In this document: piece after piece, positions 1 through 64,000 of the stretch
Layout of the letters: each line of letters opens with the position of its first letter
How positions within the stretch are numbered: the stretch's first letter is position 1
Assembly (NCBI RefSeq): GCF_001602375.1
Contig: NZ_BCNY01000014.1
Coordinates: 310,001 to 374,000, forward strand
From: Methanoculleus horonobensis
GTDB taxonomy: Archaea > Halobacteriota > Methanomicrobia > Methanomicrobiales > Methanoculleaceae
Length of the DNA stretch: 64,000 nucleotides
Reading direction: 5' to 3'
Translations under genes and position numbers: made by a program
Notes under the pieces: model-generated
Database searches by the model: none
What the model was told of the DNA's origin: nothing
What the model saw: only the letters and a program-made list of their open reading frames with translations

Positions 1-249
1 GTCTCGTTCAAGGTCTTCTATCCTGAACGAGACGGGACGGTTCATGCAGTAATCGACCAGGAGGTCGTAGGCCGCCTTCAGGCGTATCGTCATCTCGTGC
101 GACTCCGCCGGGTCTCTCTGCGACACGTCCGGGTGCCACTCCTTGATCCGCTCCGAGTAGCGGGCGCGGATCTCACTCAGGCTGGCCCGGTCACGGATGC
201 CGAGCAGTTCTGCCGCCTCCCTCAGCCGCCCGGCGGTTATTGTGGCCAT
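1..249 (-). CDS. J-domain (DnaJ-like) protein, N-terminal part, runs off the window
   Basis: This partial gene begins with ATG at 249 and is open to the window edge. The translation has a J-domain layout: a helix with the tetrad ending AAELLGI, then a basic helix SEIRARYSERIKEWHPD with the diagnostic HPD tripeptide, then a third helix ending in AAYDLLVDYC. J domains stimulate the ATPase of Hsp70 (DnaK). Only about 83 residues are visible, so it cannot be told whether this is a full DnaJ or a short J-domain protein. It is divergent from the aminotransferase gene that starts at 348. The HPD motif is seen; the role is inferred. Confidence 0.8.
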   Translation of the reverse strand, partial: MATITAGRLREAAELLGIRDRASLSEIRARYSERIKEWHPDVSQRDPAESHEMTIRLKAAYDLLVDYCMNRPVSFRIEDLERD

Positions 250-347
250 CGAAGATGTGTATGCGGTGCCTGCAGGATAAGTGTTGTGAACTGCCCGGAG
301 CGATCTCTTTTTGGCCGCAGAGGACAGAACCATTCAAACCGAGTCTT

Positions 348-1514
348 ATGGCTGAGAATCCGCCGATCATCTACATGAACAACGCCGCCACGACCTGGCC
401 GAAACCCCCGGAGGTGCTCGAGGCCGTCGGGCAGTCCCTCGCCCTCCCGGTCTTCGGGTCGGGAAGAACCACCGGGAGCCAGGGCGAGGACTACATAACG
501 CTGGCCCGGGAGGCGCTCGCGGGCTTTCTTGCCGCAGACCCGCCGGAGCACGTGGTCTTCACCCAGAACGCGACCGACTCCCTGAACATCCTCATCCAGG
601 GTTTTCTCGCCAAAGAGAGAGGGTGCCACGTCATCACGACAGAACTCGACCACAACTCGGTTCTGCGACCGCTTCACGAACTCGAGCGGCAGGGCCGTAT
701 CCGCCTGACCGTCCTTCCCTTCGAGAACGGTTCCGTTCGCCCAGATGCCGTCGAAGCGGCCATCACGCCCGATACCCGGCTGATGGTCACGGCCCACGGG
801 AGCAACGTGCTCGGCTCCGTGCAGGACGTCGCCGGCATCGGCGAGATCCTCCATGATCGCGGGGTCTACTTCATCGTCGACGGGGCACAGACCGCCGGCC
901 ACATCCCCGTCGATCTTGGAAACCTCCCGGTCGACGCCTACGTCTTCACCGGACATAAGGGCCTTCTCGGGATTCCCGGCACCGGGGGGTTCTACCTGCG
1001 CGACCCGGACTCGATCGCTCCCACACGCTACGGGGGAACCGGGACGGACTCCTTCTCGCTCTTCCAGCCCCGGGAGATGCCGGAGCGGTTCGAGGCCGGA
1101 ACACATAACTACCCCGGTCTTGCGGGGCTCGCTGCCGGGGTGAACTACATCGCCTCGATCGGAGTCGAGGCCATCGCAGAGAAGGCGGAGCGCCAGACGG
1201 CGTTTATTATCAGGGAGTTGAAAGAAGAGCCGAACGTCACGGTCTACAACGAGTCGCCCGCTCTCCCCATCGTCTCCTTCAACATCCGGGGGCTGGAGAA
1301 CGACGACGTTGGGTTCATCCTCGCCCGTGCCTACGGGATCGTCGCCCGCACGGGGCTGCACTGTGCGCCCCTCGTGCATCGGGCGATCGACGGCGGGAGA
1401 GGCTCCGTGCGGCTCAGCCTCTCCTGGTTCACCACGGACGAAGAGTGCCGGACAGCCGCAGAGGCGATAAAGGAGATTGCGAGAAATGCGGATTCGTCGC
1501 TCGATTCGCCATAA
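348..1514 (+). CDS. Class V aminotransferase, cysteine desulfurase-like (NifS/SufS/Csd fold)
   Basis: A PLP-dependent enzyme of 388 residues. The Schiff-base lysine is K204 in TGHKGLLGIPGTG, D178 in VDGAQ contacts the PLP ring nitrogen, H102 lies in DHNS, and a candidate catalytic cysteine C339 lies in ARTGLHCAP, as in SufS/Csd-type desulfurases. The family takes sulfur from cysteine or eliminates small groups from amino acids. An ATG at 240 would add about 36 poorly conserved residues; the ATG at 348 starts just before the conserved YMNNAATTWPKP segment and is preferred. The next gene begins 22 bases after the stop, so co-transcription is likely. The physiological acceptor is unknown. Confidence 0.85.
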   Translation: MAENPPIIYMNNAATTWPKPPEVLEAVGQSLALPVFGSGRTTGSQGEDYITLAREALAGFLAADPPEHVVFTQNATDSLNILIQGFLAKERGCHVITTELDHNSVLRPLHELERQGRIRLTVLPFENGSVRPDAVEAAITPDTRLMVTAHGSNVLGSVQDVAGIGEILHDRGVYFIVDGAQTAGHIPVDLGNLPVDAYVFTGHKGLLGIPGTGGFYLRDPDSIAPTRYGGTGTDSFSLFQPREMPERFEAGTHNYPGLAGLAAGVNYIASIGVEAIAEKAERQTAFIIRELKEEPNVTVYNESPALPIVSFNIRGLENDDVGFILARAYGIVARTGLHCAPLVHRAIDGGRGSVRLSLSWFTTDEECRTAAEAIKEIARNADSSLDSP

Positions 1515-1536
1515 ATCCTGTGCCGACGGCTCGTTC

Positions 1537-1857
1537 ATGAAGGAGTTCCTCCTGAGCGAACCGGTACCGGCGGGGTTCTTCTCCTACCTGGAGGACTTCG
1601 GGGAGGTTGAGGCGCTCCCGAAGATCGGCGAGGGGTTCTACAAGTTCGAGAAGACCGACTGGTTCTCCATCAAAGGGCTTGCCGGGGACACCACCGTCGA
1701 GGTCAGGTTCAAGAAAGAGGTCATGGACCTGACGATAGACTTCCTCTACCTCCTCTTCTCCTCCTACCGGGAAGGGCCGTTGGATCTTAGGATGCTGAAA
1801 CAGAGGGAGCAGGCGGTCGGAAGACGGGTGAGAGAACACCTGTACGGGCCTGATTGA
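1537..1857 (+). CDS. Hypothetical protein, 106 aa, downstream of the aminotransferase
   Basis: I do not recognise this small soluble protein. It has mixed charged and aromatic content (FKKEVMDLTIDFLYLLFSS), no signal peptide, no membrane segment and no metal-ligand cluster; the only cysteine would lie in an upstream extension. An upstream ATG at 1477 would overlap the aminotransferase gene, while the ATG at 1537 leaves a clean 22-base gap and is chosen. It ends 11 bases before the methyltransferase at 1869, so it is the middle gene of a probable three-gene unit. It may be a partner of the desulfurase-like enzyme, but this is guilt by association only. Confidence 0.6.
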   Translation: MKEFLLSEPVPAGFFSYLEDFGEVEALPKIGEGFYKFEKTDWFSIKGLAGDTTVEVRFKKEVMDLTIDFLYLLFSSYREGPLDLRMLKQREQAVGRRVREHLYGPD

Positions 1858-1868
1858 AGGAAGGCGCA

Positions 1869-2441
1869 ATGCCCTGGGATGTGTTCGAGGAGTTCGCAGA
1901 GGATTACGATCGCTGGTTCGAGGAGCACCGCACCGTGTACCACGCGGAACTCGCCAGGATCCGGCGTCTCCTCCCCCGTCCCGACGGTCGTGCCGTCGAG
2001 GTGGGTGTCGGGTCGGGGCGGTTTGCCGCGCCGCTCGGCATCGCGCTCGGGATCGAGCCCTCGCTCGCCCTCGGCCGGATGGCGCGGCGGCGAGGGATCG
2101 AGGTGATCCGCGGGCGGGCGGAGTCGATCCCGATCAGGGACGGGTCGTGTTCGTCCGCTCTCATGGTGACGGTCATCTGTTTCCTGGACGACCCAGTCCC
2201 GGCATTTCATGAGGTTCACCGGATCCTCGCCCCCCGGGGAACGCTCGTCCTCGGGTTCCTCGAGCGGGATGGAGAGGTTGCCAGAAAGTACCTGCACGAG
2301 AGAGATAAACATCGGTTCCTCTCCCGTGCCCGGTTCTACTCGATTGACGAGATCCTCGAATCCCTCCGGCGCGCCGGGTTTTGCGTGGCGGAGATAGAGT
2401 CCGGGGCCGGGTTCTCGGTCATTGCCGCAGAAAGGAGTTAG
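1869..2441 (+). CDS. Class I SAM-dependent methyltransferase, 190 aa
   Basis: This is a small Rossmann-fold methyltransferase of the Methyltransf_11/25 type. Motif I is AVEVGVGSGRF at residues 42-52, where the usual acidic residue and GxGxG loop bind SAM. Later elements LMVTVICFLDDP (motif IV region) and LAPRGTLVLGFL (post-motif) follow in the normal order. The start at 1869 is preceded by the Shine-Dalgarno-like GAAGGAAGGCG; ATG 1854 is also in frame. The substrate cannot be read from the sequence; such proteins modify small molecules, quinones, metals or lipids. It is last of the unit that begins at 348 and converges on the methyltransferase at 2467. Confidence 0.85.
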   Translation: MPWDVFEEFAEDYDRWFEEHRTVYHAELARIRRLLPRPDGRAVEVGVGSGRFAAPLGIALGIEPSLALGRMARRRGIEVIRGRAESIPIRDGSCSSALMVTVICFLDDPVPAFHEVHRILAPRGTLVLGFLERDGEVARKYLHERDKHRFLSRARFYSIDEILESLRRAGFCVAEIESGAGFSVIAAERS

Positions 2442-2466
2442 GGAGAGGTCTCTTCCCTGAAGGTCG

Positions 2467-3294
2467 TTATCGGGTATTGCCGTTCTCCGGTTTCCGGAAG
2501 CAGAAGAAGCGGTGGCTGCAGGAGATGATGTCGCGATCGTCCAGGAAGTGCATCATCCGTGCAGTCAGGTTCTCGCTCGTGATGCTTGCAGAGATTATGG
2601 AGGGAGCTAACCGCGATAGCAGATCCGGCATGCCCCGGCGCTTTAGGGTGTCGCGGACGAAGGCATACGGCCAGTAAAGAGGGGATGCGCTCGAGACTCC
2701 GCTCTCCTTCATCACCATACCGCATCCCTCGAAGAGCGTTCGATACTGCTCCGATTCCCGGTATGCCGCGGCTCCGCTGAATTCACCCTCATGCTCCTTG
2801 AAGACCGGTTGTCTCCGTGCGATCTTCTCGATGAACGTGACATGCCCCCCGGGCCGGACCACACGGCAGATCTCTTTGACGGTGCGTGCAAGTTCGTCGT
2901 CGTCGGTGATGTACCGGAGAACCCAGACGGCATTGACGAGGTCGAACGTGCTGTTCTCAAAGGGGAGCGGCAGTTTCCTGACGGTGTGGTGCTCGACGTT
3001 CTGGATGCCCGCCGCATCCGCCTCCTGCCGCGCCGTCTCCACCATCTTCGGCGAGATGTCCACCCCGACGACGTGGTGCACCTGCCGGGCGAACCAGAGC
3101 GTCCACCGGCCGACGCCGCACCCGTAATCGAGCACCGTAAAGCTCGGCTCCAGCGCGACCGCTCTTGAGATGAGGCGTTTCTGGCTGCCGTCGATATAGG
3201 TGTTGTTCAGATCGTCGACGCCGATCACTGCCCTGAGCGGGTGGTGGATATGCCGGCTAGTTACCTCATCCCACGCATCGCGTTGATTCTTCAA
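2467..3294 (-). CDS. Class I SAM-dependent methyltransferase, 275 aa
   Basis: A Rossmann-fold methyltransferase with motif I VLDYGCGVGRWTLWFA at about residues 54-69, an acidic ribose-binding residue in VVGVDISPKM, motif IV NAVWVLRYI and the GGHVTFIEKI strand. The N-terminal 50 residues and a C-terminal helical region are longer than in the 190-residue neighbour and may form a substrate lid. A TATA-like TTTAAATATT lies at about 3341-3350 on this strand, roughly 45 bases before the ATG. It converges with the methyltransferase that ends at 2441, with only 25 bases between them. The substrate is unknown. Confidence 0.85.
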   Translation of the reverse strand: MKNQRDAWDEVTSRHIHHPLRAVIGVDDLNNTYIDGSQKRLISRAVALEPSFTVLDYGCGVGRWTLWFARQVHHVVGVDISPKMVETARQEADAAGIQNVEHHTVRKLPLPFENSTFDLVNAVWVLRYITDDDELARTVKEICRVVRPGGHVTFIEKIARRQPVFKEHEGEFSGAAAYRESEQYRTLFEGCGMVMKESGVSSASPLYWPYAFVRDTLKRRGMPDLLSRLAPSIISASITSENLTARMMHFLDDRDIISCSHRFFCFRKPENGNTR

Positions 3295-3520
3295 CTCCTG
3301 CGTGAACTCACCTCTGTGAGGTTCCCTCTGAATGAGATCAAATATTTAAAAGGTTCGTAATGGTGGCACAATGGGCTGTCGTACGGACTTCCGGCGCCTG
3401 TTTGTCGCCATCGGGGATGGTGCTGTGGAGAAGAAGGATCCCGGGGGGTCGGCACATGCCTTCGCCCGTTACTAGGACACCCCTCGCAGGATTGGTGCCG
3501 CTCGACGGGCCGCCTTCTTC

Positions 3521-5944
3521 TCACGCCTTCTTCAGGGTAAACCGAAACGCCGCCCCTTCCTCCGGTCGGCCCGGAACCCTGTCCTCGGCCCAGACCTGTC
3601 CTCCGTAGCGCGCGATGAGGATCTGCACCAGGTAGAGGCCGAGTCCTTCGCCGACGCCCCGCTTTTGCTGCTGGTACCGATGGAAGATGGCCTCCTTCTC
3701 CTCATCCGGCACACCCGGGCCGGTATCCTCGACCGTCACCAGCACCTCGCCGTCCTTCTCTTCAACCCGGATCGCGACCCCGACCCCGAGACCGCCGTGC
3801 TTCATGGCATTGCCGAGGAGGTTGTTGAAGACCACGGGGAGCAGGTCGTCTGCGAGAACCTGATGGTGAGCCCCGGTATAGCGGATGGCGCTGGTGGGGA
3901 AGTTCTCGATCGCTCCCCGGATAGCCCCGTCGAGATCCGTCTGTCCGGGTTCCGGTGAAGCCTGGCAGATCCGGCGGATGGTTGAGACGGTGCCCAGGAT
4001 CTCGATACTCTTGTTGATGCTCCGCTTGAGTTTCTCCACGTATTCGGCGGCTTCGCCGTCGAGCGTCTCGAGCAGCAGATCGGTGTAGAGCTTGGAGACG
4101 TTCTCGGTGTTGCCGATATCGTGGGTGAGGATGTCCAGGTAGAGGTTCGTCTCCCGGTTCGCGGCTTCCAGATCGCCGTGAAGCCGGGTGAGTTCATCGG
4201 TATGACGTACGAGCGCTTCTTGTGCACGTTTACGCTCGGTGACATCCGTGAGGATGGCAATGGTACCGACGATAACACCGCTGCTGTCGCGGATAGGAGC
4301 TGCCGACGTGTCCACCCAGAGCGGTTCCCGGTTCAGGCGGGTAACCATCACTTCTTCACCCTGTACGGTCTCTCCGTGCAACGCCCGGTAGAAGGGGGTC
4401 GCCTCCAGCGGCAGCGGCGTCCCATCCGGACGGAGAACCCCAAAAATCTCCCGGCGTTCCTCGAAATGGGTTGGATCGAGAGATGCCGGCGCCCTGTCGA
4501 TCATCTTACGCACCGCTTCGTTCACCCGGACGATGGTTCCGTTGGCATCGTAGATGATGACGCCCGACGCGATCGCCGCAAGAGTAGCATCCAGTTCGGT
4601 GGCTCTCAGATGCTCCCGTTCCATGACGGCATGGAGTTTCGCCTCAGCCTGCTTGCGCTCGGTGATATCCCGGAAGACGACCATGATAGAGGGCCTGCCC
4701 CGATAGAGTATGGGGGTGGCCGTGATGTCGACCTGAATCGTCCGGCCGTCGAAGGTTCTGAGTTCCTGTTCGGCGAATGGGGTAAATGTACCTTCCTGTT
4801 CCATCCGGCGGATATGCCCGGCGATACGCTCGCGGTATTCGGGGGAGACGAAGAGATCCAGCGGTTTGCCCACGATGTCTTCGGGACCCCTCCCGCCCCC
4901 AATCCGGACACAGGCAGGATTCACATAGACGATGATGCCGTCCCGGTGTACGACCACGGCATCCGGCATGAGCTCGACGAGGGAACGGTACCGCTCCTCG
5001 CTCTCCCGGAGGGCATCCTCCATCTGCTTTCTCCCGGTGATGTCCCGCATGATCACCTGGACGGCGGGGGTGCCGGCAATGGAGGTCATGACTCCTTTCC
5101 CCTCCACCCAGAAGGGGGTTCCATCCAGCCGGAGGAGCTGGAGCTGGGTGGTTGGCGAAGGTTCGCCCTGGAGATCCATCGTAGCGTTCGCCTGGGTGCG
5201 GTCGCGGAAGTCGGGATGAACGATCTCGAGGAAGTTTCTGCCGAGGATCTCATCCGGACTGGATGCGCCGAGAAGGTTCACCCCGGTTGGATTGATGTAG
5301 AGGATCTTCTCACTGTCGTGAATGAGGACGATGTCGAGAGCGGTCTCCACGAGGGTTCGGTACTTGGCCTCGCTCTCCCGCAGGGCTTCTTCCGCCTGCT
5401 TCTGCTCGGTGATGTCGGTGAAACTCTCGAGGACATGTGTTACCCGGCCGGATGCATCTTTCACCGGCTGGGCAACGATATTCATCCAGCGCCCACGGCG
5501 CAAAACGCACTTCTCTACTCTCGTAACCTCGCCCGTTGCAAAGACGCGCTGTGCTGCACAGACTTCGCACGGTTCGTCCAGACTTTCGAAGTAGCGGTAA
5601 CACTTCTGGCCGACGGGCTCCTGTTCGGGAAGTATGTCACGGGCCTCCTGGTTGACCCAGGCGATTGTCATATCCGGGTCGACAAGGGACTGCCCCGTGT
5701 CGAGTGCGGAGAGGATGGCGCCTACTCTATCTTTCTCTTTGCGCAGTTCCTCCTCGTCTCTCCTGCGTTCGGTATCGGCCAGCCTGAGTTCTGCATTCTC
5801 CCGGCGGAGGGCGTCAATCTCTGCCTGGAGTTTCCTGATCCGCTCATCGGCGAGCCTCTCGGCCTTTGAAGGGATCTCCTGTGAAATCTCATCCCGGCCT
5901 GCAGGATCAGACTTCCTTGGTTGAACTTCCGGGGGCGGCGGCAT
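3521..5944 (-). CDS. Soluble sensor histidine kinase with four PAS domains, 807 aa
   Basis: A cytoplasmic signal-transducing kinase. It begins with a charged coiled coil (about residues 15-65) and has four PAS modules, each closed by a D-I/V-T-E/G-x-K exit motif. The phospho-acceptor histidine is in LTHDIGNTENV and the HATPase domain has N (LLGNAMKHGG), G1 (VEDTGPGVPDEE) and G2 (GEGLGLYL) boxes. The first PAS carries an EPCEVC cysteine pair. No membrane segment is visible. The ATG at 5989 overlaps a TATA box (5988-5995), so the ATG at 5944, with CAGGAG ten bases upstream, is chosen. No receiver or response-regulator gene is adjacent. The C-terminus is nearly the same as that of the kinase at 40358, so they are paralogues. 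Confidence 0.88.
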   Translation of the reverse strand: MPPPPEVQPRKSDPAGRDEISQEIPSKAERLADERIRKLQAEIDALRRENAELRLADTERRRDEEELRKEKDRVGAILSALDTGQSLVDPDMTIAWVNQEARDILPEQEPVGQKCYRYFESLDEPCEVCAAQRVFATGEVTRVEKCVLRRGRWMNIVAQPVKDASGRVTHVLESFTDITEQKQAEEALRESEAKYRTLVETALDIVLIHDSEKILYINPTGVNLLGASSPDEILGRNFLEIVHPDFRDRTQANATMDLQGEPSPTTQLQLLRLDGTPFWVEGKGVMTSIAGTPAVQVIMRDITGRKQMEDALRESEERYRSLVELMPDAVVVHRDGIIVYVNPACVRIGGGRGPEDIVGKPLDLFVSPEYRERIAGHIRRMEQEGTFTPFAEQELRTFDGRTIQVDITATPILYRGRPSIMVVFRDITERKQAEAKLHAVMEREHLRATELDATLAAIASGVIIYDANGTIVRVNEAVRKMIDRAPASLDPTHFEERREIFGVLRPDGTPLPLEATPFYRALHGETVQGEEVMVTRLNREPLWVDTSAAPIRDSSGVIVGTIAILTDVTERKRAQEALVRHTDELTRLHGDLEAANRETNLYLDILTHDIGNTENVSKLYTDLLLETLDGEAAEYVEKLKRSINKSIEILGTVSTIRRICQASPEPGQTDLDGAIRGAIENFPTSAIRYTGAHHQVLADDLLPVVFNNLLGNAMKHGGLGVGVAIRVEEKDGEVLVTVEDTGPGVPDEEKEAIFHRYQQQKRGVGEGLGLYLVQILIARYGGQVWAEDRVPGRPEEGAAFRFTLKKA

Positions 5945-6001
5945 CTGGTGTGGGCTCCTGGTAAAAGGCAGGTACAGTGAATTACCCATATATAGTAATA
6001 A

Positions 6002-6015
6002 CGGTAGCGCTACCG
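6002..6015. promoter_or_regulatory. Perfect 14-bp palindrome just upstream of the kinase TATA box
   Basis: CGGTAGCGCTACCG is a perfect palindrome that ends about 7 bases before the TATA-like ATATATAG (5988-5995, minus-strand direction) of the kinase gene at 3521-5944. Its place abutting the BRE/TATA region suits an operator for a dimeric regulator. The palindrome is seen directly; its function is inferred. The rest of the 6016-6318 gap holds no convincing gene. Confidence 0.5.
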
Positions 6016-6318
6016 GGCTACGCAGGAGTTCCTGGAGTGCGGGGGTAAAAAAAGCAGTTCTCTATTAATTGGGTTCTGATCATTGCGATATCGCTTTATA
6101 CTGAAGTACATGCGAGATGATGAAGCGGGCTGGTGAATGGCCGGCGGATTCTCTCGCTTCCGGTTGCATCGGGAGATCTGTCTGCCCGCTGCGAGAACCG
6201 GTCATCATCCAGTCTCCTTCCCGAACGGCCTGTATCGTCATCGGCATGACGTCTGCGCGATGCTCCCGCCCTTTTCCGGTTCTGCGCGATCGCCGGAAGG
6301 TCGGCGGTGACCCCGGTG

Positions 6319-6352
6319 TTTTTATAGGATCTCCCCCTCTGACCCCGGTCAG
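6319..6352 (+). promoter_or_regulatory. Probable promoter and inverted repeat before the secondary alcohol dehydrogenase
   Basis: A TATA-like TTTTTATAGG lies at about 6319-6328, roughly 40 bases before the dehydrogenase ATG. It is followed at 6339-6352 by the inverted repeat CTGACC-CC-GGTCAG, which would sit around the transcription start, a common place for an archaeal repressor site. A purine-rich AGAAGAAGGGG before the ATG is the likely ribosome binding site. Confidence 0.45.
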
Positions 6353-6367
6353 AAGAAGGGGTAGATG

Positions 6368-7441
6368 ATGAAAGGCCTGGCAATGCTCAGGATCGGAGAG
6401 ATCGGATGGATAGAGAAGGAGAAGCCGGCGTATGGCCCGAGAGACGCCGTCGTCAGACCGCTGGCGCTCGCTCCGTGCACGTCCGATGTCCACACCGTCT
6501 GGGAGGGAGCGATCGGCGAGAGGCACAACCTCATCCTGGGGCACGAGGCGCTCGGGATCGTCGACGAAGTCGGGAGCGAGGTTCGGGACTTCAAGCCCGG
6601 CGATCGGGTCATCGTACCGGCGATCACTCCCGACTGGGAGACGGAAGCCGCACAGCGCGGGTATCCCTCGCAGACCGGCGGACCCCTCGGGGGCTGGAAG
6701 TTTTCGAACTTCAAGGACGGTGTCTTCGGCGAGTTCTTCCACGTAAATCTGGCGGACTACAACCTCGCGCACCTGCCGGAGGGCATGCCTCTCGAGGCGG
6801 GGGTCATGCTCCCGGACATGCTCAGTACCGGGTTTATGGGTGCGGAGAACGCTCAGATCGAGTTCGGGTCCACGGTGGCCGTCCTCGGTATCGGGCCGGT
6901 CGGGCTCTCCGCCATCGCCGGTGCGAAACTCCGGGGCGCCGGGAGGATCTTCGCCGTCGGCACGAGGCCTGCCGCTGTTAAGGTGGCGAAGGAGTACGGC
7001 GCTACGGACATCATCAACTACAAGGAGGGAGACACCGCGGAGCAGATCCGGAACAAAACAGGCGGATATGGTGTCGATGCCGTGATCGTCGCCGGCGGCG
7101 GGCCTGAGGTGATGATAGATGCCGTAAACGCGGCCAGACCCGGATCGGTGATCTCGAACATCAACTACTTTGGTTCGGGTATCGGCGATCAGGACATCAT
7201 CCCGCTTCCCCGGATCACCTGGGGGTTCGGGATGGCGGATAAGAACATCATGACCGGGCTCTGTCCCGGCGGAAGGGTGAGGATGGAGAGACTGGCCGAG
7301 GTGGTGATGCACGGACGCATGGACCCGTCGCTCATGGCGACGCACGTCTTCAAGGGTTTCGATAAGCTGGAAGAGGCTCTCCTCCTGATGAAGGAGAAGC
7401 CGAAAGACCTGATCAAGCCTGTCGTTCTCGTGGAGCCGTAG
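6368..7441 (+). CDS. adh: NADP-dependent secondary alcohol (2-propanol) dehydrogenase, zinc type
   Basis: It matches the Thermoanaerobacter brockii/Clostridium beijerinckii secondary ADH family along its whole length. The catalytic zinc ligands are at the family positions C37 (APCTSD), H59 and E60 (LGHE) and D150 (LPDM). The nucleotide-binding GIGPVGL lies at 174-180, and G198-T199-R200 is the local motif of NADP-preferring members. No structural-zinc loop is present, as in that family. In hydrogenotrophic methanogens such enzymes oxidise 2-propanol to acetone (some F420-linked, some NADP-linked) to feed CO2 reduction; that role is inferred. ATG 6365 is an alternative start. It stands alone after an inverted-repeat promoter. 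Confidence 0.92.
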   Translation: MKGLAMLRIGEIGWIEKEKPAYGPRDAVVRPLALAPCTSDVHTVWEGAIGERHNLILGHEALGIVDEVGSEVRDFKPGDRVIVPAITPDWETEAAQRGYPSQTGGPLGGWKFSNFKDGVFGEFFHVNLADYNLAHLPEGMPLEAGVMLPDMLSTGFMGAENAQIEFGSTVAVLGIGPVGLSAIAGAKLRGAGRIFAVGTRPAAVKVAKEYGATDIINYKEGDTAEQIRNKTGGYGVDAVIVAGGGPEVMIDAVNAARPGSVISNINYFGSGIGDQDIIPLPRITWGFGMADKNIMTGLCPGGRVRMERLAEVVMHGRMDPSLMATHVFKGFDKLEEALLLMKEKPKDLIKPVVLVEP

Positions 7442-7491
7442 GAGCCCGGGTATGTCGGCCGGCAAGGCGGTTTCGTTCCGCCGTGCGCACG

Positions 7492-8013
7492 CTACTTCCC
7501 CGAGACCTTCGCGATCACGCGATCCAGGTGCTGCCGGTAGAGCTCCTGCGGGTCGAGTTCCCCGAGCCCGTCCGGAGTCCTGACCATCACCCTGTCGATG
7601 CCGGCGTTCACCAGCATCTTCGAGCACATCAGGCAGGGGGGGTCGTAGGAAGGCGCTCCCGTCAGGCGCTCGAACCCGGCCAGGTACATCGTGCAACCGG
7701 CTGCGGCCCGTCCCGCCTGCAGGAGCGCGTTCATCTCCGCGTGCACCGAGCGGCAGAACTCGTAGCGTTCGCCGGAGGGGATGTTGTACTGCTTCCTTAT
7801 GCAGGTGTTCAACTCATCGCAATGGGCCTCCCCCCGCGGCGCACCGTTGTGCCCGGTGGAGACGATCTCTCCCGCCGAGTTGACCACGACCGCACCGTAG
7901 CACCGCCGGATGCAGGTCGACCGCCGGGCGGTCTCGACCGCGATATTCATGTACCATTCGGTTCGCGAGGCCCGGGGCGGTACGGGTGGTGCATCGGTAT
8001 GCCGATCCGTCAT
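7492..8013 (-). CDS. dCMP deaminase-like zinc cytidine/deoxycytidylate deaminase
   Basis: 173 residues with the two zinc motifs of the deaminase superfamily: HAE in RSVHAEMNALLQAG, with the catalytic glutamate, and PPCLMCSKMLVNAG with the PCxxC ligands. The insert between strand 2 and the HAE motif, with CDELNTCIRKQYNIP, resembles the ComEB/dCMP deaminase group. These enzymes convert dCMP to dUMP for thymidylate synthesis, or act on related nucleotides. The first 18 residues are low in conservation, so a start a few codons later is possible. A TATA-like TTTTTAATCC lies at about 8083-8092. Confidence 0.85.
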   Translation of the reverse strand: MTDRHTDAPPVPPRASRTEWYMNIAVETARRSTCIRRCYGAVVVNSAGEIVSTGHNGAPRGEAHCDELNTCIRKQYNIPSGERYEFCRSVHAEMNALLQAGRAAAGCTMYLAGFERLTGAPSYDPPCLMCSKMLVNAGIDRVMVRTPDGLGELDPQELYRQHLDRVIAKVSGK

Positions 8014-8136
8014 GGCCGTCCCTCCGGCAGTGGGTTCCGGCCGCTCAGGTTTTTGCTCATGATAGATCTTCCACGGTGCGGGATTAAAAAGAGGTGTTTT
8101 TGTGCTCCCCCGGGATAGCCTGCGATCGGTGGAGCG

Positions 8137-8964
8137 TCAGTACACGCCCTCGCCCGTCACGAGGACGCCCTTAACCAGGTAGGTGCCGTTGCACGGGCCC
8201 GTGAACTCGTGGCGCACCTGCTCGTGGTATGAGTTAAACTGCCAGCCCATGACCCACCACTCGTTTCTCCCCTGAAGGTCGGCCGAGATGGTGAGGACGT
8301 TATCGTCGGCGGCCTCGAACGAGAAGATGAACGGCACCTCGACGACGTACCCGGACGATCCCGGGCTCAGATGATCGTCGGAGCCGGTGAGGTTGCCGAC
8401 GATCCGGTAGGGCGCAAGCAGGGGTTCCGTCCCGATCGGCATTCGGGTCTCGATCTCGCGGCCGGGATCGGCGTCGTGCAGGTGGAGTTCCCTGTCGACG
8501 AGCACCGGTGTCTCCTCCGAGTATCGGTCGGAGTAGATCTGGGTCGGCTTCGGGAGTTCCGACTCGTTCTGCCCCGGCATGATTGGAATCGGCGTGATGC
8601 GGTTCTTGTAGATGGGGTCTATCCGGTCGGCCGAGATATTCAGCATGGGAACGCCGTCGACGTTCTCGATCTTTACCGATATATCGCTGTCGAAGTTGCG
8701 AAGACTCGCCCGGGAGAGATTGATCGGGGTGACGTTCGTTCCGGTTGCCGGGTCGTAACGGGAAGGAAGAGGGATCAGGAGAACCGCGTCCTCGATCGGC
8801 CCCGACGTCGAGACCTTCAGCTCGTAGTGATACGTCGACCTGAAACTCTCGGACGCGGACTGGCCGAGATTTGCCGCGATCAGCGCGACAATTACGAGCA
8901 GAACCGCTGCGAGGATGCCTGCTGCGATGAGCAGGTTCCTGAGCGTCTTTGCGTGGTTTCCCAT
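8137..8964 (-). CDS. Membrane-anchored extracytoplasmic protein of unknown function, 275 aa
   Basis: One hydrophobic segment (LLIAAGILAAVLLVIVALIA, about residues 11-30) is followed by a soluble domain of about 240 residues that probably faces outside. The domain is rich in beta-type segments and has several N-x-S/T sequons (for example NIS, NLT, NGT), consistent with an archaeal glycosylated surface protein. I recognise no catalytic motif. The start is set by the short basic stretch HAKTLRN before the membrane helix. It is upstream of, and in the same direction as, the deaminase gene, but the 123-base gap contains a separate TATA-like element, so they are probably independent. Confidence 0.65.
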   Translation of the reverse strand: MGNHAKTLRNLLIAAGILAAVLLVIVALIAANLGQSASESFRSTYHYELKVSTSGPIEDAVLLIPLPSRYDPATGTNVTPINLSRASLRNFDSDISVKIENVDGVPMLNISADRIDPIYKNRITPIPIMPGQNESELPKPTQIYSDRYSEETPVLVDRELHLHDADPGREIETRMPIGTEPLLAPYRIVGNLTGSDDHLSPGSSGYVVEVPFIFSFEAADDNVLTISADLQGRNEWWVMGWQFNSYHEQVRHEFTGPCNGTYLVKGVLVTGEGVY

Positions 8965-9123
8965 CGATCAGATCAGGGGACTGGCGGTATTATAGGTATC
9001 CATTTTCAGGCGCCCGTCTCTCGATCCCGGCCGCCGGACTTCTCCCCGGTTCGGACGAACGGTCCGGGCCACAATCTTTTATAGTACGGTGGGTTCCGGA
9101 AGCCCATAACAAGGAGGTATTTC

Positions 9124-9996
9124 ATGTCGTATCTCACCGTCGGTAAGGAAAATACGGGCACCATCGACCTCTATTACGAAGATCACGGTGCCGGGAGACC
9201 GGTCGTCCTGATCCACGGCTGGCCGCTATCGAGCAAATCCTGGGAGAAGCAGGTGCCGGCGCTGCTCGATGCAGGCTACCGCGTCGTCGCCTACGACCGC
9301 AGGGGGTTTGGGAACTCCGCGAAACCGACCTTCGGCTACGATTACGACACCCTGGCCGAAGACCTGCACAGGATCGTGACCGAACTCGATCTCGTCGACG
9401 CCACGCTCGTCGGGTTCTCGATGGGCGGCGGGGAGGTCGCCCGCTATCTCGGTACCTACGGGAGCGAGCGGGTGGAGCGGGCGGTCTTCATATCCGCGAT
9501 CCCGCCGTTCCTCTTGAAGACGGACGACAATCCCGAGGGGGTCGAGGGCAGCGTCTTTGACGGGATCATGGAGAGCATCGCCGCCGACCGTCCGGCGTTC
9601 CTCGCCGGGTTCCTCTCTGAGTTCTACAACGTCGATATTCTCGGGGGCGACCTCATCAGCGACGAGGCCGTCCGCCTCAGCTGGAACGTCGCCGCCGCCG
9701 CCTCCCCGGTGGGCACGCTCGACTGTGTCCCGGCGTGGCTGACTGACTTCCGGGACGACCTTAAAAGCATCGACGTGCCGGTTCTCGTCATCCACGGCGA
9801 TACGGACCGGATCGTGCCCTTCGCCGCATCGGGAAAGCGCACCGGCGAGATGGCCAAAGAGAGCCGCCTGGTGGTAGTCGAGGGCGGCCCGCACGGGATC
9901 ATCTGGACGCACGCGGAGCGGGTCAACCGGGCGTTGCTGGACTTCCTCGGGCAGGAGATTCTGGAGGCGGAGCCGTTCGCCGCAAATCCTACGTAG
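9124..9996 (+). CDS. Alpha/beta hydrolase, non-heme haloperoxidase/esterase type
   Basis: 290 residues with the classical alpha/beta-hydrolase catalytic elements: oxyanion segment LIHGWPLSS, nucleophile elbow GFSMGGGEVARYL with S99, acid in VIHGDTDRIVPF and histidine in EGGPHGIIWTHAE. The layout and the YDRRGFGNSAKP signature match cofactor-free chloroperoxidases and related esterases or perhydrolases. An AAGGAGGT ribosome binding site sits seven bases before the ATG, and a TATA-like TTTTATAGT lies near 9078-9086. It is a single-gene unit converging on the peptidase at 10014. The natural substrate is unknown; the haloperoxidase label reflects family naming only. Confidence 0.88.
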   Translation: MSYLTVGKENTGTIDLYYEDHGAGRPVVLIHGWPLSSKSWEKQVPALLDAGYRVVAYDRRGFGNSAKPTFGYDYDTLAEDLHRIVTELDLVDATLVGFSMGGGEVARYLGTYGSERVERAVFISAIPPFLLKTDDNPEGVEGSVFDGIMESIAADRPAFLAGFLSEFYNVDILGGDLISDEAVRLSWNVAAAASPVGTLDCVPAWLTDFRDDLKSIDVPVLVIHGDTDRIVPFAASGKRTGEMAKESRLVVVEGGPHGIIWTHAERVNRALLDFLGQEILEAEPFAANPT

Positions 9997-10013
9997 AGAA
10001 GTGGAGGCTCCTC

Positions 10014-11213
10014 TCAGTATACCGGGATCATCCCGGGATTCGTCCCGGTTATGCACCGGCCGCCCCCGCGGCCGACCACGAAGGTGTTCTCGATCCCGAC
10101 CATCCCGACACCCGCGATCCCCTTCTTGGGCTCGAGGGCGATCACCATCCCCTCTTCGAGCGGCTCGTCGAAACCGCGGGCGATCACCGGCATCTCGTCC
10201 ACCTGCAGGCCGACGCCGTGGCCCAGGAACTGCACCCGCCGCTCGCCGAACCCCATGAAGTTCTCGAGGAACCCGGGTTCCAGGCCGTCGAGTATCGTCG
10301 CGTAGACCTCCGAGGGTGCTATCCCCGGCCGCAGCATCGAGGCTGCTTTGTTCTGGACGTCCACGCACCGGCGATGCGCTTCGATCGCCTCTTCGGGGAG
10401 CGGTCGCCCGAACATGTACGTCATCGTCTTGTCGGTGTGGTAGCCCTGCACCCCGCACGCGCAGTCGACGAAGACCAGATCCCCGGTTCCGAGCTTCCGG
10501 TCGTGGCTGCCGAGCACCGGTGCGCCGGGAGCCGCTCCGAGGCACCCCCCCGGCCCGTCGAAACCGGTCGGGTAGATGGAACTCTCTCCAAAGCCGAGCT
10601 GCCCGAGGATCATCTCCGTCCCGAACATCCCGAATCGGGCAATCCCATGATGCCCTTCCCGTACCAGGTGCGAGAAGACCTCGCCCCCGAGTTCCGCCTC
10701 GCTCATCCCTTCGCGAAGCATCGCGGGAACAGCGTCTTCGAGCACGTGGCGGTGAATCCTCCCGGCCTCCTCCAGGATCGCGAGTTCGTAAGCGCTTTTG
10801 ACCGACCTGACCTTCGCCGCCTGTGCATCGAGCGATCGTGTCTCGCGGATCGGGAAGTGCTTCCGGAACCGTTCGAGCAGCGCGAGGGGTACCATCTCCG
10901 TCTCCACGTGAACCGTCCCTGGAGTTGCCCCCATCACGGCTGCCGCATCGCGGAAACTCTTCATCGGCCGGATATCGGGGAAGTGCGACTCGTCAAGCGC
11001 CCTCTCAAGGCTCCGGCGCACCCAGAGCACGCCCTCGCCGTCGCGGGGGATGAGGAGAACCCCGTCCTGCATCGTCCCGGTGAGGTAGAACTGGTTCGTC
11101 CGCCCGAATATCGCGGCGAGCTCCCAGGAGGGGTTCTCGGCATCCATGCGGAGCCGGAACCGTTCCATGCGGTTCCGGAGTTCTGAGGCGGGGGTCTTAC
11201 GCTCCATACGCAT
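10014..11213 (-). CDS. M24 family metallopeptidase (Xaa-Pro aminopeptidase/prolidase-like)
   Basis: 399 residues. The N-terminal creatinase-like domain (about 1-150) is followed by the pita-bread domain with the five metal ligands in order: D and D in [16 protein letters not shown] in [12 protein letters not shown] in IALEPKKG and E in GIENTF. Such enzymes remove an N-terminal residue next to proline, or split X-Pro dipeptides, with Mn or Co ions. The frame is open far upstream, but conservation begins at MRMERK (11213) or MERK (11207); the upstream part is antisense to the methyltransferase at 11349. The two genes are divergent over a 135-base gap. Confidence 0.88.
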
Positions 11214-11348
11214 GAGTGGGCGGCGATCGTATTTAGCTCTGGCGGGGCAACCCCGCGTATGCCCCGGGTTCGGCACGGGCGGTTTCCCGCGACGATCAGG
11301 AGCAATTCCGACCACCTGGGTTATAGAGCCGCACAGTGCATTACTATC

Positions 11349-12098
11349 ATGGAACCCCCCTTTATTTTTACGATGCACGAGGGCCTGCCCCGCCAGGGGC
11401 CGGGGAGCAACGAGTGTACGAGGAAGGCTTTCTCGATGCTGGCCGATCTCCCCGCCCGGCCGGAGATCCTGGATATCGGGTGCGGGGCCGGGATGCAGAC
11501 GGTTGAACTGGCCCGAACCTGCCCCGGCTGCCGTATCACCGCCACCGACGTCCACCAGCCCTACCTCGACGACCTCGCCCGGAGCGCGGCATCGGCCGGG
11601 GTGGGCGATCGGATCACCACTCTCCGGGCCTCGATGGACGCCCTCCCGTTTGAGGACGCATCGTTCGACGTCCTCTGGGTGGAGGGCTCGATCTTCATCA
11701 TAGGCTTCCGGGAGGGCCTTACCTCGTGGAAGAGGCTTCTCCGGCCGGGCGGCTACCTCTGCCTCACCGAGGCCGCCTGGTTCGTCGAAGACCCCTCGCC
11801 GGAGGCGGCAGAGTTCTGGAACGACTGCTACCCGGCGATAAAAACGGTCGCGGCAAACCGCGTTATCGCCGAAGACGCCGGCTACGAGGTCGTCGCGACC
11901 TTCCCGCTTCCGGCATCCGCGTGGTGGGACGACTACTATACGCCGATGAGCAAACGGCTCGCCGACCTGCGGCCGAAAGTCGCAGGCAATCCCGAAGCGG
12001 AGGCTCTCATCGAGTTCGAGGAGCGTGAGATCGCCGTCCACCGGGAGCACGGCAGCGAGTACGGCTACGAGTTCTTCATTCTGCAAAAGAAGGGGTGA
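11349..12098 (+). CDS. Class I SAM-dependent methyltransferase, 249 aa
   Basis: Motif I is [16 protein letters not shown] at about residues 40-55, the acidic ribose contact is in TATDVHQPY, motif IV is [13 protein letters not shown], and [14 protein letters not shown] follows. The motif IV form and the helical C-terminal part with [11 protein letters not shown] resemble small-molecule methyltransferases of the UbiE/Methyltransf_11 group. ATG 11349 immediately precedes the conserved region; the frame is open from 11259 with unconserved residues. It is convergent with rsgA. The substrate is unknown. Confidence 0.85.
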
Positions 12099-12122
12099 TC
12101 CGCCTGGTCCGGAAGGCAGTTC

Positions 12123-13217
12123 CTACTTCCCCTTCATCTTCCCGATATCCCGTGCGCACTTCCCGATCGCCTTCCAGCGCTTCTTCTCGAGCCTGACAAG
12201 CCCTATCTCCGCTTTCTCCTCTTCGAAAGCAAGTTCGCGCATGAGCCGCTGGAAACTCTCCAGCCGTGCTGCGGGAAGGGCTCCGGCCGCGACGGCCGCC
12301 TGGACCGCACAGCCCGGCTCCCCCTCGTGCCGGCAGTCCGAGAACCTGCAGCCCTCCGCGAGTTCGAGGATCTCGGGGAACGTCTCGGCGATGCCGGCGG
12401 ATGCCGTGCCGATGCCGACCTCCCGCAGCCCGGGGTTGTCGATCATGAGCGCCCCGCCCTCAAGAACGAAGAGCTGGCGGACGGTCGTGGTGTGCCGCCC
12501 TCTGTCGTCGTAGTCCCGGGTGTGCGAGGTCTCCTGCACCGGGCGGCCCATGAGCCGGTTGATCAGGGTGGACTTGCCGACGCCTGATGAGCCGATGAGG
12601 GCGATTGTTCTTCGCGGCAGGAGGTAGGGGCCGAGCCGGTCGAGGCCCTCCCCGCTCGCGGCACTGACGGGGATGACCGGTATGCCGGGAGAGGCCGCGG
12701 CGAGTTCGTCGGCGAGCGCTGCGGGGTCGTCCGCGAGGTCGGACTTGTTGATGACGATGACCGGGCTGGCGCCGGATGCATGGGCGATCGCGAGATAACG
12801 TTCAGTTCTGCGGGCGTTGAGGTCGTGGCCGGCGGCCGTGACGATGAAGACCGTGTCGATGTTCGCCGCGATGACCTGATCGCCGCCTTCGCGTCCCGGT
12901 GCCCCCCGGGCAAACCGGGTCTTCTGCGGGAGGATATCGACGATCACCGTGGTTCCGGCCTCCGGCTGGTCGAGGAGCACGACGAAGTCCCCCACCGCCG
13001 GGAACCGGCCGAGCCTCCGTAGCGCCCCGGAGATCCCGGCCGTGACCGAACCGCCGTCGATGAGCACGTCCCACACCGTCTTCTGCCGGCAGGCCACGCG
13101 ACCGGGAAGGTATGGCCCGGTGTACTTCGAGAAGGCTCTTTCGTGCTCTTCCGTCCAGCCGAGGTCGTTGAGGGTGTAGGGGTGCTCTTCTCCGCACCGG
13201 AACGAGGGTTGGCTCAT
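12123..13217 (-). CDS. rsgA: Ribosome small subunit-dependent GTPase A (RsgA/YjeQ type)
   Basis: 364 residues. The N-terminal OB-like domain is followed by a circularly permuted GTPase with motifs in the order G4 (VINKSDLADD), G1 (GSSGVGKSTLINRL) and G3 (DNPGLREVG), then a C-terminal zinc finger with C-x4-C-x-H-x5-C spacing (CRFSDCRHEGEPGC). That order is diagnostic of RsgA, a GTPase that helps late maturation of the small ribosomal subunit. The family is mainly bacterial, with members in some methanogens. ATG 13217 begins just before the conserved part; the frame is open to 13259. It ends 25 bases from the convergent methyltransferase. Confidence 0.9.
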   Translation of the reverse strand: MSQPSFRCGEEHPYTLNDLGWTEEHERAFSKYTGPYLPGRVACRQKTVWDVLIDGGSVTAGISGALRRLGRFPAVGDFVVLLDQPEAGTTVIVDILPQKTRFARGAPGREGGDQVIAANIDTVFIVTAAGHDLNARRTERYLAIAHASGASPVIVINKSDLADDPAALADELAAASPGIPVIPVSAASGEGLDRLGPYLLPRRTIALIGSSGVGKSTLINRLMGRPVQETSHTRDYDDRGRHTTTVRQLFVLEGGALMIDNPGLREVGIGTASAGIAETFPEILELAEGCRFSDCRHEGEPGCAVQAAVAAGALPAARLESFQRLMRELAFEEEKAEIGLVRLEKKRWKAIGKCARDIGKMKGK

Positions 13218-13390
13218 GGGAAATCTGAACTCCATACAAGAGTGCATACGGGATGGCAAGTGCTTTGTGGTAGCAGTTTTCGGAGAGAGGCGGCGCGTGC
13301 CGCTATGGAACAGGGGATCTCGCCAGTACCATCATGTGTGCCCCCCGCTTCACGGAGCCCGGCGCGACTCTCAGTGCCTGCATCCCCGGA

Positions 13391-15127
13391 TCATGTATCC
13401 GCCTCCTCGGCCGGCCTCCATGCCCGGGGAGGGACGAGGAGTTCGAATCTGGCCCCCCTGCCAGCCGTGCCGGTCTCGCGGATCCCGATCTCGGTTACGG
13501 AGAGGATGTCCCGGGAGAACGCCAGCCCGAAACCGGTGTTCTTCCCAAACCCGTAGCGGAAGATCCTCTCCTTCTCGTCGTCCGGGATTCCTGCCCCGTC
13601 GTCCTCGAACGCCACGGTGAGCGTCCCGTCGCTCTGCTCGCCGGCCGTCACCAGAATCCGGGTGACTCCTCCCCCGTGCCGGAGGGCGTTCTCGATCAGG
13701 TTGTACGCGACTCTGGGCGAGAGCGGGTCGGCATAAACCTCCACCGGGGCGACACGGGTGGAGATCTCGACTCCCGGGTGGCGGATGCCGGTGACGGCCC
13801 CGGCAATCATCGTCTCAAGCGGCTGCCAGACCGGCTGGTATACGCCGAGCATCTGGTATTCACGGGAGAACTCGAGGTGCTTTTTGATCGTCTCCACGGT
13901 CTCGATCGAGTGGGAGAGATACGTGTCGGCCTCGGGATGCGTCCGGTCTTCCTGGAGGAGGTTGAGGTACCAGGCAAGGGCGGTGATGTCGTTGCCGATA
14001 TCGTGGCAGGTCACCCGGGAGAGGAGGGATAACTTCTGGTTGGCCGTCCGGAGAGCGGTCTCCGCTGCTTTTCGGCCGGTGATGTCCCTGAGGATCATGA
14101 CGAACCCTGCAGGATCCCCTTCCGGATTCCTGACGAGCGTTCCGGCGATGCTGACGACGCTCTCCTTCCTGCCGTTGGGTGTTGCCTCGATATCCGATAC
14201 CCGTCCCTGTTCGAGGATGGCGGCCCGGATCGAGGCATACATCTCCTCGGGGACGAACCGCCCAACCGGCTGGCCGGGAAGATCGGCCTCGGCCACGCCG
14301 AAGATCTCCGCGGCCGATGCGTTCGTCGTGATGATCCTGCCCTCGATATCGGTAAGGAGCAGGCCATCGGGCATCGTCCGGATGATCTCCGGGACAGCCG
14401 TCTCGGGACTCAGGGTGAACAACCCGTACCGGTGCATGGCATAGGCGATGAGAAGGCAGAACAGGACAATCCCGATGAAGACGAGGTTGACGGTATAGAT
14501 CCCGAGAGCCGGAAGGATCAGCCCGGAGAGTGAGCCGAAGCCGACAATGGTTGCGATACCGATGCCGACAAGCCGGTTCTGGCGTCGTATCCTCCCCCGG
14601 GGCGCTCCCCGCCAGGACGAGATGCCGATGTATGTCGCTAGAAGTATTGCTAGGGCAATATAGGCCCTCGCGGCCAGGGAGACGGCGCTTTCCGGCGCCG
14701 GCAGGTAGACATACCCCATCCCGGGCTGGAAGATCACCGTAAAGATCTGGTCGGTGAAGATGCCGATCAGTGCAAGGAGAACGGCGGGCAGGTAAAGGCC
14801 GATGAGGAGGATTCCACGTTTATCCCTTCGGGTGAGCGGGTGGCCGGTGAAGGCAAGCGTGAAATGGACGGCAAGCACAATGGTAAACGTCCACAGGGCG
14901 CTGGCCCGCAGCCAGAAGTGGTAGCCGTCATAGTCGGCAGATTGCCAGAGGAAGTACTCGCCGAGGGCCCAGTAGGTCGCACTGAGCGCTACTGCGAGGA
15001 AGAGGCGGTTGACCGTCGAAGAAGGGTTTTTTGCAAAAACGTACATCCCGAGACCGTAGGTAGCGAACGCCGAGACGGCGCAGACACCGACCAGGATGGG
15101 AAAAAGAACCGTGATGAGATCCGACAT
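13391..15127 (-). CDS. Membrane sensor histidine kinase: 7TM input domain, PAS, kinase core
   Basis: 578 residues. About residues 1-230 form seven hydrophobic helices of the histidine-kinase N-terminal 7TM type (SDLITVLFPILVGVCAVSAF first, LVFIGIVLFCLLIAYAMHRYG last). One PAS domain follows (TMPDGLLLTDIEGRI to ILRDITGRK), then the acceptor histidine in VTCHDIGNDIT and an HATPase domain with N (NLIENALRHGGG), G1 (EDDGAGIPDDE) and G2 (GKNTGFGLAF) boxes. The ATG at 15127 starts right before the first helix; upstream residues are discarded. No response regulator is adjacent. Its C-terminal RETGTAGRGARFELLVP closely matches the kinase at 20100. A long inverted repeat lies in its probable leader (15151-15197). 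Confidence 0.9.
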   Translation of the reverse strand: MSDLITVLFPILVGVCAVSAFATYGLGMYVFAKNPSSTVNRLFLAVALSATYWALGEYFLWQSADYDGYHFWLRASALWTFTIVLAVHFTLAFTGHPLTRRDKRGILLIGLYLPAVLLALIGIFTDQIFTVIFQPGMGYVYLPAPESAVSLAARAYIALAILLATYIGISSWRGAPRGRIRRQNRLVGIGIATIVGFGSLSGLILPALGIYTVNLVFIGIVLFCLLIAYAMHRYGLFTLSPETAVPEIIRTMPDGLLLTDIEGRIITTNASAAEIFGVAEADLPGQPVGRFVPEEMYASIRAAILEQGRVSDIEATPNGRKESVVSIAGTLVRNPEGDPAGFVMILRDITGRKAAETALRTANQKLSLLSRVTCHDIGNDITALAWYLNLLQEDRTHPEADTYLSHSIETVETIKKHLEFSREYQMLGVYQPVWQPLETMIAGAVTGIRHPGVEISTRVAPVEVYADPLSPRVAYNLIENALRHGGGVTRILVTAGEQSDGTLTVAFEDDGAGIPDDEKERIFRYGFGKNTGFGLAFSRDILSVTEIGIRETGTAGRGARFELLVPPRAWRPAEEADT

Positions 15128-15150
15128 GGTTGCCTGAGCCCTTGCACACT

Positions 15151-15197
15151 CTGTGTTCTCAGCCCGCTGCCCTGTCCTCGTCACCGTGAGAACACAG
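15151..15197 (-). promoter_or_regulatory. 11-bp perfect inverted repeat in the leader of the 7TM kinase
   Basis: CTGTGTTCTCA (15151-15161) and TGAGAACACAG (15187-15197) are exact reverse complements separated by 25 bases. A TATA-like GGATTTATGA at about 15230-15240 (minus direction) would start transcription near 15205, which places the repeat at the beginning of the kinase mRNA as a stem-loop, or as an operator just after the start site. The repeat is seen; the function is inferred. Confidence 0.45.
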
Positions 15198-15298
15198 CGC
15201 AGGCCCGTCGTGATTATTTGCTATGTCTCCTCATAAATCCCTTCTCTTTCTATCGTGCGCAGCCGGCATCCCGTGGCCGCGATGGCTCCGCATTCAGT

Positions 15299-15337
15299 CC
15301 GGATTTTCGGATCAGGGCCTAAAATGGCCGAATCCGG
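15299..15337. other. Nested inverted repeat in the 15128-15453 intergenic gap
   Basis: CCGGATT (15299-15305) pairs with AATCCGG (15331-15337), and inside it GGCC (15316-15319) pairs with GGCC (15326-15329). The structure lies between the divergent kinase and methyltransferase promoters. A TATA-like GCTTAATAC at about 15412-15420 probably serves the methyltransferase at 15454. Nothing coding was recognised in this gap. Confidence 0.35.
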
Positions 15338-15453
15338 TGCGGTTCCCTCGCAGGAGAGGCATGGTCGGCGGCCTGCACCGCCGGAAGGGATCTGCTTCGG
15401 CTACCACAGGCGCTTAATACGGGGTTCATGCTATAATCCTGCAGGGAAGCGGA

Positions 15454-16260
15454 ATGAGCGGCAGAAGTTATGTCCACGGGTATACGGCGCGGGAAGCGGA
15501 GCGGTTGAGCGATCAGGCAGAGACCCTTGCCGGGCTCCTCCACGGCGACACCCGGTACCCGGCAGGCTCACGGGTGCTCGAGGCCGGGTGCGGCACCGGC
15601 GCCCAGACGGTGATCCTGGCGCGGAACTGTCCGGAGGCGCGGATCACGTCGGTCGATATCTCCGAAGCCTCGCTTGGGGAGGCAAAAATGCGTGTCCAGG
15701 ACGCGGGGATAGAGAACGTCACCTTCGAGACCGGGGACATCTTCGACCTCCGGTACGAGCCGGGGAGCTTCGACCATATCTTCCTCTGTTTTGTTCTCGA
15801 ACACCTGGAGGAGCCCCGCCGTGCGCTCGAGCGCCTCCGCCCGCTGCTCCGCGAGCGCGGCACGATCACCGTGATCGAGGGGGATCACGGCTCGGCGTAC
15901 TTCCACCCGGACAGCGCCCACGCCCGCCGGACGATCGGGTGCCTCGTCACCCTCCAGCGGGAGATGGGCGGCAACGCCCTGATCGGGCGGGAACTCTACC
16001 CGCTCGCCACCGGCGCAGGCTACCGCGACGTCCATGTCTCGCCGCGGATGGTCTACGCGGACGGGTCCCGGCCTGACCTTATCCGCGGGTTCACGCGGCT
16101 GACATTCACCGCCATGGTCGAGGGCGTGGGGGACAACGCGGTGAGCCGGGGGATGATGAGCCGGGAGGACTGGGCTCGGGGGATAGCCGACCTCTACCGT
16201 GCTGCGGGGCCGGACGGGGTCTTCTGCTATACGTTTTTTAAAGCGACGGGAAGAAAGTAA
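15454..16260 (+). CDS. Class I SAM-dependent methyltransferase, 268 aa
   Basis: This UbiE-like methyltransferase has the N-terminal signature YVHGYTAREAERLSDQA, motif I VLEAGCGTGAQTVILA, the acidic SAM contact in TSVDISEASL, motif IV HIFLCFVLEHLEEP and the motif VI-like ERGTITVIEGDHGS. The GY-x3-E-x2-RL-x2-QA start is typical of archaeal and bacterial methyltransferases that act on small molecules; the substrate is not evident. A GCAGGGAAGCGG purine tract precedes the ATG. It converges on the DUF998 gene with nine bases between them. This is the fourth unrelated-context methyltransferase within 16 kb. Confidence 0.87.
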   Translation: MSGRSYVHGYTAREAERLSDQAETLAGLLHGDTRYPAGSRVLEAGCGTGAQTVILARNCPEARITSVDISEASLGEAKMRVQDAGIENVTFETGDIFDLRYEPGSFDHIFLCFVLEHLEEPRRALERLRPLLRERGTITVIEGDHGSAYFHPDSAHARRTIGCLVTLQREMGGNALIGRELYPLATGAGYRDVHVSPRMVYADGSRPDLIRGFTRLTFTAMVEGVGDNAVSRGMMSREDWARGIADLYRAAGPDGVFCYTFFKATGRK

Positions 16261-16269
16261 CCGGGATAC

Positions 16270-16866
16270 TTACCGCTTCGCCCCAAACGGCACCATGAGG
16301 TATCCCCCGAATCCCGCGAGCCAGAGGAGCGCGGGGTAGACGATCATCCTCTCCGACCCCCCATGGCCGATAGGGCCATAGAGGCTCATGATGCCGAAGT
16401 CGCTCGCGGCATGCGTCACGAGGAAGACGAGGCCGACAATGCCGGCGATGATCGAGATCGCCTTTAAGGGTCCCCGGACCAGCGAGGCACAGGCGATCGC
16501 CTCGACGTTGAAGAATACGAAGGCCGCGAGTGCAAAGAGGCCGTGGATGCCGGGAATATCCAGCGTGAAGACCGCGGCGCCCATCGCCCCGGCACCCGTG
16601 AGGACGAAGACGGGCAGGATCCAGCCTCTGCCATAGGAGCGGTAGAGGAAGTAGCCGCCGATGACGTTCAGGAGGCCTGCAAGGAAGAGGGAGGAGTTGA
16701 AGAGCCATGCCGTCGCGCCGGTCACGCCGAGATCGCTGATTGCATTTATATTGATGCTATAGCCCGGCGCCATGGCCGCGCCGGCCATGAGGGCGATCAT
16801 GAACTGGACCGGGAGCAGGAAGAGCAGCACCCCTGCAATCATCTGACTGTTGTTTGTTCGGCGCAT
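16270..16866 (-). CDS. DUF998-type integral membrane protein, 198 aa
   Basis: Six hydrophobic segments are visible, starting with MIAGVLLFLLPVQFMIALMAGA. The loop YSININAISDLGVTGATAWLFN, with the ISDLG signature near the first extracellular loop, is typical of DUF998 proteins, a family of about 200 residues common in archaea with no settled function. It is preceded by a weak TATA-like TATAATTCC on the opposite face near 16890. No operon partner is obvious: it is convergent with the methyltransferase and 122 bases from the radical SAM gene behind it. Confidence 0.75.
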   Translation of the reverse strand: MRRTNNSQMIAGVLLFLLPVQFMIALMAGAAMAPGYSININAISDLGVTGATAWLFNSSLFLAGLLNVIGGYFLYRSYGRGWILPVFVLTGAGAMGAAVFTLDIPGIHGLFALAAFVFFNVEAIACASLVRGPLKAISIIAGIVGLVFLVTHAASDFGIMSLYGPIGHGGSERMIVYPALLWLAGFGGYLMVPFGAKR

Positions 16867-16987
16867 GGTGAACGGATAGTGGCTCCCCCTTTATAATTCC
16901 TGCACAGGCCCGGCGGCGCCGGCTTTCGCAGCGTGGCCCGGATTGCTGTTAACGGCGTTAATGGAATCGGGGAGCAACACCGGGCGC

Positions 16988-18145
16988 CTACTTCGTCGCC
17001 ATCGCGCGCAGGATCGCCATGATCCCGGGTTTTGTCCCCCTCGCAAATGGCGAGCCGAACTCTTCCATCTCCATATCACTGGAGCCGAACATCTCCTCGT
17101 TCAACCGGTCGGTGATCTCGTCGAATATCCGCTTATACGCGATACAGTGAGGATCGACACCCCGGATCTCTCCGTCCGTAGGGGCTATCGCGTTGTAGGG
17201 GCACCCGCCCCGGCAGTATTTGATGTGGGAGCATCCGGCGCACTCGCGGTCGACGTAGTCCCTGAACGCGTTCATGAGTCTCCCGGCCTTCGACCCGGCG
17301 AGGTCTTCGGCTGTGGGACGGTCGTAGACGTTCCCCATCACGTAATCCGGCATTCCGACGAAGCGATAGCAGGGATATATGCTCCCGTCGGGCCCGAAGG
17401 CAAGGGTGCTTCCCATGCAGTCCACGAACGTGCAGACGGTTCCGTGCCGGGTAAAGACGCACTTGCAGAGGTCGTTGATGTTCATGATCTCGATCTTGCC
17501 CAGGTTATCGAGGTACTTGTCGAGGAGGTAGACCAGGAGTTCCCCGTAGACCTCCGGCTCGAGCGCCCACTCTTTCGGGTTCTCGCTCCGGAGCGACGGC
17601 AGCGCCGGGTGCAGTTTGAGGGGGAAGCCGTTGGTCAAGAAGAAGTTGGCGATCTCCTCTTTGCGCTCGACCGAACGGCAGGTGAACGTGCAGATGAACC
17701 TGACCTCAAGCCCGTTTGCCTTTGCAATCTCATAGCCCCGCATGGTCTTTTCGAAGTAGCCCTTCCCTCTCTGCAGGTCGTTGATCTCCTCGGGGCCGTC
17801 GATGCTCGACCCGATCGGGATCTGGTATTCTGCGAATATCCGGGCCATCTCCGGGGTGAGCCTCCAGAGATTGCTCTGCAGGGCGAACGTCGGTTCGAGG
17901 TGGGCGAGGCCCTCGGAGAGGATAGGAAGTGCCTGCCGGTAGAACTCCGCGCCTGCAAGGAGGGGCTCTCCCCCGTGGAAGGTGATGGTGACCTGGTCGG
18001 AGCGGTAGTCTTTGAGCCACTCAGCGATCTCCCGGACCGTCTCGATGCTCATCTTCGGAGAGCCTTCCTCGGAACTCCAGCAGTAGTGGCATTTCGAGGG
18101 GCAACCGAGCGTGGGGATGATCATGACGTGAAAAGGGCTCTTCAT
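16988..18145 (-). CDS. Peptide-modifying-type radical SAM/SPASM enzyme
   Basis: About 385 residues. The radical SAM cluster CxxxCxxC is CPSKCHYC near the N-terminus. FHGGEPLL is the SAM-binding GGE motif. The C-terminal SPASM-like region has CTFVDCMGS, PCYRF and CSHIKYCRGGCPY, which bind auxiliary Fe-S clusters as in anSME and sactipeptide maturases. I believe it belongs to the methanogen-restricted TIGR04083 (Mhun_1560) group, from memory only. The GTG at 18160 and ATG at 18145 are both possible; ATG 18145, about 30 bases after TATA-like TAAATTTTAC (18171-18180), is preferred and nearly leaderless. No convincing precursor peptide gene was found within 250 bases on either side. Confidence 0.85.
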   Translation of the reverse strand: MKSPFHVMIIPTLGCPSKCHYCWSSEEGSPKMSIETVREIAEWLKDYRSDQVTITFHGGEPLLAGAEFYRQALPILSEGLAHLEPTFALQSNLWRLTPEMARIFAEYQIPIGSSIDGPEEINDLQRGKGYFEKTMRGYEIAKANGLEVRFICTFTCRSVERKEEIANFFLTNGFPLKLHPALPSLRSENPKEWALEPEVYGELLVYLLDKYLDNLGKIEIMNINDLCKCVFTRHGTVCTFVDCMGSTLAFGPDGSIYPCYRFVGMPDYVMGNVYDRPTAEDLAGSKAGRLMNAFRDYVDRECAGCSHIKYCRGGCPYNAIAPTDGEIRGVDPHCIAYKRIFDEITDRLNEEMFGSSDMEMEEFGSPFARGTKPGIMAILRAMATK

Positions 18146-18393
18146 CACACTCAACTTCACGCTATAAGATGTAAAATTTATTCATGCGGCATCGGACCCT
18201 GCGGCCGTCTCTTTCCGGGTTAGCGCAGCCATCTGCACCGATGGCAGATCCCGGTGCGCTGAATCGCCGGTGCAGGGTGTTCACGTTGTGGTGCCGGAAT
18301 ATGCGGGTGCTGCGAGTGTTCCCGACCGATTCGTCCCGGCGTATCCCGAAAACATTTTTACTTCTTCTCCGTACTGATGGGTGAGGAAGGAGA

Positions 18394-18822
18394 ATGGACT
18401 TTTCCGACTGCGTGAAATTCGCCAACGAAAACCCCGTGACCTACATCGCGACAATGGACGGCGACCAGCCCCGGGTCCGGGCGTTTGCCATGTGGTTTGC
18501 CGACGAGACCGGGTTCTATTACCACACCGGAACCCCGAAGAGTGTCTGGAAGCAGCTCACGAAGAACCCGAAGGTCGAGCTCTGCTTCTACAACCCCGAG
18601 GGTGCCGGCAGGATGATGCGGGTCACGGGAGCGGTCGAGTTTCTCGACGATGCGGCCTTAAAAGAGCGGCTCGTCAGAGAGCGGTCGTGGCTCCTCCAGA
18701 TCGGGATCACCGGCCCCGCCGACCCGAAACTCGCCGTCTTTCGCGTGGCGCACGGCGAGGCATACTTCTGGACGATGGAACAGAACATGCGGGAAGCCGA
18801 AGCGCCCCGCGTCAGGTTCTAG
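18394..18822 (+). CDS. Pyridoxamine 5'-phosphate oxidase family flavin-binding protein, 142 aa
   Basis: A split-barrel FMN-binding fold is indicated by NPVTYIATMDGDQPRVRAFAMWF (strands 1-2), GFYYHTGTPKSVWKQLTKNPKVELCFYN and MRVTGAVEFLDD. The length suits single-domain members that bind FMN or F420 and act as small redox or nitroreductase-like proteins; the true PNPOx function is unlikely. A TATA-like ATTTTTACTT lies at about 18353-18362 and GGAAGGAG precedes the ATG. The gene is alone, divergent from the radical SAM gene and convergent with DUF3795. A distant paralogue is at 55613. Confidence 0.82.
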   Translation: MDFSDCVKFANENPVTYIATMDGDQPRVRAFAMWFADETGFYYHTGTPKSVWKQLTKNPKVELCFYNPEGAGRMMRVTGAVEFLDDAALKERLVRERSWLLQIGITGPADPKLAVFRVAHGEAYFWTMEQNMREAEAPRVRF

Positions 18823-18841
18823 GCGCCCTGGAGTGCGAAGA

Positions 18842-19243
18842 TCAGTCCATCGACCTCCCGCAGGCGGAACACGTCCGCCGGTAGGGGTCGATGCACCCTC
18901 CGCACGACGGGCACGTGTAATCGGCCTGCACCTGCCGTCCCCACTCTTCGGGCCCGAGAGCGGTGAGTCTCCTGATATTCTCCGTAAGGTCGATCCGGTA
19001 TCGGCCACGATAGAGTTTATCGAGAGACCCCCGGGTCGGGCAGGGGAACTCCGGGCATTCGCCGCAGTGGTCGAGTTGCCGCTCCAGGACGCATCTCCGG
19101 ATCCGGCACTTCCACTTCGAGGTGCGTTTCTGACGGGGGTCTTCGGAACGGCAGCCGTGGCACCTCCCGGAGAGAAAGCAGGAGGCGAGAGCGCAGTTCA
19201 CGCCGCACATCCCGACAGTATCCGGATAGAGAGTTCGCGCCAT
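18842..19243 (-). CDS. DUF3795-type cysteine-rich protein, 133 aa
   Basis: The protein has MCGVNCALASCFLSGRCHGC at the N-terminus, then CRIRRCV, HCGECPEFPC and a C-terminal CPSCGGCIDPYRRTCSACG zinc-ribbon pair. The first cluster and the C-x2-C-x4-C segment fit DUF3795, a small metal-binding family of unknown role; the extra C-terminal ribbon is an additional domain. All the clusters suggest Zn or Fe-S binding, which cannot be settled here. Its start is 15 bases from the end of the AlkD-like gene, so the two are probably co-transcribed. Confidence 0.78.
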   Translation of the reverse strand: MARTLYPDTVGMCGVNCALASCFLSGRCHGCRSEDPRQKRTSKWKCRIRRCVLERQLDHCGECPEFPCPTRGSLDKLYRGRYRIDLTENIRRLTALGPEEWGRQVQADYTCPSCGGCIDPYRRTCSACGRSMD

Positions 19244-19258
19244 GCTACCCCGGACGAT

Positions 19259-19972
19259 CTACCAGTCCTTCTTCATCGCCTCTGCCTTCAGGTCCTTCGG
19301 CATCAGTTCGATCGCGTAACGGAGCGCCGTCCGGGGCATGACTCTCTTGTTCGCCATGACGTAGGAGAAGACCTCGCCCGTATGCTTCCGGCTCGCCTCC
19401 TTGAGGAGCCACCCGTAGCCTTTCTGAACCAGGTCGTCCGTGTCGGTCAGGAGGAGATTCGCAATCTCGATGGCTTCGGCAAGGAACTCCCCGTGCTTCG
19501 CCGGCACGATCAGCGAGACCGCCGCCGCCCGCCGCATCCAGCGGTTCTTCGACTGCGTCCAGCGTTTCAGTTCCTCGATCCCCTCCGGATAGCGGACGAT
19601 GAAGTCTCCGACGGCATGGTTGCAGAGGCCGTCGCAGGTGGCCCAGTTGGTGATATAGTTCTCAATCCAGTGGCGGAAGACGGCGATATCACCGGGCTCG
19701 CAGCGGTCGGCGAGGTGCTGGGCCCACTCCGAGACGACGAACGCCTCCTCCATCATCCCCGACGAATAGAGTTCCTCGCAGAGGGCGAAGATCTCCTCTT
19801 TCTCGCGGGCTTTGACCTCCTTCCAGTATCTCTTCGCGATCGAGACCGCGGTTGCCGTCTTCATCCCGTAGCACCGGACCTCTTCCTTGAAGAATCGCTG
19901 GCCGCTCTCCCGGATCTCGGGGTCCGCGTGCGCCGTAAACTCCTCCCGTATCGCTTCAACGACCGGATCCAT
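19259..19972 (-). CDS. AlkD-like DNA alkylation repair HEAT-repeat protein
   Basis: 237 residues made wholly of helical HEAT-like repeats, with the family order of segments: RESGQRFFKEEV, EAFVVSEWAQHL, NYITNWATCDGLC and QKGYGWLLKEAS. The W-x2-x-D in NWATCD and the tryptophan in GYGWLLKE match residues that line the lesion site in AlkD glycosylases, which remove bulky or cationic N3/N7-alkylated bases. ATG 19972 starts the conserved part; the frame extends to 20074. It precedes the DUF3795 gene. Activity is inferred from family only. Confidence 0.82.
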   Translation of the reverse strand: MDPVVEAIREEFTAHADPEIRESGQRFFKEEVRCYGMKTATAVSIAKRYWKEVKAREKEEIFALCEELYSSGMMEEAFVVSEWAQHLADRCEPGDIAVFRHWIENYITNWATCDGLCNHAVGDFIVRYPEGIEELKRWTQSKNRWMRRAAAVSLIVPAKHGEFLAEAIEIANLLLTDTDDLVQKGYGWLLKEASRKHTGEVFSYVMANKRVMPRTALRYAIELMPKDLKAEAMKKDW

Positions 19973-20099
19973 ATGCAGGTGTACGGAGAGAGGAGGGATA
20001 AACAATGCGGCACTCATATCCACGTGCCGCCCGATCCGGGGGCGGGGCGTGCCTGGTGGCGGCGTAAGAATCAAAAGATGCAGAGGATCTATCGGGAGA

Positions 20100-22037
20100 T
20101 CACGGCTGCCGGCCGTTCCGGCGGTGCACGCCTGCAGGCACCAGGAGTTCGAACCGTGCTCCCTCCCCCGGAACCCCGGTCTCCCTGATGGAGAGCCCGG
20201 TTATGGCGAGGACTTCTTTTGCGAGGAACAACCCGAAGCCGGTGTGGTTGAAGTATTTTCGCTCGAAGATGTTCTGTTTCTCGCTCCCGGGGACACCGGC
20301 TCCGTCGTCTTCGCAGACGATCCGCAGGCAGCCGTCAGAATTTTCGGTGGAAAACGCAATCTTCGAGAGTTTTCCACCGTGCCTCAGGGCATTCTCCGCC
20401 ATGTTGTAGAAGACCTTTTCGAGGAGCGGGTCGGCAAAGACCTCGATGTCCCGGATATCGACCGCGAGCGTCACTGATCCGAGGTCGAGGTCATCCGTCG
20501 CCTGCATGATCGTCGACCTGACGTCCTGCCATCTGGGCAGCTGGACGCCGATCTCCTGATACTCCTTGGTGAACTCGATCTGGCGGCGGGCTATCGCTCC
20601 GGCCTTGCCCATCTTCTCAAGGTAATCGCGGAAGAGCGGATCGGTTGCCTGTTCCTCAGCAAGGCGGAGGTAGCCGAGAACCACGGTGAGCTGGTTGAGG
20701 ACGTCGTGCCGGGTGATGCTCGAGAGGAGGTTCAACTTTTTGTTTGCCAGTCTGACGGCTTCTTCCGTCTTCTTACGCTGAGTGATGTCGCGTGCGATCC
20801 CAACCGTTCCGATGACCTCCCCGTGTCTGTCCAGGATGGGCGACCGTATCGTCTCGAAGACGGATCTGCTCTGCCCCACGTCGATGAAACTCTCCTCGGC
20901 TACGGCCTGTTCTTTGCTCGCCATCACCTTCCGGTTTTCCTCTTCGAATATCTCTGCCGCGCATCTCCCGAAACAGCGGTGGCAGGTATTGCCTATCAGG
21001 CTCTCCGGGTCAGCTTCTACGACCTCGCCGAACTTCCTGTTCACCGCAATGAATCGTGAGTCGGCATCGGTCAGCCAGGCAAGATCCGGGATGTTGTCGA
21101 TGATGGTCTGCAGTTCGGCATTCTTCTTCTGCAGCGCCTCCTCCATCCGCTTGCGTTCGGTGATATCCTGGTTCGCGCCGTAGACCTTCACGGGTTTCCC
21201 GTCGGCATCCTTCACGCACTTGATCCTGGCGATGATATGGCGGATCGTGCCGTCCCTGCGTATGATCCGGTGCTCTACCTGCTGGACTTCCGGAACGGCC
21301 CCTTCCGTCGTTCGGGCCATCACCTCGCCAATGGCCTGGAGGTCGTCGGGATGCACGAACTCTCGTGCATACCTCTCCATGGGCATCACGTTCCCGCCCT
21401 CTCTGGCCGCGGTCGTCCCGTAAAGAGAATAGAACTGGTCGTTGAACGTGAACGTCTGGGCTTCGACGTCCTCCTCCCATTTCACCAGCTGGGCAATATC
21501 CATCGCGTTTGTCAGCTGGGCCTCGGTCTGGCGTGCGATCTCTTCCGCTCTCTTCCGTTCCGTGATATCGAAGAGGAAGACAATGCTCTCCGTCGTGCCG
21601 GGGATCATGTCGATGTTCGCGAAGAGATCGCGGATCTCGCCGGAACGCGAGAGGAACCTGAACTCATACTGGGTCTTGGCCTTCTCTTCACTCTCGCGCC
21701 GGAGCAGGTGCTGCTCTTTCATCCTCGCGAGGTCTTCGGGGACGACGAACTCTGTCCAGCGCTTCTTTCCCTCGATCTCGGACTTCGGGTAGCCGGCAAG
21801 ACGCTCGAACTGCGCGTTTACGAGGCCTATGGTGCAATCGGCTTCGAGGACCATGACTGCGGTGCTGGTGTTCTCGAAGACCCTCCGGTATCTCTGGATA
21901 TGGTTGTAGTCTGCCGTAAGACTGGCTACGCCGCTCTCCATCCCGGCGAGTGCCGCGGCAACCTCCTTCTGCTCTTCTGCAGGGAGCTGTTCAAGCAGGG
22001 GTTGGAGTGTTCTTCGGAGGTGTTCCAGTTGCTCCAT
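20100..22037 (-). CDS. Soluble sensor histidine kinase with three PAS domains, 645 aa
   Basis: The protein has an N-terminal helical region (QLEHLRRTLQPLLEQLP), PAS1 ending FLFDITERK, PAS2 ending GANQDITERK, PAS3 ending GIARDITQRK, then the acceptor histidine in ITRHDVLNQLT and an HATPase domain with NMAENALRHGG, CEDDGAGVPGSE and NHTGFGLFLA boxes. PAS3 contains CHRCFGRC, a possible metal or redox site. No membrane helix is visible. ATG 22037 is chosen over 22070. Its catalytic C-terminus, RETGVPGEGARFELLVP, closely matches the 7TM kinase at 13391, so they share a recent ancestor. No partner response regulator is nearby. Confidence 0.88.
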   Translation of the reverse strand: MEQLEHLRRTLQPLLEQLPAEEQKEVAAALAGMESGVASLTADYNHIQRYRRVFENTSTAVMVLEADCTIGLVNAQFERLAGYPKSEIEGKKRWTEFVVPEDLARMKEQHLLRRESEEKAKTQYEFRFLSRSGEIRDLFANIDMIPGTTESIVFLFDITERKRAEEIARQTEAQLTNAMDIAQLVKWEEDVEAQTFTFNDQFYSLYGTTAAREGGNVMPMERYAREFVHPDDLQAIGEVMARTTEGAVPEVQQVEHRIIRRDGTIRHIIARIKCVKDADGKPVKVYGANQDITERKRMEEALQKKNAELQTIIDNIPDLAWLTDADSRFIAVNRKFGEVVEADPESLIGNTCHRCFGRCAAEIFEEENRKVMASKEQAVAEESFIDVGQSRSVFETIRSPILDRHGEVIGTVGIARDITQRKKTEEAVRLANKKLNLLSSITRHDVLNQLTVVLGYLRLAEEQATDPLFRDYLEKMGKAGAIARRQIEFTKEYQEIGVQLPRWQDVRSTIMQATDDLDLGSVTLAVDIRDIEVFADPLLEKVFYNMAENALRHGGKLSKIAFSTENSDGCLRIVCEDDGAGVPGSEKQNIFERKYFNHTGFGLFLAKEVLAITGLSIRETGVPGEGARFELLVPAGVHRRNGRQP

Positions 22038-22257
22038 GTCAGATCCTGTGCGGTTTTGGTAGGGCGACACATGGGGTTTTGCCGGAGAAACTACAGGTGC
22101 TTGTCCCTGTTCCGGCCTTTCCTTACATGAAAAGCGCCGGTCAGCAGATATGCTGGAACCCGTTATGAGGTTCTCCGATGTTTGATGCTGCTTATACCCG
22201 GTGTATTGCGGCGTCGAGGTCCGGCCCGCTGTCCCGTCGGCAATGGTCCGAACATAC

Positions 22258-22298
22258 GGCTATCTATAGCCAACAGAAGCATTCAATCCTATATAGCC
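22258..22298. promoter_or_regulatory. Inverted repeat and repeated TATAGCC motif in the 22038-22464 gap
   Basis: GGCTAT-CT-ATAGCC (22258-22271) is an inverted repeat, and CTATATAGCC recurs at 22289-22298. The surrounding 22255-22345 stretch is clearly more A+T-rich than the rest of the window. It may be the control region of the kinase that starts at 22037, although it is over 200 bases upstream. No coding potential was recognised in the gap. Confidence 0.35.
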
Positions 22299-22464
22299 AT
22301 TTGCTTTTTTCAGTGGCCGTTATCCTGCCTCTTTAGTTAAATGAGCATCTTAGAACTGCGATAGAGGCTCAGGACTGGCGTATATCCGGTTTCCCGACGG
22401 TGAAGGCGTAACCACGACCCCGGGTGAAGGTTCATGGAAAGGCCCTGTCCGGTCTCCGGCGGAG

Positions 22465-22962
22465 TCACTGGCCCACCCTGTCGCTCCTGCGCTCAAGGAG
22501 GAGCACGTCCCGCCATCTGCCGTCCTTCATCCGGCCTATGCGCTCGCGGCGGCCGACAACTCGAAACCCATGCCGTTTGTGGAGAGCGAGGCTCGCTTCG
22601 TTCTCCGGGAAGATGCCTGCCTGCAGCGTCCAGAACCCTTCCCGCTCCGATGCGGCGATGAGCGCGGAGAGGAGCGCGCTCCCGACTCCCAGCCCCCGGG
22701 CGTCTCTCTCGACGTAGACGCTGACCTCGGCCACGCCGGCGTAGACCGGGCGGCTGGAGTTGGGGCTCGCCGCCGCCCAGCCGAAGATCCCCTCGCCGTT
22801 GGCCGCGACGAGGCGGCAGGATCTGACGTGGCTCGCGTCCCAGCGCTCCCAGGACGGCGCCTCGGACTCGAACGTCGCGTTGCCGCCAGCGATCCCCTCG
22901 AAATAGATCCGGCGGACCTCGTCCCAATCGGCGGCGGTCATCTCTCTGACGGTGAACTCCAT
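22465..22962 (-). CDS. GNAT acetyltransferase, phosphinothricin-acetyltransferase-like
   Basis: 165 residues with N-terminal VREMTAADWDEVRRIYFEGI and ATFE, the acetyl-CoA pyrophosphate loop ERDARGLGVGSALL and the C-terminal HKRHGFRVVGRRERIG. The IYxxGI...ATFE signature is that of PAT/methionine sulfoximine acetyltransferases, which acetylate the amino group of toxic glutamate analogues or amino acids. It starts one base after the stop of the next upstream acetyltransferase and is third in an HxlR-led unit. The substrate is inferred only at family level. Confidence 0.85.
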   Translation of the reverse strand: MEFTVREMTAADWDEVRRIYFEGIAGGNATFESEAPSWERWDASHVRSCRLVAANGEGIFGWAAASPNSSRPVYAGVAEVSVYVERDARGLGVGSALLSALIAASEREGFWTLQAGIFPENEASLALHKRHGFRVVGRRERIGRMKDGRWRDVLLLERRSDRVGQ

Positions 22963-22963
22963 C

Positions 22964-23443
22964 TTACTCCCTCTTCTGCTCGAGCACCGTTCGGCGGGGG
23001 TAGAACCCGAACTTCCGGTAGAACGGGAAGGCCTCCTCGTTTCCGTCGGCGACCGAGACCCGTTTTGCGGCCGAACCGTTCGCGTCAAGCCACGCAAGAG
23101 CCCGGCGGACGAGTGCCGTGCCGACACCCTGCAAGCGGTATACCTCGTCGACGTAGACGGACTCGATCTCGCCCGCCGATTCCGGTGAGAGGGAACTGAT
23201 GCAGTAGCCCACGCACTTCTCCACCGCCGGGTCGAAAGCAAGATCGACCCGCAGCGCCCCGGTCTCTGCAAGCCCGGCGAAGTACGCCTTCCGGTCGTCG
23301 AAGGTCATTTGCTCATAAAGGGTCTTAAACGCCCGGGCATGTGCATGGTGGTGGGCGTTGAGTTTCTCCCAGAGCGGGCGGATCGTCTCGATCCCGGCGA
23401 TATCCGTCGTGCGGTACTCGACGGGAGGCGCCGGTGCGGTCAT
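22964..23443 (-). CDS. GNAT acetyltransferase, 159 aa
   Basis: The acetyl-CoA loop is YRLQGVGTALVRRAL, preceded by the strand EIESVYVDEV and followed by VSVADGNEEAFPFYRKFGF, the usual GNAT motif A and B order. An N-terminal ETIRPLWEKLNAHH helix is typical of the YjaB/ribosomal-like acetyltransferases with 'PLW.KLN'. ATG 23443 overlaps the stop of the HxlR gene (ATGA), so translation is probably coupled; the frame is open to 23473. The substrate is unknown. Confidence 0.85.
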   Translation of the reverse strand: MTAPAPPVEYRTTDIAGIETIRPLWEKLNAHHHAHARAFKTLYEQMTFDDRKAYFAGLAETGALRVDLAFDPAVEKCVGYCISSLSPESAGEIESVYVDEVYRLQGVGTALVRRALAWLDANGSAAKRVSVADGNEEAFPFYRKFGFYPRRTVLEQKRE

Positions 23444-23817
23444 GCCTCCTCTCTTGGTGCCTTCGCCGGGCACCGGGGTGCCGCCCCCTCATCGATGCCG
23501 AGGTACTGCGTTCCCCAGGCGCAGAGCGCCTCCATGATCGGGAGGAGGGTCCTGCCGAACTCGGTGACGGCGTACTCCACCCGGGGCGGCACCTCGGGGT
23601 AGACCGTCCGTTGCACGACCCCGTCCCCCTCCAGTTCCCGGAGCTGCCGGGTGAGCATCTTCGCGTTGACGCCGGGGAGTTCCCTCTGCAGTTCGGAGAA
23701 GCGTTTGACCCCGTCGCAGAGGTGCCAGAGGATGAGCGGCTTCCATTTGCCGCCGATGACGTCGAGAGCCGCTTCCACGGGGCAGTGGAAGGTCCTGCCG
23801 TTCTTCGTGTAGGTCAT
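23440..23817 (-). CDS. HxlR-family winged-helix transcriptional regulator
   Basis: 125 residues with the HxlR hallmarks: CPVEAALDVIGGKWKPLILWHL, RFSELQRELPGVNAKMLTRQLRELE (recognition helix region) and VVQRTVYPEVPPRVEYAVTEFGRTL (wing). One N-terminal cysteine (FHCPVE) is conserved in HxlR proteins that sense electrophiles or redox stress. The gene leads a three-gene unit with two acetyltransferases and diverges from the flavin reductase/nitroreductase pair. An inverted repeat at 23844-23859 between its TATA box and start suggests autoregulation. Confidence 0.9.
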   Translation of the reverse strand: MTYTKNGRTFHCPVEAALDVIGGKWKPLILWHLCDGVKRFSELQRELPGVNAKMLTRQLRELEGDGVVQRTVYPEVPPRVEYAVTEFGRTLLPIMEALCAWGTQYLGIDEGAAPRCPAKAPREEA

Positions 23818-23843
23818 GGTTACACCAACGAAAGTAAGTTACC

Positions 23844-23859
23844 GGAATGCCTGTATTCC
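23844..23859. promoter_or_regulatory. Probable HxlR operator in the divergent promoter
   Basis: GGAAT-GCCTGT-ATTCC is an inverted repeat lying between the TATA-like GATATAGG (about 23860-23867, minus direction) and the expected start of the HxlR gene. The spacing of half-sites is about one helical turn. It could control both divergent units. The repeat is seen; binding is inferred. Confidence 0.45.
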
Positions 23860-23967
23860 CTATATCTCCTCTTATGGAATATTTTATCCTGATGGTCCGG
23901 AACGCCGCGGGCGAAAGGACTATCCGTGCTGACACACCCGGCACCCTGCCGGGAGTGAGGTGCAACC

Positions 23968-24531
23968 ATGAAAAACGAGATTGGAAGGAACTTCTTCATC
24001 CCGATGCCGGTCGTGCTCGTCGGGACGCAGGTGAACGGAAAGGCGAACTTCATGGCCGTGGGCTGGTGCTCGCGGGCGAATGCCAGCCCGCCGATGATCC
24101 TCTGCGGGATCGCGAATACCCACCATACCCCGAAAGGGATCGCGGAGACGCAGACCTTCTCGGTGAACGTCCCCTCCGCGGCCCTGGTGGAGAAGACCGA
24201 TTACTGCGGGATCGTCTCCGGTAACACGGTCGACAAGTCGAGCGTCTTCGACGTCTTTTACGGGACGCTCGAGACCGCACCGATGATCCGGGAGTGCCCG
24301 GTCAACCTCGAGTGCCGGCTCGTCGAGACCGTAGCGCTCCCGACCCATACAGTCTTCATCGGCGAGATCGTCGGTGCGTATGCGGATGAAGGGGTGATCC
24401 GGGACGGAAAGGCGGACTACGCGGCGATCGACCCGCTCCTCCTGACGATGCCCGACAACCGCTACCACAGGCTCGGGGAAGATGCCGGCGACGCCTGGAG
24501 TGCCGGCAGAAGCCTGGTGCAGAGGGCCTGA
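23968..24531 (+). CDS. Flavin reductase-like FMN-binding protein (flavoredoxin type)
   Basis: 187 residues of the flavin reductase split-barrel family: FFIPMPVVLVGTQVNGKANFMAVGW (FMN-binding start), GIANTHHTPKGI, FSVNVPSAALVEKTDYCGIVSG and ECRLVETVALPTHTVFIGEIV. This form is close to desulfo-archaeal flavoredoxins that pass electrons to or from FMN. The single CGIVSG cysteine is common in the group. It overlaps the next gene by TGATG and diverges from the HxlR regulator, so it is probably part of that regulon. Confidence 0.87.
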   Translation: MKNEIGRNFFIPMPVVLVGTQVNGKANFMAVGWCSRANASPPMILCGIANTHHTPKGIAETQTFSVNVPSAALVEKTDYCGIVSGNTVDKSSVFDVFYGTLETAPMIRECPVNLECRLVETVALPTHTVFIGEIVGAYADEGVIRDGKADYAAIDPLLLTMPDNRYHRLGEDAGDAWSAGRSLVQRA

Positions 24532-25361
24532 TGGGGTATCGGATGGGAACCATACTCGTAGACCCGGACCTCTGCACCCGGTGCGGAACCTGCACGGTCG
24601 TCTGCCCATCCTCGATCATCGATGCGGCGGATGAGGATGCCCTTCCCGGGGTTCCGGAGGGGAAGGCCGGGATGTGTATCGCCTGCGGGCACTGCGAGGC
24701 CTTCTGCCCGGCGGGGGCACTCCTCCTGAACGTCGGGCCGGAGGAGAAGGTCAGTATCCCGACCGGTGCGGGTACCCTCTCACCCGGCGACCTCGGCGTC
24801 TACCTGCAGAAACGCCGCTCCGTACGCCGCTACACGGGCGAACCCGTTCCCCGGGAGACGATCCTCGCGGTTCTCGATATCGTCCGGTATGCTCCGTCGG
24901 GCGGGAACGGGCAGCCGGTGGAATGGATCGTCGTCCACGACCCACAGGGGGTCAGGACGGTCGCCGCTCTGACGGTCGACTGGATGAAGATCCTTGCGGA
25001 GAGCCGCCACCCGATGAGCGGCTACGTGCCGGGGCTCATCAGAGCCTGGGAGGCGGGCAACGATGTCATCTGCCGCGGCGCCCCGCACCTCCTCGTCGCC
25101 CATATCCCCGAAGGCAGTCCGGTCGCGTCCGCGGACGCGATCATCGCGCTCGCGCACTTCGATGTCGCCGCCCCGGCGTTCGGTATCGGCACCTGCTGGG
25201 CGGGTTTCGTCTCGATGGCCGCCGCGGCATACGAACCGCTCCAGCGGGAACTCGGCATCCTCGCCGGACGGAAATTCGCCTACGCGATGCTCTTTGGGAA
25301 TCCGCAGCATACGGTTCACGGCATCCCCCGCCGCAACCCGGTGCGGGTGACGTGGCGGTGA
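24531..25361 (+). CDS. Nitroreductase fused to an N-terminal 2x[4Fe-4S] ferredoxin domain
   Basis: 276 residues. CTRCGTCTVVCPSS and CIACGHCEAFCPAGA (residues 13-66) are two [4Fe-4S] ferredoxin motifs. They are followed by a nitroreductase domain with RRSVRRYTGEPVPRE, YAPSGGNGQPVEW and GTCWAGF, which bind FMN. Such fusions reduce an organic acceptor with ferredoxin electrons. The start codon overlaps the stop of the flavin reductase gene (TGATG), which implies coupled translation; ATG 24543 is an in-frame alternative. Together with the flavin reductase it forms a small redox unit that is probably under HxlR control. Confidence 0.88.
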   Translation: MGYRMGTILVDPDLCTRCGTCTVVCPSSIIDAADEDALPGVPEGKAGMCIACGHCEAFCPAGALLLNVGPEEKVSIPTGAGTLSPGDLGVYLQKRRSVRRYTGEPVPRETILAVLDIVRYAPSGGNGQPVEWIVVHDPQGVRTVAALTVDWMKILAESRHPMSGYVPGLIRAWEAGNDVICRGAPHLLVAHIPEGSPVASADAIIALAHFDVAAPAFGIGTCWAGFVSMAAAAYEPLQRELGILAGRKFAYAMLFGNPQHTVHGIPRRNPVRVTWR

Positions 25362-25379
25362 TACGGCCTTGCCGGGGAG

Positions 25380-26256
25380 TTACGGGCCGGGGCGATCCCT
25401 CTTGCCCTTCCCGAGATACCGCTCGATATGCGTCTTCTTGATCCCCATCCCGAGCAGGCGCCGGAAGACCTTCTCACGGCCGAGGATCGCGATCTCCCGC
25501 TTCGCCTGCCGCAGCGTCTCGACTTCGTCGGGATACGGGAGCGTCCCCTGTCCCTCCGTCAGCCGCCGGAGTTCCGCTGTACTGCAGCCGGCCGCGGCGA
25601 ACCTCTCCCCCGGACGCAGATCGATCCGGCACGACCCGGCGACGTACCCGATTCGCCGCCACCCCTCCTCCCACTCGATCACCACATACGAGGCCGGGGA
25701 GCAGTCGAGGGCGATATACGCCTTCCCGGCGACCACGGAGGCCATCATCCCGTAGTGGCCGGTGAGGATGCACGCCGCCGGGATGTCGAAGAGCCAGATC
25801 CGGTCGGCGAGGGGCGCGTGGGCGACGACGATATCGACCGGCCCTTCGGCCGACCGGGCCATTCTCCTCTCCCCCCCCGGTGGGAACGCCGAGGAAGCGG
25901 ATGCCGAGGACGTCCTGCACCTCCCCCGAGATCTCGTGGAGATAGGGGCTTGCCCCCGCCGCCTCCCGGACGCGGCCGTAGGTGCCCATCGTGTCGTCGT
26001 TGTTCCCCTCGATGACGACGCAGTGCCTTCCCGCCGATGCAATCTCGCGGAGGAGGCCGAGGAAGAGTTCTGTCTCGTCGAGCCTTGAGCGCGAGCACCG
26101 GTCGTAGGCGGCGTCGCCGGCGAAGATGACTATTGCCGGGTCAGTATCTTCGATATGGTGGAGGAATGAGCCGATCGCGACCCGGCCGCCGGACGGCCCC
26201 TTCTCCTGCGTCCCCCACGCGAGATCGCTGAATGCGAGTATCCTCGTCCGTGGCAT
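25380..26256 (-). pseudogene. Metallophosphoesterase interrupted by a frameshift at a G8 run
   Basis: The N-terminal part (frame from ATG 26256) has LAFSDLAWG, VIFAGDAAYD and VIEGNNDDT, the D, GD and GNND metal motifs of calcineurin-like phosphoesterases. The C-terminal part continues in another frame with DIVVAHAPLADR and ILTGHYGMMAS, the remaining histidine motifs, then a basic tail. The two halves meet at a run of eight G on the coding strand (C at 25871-25878); seven G would restore one open frame of about 291 residues. It may be a sequencing error, a real mutation or slippage. The first motif is DLA rather than DxH. Each half alone would lack metal ligands. Confidence 0.75.
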
Positions 26257-26323
26257 GACCCGGAGATACTACCACAGGAGATGATAGGTTTCGCGGTCTG
26301 TTCGGCAATCCAGCACCTTTGCC

Positions 26324-27640
26324 TCACGGAAGATACCCGTCCACGTACTCGAGGAACCGATCCACGACGGCCGTCGAGTAGGGCCCCTCCTCGTAGGCCG
26401 TCGCGAGGGTCAGGCGGTCGCGGAAGGTGGAGGCGATCATCAAAAAGCCGTACGGCCAGCAGGCGCAGGGGAGGTACTGGATCTCCCGGATATCGAGCGC
26501 CGCACCGCCCTTTCCGGGGATGGGGAGGTAATCGCCGGGGTCGAAGACCCCGAGGTTCGAGAAGACCGGGTTCTTCTGTCCGGATGTCTCGTACCGCTCG
26601 ATCATCTCATCAAAGAACGCCCGCACCGCCGGCATCCCGCCCGCCATGATCTCCTCGTAGAAGAGGATGGCGGCAACGCCGAGGCTGCTTGCCTTGCGGC
26701 GGGTCGTTATCGCCGTCACCCGGCCGATGACGTCCTCGAGCCGGGCCCCCTCCCCGGCCGAGAGGGTGACCTCGTAGGCGATGGAGAGGTTCGTGAGCGG
26801 AGCGTCCTCGTAAAGGCCGGGATACCTCCTTCGGAGGTCGGCCGAGGTCAGGAGCGACCGGGGCTCCCCCCGGTCGGAGAATTCACCCCGGATCTTCTGG
26901 AACGCAAGGAAGAACGCAGCGATCAGGACGTCGTTCACCGTGGCCCCGTGCCCTCTCCCGAATGCCTTCATGCGCCCGAGCCGTTCGGGGGAGAGCGTCC
27001 GGCGGGCGATATGGGGCGTCCCCCTCCCGGTTCGCTCGATGGGGAAGCGCCACCGGTCGACGAACGGCTCCTCCTCAGCGAGCGCCTGCTGCCGTTCCTC
27101 CTCCGAGTAGAGCGCAAGAACCCTCTCCGTGCTCCGCTCGTAAGGAGCGCGGGGGGCCGGCCGGAACCCGGGGTCGTCCACGATCCCCCGGTAGGCCGCA
27201 AAGAGATCCCGGGCAAGGGTGAGGGCGCCGGTGGCGTCGCAGAAGCCGTGGTGGCAGGTGACGGCCACGATATCCGCTCCCTCTCGCTGATAGAGGCCGA
27301 CCCGCACCTGCGGCCCGGAACGGACGTCGAGGGGCGGTGGAGGCGTGTGGAGGGGTTCGTCACCGCCGGCCGGGACGAGGACAAACGCTCCTTCCCACCG
27401 CTCCTCCGGGATCTCCTCCCAGACCGGCCGGCCGTCAACCTCCGCGAATCTCGATCGGAGGTAGGGATCGGATGCAACGAGCCTCATCGTCGCCTCCCTC
27501 ATGGCTTCGGCGTCGACTTCGCCGTCGAGCGTGAAGACGACGTGCATCGTCGGATCGTAGATGCGCTCGAAGTAGACGTTGAAGACGTCGAAGGCGGGGG
27601 CGGGGTGGCGGATAGGCGGGGCAGACATCATCTTAACCAT
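26324..27640 (-). CDS. Condensation-domain-like acyltransferase (HHxxxD), PapA/AATase type
   Basis: 438 residues resembling stand-alone condensation/alcohol acyltransferases. The active-site motif is CHHGFCDATGA (HHxxxD, second histidine as base). An N-terminal substrate-tunnel region includes PAFDVFNVYFERIYDPTMH, and the C-terminal half has NDVLIAAFFLAFQK and SNLGVFDPGDYLPIPGKG, comparable to the DFGWG-like region of the fold. Such enzymes move acyl groups from CoA or carrier proteins to alcohols or amines, as in PapA-type lipid assembly. It follows the TetR gene by 60 bases and is probably co-transcribed with it, opposite an RND exporter. ATG 27628 is an alternative start. Substrates are unknown. 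Confidence 0.8.
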   Translation of the reverse strand: MVKMMSAPPIRHPAPAFDVFNVYFERIYDPTMHVVFTLDGEVDAEAMREATMRLVASDPYLRSRFAEVDGRPVWEEIPEERWEGAFVLVPAGGDEPLHTPPPPLDVRSGPQVRVGLYQREGADIVAVTCHHGFCDATGALTLARDLFAAYRGIVDDPGFRPAPRAPYERSTERVLALYSEEERQQALAEEEPFVDRWRFPIERTGRGTPHIARRTLSPERLGRMKAFGRGHGATVNDVLIAAFFLAFQKIRGEFSDRGEPRSLLTSADLRRRYPGLYEDAPLTNLSIAYEVTLSAGEGARLEDVIGRVTAITTRRKASSLGVAAILFYEEIMAGGMPAVRAFFDEMIERYETSGQKNPVFSNLGVFDPGDYLPIPGKGGAALDIREIQYLPCACWPYGFLMIASTFRDRLTLATAYEEGPYSTAVVDRFLEYVDGYLP

Positions 27641-27700
27641 CTCCTGGTTGCGGGATAACTGCTTTCTTATTCAGTACTCTCTCGTGCAGGAGAAGTCCTG

Positions 27701-28279
27701 CTACTCCAGAATCCTCCGGACGGCGGCCTCCCAGACCCGGTGCGCCTCGTCCCGGTCGAGCCCTGCCGCCGCTCCCATCCTGATCCCGAGAGCGACCGAT
27801 ACGACGATGCTTGTGGAGAGATCCGTATCGAGATCGCCGAGACGTCCCGCGGCCTTCTGCTCTTCAAGAACCGCGGCGATCAGGTCATGGATGGCCCGGT
27901 AGTTCTTCCCGACGGCATCACGGAGGGAGTCGTCCCGCACGGCACTTGCAAACATCTCGATGATTGCATTCATCCCCATCCTGCCTTCGGGGTAGATGAC
28001 GTGATCGAATATCGCGGAGAACGTGCCCTCGAGAGTATTGTTAGAGCAGGCATCCTGCAGGCTCTCCGAGAGCCGGGATCGGATGTAGGCGAGGGCTGAA
28101 GAGATCAGGTCGTCCTTGCTCTTGACGTAGAGGTAAAGCGTCGCGCGGGAGATGCCGAGCCTGACGGCGACGCCCTCCATCTTCAGGTTGGAGAATCCCT
28201 TCTCGTCCGCCTCGGCTATCGCGGCCTCGATGATCCTCCGCCTCGCTTCGTCTTTATATTCGGGCACGACCTTCGGCAT
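27701..28279 (-). CDS. TetR/AcrR-family transcriptional repressor
   Basis: 192 residues. The N-terminal helix-turn-helix is RRRIIEAAIAEADEKGFSNLKMEGVAVRLGISRATLYLYVKSKDDLI, typical of TetR. The C-terminal domain is helical and would bind a ligand; nothing points to a particular one. The gene is divergent from a small ORF and an RND/MMPL exporter. Two palindromic sites with GTGTCA arms lie between them. It probably represses both its own unit (with the acyltransferase) and the exporter unit. Confidence 0.92.
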   Translation of the reverse strand: MPKVVPEYKDEARRRIIEAAIAEADEKGFSNLKMEGVAVRLGISRATLYLYVKSKDDLISSALAYIRSRLSESLQDACSNNTLEGTFSAIFDHVIYPEGRMGMNAIIEMFASAVRDDSLRDAVGKNYRAIHDLIAAVLEEQKAAGRLGDLDTDLSTSIVVSVALGIRMGAAAGLDRDEAHRVWEAAVRRILE

Positions 28280-28283
28280 GATA

Positions 28284-28348
28284 CTAACACATGTGTCAGC
28301 AATCTTATATACGATCGATCCGTACCCTGAATAGTGACACTCGTGTCA
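28284..28348. promoter_or_regulatory. Divergent promoter with two TetR-type operators
   Basis: CTAACAC-AT-GTGTCAG (28284-28299) is a palindrome with one mismatch. TGACAC-TC-GTGTCA (28335-28348) is a perfect inverted repeat with the same arms. A further half-site GTGTCA is at 28364-28369. The TATA-like CTTATATAC (28304-28312) sits between the two operators and could be used in either direction, which places one operator at each probable transcription start. Confidence 0.65.
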
Positions 28349-28621
28349 AATTTAATTACGTGTGTGTCAGGGGAGGGGAAGCCGCAGAGGGAACTTGACG
28401 CCTGCTGTAAGGACCTTCTGGAGCAGGAGGAAAATTTTGCGCTCTTCGAGGCTCTGGTGAGGGAATACTGCGGGATAGGGTTCTTCGAGTGCCTCCGCTC
28501 TCCGGAGAACGGTTACCTGACCCCGGCCGTCTGGGAGGAGAGCGGCGACAGACCGCCCGCGCTCCTGTGCACCGTCGTCGAACTGCTACACCGGGCGGTC
28601 GAGCGGGAGGGCGAACGATGA
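28334..28621 (+). CDS. Small hypothetical protein, 95 aa, ahead of the RND exporter
   Basis: I do not recognise this protein. It is acidic and helical (ELDACCKDLLEQEENFALFEALVREYCGIGFFECL) with a CC pair and no membrane segment. The in-frame GTG at 28334 lies inside an operator, so the GTG codons at 28343 or 28364 may be the true start; no ATG is available. Its stop overlaps the exporter start (ATGA at 28618-28621), which argues that it is translated and coupled to the exporter. Confidence 0.6.
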   Translation: MTLVSNLITCVSGEGKPQRELDACCKDLLEQEENFALFEALVREYCGIGFFECLRSPENGYLTPAVWEESGDRPPALLCTVVELLHRAVEREGER

Positions 28622-30873
28622 AGGCGGCGTTCGGGTCTCTCGGCAGGCTCATCGCCGGCCGCCCGTACCTTGTCGCGGGCCTGGTCGTCTCGCTGCTGGT
28701 CTTCTCGCTCTACGGCGCTTCCTCGATCCGGATGGAGACGGGCATCGAGACGTTCGTCGACGCCGACTCTCCCGGGGGGGTGTTGCTCGACCATTACACG
28801 CGGACGTTCGGAACCGAACTGGTCATCCTGATCGTCGAGTCGGAGAACGTGCGGGACCCCGCACTTCTCCGGTACGTCGACACCCTCGGCACGGATATCG
28901 CTGACGAACGTTACGTGGACGGGATACGGTCGCTTCCCGCGGCGATACGATCGGTGAACGGCGGCCGGATCCCCGGAACCGAGGCTGAAGTCGTCGAAAC
29001 GATCTCCCGCCTCCCGCAGGCAGCCCGGGCACGGTACGTGCCTTCTGGGACGATGACCCTCCTCTTCGTCACCCTCGAGCCCGACCTCTCCGACGACGCA
29101 AAAGCCCGGGTTCTCGATACCATCGAGACCATCGTCTCAGTCTCGTCCCCACCCCCCGGCGTGAGCGTCTCGATCTCCGGCGATCCCGCATTTGATGTAC
29201 AGATGCAGGAGGCCATGCGCAAAGAGATGGGCCTGCTGATAGGGATCGCCCTCTCCCTGATGGTCGCGGCAATCGGGCTGCTCTTCACCCACGTCCGCCA
29301 CCGTTTCCTTCCCGTGGGGATCATCCTCTGCGGGATACTCATGACGTTCGGCACTCTCGGGTTCTTCAACCTCCGGGTGACCTCGCCGGTCATCGGATCG
29401 TTCCCCGTGATCATCGGTCTCGGGATCGACTATGGGGTGCAACTCCATTCACGGTTCCATGAAGAAGTTCAGGACAAGAGCCTGCACGACGCGATCGTCG
29501 CCACGCTCTCCCACGCCGGCCCGATCCTGATCGCCATGTGCACGACCGCTCTCGGGTTCGTAGCCCTCCTCACCGCTCCCATACCCATGATCAGGGACTT
29601 CGGAACCGCGTGCCTTATCGGGGTCGTCTCGTGCTTCCTGCTCGCGATCGTCATCATACCTGCCTTCTTCGCCATCTTCGGCTACGGCAGGGGGCCGGAA
29701 GGCCGGCCGGGCCCGGCGGAGGCTCCGGAGACAGGAGCGCTCGCGGGCTACAGCCGGTTCCTCGGCGATCTGGCGGTCCGGGTGGCACGGCATCCCGTTC
29801 CGGTTATTCTTCTCTTTGCGCTCGTTGCTGTCGCCGGGATCCAGTACGACGGCGCCATCGGGATCAACGTCGACCAGCAGTCCTTCGTCCCCGAGACCAT
29901 GCCTGCACGGGTCAGCCTCGAGAAGGTGGAACGGGCGATCGGCGGGACGTCCACTGTGCCGGTGATGATCAGAGGGAGCGATATCCTCGATCCGGAGGTC
30001 ATCGAGTGGATCGATGCGTTCGGAACGTATGAAGCGGCGCACCGGGACGAGATCACCGGTCATGCCAGCATTGCCACCCTTATCCGGGAGTATAACGGCG
30101 GGTCGCTGCCTGCATCAGCAACAGGAATACAAGCGGTCGTCGCGCGCATCCCCGCCGAAGTCCGCGGCGCATACCTCTCGGGCAATACCGGTGCGGTGAT
30201 CGAGTTCGCGACGGTCGATATGGAGATGGACGCGGTGAGCGCCCTCATCGACCGGCTCAGGAGCGACATCGTCTGGCTCGAACCGCCGGCAGGACTGGAC
30301 ATTCAGCCCACGGGCAGGTCGACGGTCTACGGCGATCTCTACGACGGGATCATCCACTCAAAGAACCAGATGACCGTCCTCGGCCTGATCCTGATCGCCG
30401 CCTTCATGATCGTCGTATACCGCCGGTTCGACTCTCTCGCACCGCTCCTCCCCGTCGTCATGGTCATCGGGTGGAACGACCTCATCATGTACGCCCTCGA
30501 TATCGCGTACACCCCGCTCACGGCGTGCCTCGGTTCGATGACCATCGGCCTTGCGATGGAGTACACCGTCCTGATCATCGAGCGGTGCAGGGAGGAGATG
30601 GAGAGAGGCCTGGAGATCTACGAGGCCATACGCGAGGGCGTGACCCGGATCGGGATCCCCATCACCATATCCGGGCTGACGACGATATTCGGGTTCTCGT
30701 CCATGCTCGCGTCCTCGTTCTCCCTTGTAGCGGGCTTTGGGCAGACGACCGTGATCACGATCTTCTTCTCGCTCGTCGGCGGCATCATTGTCATGCCTGC
30801 GGTCGTCGCCCTGGTGCTGCGCAGGGCGCCGGAGCCTTCCGGGCACCGGAGCGAGGCCGCGGCCGAAACATAG
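28618..30873 (+). CDS. RND-superfamily MMPL/HAE3-type exporter, 751 aa
   Basis: The protein has the tandem RND layout: TM1 (RPYLVAGLVVSLLVFSLYG), a large outside loop of about 160 residues, five helices starting GLLIGIALSLMVAAIGLLF, then a second copy beginning HPVPVILLFALVAVAGIQYDGAIGINVDQQ, a second loop, and five helices ending FFSLVGGIIVMPAVVALVL. GLGIDYGVQLHSRFHEE in the first half is the GxxxDY proton-relay motif; AMEYTVLIIERCREE in the second half is the degenerate copy. Length and layout fit archaeal HAE3/MMPL exporters of hydrophobic molecules or lipids. It overlaps the preceding ORF and lies opposite the acyltransferase. Confidence 0.9.
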   Translation: MKAAFGSLGRLIAGRPYLVAGLVVSLLVFSLYGASSIRMETGIETFVDADSPGGVLLDHYTRTFGTELVILIVESENVRDPALLRYVDTLGTDIADERYVDGIRSLPAAIRSVNGGRIPGTEAEVVETISRLPQAARARYVPSGTMTLLFVTLEPDLSDDAKARVLDTIETIVSVSSPPPGVSVSISGDPAFDVQMQEAMRKEMGLLIGIALSLMVAAIGLLFTHVRHRFLPVGIILCGILMTFGTLGFFNLRVTSPVIGSFPVIIGLGIDYGVQLHSRFHEEVQDKSLHDAIVATLSHAGPILIAMCTTALGFVALLTAPIPMIRDFGTACLIGVVSCFLLAIVIIPAFFAIFGYGRGPEGRPGPAEAPETGALAGYSRFLGDLAVRVARHPVPVILLFALVAVAGIQYDGAIGINVDQQSFVPETMPARVSLEKVERAIGGTSTVPVMIRGSDILDPEVIEWIDAFGTYEAAHRDEITGHASIATLIREYNGGSLPASATGIQAVVARIPAEVRGAYLSGNTGAVIEFATVDMEMDAVSALIDRLRSDIVWLEPPAGLDIQPTGRSTVYGDLYDGIIHSKNQMTVLGLILIAAFMIVVYRRFDSLAPLLPVVMVIGWNDLIMYALDIAYTPLTACLGSMTIGLAMEYTVLIIERCREEMERGLEIYEAIREGVTRIGIPITISGLTTIFGFSSMLASSFSLVAGFGQTTVITIFFSLVGGIIVMPAVVALVLRRAPEPSGHRSEAAAET

Positions 30874-30950
30874 CGCGCCCCGCTTCCATCCTTCTGCTGC
30901 AAATCTATTTGATTGATAAGCGGCCAGGAGGTGGATGCAGGAGACCCAGA

Positions 30951-31895
30951 ATGAAGCGAAAAATCATCGATATCGACGAGGAGAAGTGCACCGGGTGCGG
31001 GCTCTGCATACCCGACTGCCCGGAGGGAGCGCTTCAGATCATCGACGGGAAGGCAAGGCTCGTGAGCGATCTCTTCTGCGACGGGCTCGGCGCCTGTATC
31101 GGGACGTGCCCGGAGGGGGCGATCTGCGTCGTCGAACGGGAGGCCGGGCCGTATGACGAAAGGGCGGTGATGGAGAAGATCGTGCCCCAGGGAGAAGGAG
31201 TCATCAGGGCGCACCTCGAGCACCTCCTCGGTCACGGGGAGGAGGGGCTGTACCGCGAGGCCGTCGAGTACCTGAATACGAAGGGGATCCCGGTTCCCGA
31301 GCACGGAACCGCGGGCGGCGGTGCCGCGTGCCCGGGCTCCGCCGCAAGAAGCCTTCCGCGAAGGGAGACCACTGAGGGAGAGCGTGCCGGACGAATAGAA
31401 TCGGAACTGCGGCAGTGGCCGATCCAGTTGCAGCTCCTCAACCCCGCAGCCTCGTACTTCGACGACGCGGATCTCCTCGTCTCCGGGGACTGCGTTCCTT
31501 TTGCATACGCGGATTTCCACCGTGACTTTCTCCGCGACAAGATCGTGATCCTCTTCTGCCCGAAACTGGATTCAAACGTCGAGGGCTACGTCACCAAACT
31601 CGCGGAGATATTCTCGCAGCATGCCATCCGCTCGATCACCGTTCTGCACATGGAGGTTCCCTGCTGCAGTGGGGTGCGGTACGTCGTGGATCAGGCACTG
31701 GAACGCTCGGGAAAGGAGATCCCGGTCAACGAGCACACCATCCTGATCAGCGGGAGGGTCGCGGAGGAGGGTGAGCGGACGGCTCAGCGCCGGGGTTCCG
31801 GGATGGGCCGCGGCCACGGGCCCGGCCTTACCGTCGCGAGACGTACCGGCTCCCCTTCAGGTAAAACCGGAGGGGGAGGTCCGCCGCCTTCGTGA
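30951..31895 (+). CDS. 4Fe-4S ferredoxin-domain iron-sulfur protein, about 314 aa
   Basis: N-terminal CTGCGLCIPDCPEGA is a complete [4Fe-4S] motif, and CDGLGACIGTCPEGA is a second, altered one. After an Ala/Arg-rich linker comes a conserved domain with PIQLQLLNPAASYFDDADLLVSGDCVPFAYADFH and HMEVPCCSGVRYVVDQAL, typical of archaeal ferredoxin-like iron-sulfur proteins. The conserved part ends near ISGRV; the last 40 or so residues are low-complexity and overlap the convergent glycosylase gene by 68 bases, so the true end may have been lost by a frameshift. GGCCAGGAGG precedes the start at some distance. It may be cotranscribed with the exporter; the partner is unknown. Confidence 0.78.
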   Translation: MKRKIIDIDEEKCTGCGLCIPDCPEGALQIIDGKARLVSDLFCDGLGACIGTCPEGAICVVEREAGPYDERAVMEKIVPQGEGVIRAHLEHLLGHGEEGLYREAVEYLNTKGIPVPEHGTAGGGAACPGSAARSLPRRETTEGERAGRIESELRQWPIQLQLLNPAASYFDDADLLVSGDCVPFAYADFHRDFLRDKIVILFCPKLDSNVEGYVTKLAEIFSQHAIRSITVLHMEVPCCSGVRYVVDQALERSGKEIPVNEHTILISGRVAEEGERTAQRRGSGMGRGHGPGLTVARRTGSPSGKTGGGGPPPS

Positions 31896-32406
31896 TCCCG
31901 ACCCGGGTCGTCTGCACGATATCTTCCGGCCGGAACTCCGGCGGTGTCGCGGGCGACCGGACCTGGAGCGGGCCGTCGCGAAGGGAGGTTCCGTTCAGGT
32001 CCATGGTGATGCCTAGCGCCTGCGTCAGTTTGCCCGGGCCGCTTGCGAGCGAACGGGGGTCGTCCGTCCCCCGCCGCGCCTGCATGAGGTCGATCCCGGT
32101 GACCGGCTCGAGCGCCCGGATGAGGACGGCCTCCCCCGCGCCCTCTGCTCCCGTCACGACGTTGACGCAGGTGTGCAGGCCGTAGATCCGGTAGACGTAA
32201 GCGTGGCCTGCCGGGCCGAACATAACCCGATTCCTCTGTGTCACGCCGCGGTAGGAGTGGGCCGCCGGGTCACCCCGGAGGTAGGCCTCGACCTCGACGA
32301 TCCGTCCGGCCGTCGTCGTCTCTTCACGGTGGACGAGCAGGCATCCCAGCAGGTCCTTTGCGACGGTCACGGTGTCGCGTTCGTAGAATGCAGCAGGAAG
32401 GGTCAT
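31828..32406 (-). CDS. mpg: DNA-3-methyladenine glycosylase, AAG/MPG family
   Basis: 192 residues with the AAG fold signatures: FYERDTVTVAKDLLGCLLVH, GRIVEVEAYLRGDPAAHSYRG (with the catalytic glutamate), NRVMFGPAGHAYVYRIYGLHTCVNVV and the ALEPVTG segment, followed by SGPGKLTQALGIT. The enzyme flips out and removes 3-methyladenine, hypoxanthine and related bases. Length is normal. Its 3' end overlaps the convergent ferredoxin-protein gene. It lacks an operon partner. Confidence 0.92.
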   Translation of the reverse strand: MTLPAAFYERDTVTVAKDLLGCLLVHREETTTAGRIVEVEAYLRGDPAAHSYRGVTQRNRVMFGPAGHAYVYRIYGLHTCVNVVTGAEGAGEAVLIRALEPVTGIDLMQARRGTDDPRSLASGPGKLTQALGITMDLNGTSLRDGPLQVRSPATPPEFRPEDIVQTTRVGITKAADLPLRFYLKGSRYVSRR

Positions 32407-32754
32407 GCTAGTTTCTGGTCTTATCCTGAAAGATCTCTTTCACCTGCCCCATCAACGTTCCGGGTGACGGTCGCCGGTGTCACTGCCCCGGGTCAGAGAT
32501 GACACGAGTTTCACGGCCCGGAACCTGCCGGCGACCGATTGCGGCAGCGAACCGAACCCGGGCAAACGTGCGGATCCGGCGCACTACCCCCGGCCGGTCG
32601 AGATCGTTGAACCGGGGCCATTGTCGCCCGGTGAGGGTTGCCCGGGGGCCGTTTCACAAACGATCCCCCGGGATGACCTAACGATTAAATACCGGGGGCA
32701 CCACAAGAGATACTGTTGCTACCCTACAGCACCCCTCATCAGGAGGTTTTGGAA
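32407..32754 (+). promoter_or_regulatory. Structured intergenic leader with the cupin promoter
   Basis: No gene was seen in this 348-base gap. It holds several inverted repeats, such as GGTCGCCGG/CCGGCGACC (near 32469 and 32529), GTTCCGGG/CCCGGAAC (near 32457 and 32519) and CCCGGGGG/CCCCCGGG around 32641-32672. The TATA-like GATTAAATACC is at 32683-32692, and AGGAGG at about 32741-32746 is a strong ribosome binding site for the cupin at 32755. Confidence 0.5.
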
Positions 32755-33156
32755 ATGAAGAAAGGATTCTCAATCGATATCGAGACAGAAACCGTAAAGA
32801 ACACCGACTTCCGCAGGGTCCTTTATACGAGCAATTTCAGCCAGCTCGTGCTGATGCGCCTGAAGCCCGGTGAGGAGATCGGTGCGGAAGTGCATGACGA
32901 CGTCGACCAGTTCTTCCGGTTCGAGGAAGGGGAAGGGGTTGTCGTGATCGACGGCACGAAGCACGCCGTCAAGGACGGCAGCGCCGTGGTCGTGCCGAAC
33001 GGCGCGAACCACAACGTGATAAACACCTCAAAGACCGCCGACCTCAAACTCTACACGATCTACTCCCCGCCGGAGCACCAGGACAAGGTCGTGGCAAAGA
33101 CCCGCGAAGAGGCCATGGCGCACGAAGAGCACTTCGACGGGAAGACGACGGAGTGA
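32755..33156 (+). CDS. Single-domain cupin protein, 133 aa
   Basis: A conserved cupin barrel: motif 1 is GEEIGAEVHDDVDQFFRFEEGEG (G-x5-H-x-H-like, with His and two acidic positions) and motif 2 is VPNGANHNVINTS (P-x-G-x2-H-x-N). The protein lacks other domains and probably binds a metal ion in the barrel. Such stand-alone cupins in methanogens have no assigned substrate. The gene is well expressed by appearance: strong AGGAGG, TATA box at 32683 and many lysine/aspartate residues. The frame is open from 32716, but ATG 32755 fits the ribosome binding site. Confidence 0.85.
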   Translation: MKKGFSIDIETETVKNTDFRRVLYTSNFSQLVLMRLKPGEEIGAEVHDDVDQFFRFEEGEGVVVIDGTKHAVKDGSAVVVPNGANHNVINTSKTADLKLYTIYSPPEHQDKVVAKTREEAMAHEEHFDGKTTE

Positions 33157-33220
33157 TCCTTTCCGGAATCGCTCGAAAACCCGATCTCTTTTTCAGTTGC
33201 GGTTAAAAGCCGGAACGTCT

Positions 33221-33487
33221 TCAGTTCTCCCGCTCGATCTCGCCTCCCGCCTCCCGGATCGTCGCCTCGATATGCTCGAGGAGAGCGGTGTCGTGAGTGG
33301 CGAAGTCGAGCATCGGAAACCCCGCCACGAGGGGGATGGGCTTGAAGATAGCAAGCGGCGCTTCTCCGCTTCTCTCCGGTTTCTCGCCCGGGGCGATGAC
33401 GACGGTCGTCCCGTCGCCCCAGACGGCAAGGTTCCCGTACCCCTGTGCATCCCAGATCTTTCGGATGAGCTCGCGTGTATGCAGCAT
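33221..33487 (-). CDS. Hypothetical protein, 88 aa
   Basis: I do not recognise a named family. Sequence MLHTRELIRKIWDAQGYGNLAV starts a compact mixed protein with strands TTVVIAP and PLAIFKPIPLVAGFPMLDFATHDTALLEHIEATIREAGG; no membrane helix or metal cluster. ATG 33487 is chosen because the upstream residues to 33553 are unconserved in character and poorly charged. It converges with the cupin and is 86 bases from the AI-2E family gene behind it. It looks like a real small archaeal gene by amino-acid composition. Confidence 0.55.
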   Translation of the reverse strand: MLHTRELIRKIWDAQGYGNLAVWGDGTTVVIAPGEKPERSGEAPLAIFKPIPLVAGFPMLDFATHDTALLEHIEATIREAGGEIEREN

Positions 33488-33573
33488 TCTTTCTTCCCGG
33501 ATGAGATGGTTGCGGGAAGAAGGTATCAACCTTCCGGAGCGGCAACTGCGCAAAAAATGGGGGTCTTCTTCTC

Positions 33574-34659
33574 CTACCTCGCCGGCGGCGTGTCAATTTC
33601 CCGGGTTTCCGCAGGAGGCACTCGCTCGCCCGTAAAGAGGTGATCGACGCCGAGGAGCGTGTTCACCCAGGCCCAGTCGCGGCTCGCCTGGAAGACCATC
33701 AGGACGATGAGGGTGAGCGGGACGGCAAAGATCATCCCGGCAACGCCGAGCGCCCATCCCCAGAAGATGACCGAGAGAATGACCACGAGGGCGGGGATAT
33801 CGAAACGCCGCGATGCAAAGTGCGCGTAGATCGGGTTCTCTACGAGCATGTTCAGAACCACGACGGCTGCAATCACCGCGAGCGCGCCCCAGATTCCGAA
33901 CTGGAGCCAGGCGAAGAAGATCGCCGGGAGCGCAGCGATGACCAGGCCGATGTAAGGGATATACGAGAGCAGGAACGTCAGCACGCCCCAGAGTGCGGCC
34001 GCGTGTACCCCCATGACCCAGAGGAACCCGCCGAAGAGGAAGCCGTGGACGAGGTTTGCCTCGGTTCTGACGATGACGAAGTCGATCAGGAACCGGCTCA
34101 TGCGGGAGAACGCCTCAGCGGCCTCGTCTCTCTTCAACACCCTCTGTATGCGTCCGGGCATCCGCGGCGCCTCAAAGAGCGTGAAGATCGTCGTTACCAC
34201 TATGAAGAAGAGGTAGAGCAGGAGATCCGCGATACTGATAGCCGATGAGGAGAGGAATCCTGCGAATCCCTGCAGGTTCACCGAAGACGGTGTGAACGAC
34301 CCCGTCTCGATCCCGTACCTGTCTAAGAGGGCAATGATCTCCGATAGCCTGGCGGTCAACTCCCGCTGGTAGAGGGGGATGGCCGAGACCAGGTTCTCGA
34401 ACGAGAAGAAGACGAGGTAGCACATCAGCAGAACGGCAAGGCCGGCAACGATGGTGACCGCGCCGACGGCGGCGATCTCGGGCAATCCCCTCGATCGGAG
34501 CGCTCTCGTCGCGGGATACACGATCATGGCGAGGATCACCGATACGGCGATGATGGTGATGATGTACCCGATTGCCTGGATCCCGATGATGAGGAAGACC
34601 AATGCCGTCAGCAGGAGTACGGTGCTCAGGTGCCTGGGTAAAACCGGGGATTCTGTCAT
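33574..34659 (-). CDS. AI-2E family (PerM/TqsA-like) transporter, 361 aa
   Basis: The layout is typical: two to three N-terminal helices (STVLLLTALVFLIIGIQAIGYIITIIAVSVILAMIVYP), a middle soluble region, helices around SIADLLLYLFFIVVTTIFTLFEAP, and five C-terminal helices with GVLTFLLSYIPYIGLVIAALPAIFFAW and NPIYAHFASRRFDIPALVVILSVIFWGWALGVAGMIFAVPLT, the PxLG-like family signature region. The family includes exporters of small signals and Na+/H+ antiporters; the substrate is unknown here. It diverges from the antiporter at 34861. Confidence 0.88.
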   Translation of the reverse strand: MTESPVLPRHLSTVLLLTALVFLIIGIQAIGYIITIIAVSVILAMIVYPATRALRSRGLPEIAAVGAVTIVAGLAVLLMCYLVFFSFENLVSAIPLYQRELTARLSEIIALLDRYGIETGSFTPSSVNLQGFAGFLSSSAISIADLLLYLFFIVVTTIFTLFEAPRMPGRIQRVLKRDEAAEAFSRMSRFLIDFVIVRTEANLVHGFLFGGFLWVMGVHAAALWGVLTFLLSYIPYIGLVIAALPAIFFAWLQFGIWGALAVIAAVVVLNMLVENPIYAHFASRRFDIPALVVILSVIFWGWALGVAGMIFAVPLTLIVLMVFQASRDWAWVNTLLGVDHLFTGERVPPAETREIDTPPAR

Positions 34660-34860
34660 CCTGAGTGAGAGTTCTAACGGAAACTATATTAATCCCGCGA
34701 TACGTGGCGGAGGCGGCATGACGTGCGTCTCATACTCCGTCGGCGGGTAGAAGGCGGGGGTGTCGCCGGCCGGGTTCTGAAGGCAGAACGTACAAGGATG
34801 CCCGTTCGAACGATCAAAGAGTCAATATTAAGGCGCCGCAAGCATGATTCATATGCACTG

Positions 34861-36369
34861 ATGATACTCACCCTCGAACTCATTCTCGTCGGCGTAGCGT
34901 TGCTCTTCCTGATCAGCATCGTTGCAAACAAGTTCTCGGAGCGCCTGGGCGTTCCCGCTCTCCTCATCTTCATCGTCGTCGGGATGCTCGCGGGTTCCGA
35001 GGGTCCCGGCGGCATTCCGTTCGATGACCCTGCGATTGCGCAGATCATCGGGATCATCGCGCTTGCGTATATCCTCTTCTCCGGAGGTCTCGACACCCGG
35101 TGGGAGCAGATCCAGCCTGTCCTCTGGCAGGGAGTCGCCCTCTCCACGGTCGGCGTTATTCTGACCGCAGCCCTGCTCGGTGGGTTCGCCGTCCTGGTCC
35201 TCGGGTTCTCCCCGCTGACGGCCCTCCTCCTCGGTGCGGTCGTCGCGTCGACCGACGCGGCAGCGGTCTTTTCGGTTCTGCGGACGGCACGGGCGCGCCT
35301 GCAGGGCAACCTGCGGCCGCTGCTCGAGCTCGAGTCGGGGAGCAACGATCCCGTGGCTGTCCTGCTCACCATCGGCATCATCGGGGTGCTCCTTATCCCG
35401 GGCACGTCGCTGTTTACCGTCGTCCCGATGTTCGTGCAGCAGATGGCGGTCGGCGGCCTGCTCGGCTACGCAATGGGTCAGGCCGTCGTCTTCCTCATCA
35501 ACCGTCTCAAACTGGAGTTCGAGGGGCTGTATCCGGTGCTCAGCCTCACGATGGTGCTGATGACCTACGGCCTGACCACGACCCTCGGAGGGAACGGGTT
35601 CCTCGCGGTCTACATAGCCGGACTGGTCATGGGCAACAGCATCGTCGTTCACAAAAAGAGCCTGATCCGGTTCCACGACGGAATTGCGTGGCTGATGCAG
35701 ATCGTGATGTTCCTTGCGCTCGGCCTGCTCGTCTTCCCTTCGTCCCTCCTGCCGGTGGCCGTTCCGGGCATTCTTGCAGCCCTCTTCCTGCTCCTGATCG
35801 CACGGCCGATCGCCGTCATGATCACGCTGCTCCCCTGGAAGATGCCGATCCGGGAGAAGGCTCTGATCTCCTGGGTGGGGCTGCGGGGAGCCGTCCCGAT
35901 CATCCTCGCGACCTATCCACTTGTCGCCGGGGTGCCGAACGCGGAGCTGATCTTCAACCTCGTCTTCTTCATCGTCCTCGTCTCGGCGCTGGTTCACGGG
36001 ACGTCGATCCCCTCCGTCGCCCGGTGGCTCGGCCTTGCCGCCCCACTCGAGGAGACACGCAAACTCTCCCGGGAGTTCGATGTGGATCCCGATACCCCGA
36101 GCGAGCTGCTCGAACTGGTCATCCCCTCCGACGCTCCGGCAGTGGGAAAGCAGGTCGTCGAGCTCGGGTTGCCGAAGGGCGCACTCATCATCCTGATGCA
36201 GAAGCGGGAGGAGCGTTTTGTCCCGGGGGGGAGCACCGTCATCGAGGCCGAGGACACGCTTCTCTTCCTGACGACCGGCGACCTGGCGGATACCGTCCGC
36301 ACCAGGCTTCTCAGCCGGGAGGAGCCGGGGGGCCCCCCCGACCCCGATGCACCGGGCGGGGGGGCGTAA
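34861..36369 (+). CDS. CPA1-type cation/proton antiporter with C-terminal RCK_C domain (NhaP2/CvrA-like)
   Basis: 502 residues. About twelve membrane helices include SGGLDTRWEQI, VASTDAAAVFSVL and LESGSNDPVAVLLTIG, whose D and ND residues form the transport site of the CPA1 family. A C-terminal TrkA-C (RCK_C) domain (SELLELVIPSDAPAVGKQVVEL to DTLLFLTTGD) would bind a regulatory ligand. This is the arrangement of potassium/proton antiporters. ATG 34861 follows a TATA-like CAATATTAAG (about 34827-34836); earlier in-frame residues are not conserved. It may balance K+ and internal pH. Confidence 0.9.
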   Translation: MILTLELILVGVALLFLISIVANKFSERLGVPALLIFIVVGMLAGSEGPGGIPFDDPAIAQIIGIIALAYILFSGGLDTRWEQIQPVLWQGVALSTVGVILTAALLGGFAVLVLGFSPLTALLLGAVVASTDAAAVFSVLRTARARLQGNLRPLLELESGSNDPVAVLLTIGIIGVLLIPGTSLFTVVPMFVQQMAVGGLLGYAMGQAVVFLINRLKLEFEGLYPVLSLTMVLMTYGLTTTLGGNGFLAVYIAGLVMGNSIVVHKKSLIRFHDGIAWLMQIVMFLALGLLVFPSSLLPVAVPGILAALFLLLIARPIAVMITLLPWKMPIREKALISWVGLRGAVPIILATYPLVAGVPNAELIFNLVFFIVLVSALVHGTSIPSVARWLGLAAPLEETRKLSREFDVDPDTPSELLELVIPSDAPAVGKQVVELGLPKGALIILMQKREERFVPGGSTVIEAEDTLLFLTTGDLADTVRTRLLSREEPGGPPDPDAPGGGA

Positions 36370-36577
36370 ACGCCGCCCGGGACCGGAGAGAAATCCCACC
36401 CGCATCGCATCCGTTCGGGAGCTGGATCGTCTATTGGGCCTGGGTGGCGCGATTTTGTCGCCGTAGTTCCGCGAGGATGTCCCCCGGGAGATGCGGCCTG
36501 TCACCGGCCGGTTCCGGCTTCGAGTTGCCCGGGATCTCCGCCGGGATCCGTCCGTGTGCAACCTGGTTTTTCGCCAA

Positions 36578-36600
36578 TTTATAATAATATTTATATATTA
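36578..36600 (+). promoter_or_regulatory. A+T-rich promoter of the PKD surface protein
   Basis: An almost pure A/T stretch of 23 bases (TTTATAATAATATTTATATA...) ends about 29 bases before the ATG at 36629, which is the expected distance for an archaeal TATA box with a very short leader. Confidence 0.6.
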
Positions 36601-36628
36601 TGTGCTGTTTAGTCCCCTCGGGGATTGT

Positions 36629-38185
36629 ATGAGAAAACCCCGAGTACCTGTAACATATCTGATAGTTCTCATTGTGGCGGTCATCTCGATTGCCGTGGTC
36701 GCCACCGCAGCTCCTCAGTCGGGAACCTTCATGAGCGGCGAGCCGGGCATGCCCGGCATCACCCGGGCGCTTGAAGTTTACCCGAATAACCTCTCACACG
36801 CGGATATATCCGGCAATCGGATCGTCTATAGCGATTATAGAGACGGAAACTGGGATATCTTCCTGTTCAACCACACCTCGGGCAGAGAGTACCAGCTCAC
36901 GAACGACACCTACGACCAGATGAACCCCACGATCTCCTGTGACCTCGTCGCCTGGTACGATAACTCGACCGGGGCTTGGGATCTCGTCCTCCTCAAACTC
37001 CACGGAGACGATGCAGCCTACCCGGTCTGCACGGGCCCCGATCAGGGGCGGCCCGGCTGCCCTGCGGGAGTGGTCTGTTTCCCGACTACCACGACGACCA
37101 CCACACCGACGCCTGGGCCCGGGTCCGGCAACTGCTCCTGCACGGCGAACTTCACCTGGAGCCCCGAGAGCCCTGCCGTCAACGCTACGGTTAACTTCAC
37201 CGGGAACGCCACGGTCGACGGCGACTGCGGGATCGATGCGTGGGCCTGGAGTTTCGGCGACGGTGCAACCGGCAGCGGCCAGGACGTCACCCACAACTAC
37301 ACGTCGGAAGGAACCTATACGGTCAGGCTGAACGTGACCCTCGATGACGGCACGGTATGCAATGCGTCCGAGGACATCACGGTCACACCGCTTCCCGCCG
37401 ACAATTGCTCCTGCGCAGCGGACTTCACCTGGAGCCCTGAGAACCCTGTCGTCAACGAGACGGTCGACTTCACCGATCAGACCACGGTCAACGGGGACTG
37501 CGCCATCCAGGCATGGGCGTGGGACTTCGGCGACGGGGAGACCGGTGAAGGCGGAACCGCGAGCCACGCCTACGCCACGGCAGGAACCTACACGGTCGGG
37601 CTGAACGTGACCCTTGACGACGGCACGGCGTGCAACACGTCAAGTGACGTCACCGTCTCGCCGCTGCCGGAGGAGAACTGCTCCTGCACGGCAAGCATCG
37701 CGAAAGACCGCGACCAGGCCGAACCTGAGCAGCCGGTTGCCTTTACGGGCTCGGCTGCGATCGACGGGGACTGTTCCGTGACCGGCTGGGCGTGGGACTT
37801 CGGCGACGAAGCGACCGGTGAAGGCGAGACCGCGAGCCACGCCTACGCCGCGGCGGGCACCTACACGGTCACGCTGGTGGCGACGCTTGACGACGGCAAC
37901 ACCTGCCAGGCAACGACGGATGTGACGGTGACCGCTCCTCCGGAGCCCTGCTCCTGCTCGGCAAGCATCACGTCAAGCGGGAACTCGTTCCAGGGCGAGG
38001 CCGATATCCAGGGCGACTGCTCCGTGACCTCCTGGTCATGGGACTTCGGTGACGGAGCGACCGGCAGCGGCCAGGACGTCACCCACGACTATGCGGCGGA
38101 AGGAACCTATACGGTCACGCTGACCGTGACACTCGACGACGGGAACACCTGCCAGGCGACAACGCAGGCCTTCGTGATCTTCTGA
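36629..38185 (+). CDS. Secreted protein: TolB-like beta segment plus four cysteine-patterned PKD domains
   Basis: 518 residues. A signal peptide (RKPRVPVTYLIVLIVAVISIAVVATAAP) is followed by propeller-like repeats (NRIVYSDYRDGNWDIFLFN, DLVAWYDNSTGAWDLVLL), a Thr/Pro linker, and four PKD domains at about residues 165-250, 251-340, 341-425 and 426-518, each with WxFGDG/E and HxY...GTYTV. Each domain carries the same cysteine pattern, CSC at the start, GDC in the middle and C after the DDG turn. The cysteines suggest disulfides in an extracellular stalk. There are many N-x-S/T sequons. It has no C-terminal anchor. Adhesion or cell-surface structure is inferred. Confidence 0.85.
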   Translation: MRKPRVPVTYLIVLIVAVISIAVVATAAPQSGTFMSGEPGMPGITRALEVYPNNLSHADISGNRIVYSDYRDGNWDIFLFNHTSGREYQLTNDTYDQMNPTISCDLVAWYDNSTGAWDLVLLKLHGDDAAYPVCTGPDQGRPGCPAGVVCFPTTTTTTTPTPGPGSGNCSCTANFTWSPESPAVNATVNFTGNATVDGDCGIDAWAWSFGDGATGSGQDVTHNYTSEGTYTVRLNVTLDDGTVCNASEDITVTPLPADNCSCAADFTWSPENPVVNETVDFTDQTTVNGDCAIQAWAWDFGDGETGEGGTASHAYATAGTYTVGLNVTLDDGTACNTSSDVTVSPLPEENCSCTASIAKDRDQAEPEQPVAFTGSAAIDGDCSVTGWAWDFGDEATGEGETASHAYAAAGTYTVTLVATLDDGNTCQATTDVTVTAPPEPCSCSASITSSGNSFQGEADIQGDCSVTSWSWDFGDGATGSGQDVTHDYAAEGTYTVTLTVTLDDGNTCQATTQAFVIF

Positions 38186-38199
38186 TACGTCAAAAAAGC

Positions 38200-38220
38200 G
38201 GCGGGGGAAATAACCCCGCC
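38200..38220. terminator. Bidirectional hairpin between convergent PKD and MFS genes
   Basis: GGCGGGG (38200-38206) and CCCCGCC (38214-38220) form a seven-pair stem with a GAAATAA loop. An A6 run precedes it, which becomes a U tract on the minus strand, and TTTCTTCT follows for the plus strand. It lies between two convergent stop codons. Confidence 0.6.
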
Positions 38221-38250
38221 CATTTCTTCTCGGAATGTGCGGGGCGGGGA

Positions 38251-39744
38251 TCACGCCCCGGCGGCCGCAATGCCGGGTGTCTCTTCTTCGAGGTTGTCGG
38301 CATGAACCTCGTCCCGGCTTAAGAGAGCAAGGGCGATGACGCCGAGGGAGAGGGCAAAGACGGCGAAGAAGACGAGGTCGAACCCCGTGGCGAGCACGTC
38401 TATCCTGATCTCCGCCGGGGACGACGTCGTGACGTGGCGGTGCGACGCGACCATGAGCATCGCCTGGACGAAGATCATGCTGATGAAGGAGATGCCGAGG
38501 GTGATCGGGCCGGTGCGCTCCACGGAGATGAGGCTCGATACCATGCCCTGCCGGTCGCGGGGTGCCATGTTCATCACCATGTTCGTGCCGGGCGAGAGCA
38601 TGAGGCCGAGCCCGAATCCGACGGCGGCAAGCGCTCCGCTGATGAAGTATATCGTGCTCTCCGCCGAGAAGAACCGGAACATCAGGTAGCCTGCGGAGAT
38701 GACGAGTGCGCCGGCGATACAGAGTCTCCGGTTCCCGACACGGTTTATGAGCATCCCGGAGAGGAAGCCGCTCGCCATCATGGCGAACGAGAGCGCGGTG
38801 AGAACGAGCCCGGAGGTCGAGGGGTCGAAGCCCTTCACCAGTTCGAGGAAGAACGGGAGGAGGTAGTTGACGCCGCCCATGAGGAAGTAGGCGAGGGCGA
38901 GCATGAGGTTGACGTAGAGGAAGTTGCGGTTGTTAAAGAGCCGGAAGTCGAGGAGCGGGTCGGCCGTCCTCCGCTCGTGGAGGACGAGGTAGCCGAGCGC
39001 GATAACGGCAGCCGCGAGTGCCGCAAGGATCGTCGGGTCGGTCCATCCGAGCGCGGAACCCTGGCTGACGGCATATATGAGCGATCCAAGCCCGGCGAAT
39101 ATCAGAACCGCGCCGAGCCGGTCGAACGGCGAGGGCGTGCCGGACGCCGTGACGCCTGCCGGTATCGCGTAGGAGCCGAGCAGGATGGCTGCGGCGCCCA
39201 CGGGGACGTTGATGTAGAAGATCCAGTTCCAGGAGAGGTACTGCGTCAGGATGCCCCCGAGAACCGGGCCGGCCGCGGTCCCGAAGGCCGCGAACGTGGT
39301 CACGACCCCCATCGCCTTCCCCTTCATCTTCATCGGGAGGTACGCCGCGACCAGGGCCGGGGCGATGGCGGCGATCATCGCCCCGCCGATCGCCTGGAGC
39401 ACCCGTGAAGCGATCAGCGTCTCGAACGAGTCAAAGACTTCCGGGAAGAATCCGCAGAAGAACGAGCCTGCCGTGAAGACGCCGAACCCGACGAGGAACA
39501 CTGTCTTGAACCCGATCCGGTCGCCCACCTTGCCGAAGACGAGGATAGAGCCCGTCAGCACCAGCAGGTATGCCGTTGCAACCCAGCTGACCGTTGTCGA
39601 GGGGAGGTCGAAGATCGTCGATATCGTGGGAAGAGCGATGTTCACGATCGTGCCGTCAAGCGACGTCATGAACATCGCAAGGGCGATCGAGACCATGAGC
39701 AGGGTATACTGCTGCCGCGAGGCGCTGCCGGCCGGCTGATGCAT
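38251..39744 (-). CDS. MFS transporter, DHA2 (14-TM) drug/proton antiporter type
   Basis: 497 residues with fourteen predicted helices. Motif A-like KVGDRIGFKTVFLVG follows TM2-3, and LDGTIVNIALPTI in TM1 is the DHA2 motif D1 region; GPVLGGILTQYLSWNWIFYINVPVG is the antiporter motif C and the following loop of the EmrB/QacA group. It exports drugs or other hydrophobic compounds in exchange for protons. ATG 39744 is chosen; the frame is open to 39807. No membrane-fusion partner (EmrA) is expected in a single-membrane archaeon. It stands alone. Confidence 0.92.
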   Translation of the reverse strand: MHQPAGSASRQQYTLLMVSIALAMFMTSLDGTIVNIALPTISTIFDLPSTTVSWVATAYLLVLTGSILVFGKVGDRIGFKTVFLVGFGVFTAGSFFCGFFPEVFDSFETLIASRVLQAIGGAMIAAIAPALVAAYLPMKMKGKAMGVVTTFAAFGTAAGPVLGGILTQYLSWNWIFYINVPVGAAAILLGSYAIPAGVTASGTPSPFDRLGAVLIFAGLGSLIYAVSQGSALGWTDPTILAALAAAVIALGYLVLHERRTADPLLDFRLFNNRNFLYVNLMLALAYFLMGGVNYLLPFFLELVKGFDPSTSGLVLTALSFAMMASGFLSGMLINRVGNRRLCIAGALVISAGYLMFRFFSAESTIYFISGALAAVGFGLGLMLSPGTNMVMNMAPRDRQGMVSSLISVERTGPITLGISFISMIFVQAMLMVASHRHVTTSSPAEIRIDVLATGFDLVFFAVFALSLGVIALALLSRDEVHADNLEEETPGIAAAGA

Positions 39745-39862
39745 ACTGAATGTGCTTGTTGTTTGGATTAAGATATTTTGGAAAAGGGTCGGTCCCCCGA
39801 TGCCCAAATGGGGTGGCGAGGATTGTGCGCACAGGGACGCGAAATCCCTCGGTCTCTGCGCC

Positions 39863-40297
39863 TCACTCCTTCGGCCGCAACGGGCAGCACCTGTTGCCGC
39901 AGACCGGGCAGACGCGGCGATTGATCAGGAAGACGCCCGTGCCGGCAAGCACCCAGAAGAGTGCAAGGAGCAGAACCTGCGAGAGCAGCCAGTACTGGGG
40001 GATCGCGGCGATGAGGAGGAGTGCAGCCACGACCACAGCGATCTCGACGGCCGTATACTTCCCCCGCCGGGCCGGAAGGAGGGCGGCGAGCCTGCCGGGA
40101 AGGATGTGGAGGCACTTCTCCCCCCGGAGCGGGCATTTCGTGCAGAAGACTGCGATGACCGTCCCGATGAGGAGGGCGGCGACGGCGAGGTATGCCAGGG
40201 CATACAGCGGAGCGGCAAGGGCCATTGCGGCCGCTCCCACTATGACCGCTCCTGTCAGCAGCGTGAGGGAAAAGACGCCGACTGCGACGGTGTTCAT
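39863..40297 (-). CDS. Four-TM membrane protein with two cysteine clusters, 144 aa
   Basis: I do not recognise a named family. It has four hydrophobic helices. A loop between helices 2 and 3 has CTKCPLRGEKC, with three cysteines. The C-terminus has CPVCGNRCCPLRPKE, a CxxC-x3-CC cluster. The paired cysteines on the same face suggest Zn or Fe-S binding or a thiol redox site at the membrane. The gene is upstream and opposite in sense to nothing nearby; it follows the kinase at 40358 by direction (both minus, 60-base gap), so cotranscription is possible. Confidence 0.65.
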   Translation of the reverse strand: MNTVAVGVFSLTLLTGAVIVGAAAMALAAPLYALAYLAVAALLIGTVIAVFCTKCPLRGEKCLHILPGRLAALLPARRGKYTAVEIAVVVAALLLIAAIPQYWLLSQVLLLALFWVLAGTGVFLINRRVCPVCGNRCCPLRPKE

Positions 40298-40357
40298 GCA
40301 CAGGTGTCGCAGTCGCGGGCGATTAAGGTATCCCCGCGGGGCGGCGCACCGTTCTGC

Positions 40358-42850
40358 TCACGAAGTGGGATCCTGGTTTGCCGGTTTGAGCGTGAACCTG
40401 AATGCCGCCCCATCCTCCGGACGGCCGGGCACGCGGTCATCGATCCAGATTCGCCCGCCGTAGCGCTCGATGACTGTCCTGCAGATGAATAGCCCGAGCC
40501 CGTCGCCCCTCCCCCGTGCCTTCCCCCGCTCGAAGCGGTGGAAGAGTCTCTCCTTCACGTCGTCGGGCACGCCGGGCCCGTTGTCCTCGACCGCCACCAG
40601 CACCTCGCCGTCCTGCTCCTCCGCCCGGACGACGATCTCCACGTCCGGCCCGCCGAACTTGACGCTGTTGCCGATGAGGTTCATGAAGACCGTGGAGAGG
40701 AGGTTGTCCGCCATGACCTCGAGCGGCGGAATCTCCCGGCGTATCGATGCGCCGCGGAAGTTTCCGGCCTCCTCGCTGACGACCATGCTGAGGTCGACCG
40801 GTGAAAACCCGGTCGAACTGGTGTGAATGCGCCTGATCGTCGAGACGTTCATGAGGATCTCGGTGCTCCGCGATATGCTGTCGCGGAGTTTTTGGGCGTA
40901 GGTTCTCTCGGGGCCCTCGAGCAGATCGAGCATGAGGTCGGCGTAGATGCTCGATACATTGTTTGCGTTCCTGATGTCGTGGGTGATGATGTCGAGGTAG
41001 AGGTTCGCCTCCCGGTGCGCCTCCTCATGACTGGCGATCAGTCGATTCCGCTCCTCCTCGGCATGTTTTCGGTCGGTGATGTCGCGTGCGTTCACGATGA
41101 ATCGCCGCTCGCTCCCTTCCCGGATCAGGTTCGCACCCGTGATGTCGAGGATGATCCACCGGCCGGAAGAATCCCTGATCCTGACCTCGAACGTGAGCCT
41201 CGCGGATGGCCTGTCCATTCCGGTTTTCACGGTTTCTACGGCCTTTGTAACGTCGTCGGGGTGCAGGAGGTCGAGCACGTCCGTGCCGATGAGGTTCTCG
41301 GGCTCATAACCCCCGATCTGCTTCACCGAAGGGCTCGCATAGGTGATGCGTCTCTGCATATCCAGGAGAAGGATGATATCGGATGCGTTCTCGATGAGGG
41401 AACGGAAGTGCTCCTCGCTCTCCTGCAGGGCCCGGTTGAGAAGTGCCAGTTCTTCGGTCTTCTCCTGCAACTGCTCGGTGGTGCACTGCAGCTCTTCGTT
41501 CTGAACCTCCATCTCTTCGGCTGACTGCTGCAACTGCTCCAGGAGTCTCTGTTTCTGCGCTTCCGCCCGCTTCAGTTCCGTAATCTCCGTTCCGACGGCG
41601 ATGACCCCGGTGATCTCCCCCTGGATGTCCCGGAGCGGGGTCTTTGTCATGTAGAAGATCCGGTCGCCGATCTCTTCCTCGAAGGTCTCGGTGATCCCGG
41701 TCTCCATAACGCGCTGGTCGTGGGCTACGATGGGTGCTCCGACCTCCGGGCCGAAGAGTTCGGCCTCCGACTTCCCGAGCACTTCGGGGTGCGTTCTGCC
41801 GATTGTCCGGAGCACGGCGGGGTTACACATCACAAGACGGCTCCGGTGATCGGTGACGTAGATGGGCGCCGGTGTATTCTCGCAGATGGCGTTGAGGATG
41901 GCGTTGGCCTTCGCAAGTTCGTCCGTGCGTTCGGCTACGCGCTCCTCAAGCGTCTCGTTCAGCCGTTGCAGCGCCTCCTCGGCCCGCTTGCGTTTGGTGA
42001 TATCGATGCCCACCTCAAGAATGTGGAGGGAGCCGTCCGCTTCGGTGAACGGGAAGTCGAAGATGTCGTAATTGCGGCCGTCCGGGCCGGTCCACTCCCA
42101 GTGGTGGGGCGCTCCCGTCTTCAGGACGTTGTAGGACTCGCAGTTCTCGCAGGGCTCCGATCGCGAGAAGAGGTAATCGAAGCAGCACCGGCCGTCGGAT
42201 TCGCCGAACCGCTCCCGGAAGAAGCGGTTGGCGAAGGGCACATGGTAGTCCGGTGAGAGGAGTATCACGTATACCGGCAGCATCTCGAGGACGTCGTAGA
42301 GCCGTTTCCGCTCGGCCTTCACTGCCTCCTCTGCTCCGATGCGCTCAGCAATCCCGGTCTGGAGCGCTTCGTTCGCCTCCCGGAGTTTGAGGGTGCGTTC
42401 CAGGACGCGCCTCTCGAGTTCGTCGTGCGCTCTCTGCAGCGCCTCTTCGGCCCGCTTGCGTTCGGTGATGTCGTTGCCCTGCGCGATGACCGAGGAGACC
42501 GTCTTTTGGTCGTCTTCGTACACGGCGGCGGAGTTCCAGAGAACCGTCCTGATCCTGCCGTCCGCCGTGAGTATGGGGATCTCGACGGTCTCCCACCGCT
42601 CCCCGGCTGTTGTCTCGCGGATGAGAACCATCAGTTCTTCACGCCGGGCTTCGGGAAAGAGGATCTCCGGCGACCGGCCGATGACCTCCCCCGCGGCCCG
42701 CCCCGTCAACCGCTCGAAGGCGTTGTTGAACCGCGTTATCCTGAGACTCGCATCCCAGACGATGATGGGGGCATTGGCGTATCTGATCAGGTTCTCCAGG
42801 TACTGAGTCGTTTCAGATCCTTTATTAGGTGTTTCGTGATCGCGTATCAA
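40358..42850 (-). CDS. Soluble sensor histidine kinase with four PAS domains, 830 aa
   Basis: PAS1 (about residues 20-130), a coiled coil, PAS2 with SEPCENCESYNVL (170-290), a coiled coil, PAS3 (315-430), a long coiled coil with EEMEVQNEELQ, PAS4 (480-595), then the acceptor histidine in IITHDIRNANNVS and an HATPase domain with NLIGNSVKFGG, EDNGPGVPDDV and GRGDGLGLFI. There is no membrane helix. The start is TTG with the very strong AGAGGAGGA eight bases upstream. It is a paralogue of the kinase at 3521 (shared RVPGRPEDGAAFRFTLK end). No response regulator is adjacent. Confidence 0.88.
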   Translation of the reverse strand: MIRDHETPNKGSETTQYLENLIRYANAPIIVWDASLRITRFNNAFERLTGRAAGEVIGRSPEILFPEARREELMVLIRETTAGERWETVEIPILTADGRIRTVLWNSAAVYEDDQKTVSSVIAQGNDITERKRAEEALQRAHDELERRVLERTLKLREANEALQTGIAERIGAEEAVKAERKRLYDVLEMLPVYVILLSPDYHVPFANRFFRERFGESDGRCCFDYLFSRSEPCENCESYNVLKTGAPHHWEWTGPDGRNYDIFDFPFTEADGSLHILEVGIDITKRKRAEEALQRLNETLEERVAERTDELAKANAILNAICENTPAPIYVTDHRSRLVMCNPAVLRTIGRTHPEVLGKSEAELFGPEVGAPIVAHDQRVMETGITETFEEEIGDRIFYMTKTPLRDIQGEITGVIAVGTEITELKRAEAQKQRLLEQLQQSAEEMEVQNEELQCTTEQLQEKTEELALLNRALQESEEHFRSLIENASDIILLLDMQRRITYASPSVKQIGGYEPENLIGTDVLDLLHPDDVTKAVETVKTGMDRPSARLTFEVRIRDSSGRWIILDITGANLIREGSERRFIVNARDITDRKHAEEERNRLIASHEEAHREANLYLDIITHDIRNANNVSSIYADLMLDLLEGPERTYAQKLRDSISRSTEILMNVSTIRRIHTSSTGFSPVDLSMVVSEEAGNFRGASIRREIPPLEVMADNLLSTVFMNLIGNSVKFGGPDVEIVVRAEEQDGEVLVAVEDNGPGVPDDVKERLFHRFERGKARGRGDGLGLFICRTVIERYGGRIWIDDRVPGRPEDGAAFRFTLKPANQDPTS

Positions 42851-43298
42851 AATTCGATCCTCCTCTGGATAACGCGTCTTAGAGCAAACCAGTGCCTCGT
42901 TCGGGGGTTATCGCCGGCGGCCCGGAGCAGTTTTTCCCTCTCGAATGCTCCCGGTGCTGCACCTTACTGTGGGGTTATCCGGCGGATTTCAGGATGTCGA
43001 GCTGAAATTGAGGTGGATGTTGTTTGCGAACCAATTTTAGGATGGGTTTGCAATTAATGTTTGGCATTAGGTACCCGCAACGGCACAAGAACGGACGTTC
43101 CTCCTTCTGGAATCCTCATATTCTTCATCTGTTATCGCACCCTCGTAAACTGCCGGCAGGAGCCGTCAGGCCGGGAGCCGGCGCCGTGAGGGTGGTGCGT
43201 GAAGAACCTTGCATTGAGGTGAGCGTTTTTCCCCGGGGCGGCACCGGATACGGCGATAAATCCGCTATGCTTTTCTACCCGGGTTGCCTTTTTCCTTT
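42851..43298. promoter_or_regulatory. Divergent intergenic region of 448 bases
   Basis: No gene was recognised. The minus-strand AGAGGAGGA at about 42858-42866 serves the kinase TTG start. A TATA-like GATAAATCC at about 43254-43262 probably serves the C69 peptidase, giving a short leader. The 43015-43070 stretch is A+T-rich (CAATTTTAGGATGGGTTTGCAATTAATG) and may hold the kinase promoter. The 43140-43200 part is G+C-rich with no clear hairpin. Confidence 0.35.
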
Positions 43299-45116
43299 AT
43301 GCGAAAGCGTATCGGTACGACTCATTTTCTTCAAAATTTCCTCTGTCTCTTCGCCGTGCTTCTGCTGGTATCGAATGCAGCGGCATGCACCGTCTTTGCG
43401 ATAACGCCGGGCGCATCCGAAGACGGATCGATGTATGTCGGGCATACGAACGACGGTGTCGGGAAAGACTGGAGAAACATCGACGACATCAGCCTCTCTT
43501 TCGTCCCCGCGGCCGACCATGCGCCCGGAGAGAAGAGGCCGGTCTTCTTCGATCCCGACAGCGGTTCGGATGCGGCGGGAGGCGAGGACAGCAGCGATTC
43601 GGGCCTTGTTCTCGGGTATATCGACCAGGTGCCGCACACCTACGCCTACTACACCGGGTCGTACGGTATGATGAACGAACACCAGCTCCTCTCCGCCGAA
43701 TGCACCGAATACGCGAAGGTCGAGCTCAGTGCAGCCGAAGGAAAGCGGATCTTCTACTCCTCCGAGCTCTCGAACGTGGCGCTCGAGCGGTGCACGAAAG
43801 CACGTGAGGCGGTTGAACTGGTCGGCGGCCTGATCGACACCTACGGCTACTACGGAACCGGCGAGACACTCATCTTCGCCGACCCGGAGGAGGCGTGGGT
43901 CATCGAGATCTGCTCGAGCCTCGATGAGGCGGACGGCGGAGGCCTCTGGGTCGCACAGAAGATCCCCGACGGAGAGGTCTTCGTCGCGGCAAACGAGTTC
44001 AGGATCCGCGAAATCGTTGCCGGCAACCCCGACCAGATCTACTCGAAGGATCTCTTCACCAAACTCGAAGAGGCGGGCGTATGGTCGCCTGCGAACGGCA
44101 CCCTCGACTGGCTCGAGGCCGTCAGTTACGGCGAGTATGCGCATCCCTACTACTCGCTGATGCGGGTCTGGCGCATCCAGGACCGGCTTGCCCCGTCGCT
44201 CAACCTGAGCCCGTACGTCGAGAACTCCTACACGAAGGCGTACCCGTTCACCATCACGCCCGACGAGAAGGTCAACCTCACCGGGGCGTTCTCGCTCTTC
44301 CGGGACCACTACGAGGGAACCGGGTTCGACCTCTCTACCGGCGAGGCTGCAGGGCCGTTCGGGAACCCGTACCGCTACTTAGGGCCCGACGACAGCCACA
44401 CGGATTTCCAGAACGCGTCGTACATGGAGGTCCGTGCCGGGGCGAACCCGCGGCCGGTCTCGGCGGTCTTCTGCAGTTACAGTTACGTCGCCCAGGCACG
44501 CTCCTCCCTCCCCGATCCGGTGGGAGGCGTGCTCTGGTTCGGTCCGGCGGTCGCGTACGAGACGGTCTATGCACCGATCTATGCGGGCGCAACGAACGTA
44601 TCCGCTGCGTACGCGGCCGGCGACCGGTTAACATATGATAGCAGTACCGCGTACTGGACATTCGACCTTGTGACGAACTGGGCCATGCTCCGCTACGACG
44701 CGATGATCGACGAAATCACCGCAAAACAGGGCGAGCTCGAGGCCGAATCGATAGCCCTCGTGCAGGAGACCGACCGAGCGGCGGCCGACCTCATCGCCGC
44801 CGGCGACAATGAAGGGGCGGCACGTCTCCTCACGAACGTCACGGTCACGCGGGGCGATGAGATCATCGACGAGTGGCACGCCCTCACGGGCACGCTGATC
44901 GTCACATATTCGAACGGCCTCATCACCGACCCGGCGACGGAGGCGGTCGAGGAGCCCGGGTACCCGGCGTGGTGGCTGAACGAGACCGGGTACCAGTACG
45001 GGCCGCGGGTCTACGAACTGGATGAACTCCGCGCGACCGGCGGGCTGAACTACACCGGCAGCACTGTCCGGGTCCCGAAGAATGCAACGTTTGCAGAGAT
45101 CCGGGAACTTATCTGA
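43299..45116 (+). CDS. Secreted C69/U34-family dipeptidase-like Ntn hydrolase, 605 aa
   Basis: The signal peptide (residues about 1-30, LQNFLCLFAVLLLVSNAAA) is followed directly by CTVFAITPGASEDGSMYVGHTNDG; in the C69 family the cysteine after cleavage becomes the N-terminal nucleophile. Later conserved parts are GYIDQVPHTYAYYTGSYGMMNEHQL, ETLIFADPEEAWVIEI and VAANEFRIREI. The family cleaves dipeptides or amides. The protein has sequons and no C-terminal anchor. It may help scavenge peptides outside the cell. ATG 43299 gives a compact signal peptide; ATG 43284 is the alternative. It probably lies in one direction with the hydrolase at 45195, but that gene has its own TATA (about 45141). Confidence 0.87.
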   Translation: MRKRIGTTHFLQNFLCLFAVLLLVSNAAACTVFAITPGASEDGSMYVGHTNDGVGKDWRNIDDISLSFVPAADHAPGEKRPVFFDPDSGSDAAGGEDSSDSGLVLGYIDQVPHTYAYYTGSYGMMNEHQLLSAECTEYAKVELSAAEGKRIFYSSELSNVALERCTKAREAVELVGGLIDTYGYYGTGETLIFADPEEAWVIEICSSLDEADGGGLWVAQKIPDGEVFVAANEFRIREIVAGNPDQIYSKDLFTKLEEAGVWSPANGTLDWLEAVSYGEYAHPYYSLMRVWRIQDRLAPSLNLSPYVENSYTKAYPFTITPDEKVNLTGAFSLFRDHYEGTGFDLSTGEAAGPFGNPYRYLGPDDSHTDFQNASYMEVRAGANPRPVSAVFCSYSYVAQARSSLPDPVGGVLWFGPAVAYETVYAPIYAGATNVSAAYAAGDRLTYDSSTAYWTFDLVTNWAMLRYDAMIDEITAKQGELEAESIALVQETDRAAADLIAAGDNEGAARLLTNVTVTRGDEIIDEWHALTGTLIVTYSNGLITDPATEAVEEPGYPAWWLNETGYQYGPRVYELDELRATGGLNYTGSTVRVPKNATFAEIRELI

Positions 45117-45194
45117 TCATCTCTTTTTTGCCGGGCGACACCGTTATATGACCTGAGCAGGATGGGGAGTGCACCCCTGGATGGAGGGAGATTC

Positions 45195-45962
45195 ATGAGA
45201 AGTGTGATCCTGCTTGCAGCGGTCGTATCCCTGCTCCTCCTCGTCGGCAGTGCGGGCGCCGCGGATGTCGGGACTGCCGGGGTGCGGAACGCAACGACGG
45301 TGAACATCCAGAGCGGCGGCCAGAGTTATCCGGCCTACATCACGATGCCCGATGACGGCGGCCCGTATCCTGCCGTGGTGCTGATCCACTCCTTCAACGG
45401 CCTGGAGGAGGGCTACCGGGTCATGGCCGACCGCCTGGCGACAGAGGGGTTCGTTGTCATCGCCCCTGAGTGGCAGACCTTCGAAGAGGCGCCGGCGGAC
45501 AACGTGACGGAGGCGCTGGTTCGAGATACGGTCGCGTATCTTGGAACCCGGCCGGAGGTCAACGAGAGCAGCATCGGCCTGACGGGGTTCTGCGCGGGCG
45601 GACGCTACACGATGCTCTTCCTGCCCCGGATCGAGGAGTTCAGTGCAGGTGTCGCCTGGTACGGCTTCCCCTACTCCGGCGGGCAGGCGAACGGGACTCC
45701 CCCGGCGGAGTTCATCGAGAACATCACCGACCCGATGCTGATCATCCACGGCACTGCGGACGAGCCGAGCCCGGTGGCGGATATCTACCGGTATGCGACC
45801 GACCTCGATGAGGCCGGGAAGTACTTCGAGCTCAAGGTCTACCAGGGCGAGCCGCACGGGTTCATGATCGGCGAGGGCGGGCAGCTGGTGGAGACGCCTG
45901 TCGCAGAGAGCGCTTATTCGGAGATGGCGGGTTTTTTCAATCAGCGACTGGCGGGCGCGTAA
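45195..45962 (+). CDS. Secreted dienelactone hydrolase-family protein, 255 aa
   Basis: The signal peptide is RSVILLAAVVSLLLLVGSAGAAD. The mature part is a dienelactone-hydrolase alpha/beta fold: ITMPDDGGPYPAVVLIHSFNGLEEGYR, nucleophile cysteine in GLTGFCAGGRYTMLF (GxCxGG, as in DLH where Cys replaces Ser), acid in MLIIHGTADEPSP and histidine in GEPHGFM. It acts outside the cell on an unknown ester or lactone. The last codons (QRLAGA, stop at 45960) are built from a degenerate copy of the 63-bp repeat that follows, so the gene's 3' end merges with the array. TATA-like CGTTATATG lies at about 45141-45149. Confidence 0.88.
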   Translation: MRSVILLAAVVSLLLLVGSAGAADVGTAGVRNATTVNIQSGGQSYPAYITMPDDGGPYPAVVLIHSFNGLEEGYRVMADRLATEGFVVIAPEWQTFEEAPADNVTEALVRDTVAYLGTRPEVNESSIGLTGFCAGGRYTMLFLPRIEEFSAGVAWYGFPYSGGQANGTPPAEFIENITDPMLIIHGTADEPSPVADIYRYATDLDEAGKYFELKVYQGEPHGFMIGEGGQLVETPVAESAYSEMAGFFNQRLAGA

Positions 45963-46633
45963 GCGCCCGGCAGGAGCTGGAGAAAATGCGCAGCATTTTC
46001 GACCAGCGACTGGTGTTTCCGACAAGCGCCCAGCAGGAGCTGGAGAAAATGCGCAGCATTTTCGACCGGCGACTGGTGTTTCCGACAAGCGCCCAGCAGG
46101 AGCTGGAGAAAATGCGCAGCATTTTCGACCAGCGACTGGTGTTTCCGACAAGCGCCCAGCAGGAGCTGGAGAAAATGCGGAGCATTTTCGACCCGCGACT
46201 GGTGTTTCCGACAAGCGCCCGGCAGGAGCTGGAGAAAATGCGGAGCATTTTCGACCCGCGACTGGTGTTTCCGACAAGCGCCCGGCAGGAGTTGGAGAAA
46301 ATGCGGAGCATTTTCGACCGGCGACTGGTGTTTCCGACAAGCGCCCGGCAGGAGCTGGAGAAAATGCGCAGCATTTTCGACCGGCGACTGGTGTTTCCGA
46401 CAAGCGCCCGGCAGGAGCTGGAGAAAATGCGCAGCATTTTCGACCCGCGACTGGTGTTTCCGACAAGCGCCCGGTAGGAGCTGGAGAAAATGCGCAGCAT
46501 TTTCGACCCGCGACTGGTGTTTCCAACAAGCGCCCGGCAGGAGTTGGAGAGAATGCGCAGCATTTTCGACCAGCGACTGGTGTTTCCGACAAGCGCCCAG
46601 CAGGAGCTGGAGAAAATGCGCAGCATTTTCGAC
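45942..46633. repeat. Tandem array of eleven 63-bp units, each with a perfect hairpin
   Basis: Eleven units start with GAG(C/T)TGGAG at 45974 and every 63 bases to 46604, with no length change; a partial, altered unit precedes them from about 45942. Each unit contains GAAAATGC-N3-GCATTTTC, an eight-pair stem with the loop GCA or GGA; in unit 10 the change to GAGAATGC keeps pairing as G-U in a plus-strand RNA. Other variable sites are the codon-like CAG/CGG/CCG after TTTCGAC and CAG/CGG after GCGCC. Because 63 is divisible by three, several frames are open, but none has an independent start site or family. It is best seen as a non-coding hairpin array or unstable tandem repeat downstream of the hydrolase. 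Confidence 0.9.
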
Positions 46634-46662
46634 CGGACGCTCGGGTGATCTCCACTACCCGG

Positions 46663-47439
46663 TCATTTTTTAGGTGAATACAGTCTGTCGCTCCGCTCGA
46701 TCTTCTTCATCACCTTCTCCCAGGACCCCGTGATGAGGAAACTCTCCTCCATGAAGCCGACCACCTTTGTAAACTTCTTCATGGGGAAGGCCATCGTCAG
46801 GACGTCCAGCGGGACACAGGGCCGTGCCGAGGGGTCGAACATCCCGAGCACCGCTTTTGGGTTCTCGCTCTGCTGCTCGAGCCAGGGGAAGTAGAAGACC
46901 GAGCTGCACCCGGCGCCGAACGGGCAGATGACGCCGTTCGGGTCGCTCTGGTCGAAGTTTGCGAGCGTGAAGAGGCCGGAGAGCACCTCCGGGCGGGCGA
47001 AGAAGACGACGGCGTCGGGGTTGTCCGCGTCAGTGAGGTTGTCCCAGCGCTTGAAGACGATGCTCTTTCCTTTCATGGGTATCCGGGCGGTTCCCCGGTC
47101 GAGTTCGTCGACGATCTCCGGCGTCTGCTTGTAGCGCTCCCCCTCCATCTCGCCGGGTTTCCCGCAGGAGAGGAAGTAGCGGAAGTCGGGGAACCGCTCG
47201 GCGTCGTAGCCGAGGTAGAACCTCCCCCCGCGGCATCCGATGGAGTCTTCGGAGAAGGCGAGGCTTTTGCCGTTCCGTACCTTTACAAGGTCGCAGACGA
47301 AGCACCTCCAGCCCTTCGGGGCGGGGGCCTCCTCCACCCCGTCGGTCGAACCCCCGACCTCGAAGGCGATCGGGAGTTCCGCTCCCGGGAAGTACTTCCC
47401 GTGGAGCCGCGTGTAGGCGTCGCGCAGTGCTGTGTCCAT
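46663..47439 (-). CDS. DUF169 domain protein, 258 aa
   Basis: The protein spans a single DUF169 domain, a family common in methanogens and other anaerobes. Visible conserved segments are RCFVCDLVKVRNGKSLAFSEDSIGCRGGRFYLGY, FLSCGKPGEMEGERYKQTPE, KSIVFKRWDNLTDADNPDAVVFFARPEVLSGLFTLANFDQSDPNGVICPFGAGCSSVFYFPW (summarised; the last part has two conserved cysteines). Several cysteines (CFVC, GC, SCG, C) suggest metal binding. The function is not known. The gene is followed downstream only by the hairpin array. A TATA-like ATATTAATCC at about 47465-47474 lies upstream. Confidence 0.85.
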   Translation of the reverse strand: MDTALRDAYTRLHGKYFPGAELPIAFEVGGSTDGVEEAPAPKGWRCFVCDLVKVRNGKSLAFSEDSIGCRGGRFYLGYDAERFPDFRYFLSCGKPGEMEGERYKQTPEIVDELDRGTARIPMKGKSIVFKRWDNLTDADNPDAVVFFARPEVLSGLFTLANFDQSDPNGVICPFGAGCSSVFYFPWLEQQSENPKAVLGMFDPSARPCVPLDVLTMAFPMKKFTKVVGFMEESFLITGSWEKVMKKIERSDRLYSPKK

Positions 47440-47487
47440 ATGGGTTTGTCCGGGGCAGCGGGGATTAATATTCTGATCCGTGCCGGT

Positions 47488-48696
47488 TCAGGCTTTCCTC
47501 AGCGTGTTCCAGCGCATGAGCCTGAGGGCGTACTCCGTCACGCTCCCGATGAACCGGGCGCCGACGGTCTCATACTCCTTCGCGACCTCCGCGAGATGCT
47601 CCGGGATGGGGAGATGCTGCGGGCATACCTTCACGCACTTGCCGCAGTTTTTGCATAACGACGCATACGCCGGTTCCGCCCCGTCCATCTTCCCGCCGAT
47701 ACGGAGTTGATACATCACCTTCGACTGGAGCGTTCCACCATCGGTGTTGTAGGCCTCGAAGCATCCGGGGATGTTCACGCCCGCCGGACAGGGCATGCAG
47801 TACCGGCACCCGGTGCAGCCCACCCGGTTCAGGCTGCGGTAAGCCTCCGCCGCCCGGCCGACGATCGCAAGCTCCTTCTCGGTGAGAGAGTTCGCGTGGG
47901 CTTCGCCGGCGATCCTGATATTCTCCTCGATATGCTGCTCGTCGTTCATCCCCGAGAGAACCACGCTCACCTCGGGGTGGTTCCAGACCCACCGGAGGCC
48001 CCATTCGGCCGGAGTCCTCTTCACGTCGGCCTCGTCCCAGACCGCCCGTACCTCTGCCGGCGGGTCCCTCGCAAGGTAGCCGCCCCGGAGCGGCTCCATG
48101 ATGACGACGCCGAGCCCCTTTGAAGCCGCATACATGAGCCCCTTGGTTCCCGCCTGGTTCGTCTCGTCTAAATAATTGTACTGGATCTGGCAGAAGTCCC
48201 AGCCGTAGCCGTCGACGATCTCCTTGAAGGCCTCGACGCCGCAGTGGGACGAGAAGCCCGCGTTCACGATGCGGCCGTCCGCCTTTGCCGCATCGAGGAA
48301 CCCGGCGACCCCGAGGTCGTTCATCTTCTTCCAGCCTTCGCCGCTCGTGAGGCTGTGAATCAGGTAGTAGTCGATATGGTCCGTCTTCAGAGTCCTGAGC
48401 TGGAGATCGAGCATCCTGTCCATATCCTCGCGTGACGTAACGAGCATATGCGGCAGTTTCGTCGCCAGTTTGACCTTCTCCCGGTAACCGTCGGCGAGCG
48501 CCCGGCCGAGGAGTTGTTCGCTCCCCGGGTACATCAACGCGGTGTCGAGGTAGTTCACCCCGTGGTCGACGGCATACCTGATCTGCCGTATCGCCCGTTC
48601 TTCATCGATGCCCATACCCTTCGTCGGCAGCCTCATGCAGCCGAAGCCCAGTACCGAGAGTTCGTCCCCGGTCTTCTCCATCTTCCGATACAGCAT
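47488..48696 (-). CDS. Aldo/keto reductase with C-terminal 4Fe-4S ferredoxin domain
   Basis: 402 residues. The aldo-keto reductase barrel has GFGCMRLPTKG, DTALMYPGSE (catalytic Asp and Tyr), KLATKLP (Lys) and YYLIHSLTSG (His). The C-terminus has CTGCRYCMPCPAGVNIP and LCKNCGKCVKVCPQHLPI, two [4Fe-4S] motifs, as in the predicted AKR-ferredoxin oxidoreductases of anaerobes. It may exchange electrons between ferredoxin and a carbonyl compound. ATG 48696 is the first before the conserved barrel; the frame is open to 48750. It follows the TetR gene by 29 bases, so the regulator most likely controls it. Confidence 0.9.
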   Translation of the reverse strand: MLYRKMEKTGDELSVLGFGCMRLPTKGMGIDEERAIRQIRYAVDHGVNYLDTALMYPGSEQLLGRALADGYREKVKLATKLPHMLVTSREDMDRMLDLQLRTLKTDHIDYYLIHSLTSGEGWKKMNDLGVAGFLDAAKADGRIVNAGFSSHCGVEAFKEIVDGYGWDFCQIQYNYLDETNQAGTKGLMYAASKGLGVVIMEPLRGGYLARDPPAEVRAVWDEADVKRTPAEWGLRWVWNHPEVSVVLSGMNDEQHIEENIRIAGEAHANSLTEKELAIVGRAAEAYRSLNRVGCTGCRYCMPCPAGVNIPGCFEAYNTDGGTLQSKVMYQLRIGGKMDGAEPAYASLCKNCGKCVKVCPQHLPIPEHLAEVAKEYETVGARFIGSVTEYALRLMRWNTLRKA

Positions 48697-48725
48697 GGTC
48701 AGTTCCTCCTCTCCTGCACTCTCCG

Positions 48726-49304
48726 TCATTCTCCCGTCAACCCCCTCCATACGATCTCGAACGAAGCGTCGATCAATCGGTCTCTGTCAAGGTTGCCGCC
48801 CGAGTTGATGATCGACCTGACGACGGCGTCGATCGGAGAGGATATGACGGAGAAGGCGACCTCGATCGGCATGCCCTCGAAGCAGGTCTTCCCGAGGGTT
48901 TCGGTAAGGATCTCGTAGACGGCCGGGGCGTCCTTCAGGAACTCCTCCGGTGGCAGTTTCCTGACGAACGGGGACGAGCAGAACTGCTGGACGAACATAT
49001 ACTCGTCGGGGTGTTCGACCCCCCAGAGAACCGCGTTGCGCCATAATCTCCGCATCTTCTCCCTGTTCGCCTGTTCCCCGTCGACTCCCCTGCCGATCTC
49101 CTCCACCATCCGGCTTTTAACCTCGAAGTAGGCGAAGTTGATGAGTTCCTCTTTCTTCGGGAAGTAATGGAAGAGCGTCCCGTTCGAGACGCCGGCCTCG
49201 CGCGCGATGAGCGATGTCGGGGTGCCGTGGAACCCCCTCTCCGTGAAGAGCCTGACGGCTGCTCCGGCGATGGCTGCTTTCTTTTCGTTCCTCTCCTCGG
49301 TCAT
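48726..49304 (-). CDS. TetR-family transcriptional regulator, 192 aa
   Basis: The N-terminal helix-turn-helix is KKAAIAGAAVRLFTERGFHGTPTSLIAREAGVSNGTLFHYFPKKEELI, diagnostic of TetR. The helical C-terminal domain would bind a ligand. ATG 49304 is chosen because the frame upstream (to 49409) crosses the operator. A perfect 18-bp palindrome lies 25 bases upstream. It heads a two-gene unit with the aldo/keto reductase, which is the most probable target together with itself. Confidence 0.9.
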   Translation of the reverse strand: MTEERNEKKAAIAGAAVRLFTERGFHGTPTSLIAREAGVSNGTLFHYFPKKEELINFAYFEVKSRMVEEIGRGVDGEQANREKMRRLWRNAVLWGVEHPDEYMFVQQFCSSPFVRKLPPEEFLKDAPAVYEILTETLGKTCFEGMPIEVAFSVISSPIDAVVRSIINSGGNLDRDRLIDASFEIVWRGLTGE

Positions 49305-49328
49305 ACGGATCCATTCCTCAGAGCGACC

Positions 49329-49346
49329 GGTCACTCTAGAGTGACC
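49329..49346. promoter_or_regulatory. Perfect 18-bp palindrome, probable TetR operator
   Basis: GGTCACTCTAGAGTGACC is an exact palindrome 25 bases before the TetR start codon. The half-site CACTCT recurs directly after it (ACTCACTCTAAAG, 49347-49359). The size and place fit autoregulation of the TetR/aldo-keto reductase unit. Confidence 0.7.
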
Positions 49347-49505
49347 ACTCACTCTAAAGATCTCCGGGCAGTTAAGGCTTGCGTTTTGTGCGGCCGTATA
49401 GCAATGCAACGTCTCTTCTCAGGCGAAGATGGGTTCGGGTGAGGTGCAGGTATCCTCCGGCACATGGAAGGGCCCAGCGGTGAGTTCGATGAGGGACAAA
49501 CCGAA

Positions 49506-49536
49506 TTATTTATAATGTCAACCCGTCTATGTTGAC
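49506..49536 (+). promoter_or_regulatory. TATA box and inverted repeat before the HTH/GWCP operon
   Basis: TTATTTATAA (49506-49515) is followed at once by the inverted repeat GTCAAC-N8-GTTGAC (49517-49536), which ends two bases before the ATG at 49539. The distance from TATA to ATG implies an almost leaderless mRNA, and the repeat covers the transcription start, an ideal repressor site. The regulator encoded by the first gene is the natural candidate. Confidence 0.65.
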
Positions 49537-49538
49537 GT

Positions 49539-49985
49539 ATGCCCCTATCCCTGGACGAGAGGCAGTTTGCGTTCTGGCAGCTCAGGCGGAGCGGTCTTGT
49601 AAACATCCAGATCGCGGACCGCTTCAAGATATCCCGCCAGGCGGTCTCGAAGGCGCTGCTTGCCATGAACAGGAAGGTCGAGGAGACGCTCATCGAGATG
49701 GCGCAGGCGAACCAGATCGAGGTCGAGCGCATGAACGCAGAGATTGGCGTCCTCTTCGGCCGCTCGGTTCCCTTCGACGCGGCGGCCATCGTCTTCGTCT
49801 CGGCAGACCACGGGGTGCAGGTCTGGTACGAGCACGAGGGCGACTGCGGCGCATGCCCCCGGTACGCCCGGTGCATCGAGCTCCTCTGGGGCTACGCGGA
49901 CGAACTGGGGATTGCGCTTGAGAAGACCGACGACCCGACCCGCCTGGCCGACGAACTCTTCACAAAACTCCGGGAGATGGTATGA
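49539..49985 (+). CDS. Helix-turn-helix regulator with C-terminal cysteine motif, first gene of the GWCP operon
   Basis: 148 residues. LDERQFAFWQLRRSGLVNIQIADRFKISRQAVSKALLAMNRKV is a sigma-region-4/RHH-unlike helix-turn-helix with the recognition helix ISRQAVSKAL. A middle helix (VEETLIEMAQANQIEVERMNAEIGVLFGRS) may dimerise. The C-terminus has EGDCGACPRYARCIELL, a C-x2-C-x5-C set that may bind metal or sense redox. I recall such regulators in other Methanomicrobiales beside membrane proteins, but no function. It overlaps the next gene by ATGA and has an operator-like repeat over its own start. Confidence 0.82.
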   Translation: MPLSLDERQFAFWQLRRSGLVNIQIADRFKISRQAVSKALLAMNRKVEETLIEMAQANQIEVERMNAEIGVLFGRSVPFDAAAIVFVSADHGVQVWYEHEGDCGACPRYARCIELLWGYADELGIALEKTDDPTRLADELFTKLREMV

Positions 49986-50587
49986 TGCCGCTCCTGGAGA
50001 CGATCCGGGCGTATCTTGGCTGGTGCCCCATGCAGGCGTCGATGCGGCCGGATCTCACGGTGCGGCCGGCGACGGCCGCGGCGGCGGGGGGGCAGGATGG
50101 CCCCCTCCGGGTCGAACCCGGGTGGTGGAAGCGCTACCATAACCAGTTGCTGATAACGGCGGTAGCCTTCTCGGCGGCGACAGCGGCGCTCTTTATTCTG
50201 TTCGAGGATGCTTCAGGGCACCTTGCCATGTGGACGGGTCTTGCCGTCGGGGTAGGAGCGCTCCTCGGCTCTCTGCTCAGTTACCGCTCCCGGTATGCGC
50301 GGGTTGCCGCCGGCGAGTTCCACAGGGACAACATGACCCGGAGACAGCGCATTGTCCAGTACCTGAGGGTGCCGGTGGCCTCCGTTCTCCTCGCCACCGG
50401 TATGGCGTATTTTGTTCTGGGCGGGATGTTCGACCGGATTCTCGGGATCGTGCTGGGCATGTGTCTCATCTGCTGGATCTGGTACGGCCTCACGATCCTC
50501 TGGGAGCGCCGGCACAAGGCGATCATGATCGCGGAGTGGGGGTCGGTGTATACCGTGGATACGGCAACAGAGGGTGAACGCGTATGA
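49982..50587 (+). CDS. GWCP-signature membrane protein 1 (DUF1673-like), 201 aa
   Basis: First of five tandem paralogues. The N-terminal signature is LLETIRAYLGWCPMQAS, followed by a variable linker and four hydrophobic helices (LLITAVAFSAATAALFILF, MWTGLAVGVGALLGSLLS, VPVASVLLATGMAYFVLGG and ILGIVLGMCLICWIWYGLTILW). The C-terminal tail HKAIMIAEWGSVYTVD is soluble. It is the most divergent member: it has GWCPMQ instead of GWCPNA and lacks the soluble middle domain. The start overlaps the regulator stop (ATGA). The DUF1673 label is from memory of the IRxxxGWCPNA signature. Confidence 0.78.
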   Translation: MMPLLETIRAYLGWCPMQASMRPDLTVRPATAAAAGGQDGPLRVEPGWWKRYHNQLLITAVAFSAATAALFILFEDASGHLAMWTGLAVGVGALLGSLLSYRSRYARVAAGEFHRDNMTRRQRIVQYLRVPVASVLLATGMAYFVLGGMFDRILGIVLGMCLICWIWYGLTILWERRHKAIMIAEWGSVYTVDTATEGERV

Positions 50588-51273
50588 TGAAGTTCTTCGA
50601 GACGATACGGAGATGGATGGGCTGGTGCCCGAACGCGGCAGCGGCCGGCACCGTCCGGCGCCGGTACGCCGCGCCGGAGGGCGAGGTCGGTATGGCGAGA
50701 GAAGGCAACCGGGATGTGGTGGAGGGTGCACTGGTGGACTACGGCCCGATCGGCACTCCGGGAAGGCTCTTCATTCTGCTTGTTGCCGCCGCTCTCCTCA
50801 TTGGATGCCTCTTCGTTATGGCACCTGCTGTGGGCCTTTTTGTGCTGGTCATCATACTGGCTTACTCCGGTATGGAGATCTATGGAGTCATGCGAAGAGC
50901 CCGTGTCGAGGTCACCCCGGACACGATTACCATCACGCGACTCTTTCGGCCCATCGTCATCCCGAAGGACGCCGTCGTGAAAGTGGAAGTGAAGGAGAAC
51001 AAACTCCCCATCCCTTACTGGCTCCTTGTGGGGGCACTGGCGATGATCTTCCTATCGGCGGCCGGCGGTATATACTATGGACTCTCAAATCCGACCTCCA
51101 TGCGGTTTATCTCCGGGCTTGGCGCTGCGATCTTCTTCCCCGTGATCTTCTACCGCACCTACGTGAGGACACATTACCCGCAAATCCTGACGATAACGAC
51201 GGAGAAGAAGATCGCCGCAATCTACACCGGTGACCCCGAACGGATGGCCCGAACGCTGGGGGTGGCCGGATGA
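50584..51273 (+). CDS. GWCP-signature membrane protein 2 (DUF1673-like), 229 aa
   Basis: The start IRRWMGWCPNAAAAGTVRRRYAAP is followed by GNRDVVEGALVDYG, two helices (LFILLVAAALLIGCLFVMA, VGLFVLVIILAYSGM), a soluble beta segment with VEVTPDTITITRLFRPIVIPKDAVVKVEV that looks like a bacterial PH-like domain, two more helices and the tail YTGDPERMARTLG. The DNA for its N-terminal signature is nearly identical to that of member 5. It overlaps member 1 by ATGA. Location is probably the cytoplasmic membrane; the function is unknown. Confidence 0.78.
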   Translation: MMKFFETIRRWMGWCPNAAAAGTVRRRYAAPEGEVGMAREGNRDVVEGALVDYGPIGTPGRLFILLVAAALLIGCLFVMAPAVGLFVLVIILAYSGMEIYGVMRRARVEVTPDTITITRLFRPIVIPKDAVVKVEVKENKLPIPYWLLVGALAMIFLSAAGGIYYGLSNPTSMRFISGLGAAIFFPVIFYRTYVRTHYPQILTITTEKKIAAIYTGDPERMARTLGVAG

Positions 51274-52007
51274 CGGTCTTTCTGGAGTATATCCGAAAGA
51301 AGCTCGGCTGGTGCCCGAACGCCGACGCCGTCAGGCCCGTCCGCCGGCGATATGCCGAGCCGGCCGGCGATATCGGGCTCGGGGCGGCGCCGGACGGCAA
51401 CCGGGAGGTGGTAGAGGGCGTGTTCGTGGACTACGTCAGTCCCCGCCTCTTACCGCTGATGCTCCTTGCCCTCGGCGGGTTCTTCGGGCTCCTCGTAGTA
51501 GGCTTCCTGATCCCCCAGTTGCGTTCCGGGTTCTATATCCTCCTCGCCCTCACCTTCACGACGTATGCCGCGGTGCGTCTCTATCTCGATACGAAACAGA
51601 CAGTAGTAGAGTCCTTCGGGGATGCCATCGTCGTCCGAAGACCACATTCCCGACCGCTCGTCTTCGGAAAGGATGCCATCAGGTCGGTCGAGGTGAAAGA
51701 GACAAACCTTCCCATTCCCCGCTGGGCGGTCGCGTTGCTCTTTCTTCTCCTGGTTGCGGGGATATTCTTCGGCCTCGCAGGGAGGGGGTTGACGCAGTTT
51801 TTAGGTGGCCAGGTCGTCGACCCCGATCTCTCGTTTCATCTTCTCTTTTCAGCCGGCTTTGTGGTGTATTTGCTAGCGAAGTTATATCACGCCCTTCTCA
51901 GTCTGGGGTATCCCGGTTACCTCAAGGTGAGGCTGGAGCCCGCCGGATTCCTCCACGTCTACACCGACGACCCCGAACGGGTAGCCCGGGTTCTGGGGGG
52001 TTCCTGA
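51270..52007 (+). CDS. GWCP-signature membrane protein 3 (DUF1673-like), 245 aa
   Basis: The start EYIRKKLGWCPNADAVRPVRRRYAEP is followed by GNREVVEGVFVDYVSPRL, two helices (LLPLMLLALGGFFGLLVVGFL, FYILLALTFTTYAAVRLYL), the PH-like segment VVESFGDAIVVRRPHSRPLVFGKDAIRSVEVKE, two helices and the tail LEPAGFLHVYTDDPERVARVLG. This is the most complete form and the best family reference in the array. Its first 75 bases are almost identical to those of member 4. It overlaps member 2 by ATGA and member 4 by one base (TGATG). Confidence 0.8.
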   Translation: MTVFLEYIRKKLGWCPNADAVRPVRRRYAEPAGDIGLGAAPDGNREVVEGVFVDYVSPRLLPLMLLALGGFFGLLVVGFLIPQLRSGFYILLALTFTTYAAVRLYLDTKQTVVESFGDAIVVRRPHSRPLVFGKDAIRSVEVKETNLPIPRWAVALLFLLLVAGIFFGLAGRGLTQFLGGQVVDPDLSFHLLFSAGFVVYLLAKLYHALLSLGYPGYLKVRLEPAGFLHVYTDDPERVARVLGGS

Positions 52008-52486
52008 TGACGGTCTTTATGGAGTATCTCAGGAAGAAACTCGGCTGGTGCCCGAACGCCGACGCCGTCAGGCCCGTCCGGCGCACGAGCGCGGAAGCGG
52101 GCTACGGGGATGCGTGGCAGGGAAAGAAGCCGGAGCCAGACCCCGGCCCGGAGCCCGCCGGCACCGCAGGCGGCGATCGGAGCGGCTACCAGGACAACAT
52201 GCTGCTGATCCTCATTGCCCTGGCCTGGCTCCTCCCGGTCGTGTACGACCGTGAGTTCCTCCCGATCCTCATCCTCCTCTCCGCCGTCGCCGTATATTAT
52301 GACGCGCAGAGCATCCGTGCCGGGGAAAAATTCGAGAAGGAGACGCTGTTTGGCGATATCGTCACCTGGCAGCCGCTGACCTGGGGAGCAGCGACGCTTG
52401 TCGGCGGGATCATCATCATGGCGATCTACCTCTTCCACCGGAAAGAGATCTACCGCGCAAACTTCGCCGGGGAGGCATCCGCATGA
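52007..52486 (+). CDS. GWCP-signature membrane protein 4, shortened, 159 aa
   Basis: The start EYLRKKLGWCPNADAVRPVRRT matches member 3 nearly base for base, but the protein then has a Pro/Glu/Gly linker (KKPEPDPGPEPAGTAGG) and only about four short helices (NMLLILIALAWLLPVV, FLPILILLSAVAVYY, LTWGAATLVGGIIIMAIYLF). The PH-like middle segment and the DPERVA tail are missing. It is either a shortened specialised member or the result of recombination of a duplicated 5' end with another membrane gene. It overlaps its neighbours by TGATG and ATGA, so it is translated in series. Confidence 0.75.
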   Translation: MTVFMEYLRKKLGWCPNADAVRPVRRTSAEAGYGDAWQGKKPEPDPGPEPAGTAGGDRSGYQDNMLLILIALAWLLPVVYDREFLPILILLSAVAVYYDAQSIRAGEKFEKETLFGDIVTWQPLTWGAATLVGGIIIMAIYLFHRKEIYRANFAGEASA

Positions 52487-53229
52487 CGCTGAAACTCGCT
52501 GAAGCGATACGCCGGTGGATGGGCTGGTGCCCGAACGCGGCAGCGGCCGGCACCGGTCGGCGGCGGTACGCCGCGCCGGTCGGCGAGGTCGGGTTCGGGA
52601 CGGCGGCGGCCGGCAACCGGGAGGTGGTGGAGGACGTGTTCGTGGAGTACACCAGTCCTCGCTTCTTTGTGCTGATGCCGTTTGCCGTCCTCACCTTCCT
52701 CCTCCTCTTCGTGATATCCGTCCTGATCCCCTCCCTGTGGCCAGGGCTCACCTTTACCTTCCTGGCCGTTTCCCTTCTGGCGTGGGCCGCATGGCGCATC
52801 TACTTCGATCCCTACCGAACCATGATAGAATTCTCCGGGAACTCCGTCATCGTCCGGAGACCACGTTCCCGGCCCCTCGCCTTTGGAATGGATACGGTAA
52901 GGTCGGTCGAGGTGAAACGACCCTACCTCTCCATACCCCGCTGGTTGTCCGCACTGCTCCTGGTACTCATGACTGCAGCGATATTCTTTGCCGGCGTAGG
53001 GAACTGGTTGATGCGCTATCCTGGCGACTCGGTCGCTGATCCCTATCTTGGCTTTCAGGTTCTTCTGGCGGTCGGCTGGATGGCATTCATGCTGGAGTGG
53101 CTCTATCGCGCCCTGGTCAGTCTGCGGTATCCCGGCCGCGTCTGGGTGAGGCTGGAGCCCGCCGGGTTCCTCCAGATCTATGCGGACGACCCGGAGAGGG
53201 TTGCAGCGCTGCTCGGTTCCCCACGATGA
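52483..53229 (+). CDS. GWCP-signature membrane protein 5 (DUF1673-like), 248 aa
   Basis: The start EAIRRWMGWCPNAAAAGTGRRRYAAP resembles member 2, while the body resembles member 3: GNREVVEDVFVEYTSPRF, two helices (VLMPFAVLTFLLLFVISVLI, TFTFLAVSLLAWAAW), PH-like segment MIEFSGNSVIVRRPRSRPLAFGMDTVRSVEVKR, two helices and the tail LEPAGFLQIYADDPERVAALLG. This mosaic suggests gene conversion among the paralogues. It is the last gene; CCCC/GGGG around 53221-53241 could form a weak end-of-operon hairpin. Confidence 0.8.
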   Translation: MTLKLAEAIRRWMGWCPNAAAAGTGRRRYAAPVGEVGFGTAAAGNREVVEDVFVEYTSPRFFVLMPFAVLTFLLLFVISVLIPSLWPGLTFTFLAVSLLAWAAWRIYFDPYRTMIEFSGNSVIVRRPRSRPLAFGMDTVRSVEVKRPYLSIPRWLSALLLVLMTAAIFFAGVGNWLMRYPGDSVADPYLGFQVLLAVGWMAFMLEWLYRALVSLRYPGRVWVRLEPAGFLQIYADDPERVAALLGSPR

Positions 53230-53325
53230 CGGGGCATACCTTTTGAGGAGAACCGTCCAACATACAGAACGGTAAGATTCAATGAGCCCCCCGTATCGCA
53301 GACCCCACCCGACGGAGCAGCCGGC

Positions 53326-54135
53326 ATGACCAGCAGTGCCCACCTTTCTCCCCCGCCGCTCATCGAGTTCCGGAACGTCAGCGTCGTCCGGGACGGCCAC
53401 AGACTCCTCGACTCTGTATCGCTCACGATCCGCGAGGGAGAGCATATCGCCATCCTCGGGCCGAACGGTGCCGGGAAGTCGTCGCTCATCCGGGCGATCA
53501 CCCGCGAGTACTACCCCTCCTCGCCGGGCCCGGACGTCACGTTCCGGTTCCGGGGCCGGGAGACCTGGGACGCCTTCGATCTTCGGTCGCACATCGGGCT
53601 TGTCTCCGGCGACCTCCAGCAGACCTTCACCCGCAGGATATCGGGCCGCGAGGTCGTGCTCTCGGGGTTCTTCTCGAGCATCGGGCTCTTTTTATCCCAC
53701 GAGGTGACGGACGCGATGGAGCAGAAGACCGACGAGATCCTCGAGTTCCTCGAGGTCGCGCACCTCGCCGACCGCCCGATGACGGAGATCTCCTCTGGCG
53801 AGGCACGCAGGCTCCTGATCGGGCGGGCGCTTGTCCACGACCCCGGCACCCTCGTCCTCGACGAGCCCACGAACAGCCTCGACCTGCACGCGCTCCACAC
53901 CTTCCGTAAGACGCTCCGAAAGATCGCACGGTCGGGAACCGGGATCATCCTCGTGACCCACAACCTCCACGACATCATTCCCGAGATCTCCCGGGTCGTC
54001 CTGATGCGGGATGGCGCCGTCCGGATGGACGGCAAGAAGGTGGAAGTCCTGACCGACGGAGCCGTCGGCGACCTCTTCCGCGTCCCGGTCCGCGTCCGGG
54101 AGGAGGACGGCTACTACTACGCGACGGGCTACTGA
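53326..54135 (+). CDS. ABC transporter ATP-binding protein, ModF/YbbL-like, 269 aa
   Basis: The Walker A is GPNGAGKSSLIRAI, the Q-loop region is HIGLVSGDLQQTF, the signature is ISSGEARRLLIGRAL (SSGE in place of LSGGQ), Walker B is TLVLDEPTNSLD and the H-loop is LVTHNLHDI. The SSGEARR signature and lack of an adjacent permease resemble stand-alone ModF-type or molybdenum/metal-related ATPases. Codons before 53326 are not in an open start frame. It is not obviously part of the GWCP operon, as about 96 bases separate them. Confidence 0.88.
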   Translation: MTSSAHLSPPPLIEFRNVSVVRDGHRLLDSVSLTIREGEHIAILGPNGAGKSSLIRAITREYYPSSPGPDVTFRFRGRETWDAFDLRSHIGLVSGDLQQTFTRRISGREVVLSGFFSSIGLFLSHEVTDAMEQKTDEILEFLEVAHLADRPMTEISSGEARRLLIGRALVHDPGTLVLDEPTNSLDLHALHTFRKTLRKIARSGTGIILVTHNLHDIIPEISRVVLMRDGAVRMDGKKVEVLTDGAVGDLFRVPVRVREEDGYYYATGY

Positions 54136-54252
54136 AAGACCCCCTGAAACCTCATTTTTCCAATCGACACAACGCTTAAGGCCGGTGACGATCTCTCCCG
54201 CCGCCTATACCCCGGCACCAACGTGTGGGGGAATCCGAGAGGAGAGAGAAAC

Positions 54253-55269
54253 ATGGTCGAGATTGGCTACAAACTCTTCACCGAGTCGCACAGTGCGCCC
54301 GAACTGGTGAAGAACGCAAGACTGGCCGAGGATGCCGGGTTCTCGTTTCTGAGCATCAGCGATCATTACCTCCCGTGGATCTCGAACCACGGGCGCGCCG
54401 GGTTTGCCTGGTGCACCATCGGCGGTGTATCGCAGGCCACCTCGCGGGTAAAGGTCTCCACCGGCGTGACCTGCCCGCTGATACGCTACCACCCGGCGAT
54501 CGTCGCGCAGGCCGCCGCAACCGCCGCCACGCTGATGCCGGGAAGATTCGAGCTCGGCCTCGGGACGGGCGAGAGTTTGAACGAGCATATCGTCAACGGC
54601 GTCTTTCCGACGTCTGAACCGGTGCGGCTCGATATGCTCCGCGAAGCGGTGAAGATCATCCGACTGCTCTGGAAAGGGGGCATGCAGGACTACTCCGGCA
54701 TCTACTACACCCTTGACAACGCGCAGATCTACGAACTGCCGAGCGAGCTCCCCCAGATCCGCATCTCGGCGGAAGGGCCGATCTCGGCAGAGGTTGCCGG
54801 TGAGATCGGCGACGCGCTCATCCACTTCGAGCAGAAACCCGAGGAGGTCATCGAGACGTTCCGCGCTTCGGGCGGCGAGGGCAAGTCATGCATGATCGAG
54901 ACCGTGGTCTGCTATGGCCGAAGCGTTGAGGAGGCGAAGCGGACGGCCTACGAGTGGTTCCCCATGGCTGCGAACAAAGGGGAGCTGAACTGGATCGTCC
55001 CCACCCCGACGCACTTCGAGCAGTTGCAGCAGATGGTGACACCGAACGATGTTGCAAAGAACGTCCTCTGCGGCCCCGACCCGCAGAAGATCATAGAGAA
55101 GGTGGGCAAATTCGTCGATATGGGCTATGACAGCGTCCTGCTGCACCAGGTCGGCCCGGAGCAGAAAGAGTTCATCAACCTCGCGCACGACGTCATCCTG
55201 CCGGAGTTCGGGATCAAGCCTCCCCGGCCCGAGTCCGGGGGCAGGATGGTACCCGGCCCTGCGCGGTGA
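54253..55269 (+). CDS. F420-dependent luciferase-like oxidoreductase (G6PDH-related, TIGR03557-like)
   Basis: 338 residues forming an LLM-class TIM barrel. FSFLSISDHYLPWISNHGRAGFAWCTIGGV has the SDHYxPW segment typical of F420 enzymes related to F420-dependent glucose-6-phosphate dehydrogenase. RFELGLGTGESLNEHI and GGMQDYSGIYYTLDNAQIY are also conserved, as is the C-terminal GPDPQKIIEKVGKFVDMGYDSVLLHQVGPEQKEF. It binds F420 as hydride carrier; the substrate is unknown. ATG 54253 follows GAGAGGAGAG and is better than 54223. A TATA-like CGCTTAAGG is at about 54173. Confidence 0.9.
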   Translation: MVEIGYKLFTESHSAPELVKNARLAEDAGFSFLSISDHYLPWISNHGRAGFAWCTIGGVSQATSRVKVSTGVTCPLIRYHPAIVAQAAATAATLMPGRFELGLGTGESLNEHIVNGVFPTSEPVRLDMLREAVKIIRLLWKGGMQDYSGIYYTLDNAQIYELPSELPQIRISAEGPISAEVAGEIGDALIHFEQKPEEVIETFRASGGEGKSCMIETVVCYGRSVEEAKRTAYEWFPMAANKGELNWIVPTPTHFEQLQQMVTPNDVAKNVLCGPDPQKIIEKVGKFVDMGYDSVLLHQVGPEQKEFINLAHDVILPEFGIKPPRPESGGRMVPGPAR

Positions 55270-55292
55270 GCCGGAGGCCGGTGAATCTTTTT
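55270..55292 (+). terminator. Hairpin and T tract after the F420 oxidoreductase
   Basis: CCGG-AGG-CCGG followed by TGAATCTTTTTT directly after the stop codon resembles a small stem plus T tract that would end transcription on the plus strand. Confidence 0.45.
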
Positions 55293-55352
55293 TACGGTCG
55301 CTGCCATGTCCAGGGCCAGGCAGTGCTACCGGCGTGCCCTTTCTCCGAGGTA

Positions 55353-55562
55353 TCACCCGATGATCGCACCGACTGCGGTGCCCGCAACCCCGCCGGGCAG
55401 CCCGGCACGCATCAGTCCCGCGTTCATCCCGAGCGCCGCTCCGACTCCGGCAGACCCACCTGCAACACCTGGCATTCCTATCCGGTCTGCCCCTCCGGAT
55501 TCGATGCCCTCGTCTGTGATGATGAGGTGAGGATGCCCTCTGCAGGGGCCTCCATCACCCAT
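55353..55562 (-). CDS. Candidate glycine-zipper, bacteriocin-like small peptide, 69 aa
   Basis: This minus-strand ORF lies in a 343-base gap. The C-terminal 40 residues are almost wholly small and hydrophobic with two glycine zippers: GAALGMNAG and GGVAGTAVGAIIG (G-x3-G-x3-G-x3-G). Before them stands ITDEGIESGG, which looks like a double-glycine leader as in class II bacteriocins. The ATG at 55562 starts an unusual head (GDGGPCRGHPHL); no Shine-Dalgarno sequence is clear, though TGCTTAAAATGG lies just upstream. No C39-type ABC exporter or immunity gene was identified nearby. The opposite strand reads as Pro/Ala-rich and is less plausible. Confidence 0.4.
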   Translation of the reverse strand: MGDGGPCRGHPHLIITDEGIESGGADRIGMPGVAGGSAGVGAALGMNAGLMRAGLPGGVAGTAVGAIIG

Positions 55563-55612
55563 ACCATTTTAAGCAGAAGCGATGATTCCGGGATCAACAG
55601 GAGGAAAGAACT

Positions 55613-56032
55613 GTGGTATCAAAACTGATGGACTACTTCAACAAACAGCCGAGGATTGGTCTTCTCAGCAGCGCAAACAAAGAGGGAAAGGTCGATGCGG
55701 CAATCTTCGGCTCGCCGATGATGCTTGACGAGAAGACCGTCGTCATGGGGCTCGGGGAGAACCGCACGTTTGAATACCTGCAGGAGAACCCGAACGCCGT
55801 CTACACGATCGTGGAGCAGGGAGAGGCGTTTATGGACTGGAAGGGGCTCCGGGTCTACCTGAAGATGAAGGAGTATGCGACCTCCGGGGAGACGCTGGAG
55901 ATCTACAAGAAACAGGTCGCCAAGGTCGCGGGTGAGGATGCGGCGGCGATGATCCACGCCACGGTGACGTTCGAGGTCACTGAAGTGCGGCCCCTCGTTG
56001 ATATGGGCCAGGGCTGGGAGCAGTCTATCTGA
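55613..56032 (+). CDS. Pyridoxamine 5'-phosphate oxidase family flavin-binding protein, 139 aa
   Basis: The split-barrel FMN fold is indicated by KQPRIGLLSSANKEGKVDAAIFGSPMMLDEKTVVMGLGENRTFEYLQENPNAVYTIVEQGE and the AMIHATVTFEVTEVRPLVD end. It is related distantly to the protein at 18394. Such proteins bind FMN or F420 and may act as a small flavin reductase or stress protein. The start is GTG (55613), eight bases after the strong AGGAGGAAAG; TATA-like CCATTTTAAG is at about 55564-55573. It lies upstream of an SDR gene in the same direction (30-base gap). Confidence 0.85.
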   Translation: MVSKLMDYFNKQPRIGLLSSANKEGKVDAAIFGSPMMLDEKTVVMGLGENRTFEYLQENPNAVYTIVEQGEAFMDWKGLRVYLKMKEYATSGETLEIYKKQVAKVAGEDAAAMIHATVTFEVTEVRPLVDMGQGWEQSI

Positions 56033-56061
56033 GTCGCCTACGTTAGCTCAGGGTGATTCTC

Positions 56062-56817
56062 ATGAGGATGAAAGACAGGGTTGCCATCGTCACCGGGGCA
56101 AGTTCCGGGATGGGAGCCGCAATCGCAGAACGTTTTGCAGAGGAAGGCGCTTCCGTCATCGTGATTGCGCGGCGGAAAGAGCGGCTGCAGAGTCTTGTCG
56201 AGCGGATCACCGCCGCCGGGGGAAAGGCCATCGCCGTTGCCGGAGACGTGACCCGTGATGAGGATGTCGAGAACGCGGTGAAGACGGCCGTCCGGGAGTT
56301 CGGCAAACTCGACATCGTCGTCAACAACGCCGGGCTGCTGGATCGGTTCGTGCCGGTTGCCGAGCTCGACGACGATCTCTGGAACGCGGTCATCGACGTC
56401 AATCTGACGGGGCCGATGCGGATGTTCCGCGCCGCGATCCCGGAGATGGAGAAGGCCGGCGGCGGCTCGTTCGTCACCATCGCATCAGTCGGCGGGCTCC
56501 AGGGATCCCGTGCCGGGGCGGCGTATACGGCGTCGAAACACGGCGTGATCGGCCTCGCGAAGAACGTTGCATACATGTATGCGAAAAAAGGCATCCGGTC
56601 GAACATCATCGCCCCCGGCGCCGTCAGGACAGAGATTGGCGCCGGCCAGGAAGCAAACGAGGGAGGTGCGGCCGTATGTATGGCGGGCATGGGCACCAAC
56701 CCGCGCGTAGGGGAGGCCGAAGAGATTGCATCAGTGGCCCTCTTTCTCGTCTCGGATGAAGCAAGTTTCGTGAACGGGGCGACGGTAGTCGCCGATGCCG
56801 GCTGGACCGCTTACTGA
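56062..56817 (+). CDS. SDR-family NAD(P)-dependent oxidoreductase, 251 aa
   Basis: Classical short-chain dehydrogenase: cofactor motif VTGASSGMGAAIA, NNAG in VVNNAGLLD, active-site Ser in TIASVGG, and YTASKHG with catalytic Tyr and Lys. The RRKER segment after strand 2 suggests NADP binding. The substrate is unknown. It begins 30 bases after the flavin-binding protein and probably shares its transcript. ATG 56062 or 56068 is the likely start (GTG 56053 also possible). A second SDR on the opposite strand converges on it. Confidence 0.9.
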   Translation: MRMKDRVAIVTGASSGMGAAIAERFAEEGASVIVIARRKERLQSLVERITAAGGKAIAVAGDVTRDEDVENAVKTAVREFGKLDIVVNNAGLLDRFVPVAELDDDLWNAVIDVNLTGPMRMFRAAIPEMEKAGGGSFVTIASVGGLQGSRAGAAYTASKHGVIGLAKNVAYMYAKKGIRSNIIAPGAVRTEIGAGQEANEGGAAVCMAGMGTNPRVGEAEEIASVALFLVSDEASFVNGATVVADAGWTAY

Positions 56818-56948
56818 CCCGGTTATCGTGCTCCGCCCGGAAAACGGGGGCAGGGCGAACACCTCACGTCCTTCGGCGGGAGAACGGGCCGAGCAGTGCA
56901 TATCAATCAACTCCACAGTACGGGTCAGATCGCACTGTGAAGAGAGGC

Positions 56949-56979
56949 ATCCGGGGGATCCTCTCCAGGTTCCCCGGAT
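56949..56979. terminator. Hairpin between two convergent SDR genes
   Basis: ATCCGGGG (56949-56956) and CCCCGGAT (56972-56979) make a perfect eight-pair stem with a 15-base loop in the 203-base gap between the convergent SDR genes. It may end both transcripts. The rest of the gap is G+C-rich with no gene seen. Confidence 0.45.
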
Positions 56980-57020
56980 TCAACGATTCGCCCGAAGGCC
57001 CTGCCCGGGCCCGTGGGTGA

Positions 57021-57770
57021 CTATACTGCAGTGTACCCGCCGTCGACGAGCAGGCTGGTTCCGGTTATGTTCGACGCATCATCGCTCGCCAGGAACGTGA
57101 CGGCCTTCGCGACCTCCATCGGCCGGCCCAGGCGCCCGATCGGGTGCAGTTTTTTCAGTTCCTCGTAGGCTTCCCGCGGAAGGGCCGCGAGCAGGGGCGT
57201 GTCTATATACCCGGGTGCAACAAAATTCGCACGGATCCCCTGCGCCGCGTAACTGGTGCCGAGCGTCCGGGTCAGCATCGCGACGCCCCCTTTGGCGGCG
57301 CCGTATGCTGTGACGCCCTGCTTGGCGACAAAACTATGTATGGATCCGGTATTCACGATGGCCCCTCCCTGACCCTGTTTCAACATCTGCTGGACAGCGT
57401 ACTTGTCACAGAGGAAGATTCCCTTCAGGTTCACGTCGAGAACCCTGTCCCATTCGTCCGTCTCTACTTCGTGAGGGTCGCCCAGGCTGCCGACGCCGGA
57501 GTTGGCGACGAAGACGTCCAGTCTCCCGAAGGCCTCGACGGTCTTCGCGACGAGGTTCCTGACATCGTCTTCGACGGTGACGTCCGCCCGGATGAAGATC
57601 ACCTCTCCACCCGCTTCTTTTATCTCGTTAACGATCCTGGCGCCTTCTTTCTCGTTCCGGCCGGAGACGACGACCTTGCCGCCCTCGGCTGCCATGTCCT
57701 TCGCGCAGGCTTCACCGATACCGCTGGTGGATCCGGTGATGACACAGATTTTGTTTTCCATTCTTCCCAT
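57021..57770 (-). CDS. SDR-family oxidoreductase, FabG/glucose dehydrogenase-like, 249 aa
   Basis: The cofactor motif is ITGSTSGIGEACAKD; VANSGVGSLGD replaces the usual NNAG; the active-site Ser is in NTGSIHSFV and the Tyr/Lys pair in YGAAKGG. The C-terminal NFVAPGYIDTPLL and NITGTSLLVDGGYTAV are typical of FabG-like members. R in VVSGRNEKE suggests NADP. The substrate is unknown. The start at 57770 follows a region with remnants of another gene; ATG 57761 is an alternative. Confidence 0.9.
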   Translation of the reverse strand: MGRMENKICVITGSTSGIGEACAKDMAAEGGKVVVSGRNEKEGARIVNEIKEAGGEVIFIRADVTVEDDVRNLVAKTVEAFGRLDVFVANSGVGSLGDPHEVETDEWDRVLDVNLKGIFLCDKYAVQQMLKQGQGGAIVNTGSIHSFVAKQGVTAYGAAKGGVAMLTRTLGTSYAAQGIRANFVAPGYIDTPLLAALPREAYEELKKLHPIGRLGRPMEVAKAVTFLASDDASNITGTSLLVDGGYTAV

Positions 57771-57789
57771 AATGGTTCCTCATTGACGT

Positions 57790-57941
57790 TCTGTTCGAAT
57801 GACGGTCCTGGCAGACGCGCTCCTGACCCTTGTCGAGGTAGGCGATCCGGATGCCACCGAAATGGCGCTTGTTCCTGGTGTTCAGGTCGATTAAGAGCGG
57901 GACGATCTTCTCGATGATGCTCGCGCGTTCGAGCGCGCCAT
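57790..57941 (-). pseudogene. Possible gene remnant with intact promoter and ribosome binding site
   Basis: A TATA-like CATATAAATTG (about 57960-57970) and GAGGAGAGGG precede an ATG at 57941, but that frame ends after 16 codons. From the second codon onward another frame reads LERASIIEKIVPLLIDLNTR and then NKRHFGGIRIAYLDKGQERV, which has protein-like character, with a stop before it and no start. The combination looks like a gene broken by a one-base indel. I do not recognise the family. The rest of 57771-58086 has no gene. Confidence 0.3.
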
Positions 57942-58086
57942 GGCTACCCTCTCCTCAACAATTTATATGACAATCGATCTGTCTCCGGCATCACGGCGAT
58001 GTACCCATAGTCGTGCCCGTGGCATGCCTACGAGGCAATCTGTCTGCTGCCCCATCCACCCCGGGGCTCGGGCAGCGTCTGCCCCC

Positions 58087-59058
58087 CTACTCCGAGAGGA
58101 ACGGGAATATCCGCAACAGGTCCTTGTCGAGCGGCTTCTTCTTCTGCCAGGTCTCCTCGAGCGGGGTGCAGGTGAGGTTCCCGCCGACCTCCCCCACCAT
58201 GCACCCGCTCCGCCCCTCCATCAGCGCCTCGACGGCGGCAAAACCGAGGAGGCTCCCGAGCACCCGGTCGCGCAGCGTCGGCGGCCCGCCCCGCTGGAGG
58301 TGCCCGAGGACGACGACGCGGGATTCGAAGTTGAGGCGTTCGCCGACCTCCCGGGCGATCGAGAAAGAGATTCCCGGCGTCTTCCCCTCCGCCACCACCA
58401 CGATCGCGCTCTTTTTGCCGATGGAGAACCCTCTCTCGATGCGGTCGCTGATCCGATCGATCGAGACCGCTTCTTCCGGGATGATCAGTTCCTCGGCACC
58501 GCCGGCGATCCCGCTCTCGAGCGCCAGGAACCCGGCCGTCCTCCCCATCACCTCGATGAAGAAGAGGCGGTCGTGCGACCGGGCGGTGTCGCGGATGCGG
58601 TCGATCGCCTCGACAGCACAGTTCGCCGCCGTATCGAACCCGATGCAGTAGTCGGTCCCGTAGACGTCGTTGTCGATGCTTGCCGGCACCCCCACGAGCG
58701 CCGCCGTATCCGCATCGGCGGCAAGCAGGCTTCCCCCGTGAAACGTCCCTTCGCCCCCGATCAGGATGATCCCGTCAAGTCCCATCCGGTCGATGGCCGC
58801 GGCCGCCCGAAGCCGCCCTTCGCGGGTGTAAAAGTCCTTGTTCCGGGAGGTCTCGAGGATGGTGCCGCCCAGGTGGATGGTGTTACGGATGGCCTTCCGG
58901 TCGAGCGGCATCGCGTCGCCTGCGATGAGCCCGGTATACCCCCGGCGTATCCCGACGACGGCAAGGTCGTTCGCGAGCGCGGTGCGCACCGCCGCCCGGA
59001 TGCAGGCGTTCATGCCGGGAGCGTCGCCCCCGCTCGTCAGGATGCCGATGCGCTTCAT
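58087..59058 (-). CDS. pfkA: 6-phosphofructokinase, bacterial ATP-dependent PfkA type
   Basis: 323 residues. LTSGGDAPGMNACIRA is the N-terminal PfkA motif, IGGEGTFHG has glycine at the position that separates ATP-type (G) from PPi-type (D) enzymes, PASIDND holds the catalytic aspartates (without the PPi-type lysine), MGRTAGFLAL is the F6P-binding MGRxxG, and GHLQRGG closes the site. It phosphorylates fructose 6-phosphate. Most archaea use ADP-dependent or ROK/ribokinase-type enzymes, so this is probably acquired from bacteria. GGEG instead of GGDG is a small change. Its start overlaps the pgk stop (ATGA, 59055-59058). Confidence 0.93.
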   Translation of the reverse strand: MKRIGILTSGGDAPGMNACIRAAVRTALANDLAVVGIRRGYTGLIAGDAMPLDRKAIRNTIHLGGTILETSRNKDFYTREGRLRAAAAIDRMGLDGIILIGGEGTFHGGSLLAADADTAALVGVPASIDNDVYGTDYCIGFDTAANCAVEAIDRIRDTARSHDRLFFIEVMGRTAGFLALESGIAGGAEELIIPEEAVSIDRISDRIERGFSIGKKSAIVVVAEGKTPGISFSIAREVGERLNFESRVVVLGHLQRGGPPTLRDRVLGSLLGFAAVEALMEGRSGCMVGEVGGNLTCTPLEETWQKKKPLDKDLLRIFPFLSE

Positions 59059-60266
59059 GGCGTCTCTGCATCGTCGAGCGCTTCAACGCCCGGGAGCAAC
59101 TTACCCGCGAGCATGGCGAGGGCCGCCCCGCCGCCCGTCGAGACGTGGGTCATCTCGTCGGCAAGTCCGAACCGTTGCACCGCATCCGTGGTCGAACCCC
59201 CGCCGATGACCGTGGTGCCGCGGAGGTTGGCGAGGGCCGCGGCGATCCGGCGCGTCCCTTCCGCAAACTCCGGGACCTCGAAGACCCCCATCGGCCCGTT
59301 CCAGACGACGGTTCGCGCACCGCCGAGTTCCCGGGAGAACTCGTCGGCAGCCTCCGGCCCGATATCGGCGATGAGCCGGCCGTCCGGGACCTCCATTGCG
59401 GCCACAACCTCGGTCGGGGCACCCGCTTCCAGCCTCTCCGTGACGACGACGTCACGGGGAAGGATGAGGCGGACGCCGCGCTTTTCTGCATTCTCCTCGA
59501 CCTTTCTGACGTCTTCCAGGCGGTCGGTCTCGACGTGCGACGCACCGGTCGGGTAACCCCGGCTCGCAAGGAACGTCGCCGCCATCCCTCCCCCGATGAG
59601 AAGGAGGTTCACCCGGGAGATGACGTTGTCGAGGACTTCCAGTTTGTCGCTCACCTTGGCACCGCCGATCACGGCGGCAAACGGCTGCTCGGGGTTCTCC
59701 AGGATCCGCGTGAAGGCGTCGACCTCCCTCTCCAGAAGGAGCCCGGCAACCGCCGGCAGGTGCTGTGGAACCCCCACGACCGATGCGTGGCCCCGGTGCG
59801 AGGCACCGAACGCATCGTTGACGTAGATCTCGGCAAGATCGGCGAGTTTTTCTGAAAAAGAGGGATCGTCGGCCCGCTCCTCCGGGTGGAACCGGAGGTT
59901 CTCGAGGAGGACGATATCCCCGTCGCTCATCGCCGCGACCGCGCTCTCCACCTCAGGCCCGATACAGTCCCGGAGCGCGACGACCGGCCGGTCCAGCAGT
60001 TCGGAGAGCCGGTTTGCCACGAGGGCGAGCCGTAACCGCTCAACGATCTCACCTTTCGGCCGGTCAAGGTGGGAGCAGAGGATCACCCGCGCCCCCTGCT
60101 CGCAGAGGTAGCGTATTGTCGGCAGGCTGGCTCGAATACGGGTATCGTCGGCGATTACCCCTTCCTCATCGAGCGGCACGTTGAAGTCGGCACGGACGAG
60201 CACCCTTTTGCCCCGCACGTCGATCTCCCGGACTGTCTTCTTCCGTCTTGGTATCACGTTCTGCAT
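59055..60266 (-). CDS. pgk: Phosphoglycerate kinase, bacterial-type sequence
   Basis: 403 residues. GKRVLVRADFNVPLDEEGVIADDTRI, CSHLDRPKGE, VNDAFGASHRGHAS, AVIGGAKVSDKLEVLDN, WNGPMGVFE and IGGGSTTDAVQRFG occur in the order of PGK. It converts 1,3-bisphosphoglycerate and ADP to 3-phosphoglycerate and ATP. The wording of the motifs (LVRADFNVP, short C-terminus) resembles bacterial PGKs more than the usual archaeal LVRVDLNSP form. ATG 60266 starts the conserved part; the frame extends to 60326. It is the first gene of a coupled pair with pfkA. Confidence 0.93.
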   Translation of the reverse strand: MQNVIPRRKKTVREIDVRGKRVLVRADFNVPLDEEGVIADDTRIRASLPTIRYLCEQGARVILCSHLDRPKGEIVERLRLALVANRLSELLDRPVVALRDCIGPEVESAVAAMSDGDIVLLENLRFHPEERADDPSFSEKLADLAEIYVNDAFGASHRGHASVVGVPQHLPAVAGLLLEREVDAFTRILENPEQPFAAVIGGAKVSDKLEVLDNVISRVNLLLIGGGMAATFLASRGYPTGASHVETDRLEDVRKVEENAEKRGVRLILPRDVVVTERLEAGAPTEVVAAMEVPDGRLIADIGPEAADEFSRELGGARTVVWNGPMGVFEVPEFAEGTRRIAAALANLRGTTVIGGGSTTDAVQRFGLADEMTHVSTGGGAALAMLAGKLLPGVEALDDAETP

Positions 60267-60523
60267 ACCGGCATACCCCCGGAGCAGCGGAGAACGACAG
60301 GGTTTCCTTGCCGCGTGTGCGGGCAACCGTGCCCCCCTCTCCGGCCCCTGCCTGTCTTTTAACCGTTCCCCGCCGGATTACGGTGTCGCAGTGCATGCGT
60401 GCCCTCGCATATATACTGTTCGTAGCGCCACCCATGGCGCGGGTTCGGGGTGCGCCGCCCGGGAGACCCACGCGGCAAAGGCGGCGAGGCCGTCGTCCCG
60501 GGCTGCAGCCTCCTCAAAACAGT

Positions 60524-60554
60524 CGCCGGCCCCGGTTTTCGGCAGGGGCCGGCG
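60524..60554. terminator. 10-bp hairpin in the pgk upstream gap (60267-60584)
   Basis: CGCCGGCCCC (60524-60533) and GGGGCCGGCG (60545-60554) form a perfect ten-pair stem with an 11-base loop. It lies 31 bases beyond the stop codon of the PRC-barrel gene and probably ends that transcript. Further down, the TATA-like GTATATATGC at about 60409-60418 (minus strand) is the probable pgk promoter, giving a leader of about 120 bases. No other gene is seen in the gap. Confidence 0.55.
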
Positions 60555-60584
60555 GCGGTCGGATCTCGGGTCTCGTCGGCGGGT

Positions 60585-60980
60585 TCACCGCTCCATGCGG
60601 CGCTCCCAGTAGGGCGTGTAGCCGTAGTGGCTGTACATCCCGGTGAGCCAGCCGCGTTCGGCGGTCGTCGGCCAGTTGTCCTTGTCGAAGCCCGGTGCGT
60701 TCTCCAGCCGCTCTTTGGGCACGTCGAGGACGAAGGTGTCGTCGGTCGCGTTGTACTGCAGGGCCTCCCAGGGGACGGCGAAGAGTTTGTCGCCGAGCCC
60801 CAGGATCCCTCCGAACGAGAGGGCGGCATAGGCGACGCAGCCTTCGCTCGTATCGATCACGACGTCCTTGATCGTCCCGAGATCCTCACCCTGCGGGTTT
60901 CTGACGGAATAATCCGCGATATCCTTCCCCCGTATAATATTCCGTGTCTGCATCTCTGTAGCAGTTCCTCTCATCTGCAT
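60585..60980 (-). CDS. PRC-barrel domain protein, 131 aa
   Basis: One PRC-barrel: IIRGKDIADYSVRNPQGEDLGTIKDVVIDTSEGCVAYAALSFGGILGLGDKLFAVPWEAL is the whole domain (residues about 15-75), followed by NATDDTFVLDVPKERLENAPGFDKDNWP, a common C-terminal part in stand-alone members. The C-terminus is rich in Tyr and Trp. The role of such small PRC proteins in archaea is unknown, perhaps RNA or protein binding. ATG 60980 and ATG 60950 are both possible. A TATA-like element is in the A+T-rich 61040-61065 stretch. Confidence 0.85.
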   Translation of the reverse strand: MQMRGTATEMQTRNIIRGKDIADYSVRNPQGEDLGTIKDVVIDTSEGCVAYAALSFGGILGLGDKLFAVPWEALQYNATDDTFVLDVPKERLENAPGFDKDNWPTTAERGWLTGMYSHYGYTPYWERRMER

Positions 60981-61125
60981 CACGTCTCCATGAATCGTGG
61001 AACGTCCTGTCCCACGGTAAGAGGGTGAATACCGGCCGGGGATATTTAATTCTTATTGGAATATAATTGTGGTCGGATGTGTGGAGCCACAGGAGCGTTC
61101 TCCCGGGCAGGCGCCGGAGCACGAT

Positions 61126-61285
61126 CTAATGCTTCGCCTCCTCCCTTCTTCGCCACTCTCCGCCCGGCCCTTTCTCGTAGACCCGCTCCAGCGCCGCCCA
61201 GGTGGCCTTGTGGGCAACCTCCTCGCGCGCGTCTTCGACAGGTCGTCACCTTAATCGCGTGCCCGGAGAGATTGTTAGGATACAT
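61126..61285 (-). pseudogene. Decayed chaB-like gene
   Basis: On the minus strand, one frame gives VEDAREEVAHKATWAALERV then YEKGPGGEWRRREEAKH and a stop at 61126-61128, which matches the C-terminal half of ChaB proteins (EEVAHKVAWAAVK...YEKG...W). A TGA stop stands right before it. In another frame, from ATG 61285, NNLSGHAIKV resembles the ChaB segment NNLPGHAQ. About 20 middle codons are missing and the frame is shifted, so the gene is broken. ChaB is a small protein often near ion transporters. The rest of 60981-61350 holds only promoter-like A+T-rich DNA. Confidence 0.6.
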
Positions 61286-61350
61286 GCCGTGCAGGCGAAA
61301 CCGCCGGGAAACCCGGTGAGCGCATGCTGCACGGCCGGAATACCCCTAAT

Positions 61351-62460
61351 ATGAAGGTCTACTGGCGACATATCCCCCAGGCGAACAACTCCTTCGCCGC
61401 GCTTGCCGCAGCGTGCGAGGTGCACGGATACGACCTCGAGGTGGCGGACGGGCCGCGCCCCGACGTCACCATCTACAGTATCAACTCCATCAACGAGCGC
61501 ATCTACCGCGACGAGATCGCGGAGGCCGACTGCATAACGGTCGTCGGCGGCCCCCACGCCTCCGCCTGCTACCGCGAGGTGGCGGAGTACGCCGACTACG
61601 TCGTCGTCGGGGAGGGAGAGTACACCCTCCCGGCGCTTCTCTCCGCCATCGAGGAGGAACGAGACCCTCCTCCCGGGGTCGCCACCGCCGCCGGTTATAC
61701 GCCCGCACGCCACACCGTCCTCCTCGACGGCTACCCGTCCTTCTCGCGGATCAAGGGGTTTGTCGAGATCACCCGGGGATGCCCGTTCTCCTGCGGCTAC
61801 TGCCAGACGCCGCGCCTCTTCGGGCGGTGCATGCGCCACCGCTCCATCGACGAGATCGTCCGTTACGCCTCGCGCTACCGGGATATCCGGTTCGTCACCC
61901 CGAACGCCTTCGCTTACGGCTCCGACGGCGTTCATCTCCGCCTCGACAAAGTCGAGCGGCTCCTCCGGAGCCTCAAAGGCCGGGTCTACTTCGGCACCTT
62001 TCCCGGCGAGGTGCGCCCGGAGTGCGTCTCGCGGCAGTCCGTCGAACTCGTCCTCGACCACTGCACCAACACCCGCCTGCACTTCGGGGCGCAGTCCGGG
62101 AGCGATCGCGTGCTGCGCCACCTGCACCGCGGGCATACCGTCGAGGACGTCGTCCGTGCCTACGACCTCTGCCGGGAGCACGGGCTCGTTCCGGTCGTCG
62201 ATTTCATCCTCGGACTGCCGTTCGAGAGCGACGACGATCAGCGCGCGACCCTCGACCTCGTGAAGATGGTTGCCCGGGGAGGGAAGGCGCACATCCACTA
62301 CTTCATGCCGCTGCCCGGGACTCCTCTTCAGGACGGACGCCCCCGTCCGCTCCTTGTCGAGACGGAGAAGGTCCTCGGGAAACTTGCGCTCGACGGCAGA
62401 ATTACCGGCTCGTGGATGGATCATGAGATAAGGTTTTTTAGACGCACTTCTCACTTATAG
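61351..62460 (+). CDS. B12-binding-domain/radical SAM protein, MJ_1487-like (TIGR04013)
   Basis: 369 residues. An N-terminal Rossmann-like part (DVTIYSINSINERIYRDEI, CITVVGGPHASACY, YVVVGEGEYTLPAL) is of the B12-binding type but lacks the DxHxxG motif, so true cobalamin binding is uncertain. The radical SAM motif CPFSCGYC follows at about residue 145, with EITRG before it, and then an elongated barrel with HFGAQSGSDRVLRHLHRGHT. I recall this group as methanogen-conserved MJ_1487 proteins of unknown reaction. ATG 61351 fits the family start; ATG 61324 is the alternative. The next gene begins 3 bases after its stop. Confidence 0.82.
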   Translation: MKVYWRHIPQANNSFAALAAACEVHGYDLEVADGPRPDVTIYSINSINERIYRDEIAEADCITVVGGPHASACYREVAEYADYVVVGEGEYTLPALLSAIEEERDPPPGVATAAGYTPARHTVLLDGYPSFSRIKGFVEITRGCPFSCGYCQTPRLFGRCMRHRSIDEIVRYASRYRDIRFVTPNAFAYGSDGVHLRLDKVERLLRSLKGRVYFGTFPGEVRPECVSRQSVELVLDHCTNTRLHFGAQSGSDRVLRHLHRGHTVEDVVRAYDLCREHGLVPVVDFILGLPFESDDDQRATLDLVKMVARGGKAHIHYFMPLPGTPLQDGRPRPLLVETEKVLGKLALDGRITGSWMDHEIRFFRRTSHL

Positions 62461-62463
62461 AGC

Positions 62464-63105
62464 ATGACGGATGTGCTACTCTTAGCAGATCTGCACGGTA
62501 ACTACGGAAAGCTTGACGCTTTTCTCAGCTACGACTACGATGCAGTCATCATTGCAGGCGACATAACCAATTTCGGTCCACTTGAGCCTGTAGATTCGGT
62601 ACTCTCCAACTTCGAGGTACCGTGTTTCGCAATCCCCGGCAACTGCGATCCCCGCGAGATCATCGACGTGCTCGAGCGCTCAGATGCGGTCTGCCTGCAC
62701 AATTCGTGGATCGCGCTCGGCAAGATCACGCTCGCGGGTCTTGGCGGTTCGAACAAGACCCCGTTCGACACACCGTTCGAGCTGACGGAGGAAGAGATCG
62801 ATAAAGAACTCACCCGGATCACCAATCACATGGACAAAAATGTCCACAACGTCCTGCTCTGCCACGCCCCGCCGTATGAGGCGCTGGACACCGTCGAGGA
62901 TAACCACGTCGGCAGCCAGAGCATCCGCAAGCACATGACCCGGTTCGATCTGGTCTGCTGTGCTCACATCCATGAGGCACGGGGCGTCACCGAGGTCGAC
63001 GGCGTCAAGATCGTCAACCCCGGACCCGCTTCAGAAGGCTACGGTGCTATCATCCGTTTCGGGAAGGAGCCCAAAGATATCGATATCGACCTTATTGCTG
63101 TTTAA
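62464..63105 (+). CDS. Calcineurin-like metallophosphoesterase (YfcE/MJ0912-like), 213 aa
   Basis: The full metal set is visible: LLLADLHGNYGKLDA (DxH), IIAGDITNFGP (GD), IPGNCDPREI (GNCD), LLCHAPPYEALD (H) and CCAHIHEARG (GH-like, here AHIH). Length is normal for archaeal single-domain phosphoesterases of the YfcE/YmdB type, which split phosphodiesters. It follows the radical SAM gene by 3 bases, so the two are an operon. Its 3' end overlaps the convergent CYTH gene by 14 bases. Confidence 0.9.
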   Translation: MTDVLLLADLHGNYGKLDAFLSYDYDAVIIAGDITNFGPLEPVDSVLSNFEVPCFAIPGNCDPREIIDVLERSDAVCLHNSWIALGKITLAGLGGSNKTPFDTPFELTEEEIDKELTRITNHMDKNVHNVLLCHAPPYEALDTVEDNHVGSQSIRKHMTRFDLVCCAHIHEARGVTEVDGVKIVNPGPASEGYGAIIRFGKEPKDIDIDLIAV

Positions 63106-63622
63106 ATAACAGCATCTCCAGATACGAGGTGTAGATCGGTGGACCGTCTACACCCAATTCTTTTACAATAGCCCCGATCCGGTCGGCGGCATCCTCTTTG
63201 TTCTCTTCTGTCAGGATCTCAACCTCGATGAACGTCCCGAGCCCTTCGACGTCGTCGAGCGTAACCGTCACGTCCCCCATCTCGTAGAACTCCCGCACCT
63301 TCGAGACCGTGGCGGCACGCCGGAACCCGAGACGGGAGAGGATTCCTTCAAGCGTCTCCCCGTCGGCGACCGCGAGGTTGAACTCCTCGCGGGCCTTTGC
63401 ACTCCCGACCCGGATCTTCGGGCCTTTGTAGGTCACGGTTGCTCCGGTGTCGTCGTACCTGACTCTCAATGCTTCGTCCGTCTCTCCGAAATCGCGGTGG
63501 GGGGCGTTGTAGTAGACGTCGTGTTCCCGCTGTCTTCTCCCCATCCGCACTCCCTTCCGGCCGAGCCCGGCCCTGACGCTCTCCAGGTCTCCGACCGCAA
63601 ATTTTGCTTCTATCTCGAGCAT
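63092..63622 (-). CDS. CYTH-domain protein, CyaB-type (class IV adenylate cyclase/thiamine triphosphatase family)
   Basis: 176 residues. The N-terminal EIEAKF is the ExExK motif of the CYTH superfamily. HDVYYNAPHRDFGETDEALRVRY, TVTYKGPKI and KVREFYEMGDVTVTLDDVEGLGTFIEVEI supply the remaining basic and acidic residues of the tunnel. CYTH enzymes act on triphosphate-bearing molecules with metal ions; archaeal CyaB homologues more often split triphosphates than make cAMP. It overlaps the phosphoesterase tail-to-tail and follows the TPR-like gene by 45 bases. Confidence 0.9.
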   Translation of the reverse strand: MLEIEAKFAVGDLESVRAGLGRKGVRMGRRQREHDVYYNAPHRDFGETDEALRVRYDDTGATVTYKGPKIRVGSAKAREEFNLAVADGETLEGILSRLGFRRAATVSKVREFYEMGDVTVTLDDVEGLGTFIEVEILTEENKEDAADRIGAIVKELGVDGPPIYTSYLEMLLFKQQ

Positions 63623-63667
63623 GCCAACTCTGCGTCAGATCGTCTCTCGGGAACGACGATAAACCCT

Positions 63668-64000
63668 CACCGTCCGGCCGTGAGCGCACCGGAGGCCCTC
63701 TGCCGGATGAGGTCCCTCTGCCGCTCTGCGGCCGCGAGGAGGGCGTCGTCTCCAAGATGCTCCGCGGAGACGATCGCCCGGTCAGTGAGCCGCAGGGCGG
63801 TATCGTGGTCGTCGCGATGGTGGAACCGGAGCCCGATCTCCAGGTTCAGGTCGGCGGCTTTCCCGTACTCGCGCGCGTGATAGAGGTGGCCGGCAAGCGA
63901 GAGGAGGACGTGCAGCCTGCCGGGGAGGCGATGTATGGAACGCTCGAAGCAGTCTGCAGCGCGGGCGTTGAGCGCAACCGTTGTTTCTTCAGAGAGGCCG
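63668..64000 (-). CDS. TPR-like helical protein, C-terminal part, runs off the window
   Basis: The stop codon is at 63668-63670; the gene is open to the window edge, so only about 110 residues are seen. These are helical pairs such as LAGHLYHAREYGKAADLNLEIGL and HDTALRLTDRAIVSAEHLGDDALLAAAERQRDLI, which look like tetratricopeptide repeats. The end is basic (RQRASGALTAGR). Its function is unknown. It lies upstream of the CYTH gene on the same strand and may share its transcript. Confidence 0.65.

Follow-up and report, generated by a model that had tools for sequence, protein, structure and literature searches.

A helix-turn-helix regulator and tag-bearing membrane proteins predicted to form an autoregulated envelope module in methane-cycling archaea

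A 64,000-nucleotide stretch of the Methanoculleus horonobensis genome (contig NZ_BCNY01000014.1, positions 310,001 to 374,000; hereafter the window) was found to contain a six-gene operon in which a helix-turn-helix (HTH) regulator is followed by five membrane proteins, M1 to M5, that carry a G-W-C-P tag close to their N-terminus. We consider it fairly likely that this gene set is a self-contained autoregulated envelope module whose regulator reads the tag as a docking signal on the membrane proteins. The switch and the tag are shared by relatives in many methane-cycling archaea. The features of the operon are as follows.

49506..49516, + strand: AT-rich TATA-box region (TTATTTATAAT), read from the sequence, with TTTATAA at 49509-49515
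49517..49536, + strand: putative operator GTCAAC-CCGTCTAT-GTTGAC, ending 2 nt before the ATG at 49539
49539..49985, + strand: HTH regulator, type A; helix ISRQAVSK and a C-terminal domain with H99-x3-C103-x2-C106-x5-C112
49982..50587, + strand: M1, DUF1673 (Pfam 47.0 bits versus a cut-off of 30.4), about 4 transmembrane (TM) helices, tag IRAYLGWCPM
50584..51273, + strand: M2, DUF1673/PH-like (Pfam DUF1673 39.3 bits), about 4 TM helices, tag IRRWMGWCPN
51270..52007, + strand: M3, Pfam DUF1673 30.9 bits, 4 TM helices, split PH-like beta domain predicted by an AlphaFold2 model and Foldseek, tag IRKKLGWCPN
52007..52486, + strand: M4, small membrane protein of a different body family, tag LRKKLGWCPN
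52483..53229, + strand: M5, Pfam DUF1673 36.7 bits, body family by alignment that of M2 and M3, tag IRRWMGWCPN

Re-reading of the sequence confirmed the six genes and an overlap at every junction (ATGA, ATGA, ATGA, TGATG and ATGA). In the preliminary description, the membrane proteins were taken for five tandem, DUF1673-like paralogues that all start with IRxxxGWCP and would belong to a membrane complex or an envelope-stress module. M1, M2, M3 and M5 do start in this way and pass the Pfam cut-off for DUF1673 (PF07895, 30.4 bits), while M4 starts with LRKKLGWCP and stays under the cut-off with a match of 21.0 bits that covers the tag region only (residues 3-30). The DPERVA tail ascribed to three members is found in M3 and M5, that of M2 being DPERMA, and the PH-like middle part is supported weakly (bPH_6, 20.0 bits in M2, under the cut-off of 22). 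Beyond the tag, neither M1 nor M4 shares the body family of M2, M3 and M5, and many body types occur side by side in relatives, so that a simple complex of paralogues was rejected in favor of a tag on varied bodies that covaries with the regulator.

The inverted repeat GTCAAC-N8-GTTGAC is perfect and lies between TTTATAA and the ATG of an almost leaderless start. The regulator would bind this 20-bp palindrome, probably as a dimer given the symmetry of the site. Transcription initiation is most likely blocked, amounting to autorepression, because the palindrome is placed between the TATA box and the near-leaderless mRNA start. In 118 of 121 operons, an operator with 10-12 of the 12 bases is located 2-3 nt 5' of the regulator start, the remaining three being two near misses and one truncated locus, and a TATA-like stretch was detected immediately 5' of the operator in 115 of the 118 scored operons. 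The exact 20-bp repeat occurs a single time in the 2.45 Mb genome of M. horonobensis. Within the genus of the window, one copy per genome was found, two where there are two regulator copies and none where no regulator was detected; a global regulator was rejected for this genus, as the exact operator is present as one copy per regulator gene. Methanoregula-like genomes (g34), along with a small number of others, contain extra operator sites, and two loci (L297, L300) contain tagged genes under their own operator, separate from the regulator's promoter. In relatives, the extra sites lie 5' of tagged genes and of genes for Yip1 and S-layer-type proteins, and this neighborhood suggests a role in envelope homeostasis. 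The envelope theme that had been proposed at the outset is thereby retained, with S-layer-type, SdpI and Yip1 proteins found in the wider operons and regulon. Stray operator matches, for example G111:662108, look like chance.

A survey of 232 related genomes identified the regulator in 97, DUF1673 in 75 and both in 74. The regulator is therefore present in 74 of the 75 DUF1673 genomes and, together with the recurrence of the operator, this bears out the initial idea of one conserved system; homologues of the membrane proteins clearly do sit beside the HTH gene. The regulator yielded no match in phage or plasmid collections, and a mobile element or virus was rejected on this ground.

The unit that is conserved appears from these comparisons to be an N-terminal tag on different, often unrelated membrane bodies. 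A genome scan of M. horonobensis for the GWCP codon pattern soon after a start codon, which used only the degenerate pattern GGNTGGTGYCC, returned these five as the sole credible genes. The bodies found in relatives include DUF1673, PH-like, SdpI/YfhL, Yip1 and AglB-like families (with matches of 6.6e-18 for SdpI and 5e-15 for Yip1), and the N-terminal tag remains constant. Clustering of 344 bodies by BLAST at 1e-5 gave 23 groups, a few singletons of which are probably mis-called ORFs, and the groups are mixed in 77 of the 85 multi-gene operons. The Pfam DUF1673 model also picks up an unrelated Yip1 body via the tag region (residues 5-39). In 53 M3-type proteins, W, C and P are the only invariant tag positions; across orders they are near-invariant and the helix residues vary. 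A Cys is present in every scored tag, which is partly built into the search pattern. At the DNA level, M3 and M4 are 100% identical over 30 nt from the GWCP codons and 83% identical over the preceding 30 nt, and their bodies differ; M2 and M5 are likewise identical over 30 nt from the GWCP codons. The tag is predicted to be cytosolic because it is located before the first TM helix and has basic residues around it. A docking, lipid or metal site had been suggested for its cysteine. Lipid attachment is unlikely, as the tag lies ahead of the first membrane helix and has no signal peptide, and a lipoprotein cysteine was rejected for the absence of a signal peptide before the tag; a docking site, possibly near a metal site, would fit best.

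Operons of a sister regulator, type B, contain the operator GTAAAT-N8-ATTTAC and a G-L-C tag (once G-F-C) instead of G-W-C; examples of tag peptides are IRRWMGWCPNAAA for type A and HWFGLCRKAP for type B. All 95 first genes of type A operons encode W, versus 15 L and one F in type B operons (Fisher 8.5e-19, kinship ignored). In a single body family, four switches of operon type were identified, of which three have branch support, and each was accompanied by a switch of tag. In two more body families, A-like tags turned to L inside type B operons; the Leu codons of these switched tags are TTG, TTG and TTA, one or two steps from TGG, against a background of 7.5% TTR among Leu codons. The W-to-L changes, apparently made in place, occur in genomes with both operon types. 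Of the regulator columns that split A and B, 32, 35 and 38 belong to the recognition helix and 84, 107, 108, 115, 116 and 141 to the C-terminal domain, with others at 50-66. The split counts as one clade difference, which leaves few truly independent tag switches (about 5-6). A third lineage (L277-L279) has the helix and operator of type A but a loop E108, and its tag is type B-like, being acidic at -4 and having KK/RK after the Cys. This loop-charge covariation has two origins, of which the supported branches force only one. No downstream tagged gene was detected for the type A regulators L193, L194, L205, L207 and L219 and the type B regulators L088 and L103, perhaps due to contig ends or imperfect gene calls.

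The regulator itself was analyzed for its fold and for the C-x2-C-x5-C cluster that had been noticed earlier. The cluster is real (C103, C106 and C112) and H99 upstream is also part of the motif; the resulting H-x3-C-x2-C-x5-C is kept in 120 of 121 regulators, and L090 is missing the His. The spacing is identical to that of the ligands of the NuoG N5 [4Fe-4S] cluster, and the corresponding profile PF10588 gave weak matches to 22 of 60 regulators with E values no higher than 0.1, the best being 5.5e-4, and none to the window's own regulator at E 0.1. When solved relatives of the Cys region were sought by sequence, nothing useful was found. A metal or iron-sulfur site is probably present in the C-terminal domain; alternatively, the four residues could hold zinc. 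The protein appears to be a distant Tfx-like HTH protein. In a comparison with the Tfx/EnfR family and the 'eighth note' fold of EnfR, Foldseek aligned it over nearly its full length (probability 0.89-0.93, E 0.04-0.07) at a TM-score of only about 0.33, and the Tfx model TIGR00721 of NCBIfam gave 19.5 bits (E 0.00069), under its cut-off of 60.25. Profile searches detected no ArsR match and an HTH that is weakly like LuxR and Tfx types.

In the preferred explanation, the regulator would bind its own 20-bp operator and block transcription initiation. Each membrane protein would display one common short peptide at its N-terminus in the cytosol: a helix that closes with G-W-C-P and leads into a flexible linker. 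This peptide would most likely dock onto the C-terminal domain of the regulator. The free regulator available to the promoter would then depend on how abundant the membrane proteins are or on their state, as with SdpI and SdpR. Stress on the envelope or membrane is the probable stimulus, and the metal or Fe-S site may gate it. We give even chances to the further idea of a transferable peptide code, in which the autoregulator reads a matching tag (GWCP in type A, GLC-RK in type B) on unrelated membrane proteins, so that any tagged envelope protein could signal to one shared promoter; a metal or Fe-S site would lie next to the surface that reads the tag.

A tag that is found on nearly every membrane protein, is conserved where the bodies are not and occurs several times per operon could also be an assembly or membrane-targeting signal for a third partner, or a driver of hetero-oligomers, co-inherited with the regulator by operon type without contact. 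This is unlikely, since proteins moving between operon types went from W to L, which a general targeting partner would not require, and since tag charge tracks the regulator loop in the third lineage. It is likewise improbable that the regulator is a stand-alone metal or Fe-S sensor, either repressor or activator, with the membrane proteins as effectors without feedback. Such one-component sensors are a common arrangement and the regulator has its own sensory motif, but the tag-regulator covariation would be left unexplained, and an activator is hard to reconcile with an operator that covers the expected transcription start. A sub-form of the preferred explanation, in which the tag Cys is a ligand in trans at the regulator site and docking and cluster form one switch, would be in keeping with a Cys in every scored tag (partly required by the search pattern) and with a loop adjoining the ligands that differs between A and B; it appears rather doubtful given four conserved ligands in cis and a His that is absent from one of 121 regulators (L090). 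A reading of the tag as a passive 5' cassette without protein function, spread by copying of operon genes that recombine at a shared start, is very unlikely even though the identical starts of M3/M4 and M2/M5 do point to copied cassettes, as W, C and P are near-invariant across orders despite varying helix residues, type B operons hold A-like tags with changed Leu codons and not a copied type B cassette, and the tagged genes of L297 and L300 have their own operator away from the regulator's promoter.

DUF1673 represents a large archaeal membrane-protein expansion for which, to our knowledge, no function is known, and it gains here a regulator, an operator and a rationale for its sole strictly conserved motif. 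Should the regulator indeed be a docking site for the tag, this would be a new way of wiring many unrelated membrane proteins to one archaeal promoter. Archaeal envelope-stress signaling is poorly known, and the system spans methanogens and anaerobic methane oxidisers. An 'MGWCP motif' of DUF1673 (arCOG06827) and its expansion in Methanosarcina were noted before, in passages that mention neither a function nor a regulator, operator or tag logic (PMC4158269, PMC4390880).

Among known systems, the SdpR/SdpI pair resembles the present one in being a small operon of an autoregulator and a multi-pass membrane protein, with a palindromic site at the promoter of the regulator gene. SdpI-family bodies (PF13630) also occur among the tagged members of relatives; no SdpI body was found by Pfam among M1-M5 of the window. 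SdpR is an ArsR-type regulator, unlike the regulator described here. In Bacillus subtilis, SdpI, the immunity protein, captures the autorepressor SdpR at the membrane (PMC1626106), whereas capture in the archaeal system is a proposal and docking would proceed via a transferable N-terminal tag on many unrelated bodies. As in Tfx and EnfR, the HTH is followed by a beta-containing C-terminal part. EnfR acts as a dimer on a pseudo-palindrome, and the regulator differs from it in having a His-Cys3 motif, the word cysteine being absent from the EnfR report (PMC10570040). In comparison with NuoG N5, the motif is a short stretch in a transcription regulator and the cluster is a prediction from spacing. 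The NuoG N5 [4Fe-4S] motif is reportedly given as HxxxCxxCxxxxxC in the title of a 2008 paper by Nakamaru-Ogiso et al. The body types SdpI/YfhL, Yip1/YknW and bPH, the last being that of the YdbST proteins, recur in the tagged operons. Roles are listed for the SigmaW-dependent peptide-resistance genes yfhLM, yknWXYZ and ydbST of B. subtilis (PMC8144471), with which the archaeal operons share body types only, under another regulator and in another domain of life.

The preliminary description of the six-gene operon (49539-53229), an HTH regulator gene followed by membrane-protein genes M1-M5, was re-read against the sequence, which bore out the six gene positions, the overlaps and the repeat position. 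The IRxxxGWCP start claimed for all five membrane proteins is present in M1, M2, M3 and M5, M4 reading LRKKLGWCP, and the DPERVA tail attributed to three of them is exact in M3 and M5 only. All DUF1673 matches in the window's 2.45 Mb genome lie within the locus, the regulator gene and the exact 20-bp repeat are each present in one copy; a genome scan for the GWCP codon pattern outside the locus gave only short or spurious frames. DNA around the GWCP codons is nearly identical in the pairs M2/M5 (50620, 52522) and M3/M4 (51306, 52043), sequence evidence that suggests recent copying of a 5' cassette. Because M3 and M4 share this DNA yet differ in the remainder of the protein (the body), the N-terminal tag must have been copied between genes.

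The idea of one conserved system was upheld among relatives, in which the regulator gene is followed by tagged genes and co-occurs with DUF1673. An order-level sample of 232 genomes includes 97 with the regulator and 75 with DUF1673; comparison of both lists placed them together in 74, the single genome with DUF1673 but without the regulator (G072) being a fragmented assembly. Up to 12 tagged membrane genes follow the regulator in a set of 121 non-identical operons, and 4-nt overlaps are usual in the window's order. A phylum-wide sample contained the system in 73 of 394 genomes, and it was also found in Methanosarcina, Methanolobus, Methanoperedens and ANME-2 records; a comparison of the regulator with phage and plasmid records gave no match.

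Without the tag, the membrane proteins form 23 groups (BLAST E 1e-5), with SdpI/DUF1648, Yip1, AglB-core-like, DUF1673 and PH-like representatives. Some groups may be distantly related to one another, and mis-called ORFs probably account for a few singletons. Across 53 aligned M3-type proteins, the only invariant tag positions are W14, C15 and P16. In the M3 model an N-terminal helix (2-11), GWCP and a region of predicted disorder (16-43) precede four membrane helices and a split beta domain. For the beta domain, the top-ranking Foldseek matches are PH/FERM-like (every E > 0.1). ANME-2/Methanoperedens records (L187, L200, L215 and similar operons) encode a tagged body of about 420 aa with a weak C-terminal AglB core domain match (E 1.7e-4 in the L187 protein).

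The regulator's AlphaFold2 model is confident (pLDDT 88.9) and predicts HTH helices, four strands, a loop that carries H99, C103 and C106, and two further helices, the first of which contains C112. EnfR (Tfx family) is the nearest solved fold over the full length, with weak similarity (Foldseek); the Tfx family cut-off was not reached by the window's regulator. A metal or Fe-S site is likely, since the H-x3-C-x2-C-x5-C motif, with the ligand spacing of the NuoG N5 cluster, is kept in 120/121 regulators and PF10588 is the commonest, though weak, Pfam match among 60 of them; the identity of the metal or cluster is conjectural. One genome of the same phylum has an in-frame TAG inside its regulator frame (L294, G406:C1:206336-206779), which could reflect pyrrolysine read-through or a broken copy.

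Operons of type A carry GTCAAC-N8-GTTGAC, or a version with 1-2 changes, 2 nt (rarely 3) upstream of the start codon and directly downstream of an AT-rich TATA-like stretch. Type B operons, with a sister regulator, have GTAAAT-N8-ATTTAC in the same place. In the window's genus the operator occurs once per genome, or twice with two regulator copies, and none was detected in genomes of the genus where the regulator was not found. Methanoregula-like genomes have extra copies upstream of two GWCP genes, one of them stand-alone, and upstream of a gene for a Yip1 protein (PF04893, 1.8e-27), after which an exported CARDB-like protein is encoded. The arrangement of type A operator, Yip1-like and exported CARDB-like genes recurs in several of these genomes (L298, L299, L301, L303 and similar sites). 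At sites L297 and L300, GWCP-tagged genes (340-363 aa) each have their own operator; L300 (G195:C2 233691) is remote from every regulator gene found, which points to a scattered regulon. Extra type B operators stand 2 nt upstream of leaderless-looking starts of exported proteins (L305, L306, L308). Two of these proteins were compared with family models and are similar to the MEMAR S-layer glycoprotein family (NF041431), at E 5e-160 and 6e-84 and with scores below the model's cut-off.

The first tagged gene encodes W in 95/95 type A operons, and 15 L and one F in type B. These raw counts overstate independence, because the two regulator types lie on opposite sides of a branch in the tree, and homologous bodies in both operon types are the stronger test. 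One family of 50 bodies shows four switches of operon type, three of them on supported branches, and each was accompanied by a switch of tag (4/4). Two more families have type B members with type A-like tags changed from W to L, one also from C-P to C-R; the proteins concerned number three, of which two are homologues of each other. Their Leu codons (TTG, TTG, TTA) are rare in these genes (7.5%) and close to TGG. The regulator positions that tell the two types apart fall in two places: the recognition helix, in keeping with the different operator, and the surroundings of the ligands in the C-terminal domain, in keeping with the different tag. A third lineage (L277-L279) has retained the helix, operator and W of type A, yet shares with type B an E at position 108 and basic residues following the tag Cys. 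On the best tree this covariation arose twice, and supported branches force one of the two origins.

The GWCP motif and DUF1673 expansion are already on record in PMC4158269 and PMC4390880, beyond which a full-text search for DUF1673 in the open literature returned no paper. No mention of the regulator link, the operator, the second system or the tag covariation turned up in the open-access literature searched, relative to which they are new.

As the operator covers the expected start, autorepression by the bound regulator is implied. The regulator would dock on the cytosolic tag, the simplest use of a tag that is shared, cytosolic and must match the regulator, and the membrane proteins would titrate or release it. 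SdpR/SdpI of B. subtilis is a precedent for such capture of a regulator by a membrane protein (PMC1626106), and the tagged proteins include SdpI-family bodies. A response to envelope stress or membrane-active peptides, perhaps gated by the metal site, is the favoured role and the least certain step of this mechanism; it draws on this precedent and on the SdpI/YfhL, Yip1/YknW and PH-type bodies, which recall sigmaW peptide-resistance genes (PMC8144471).
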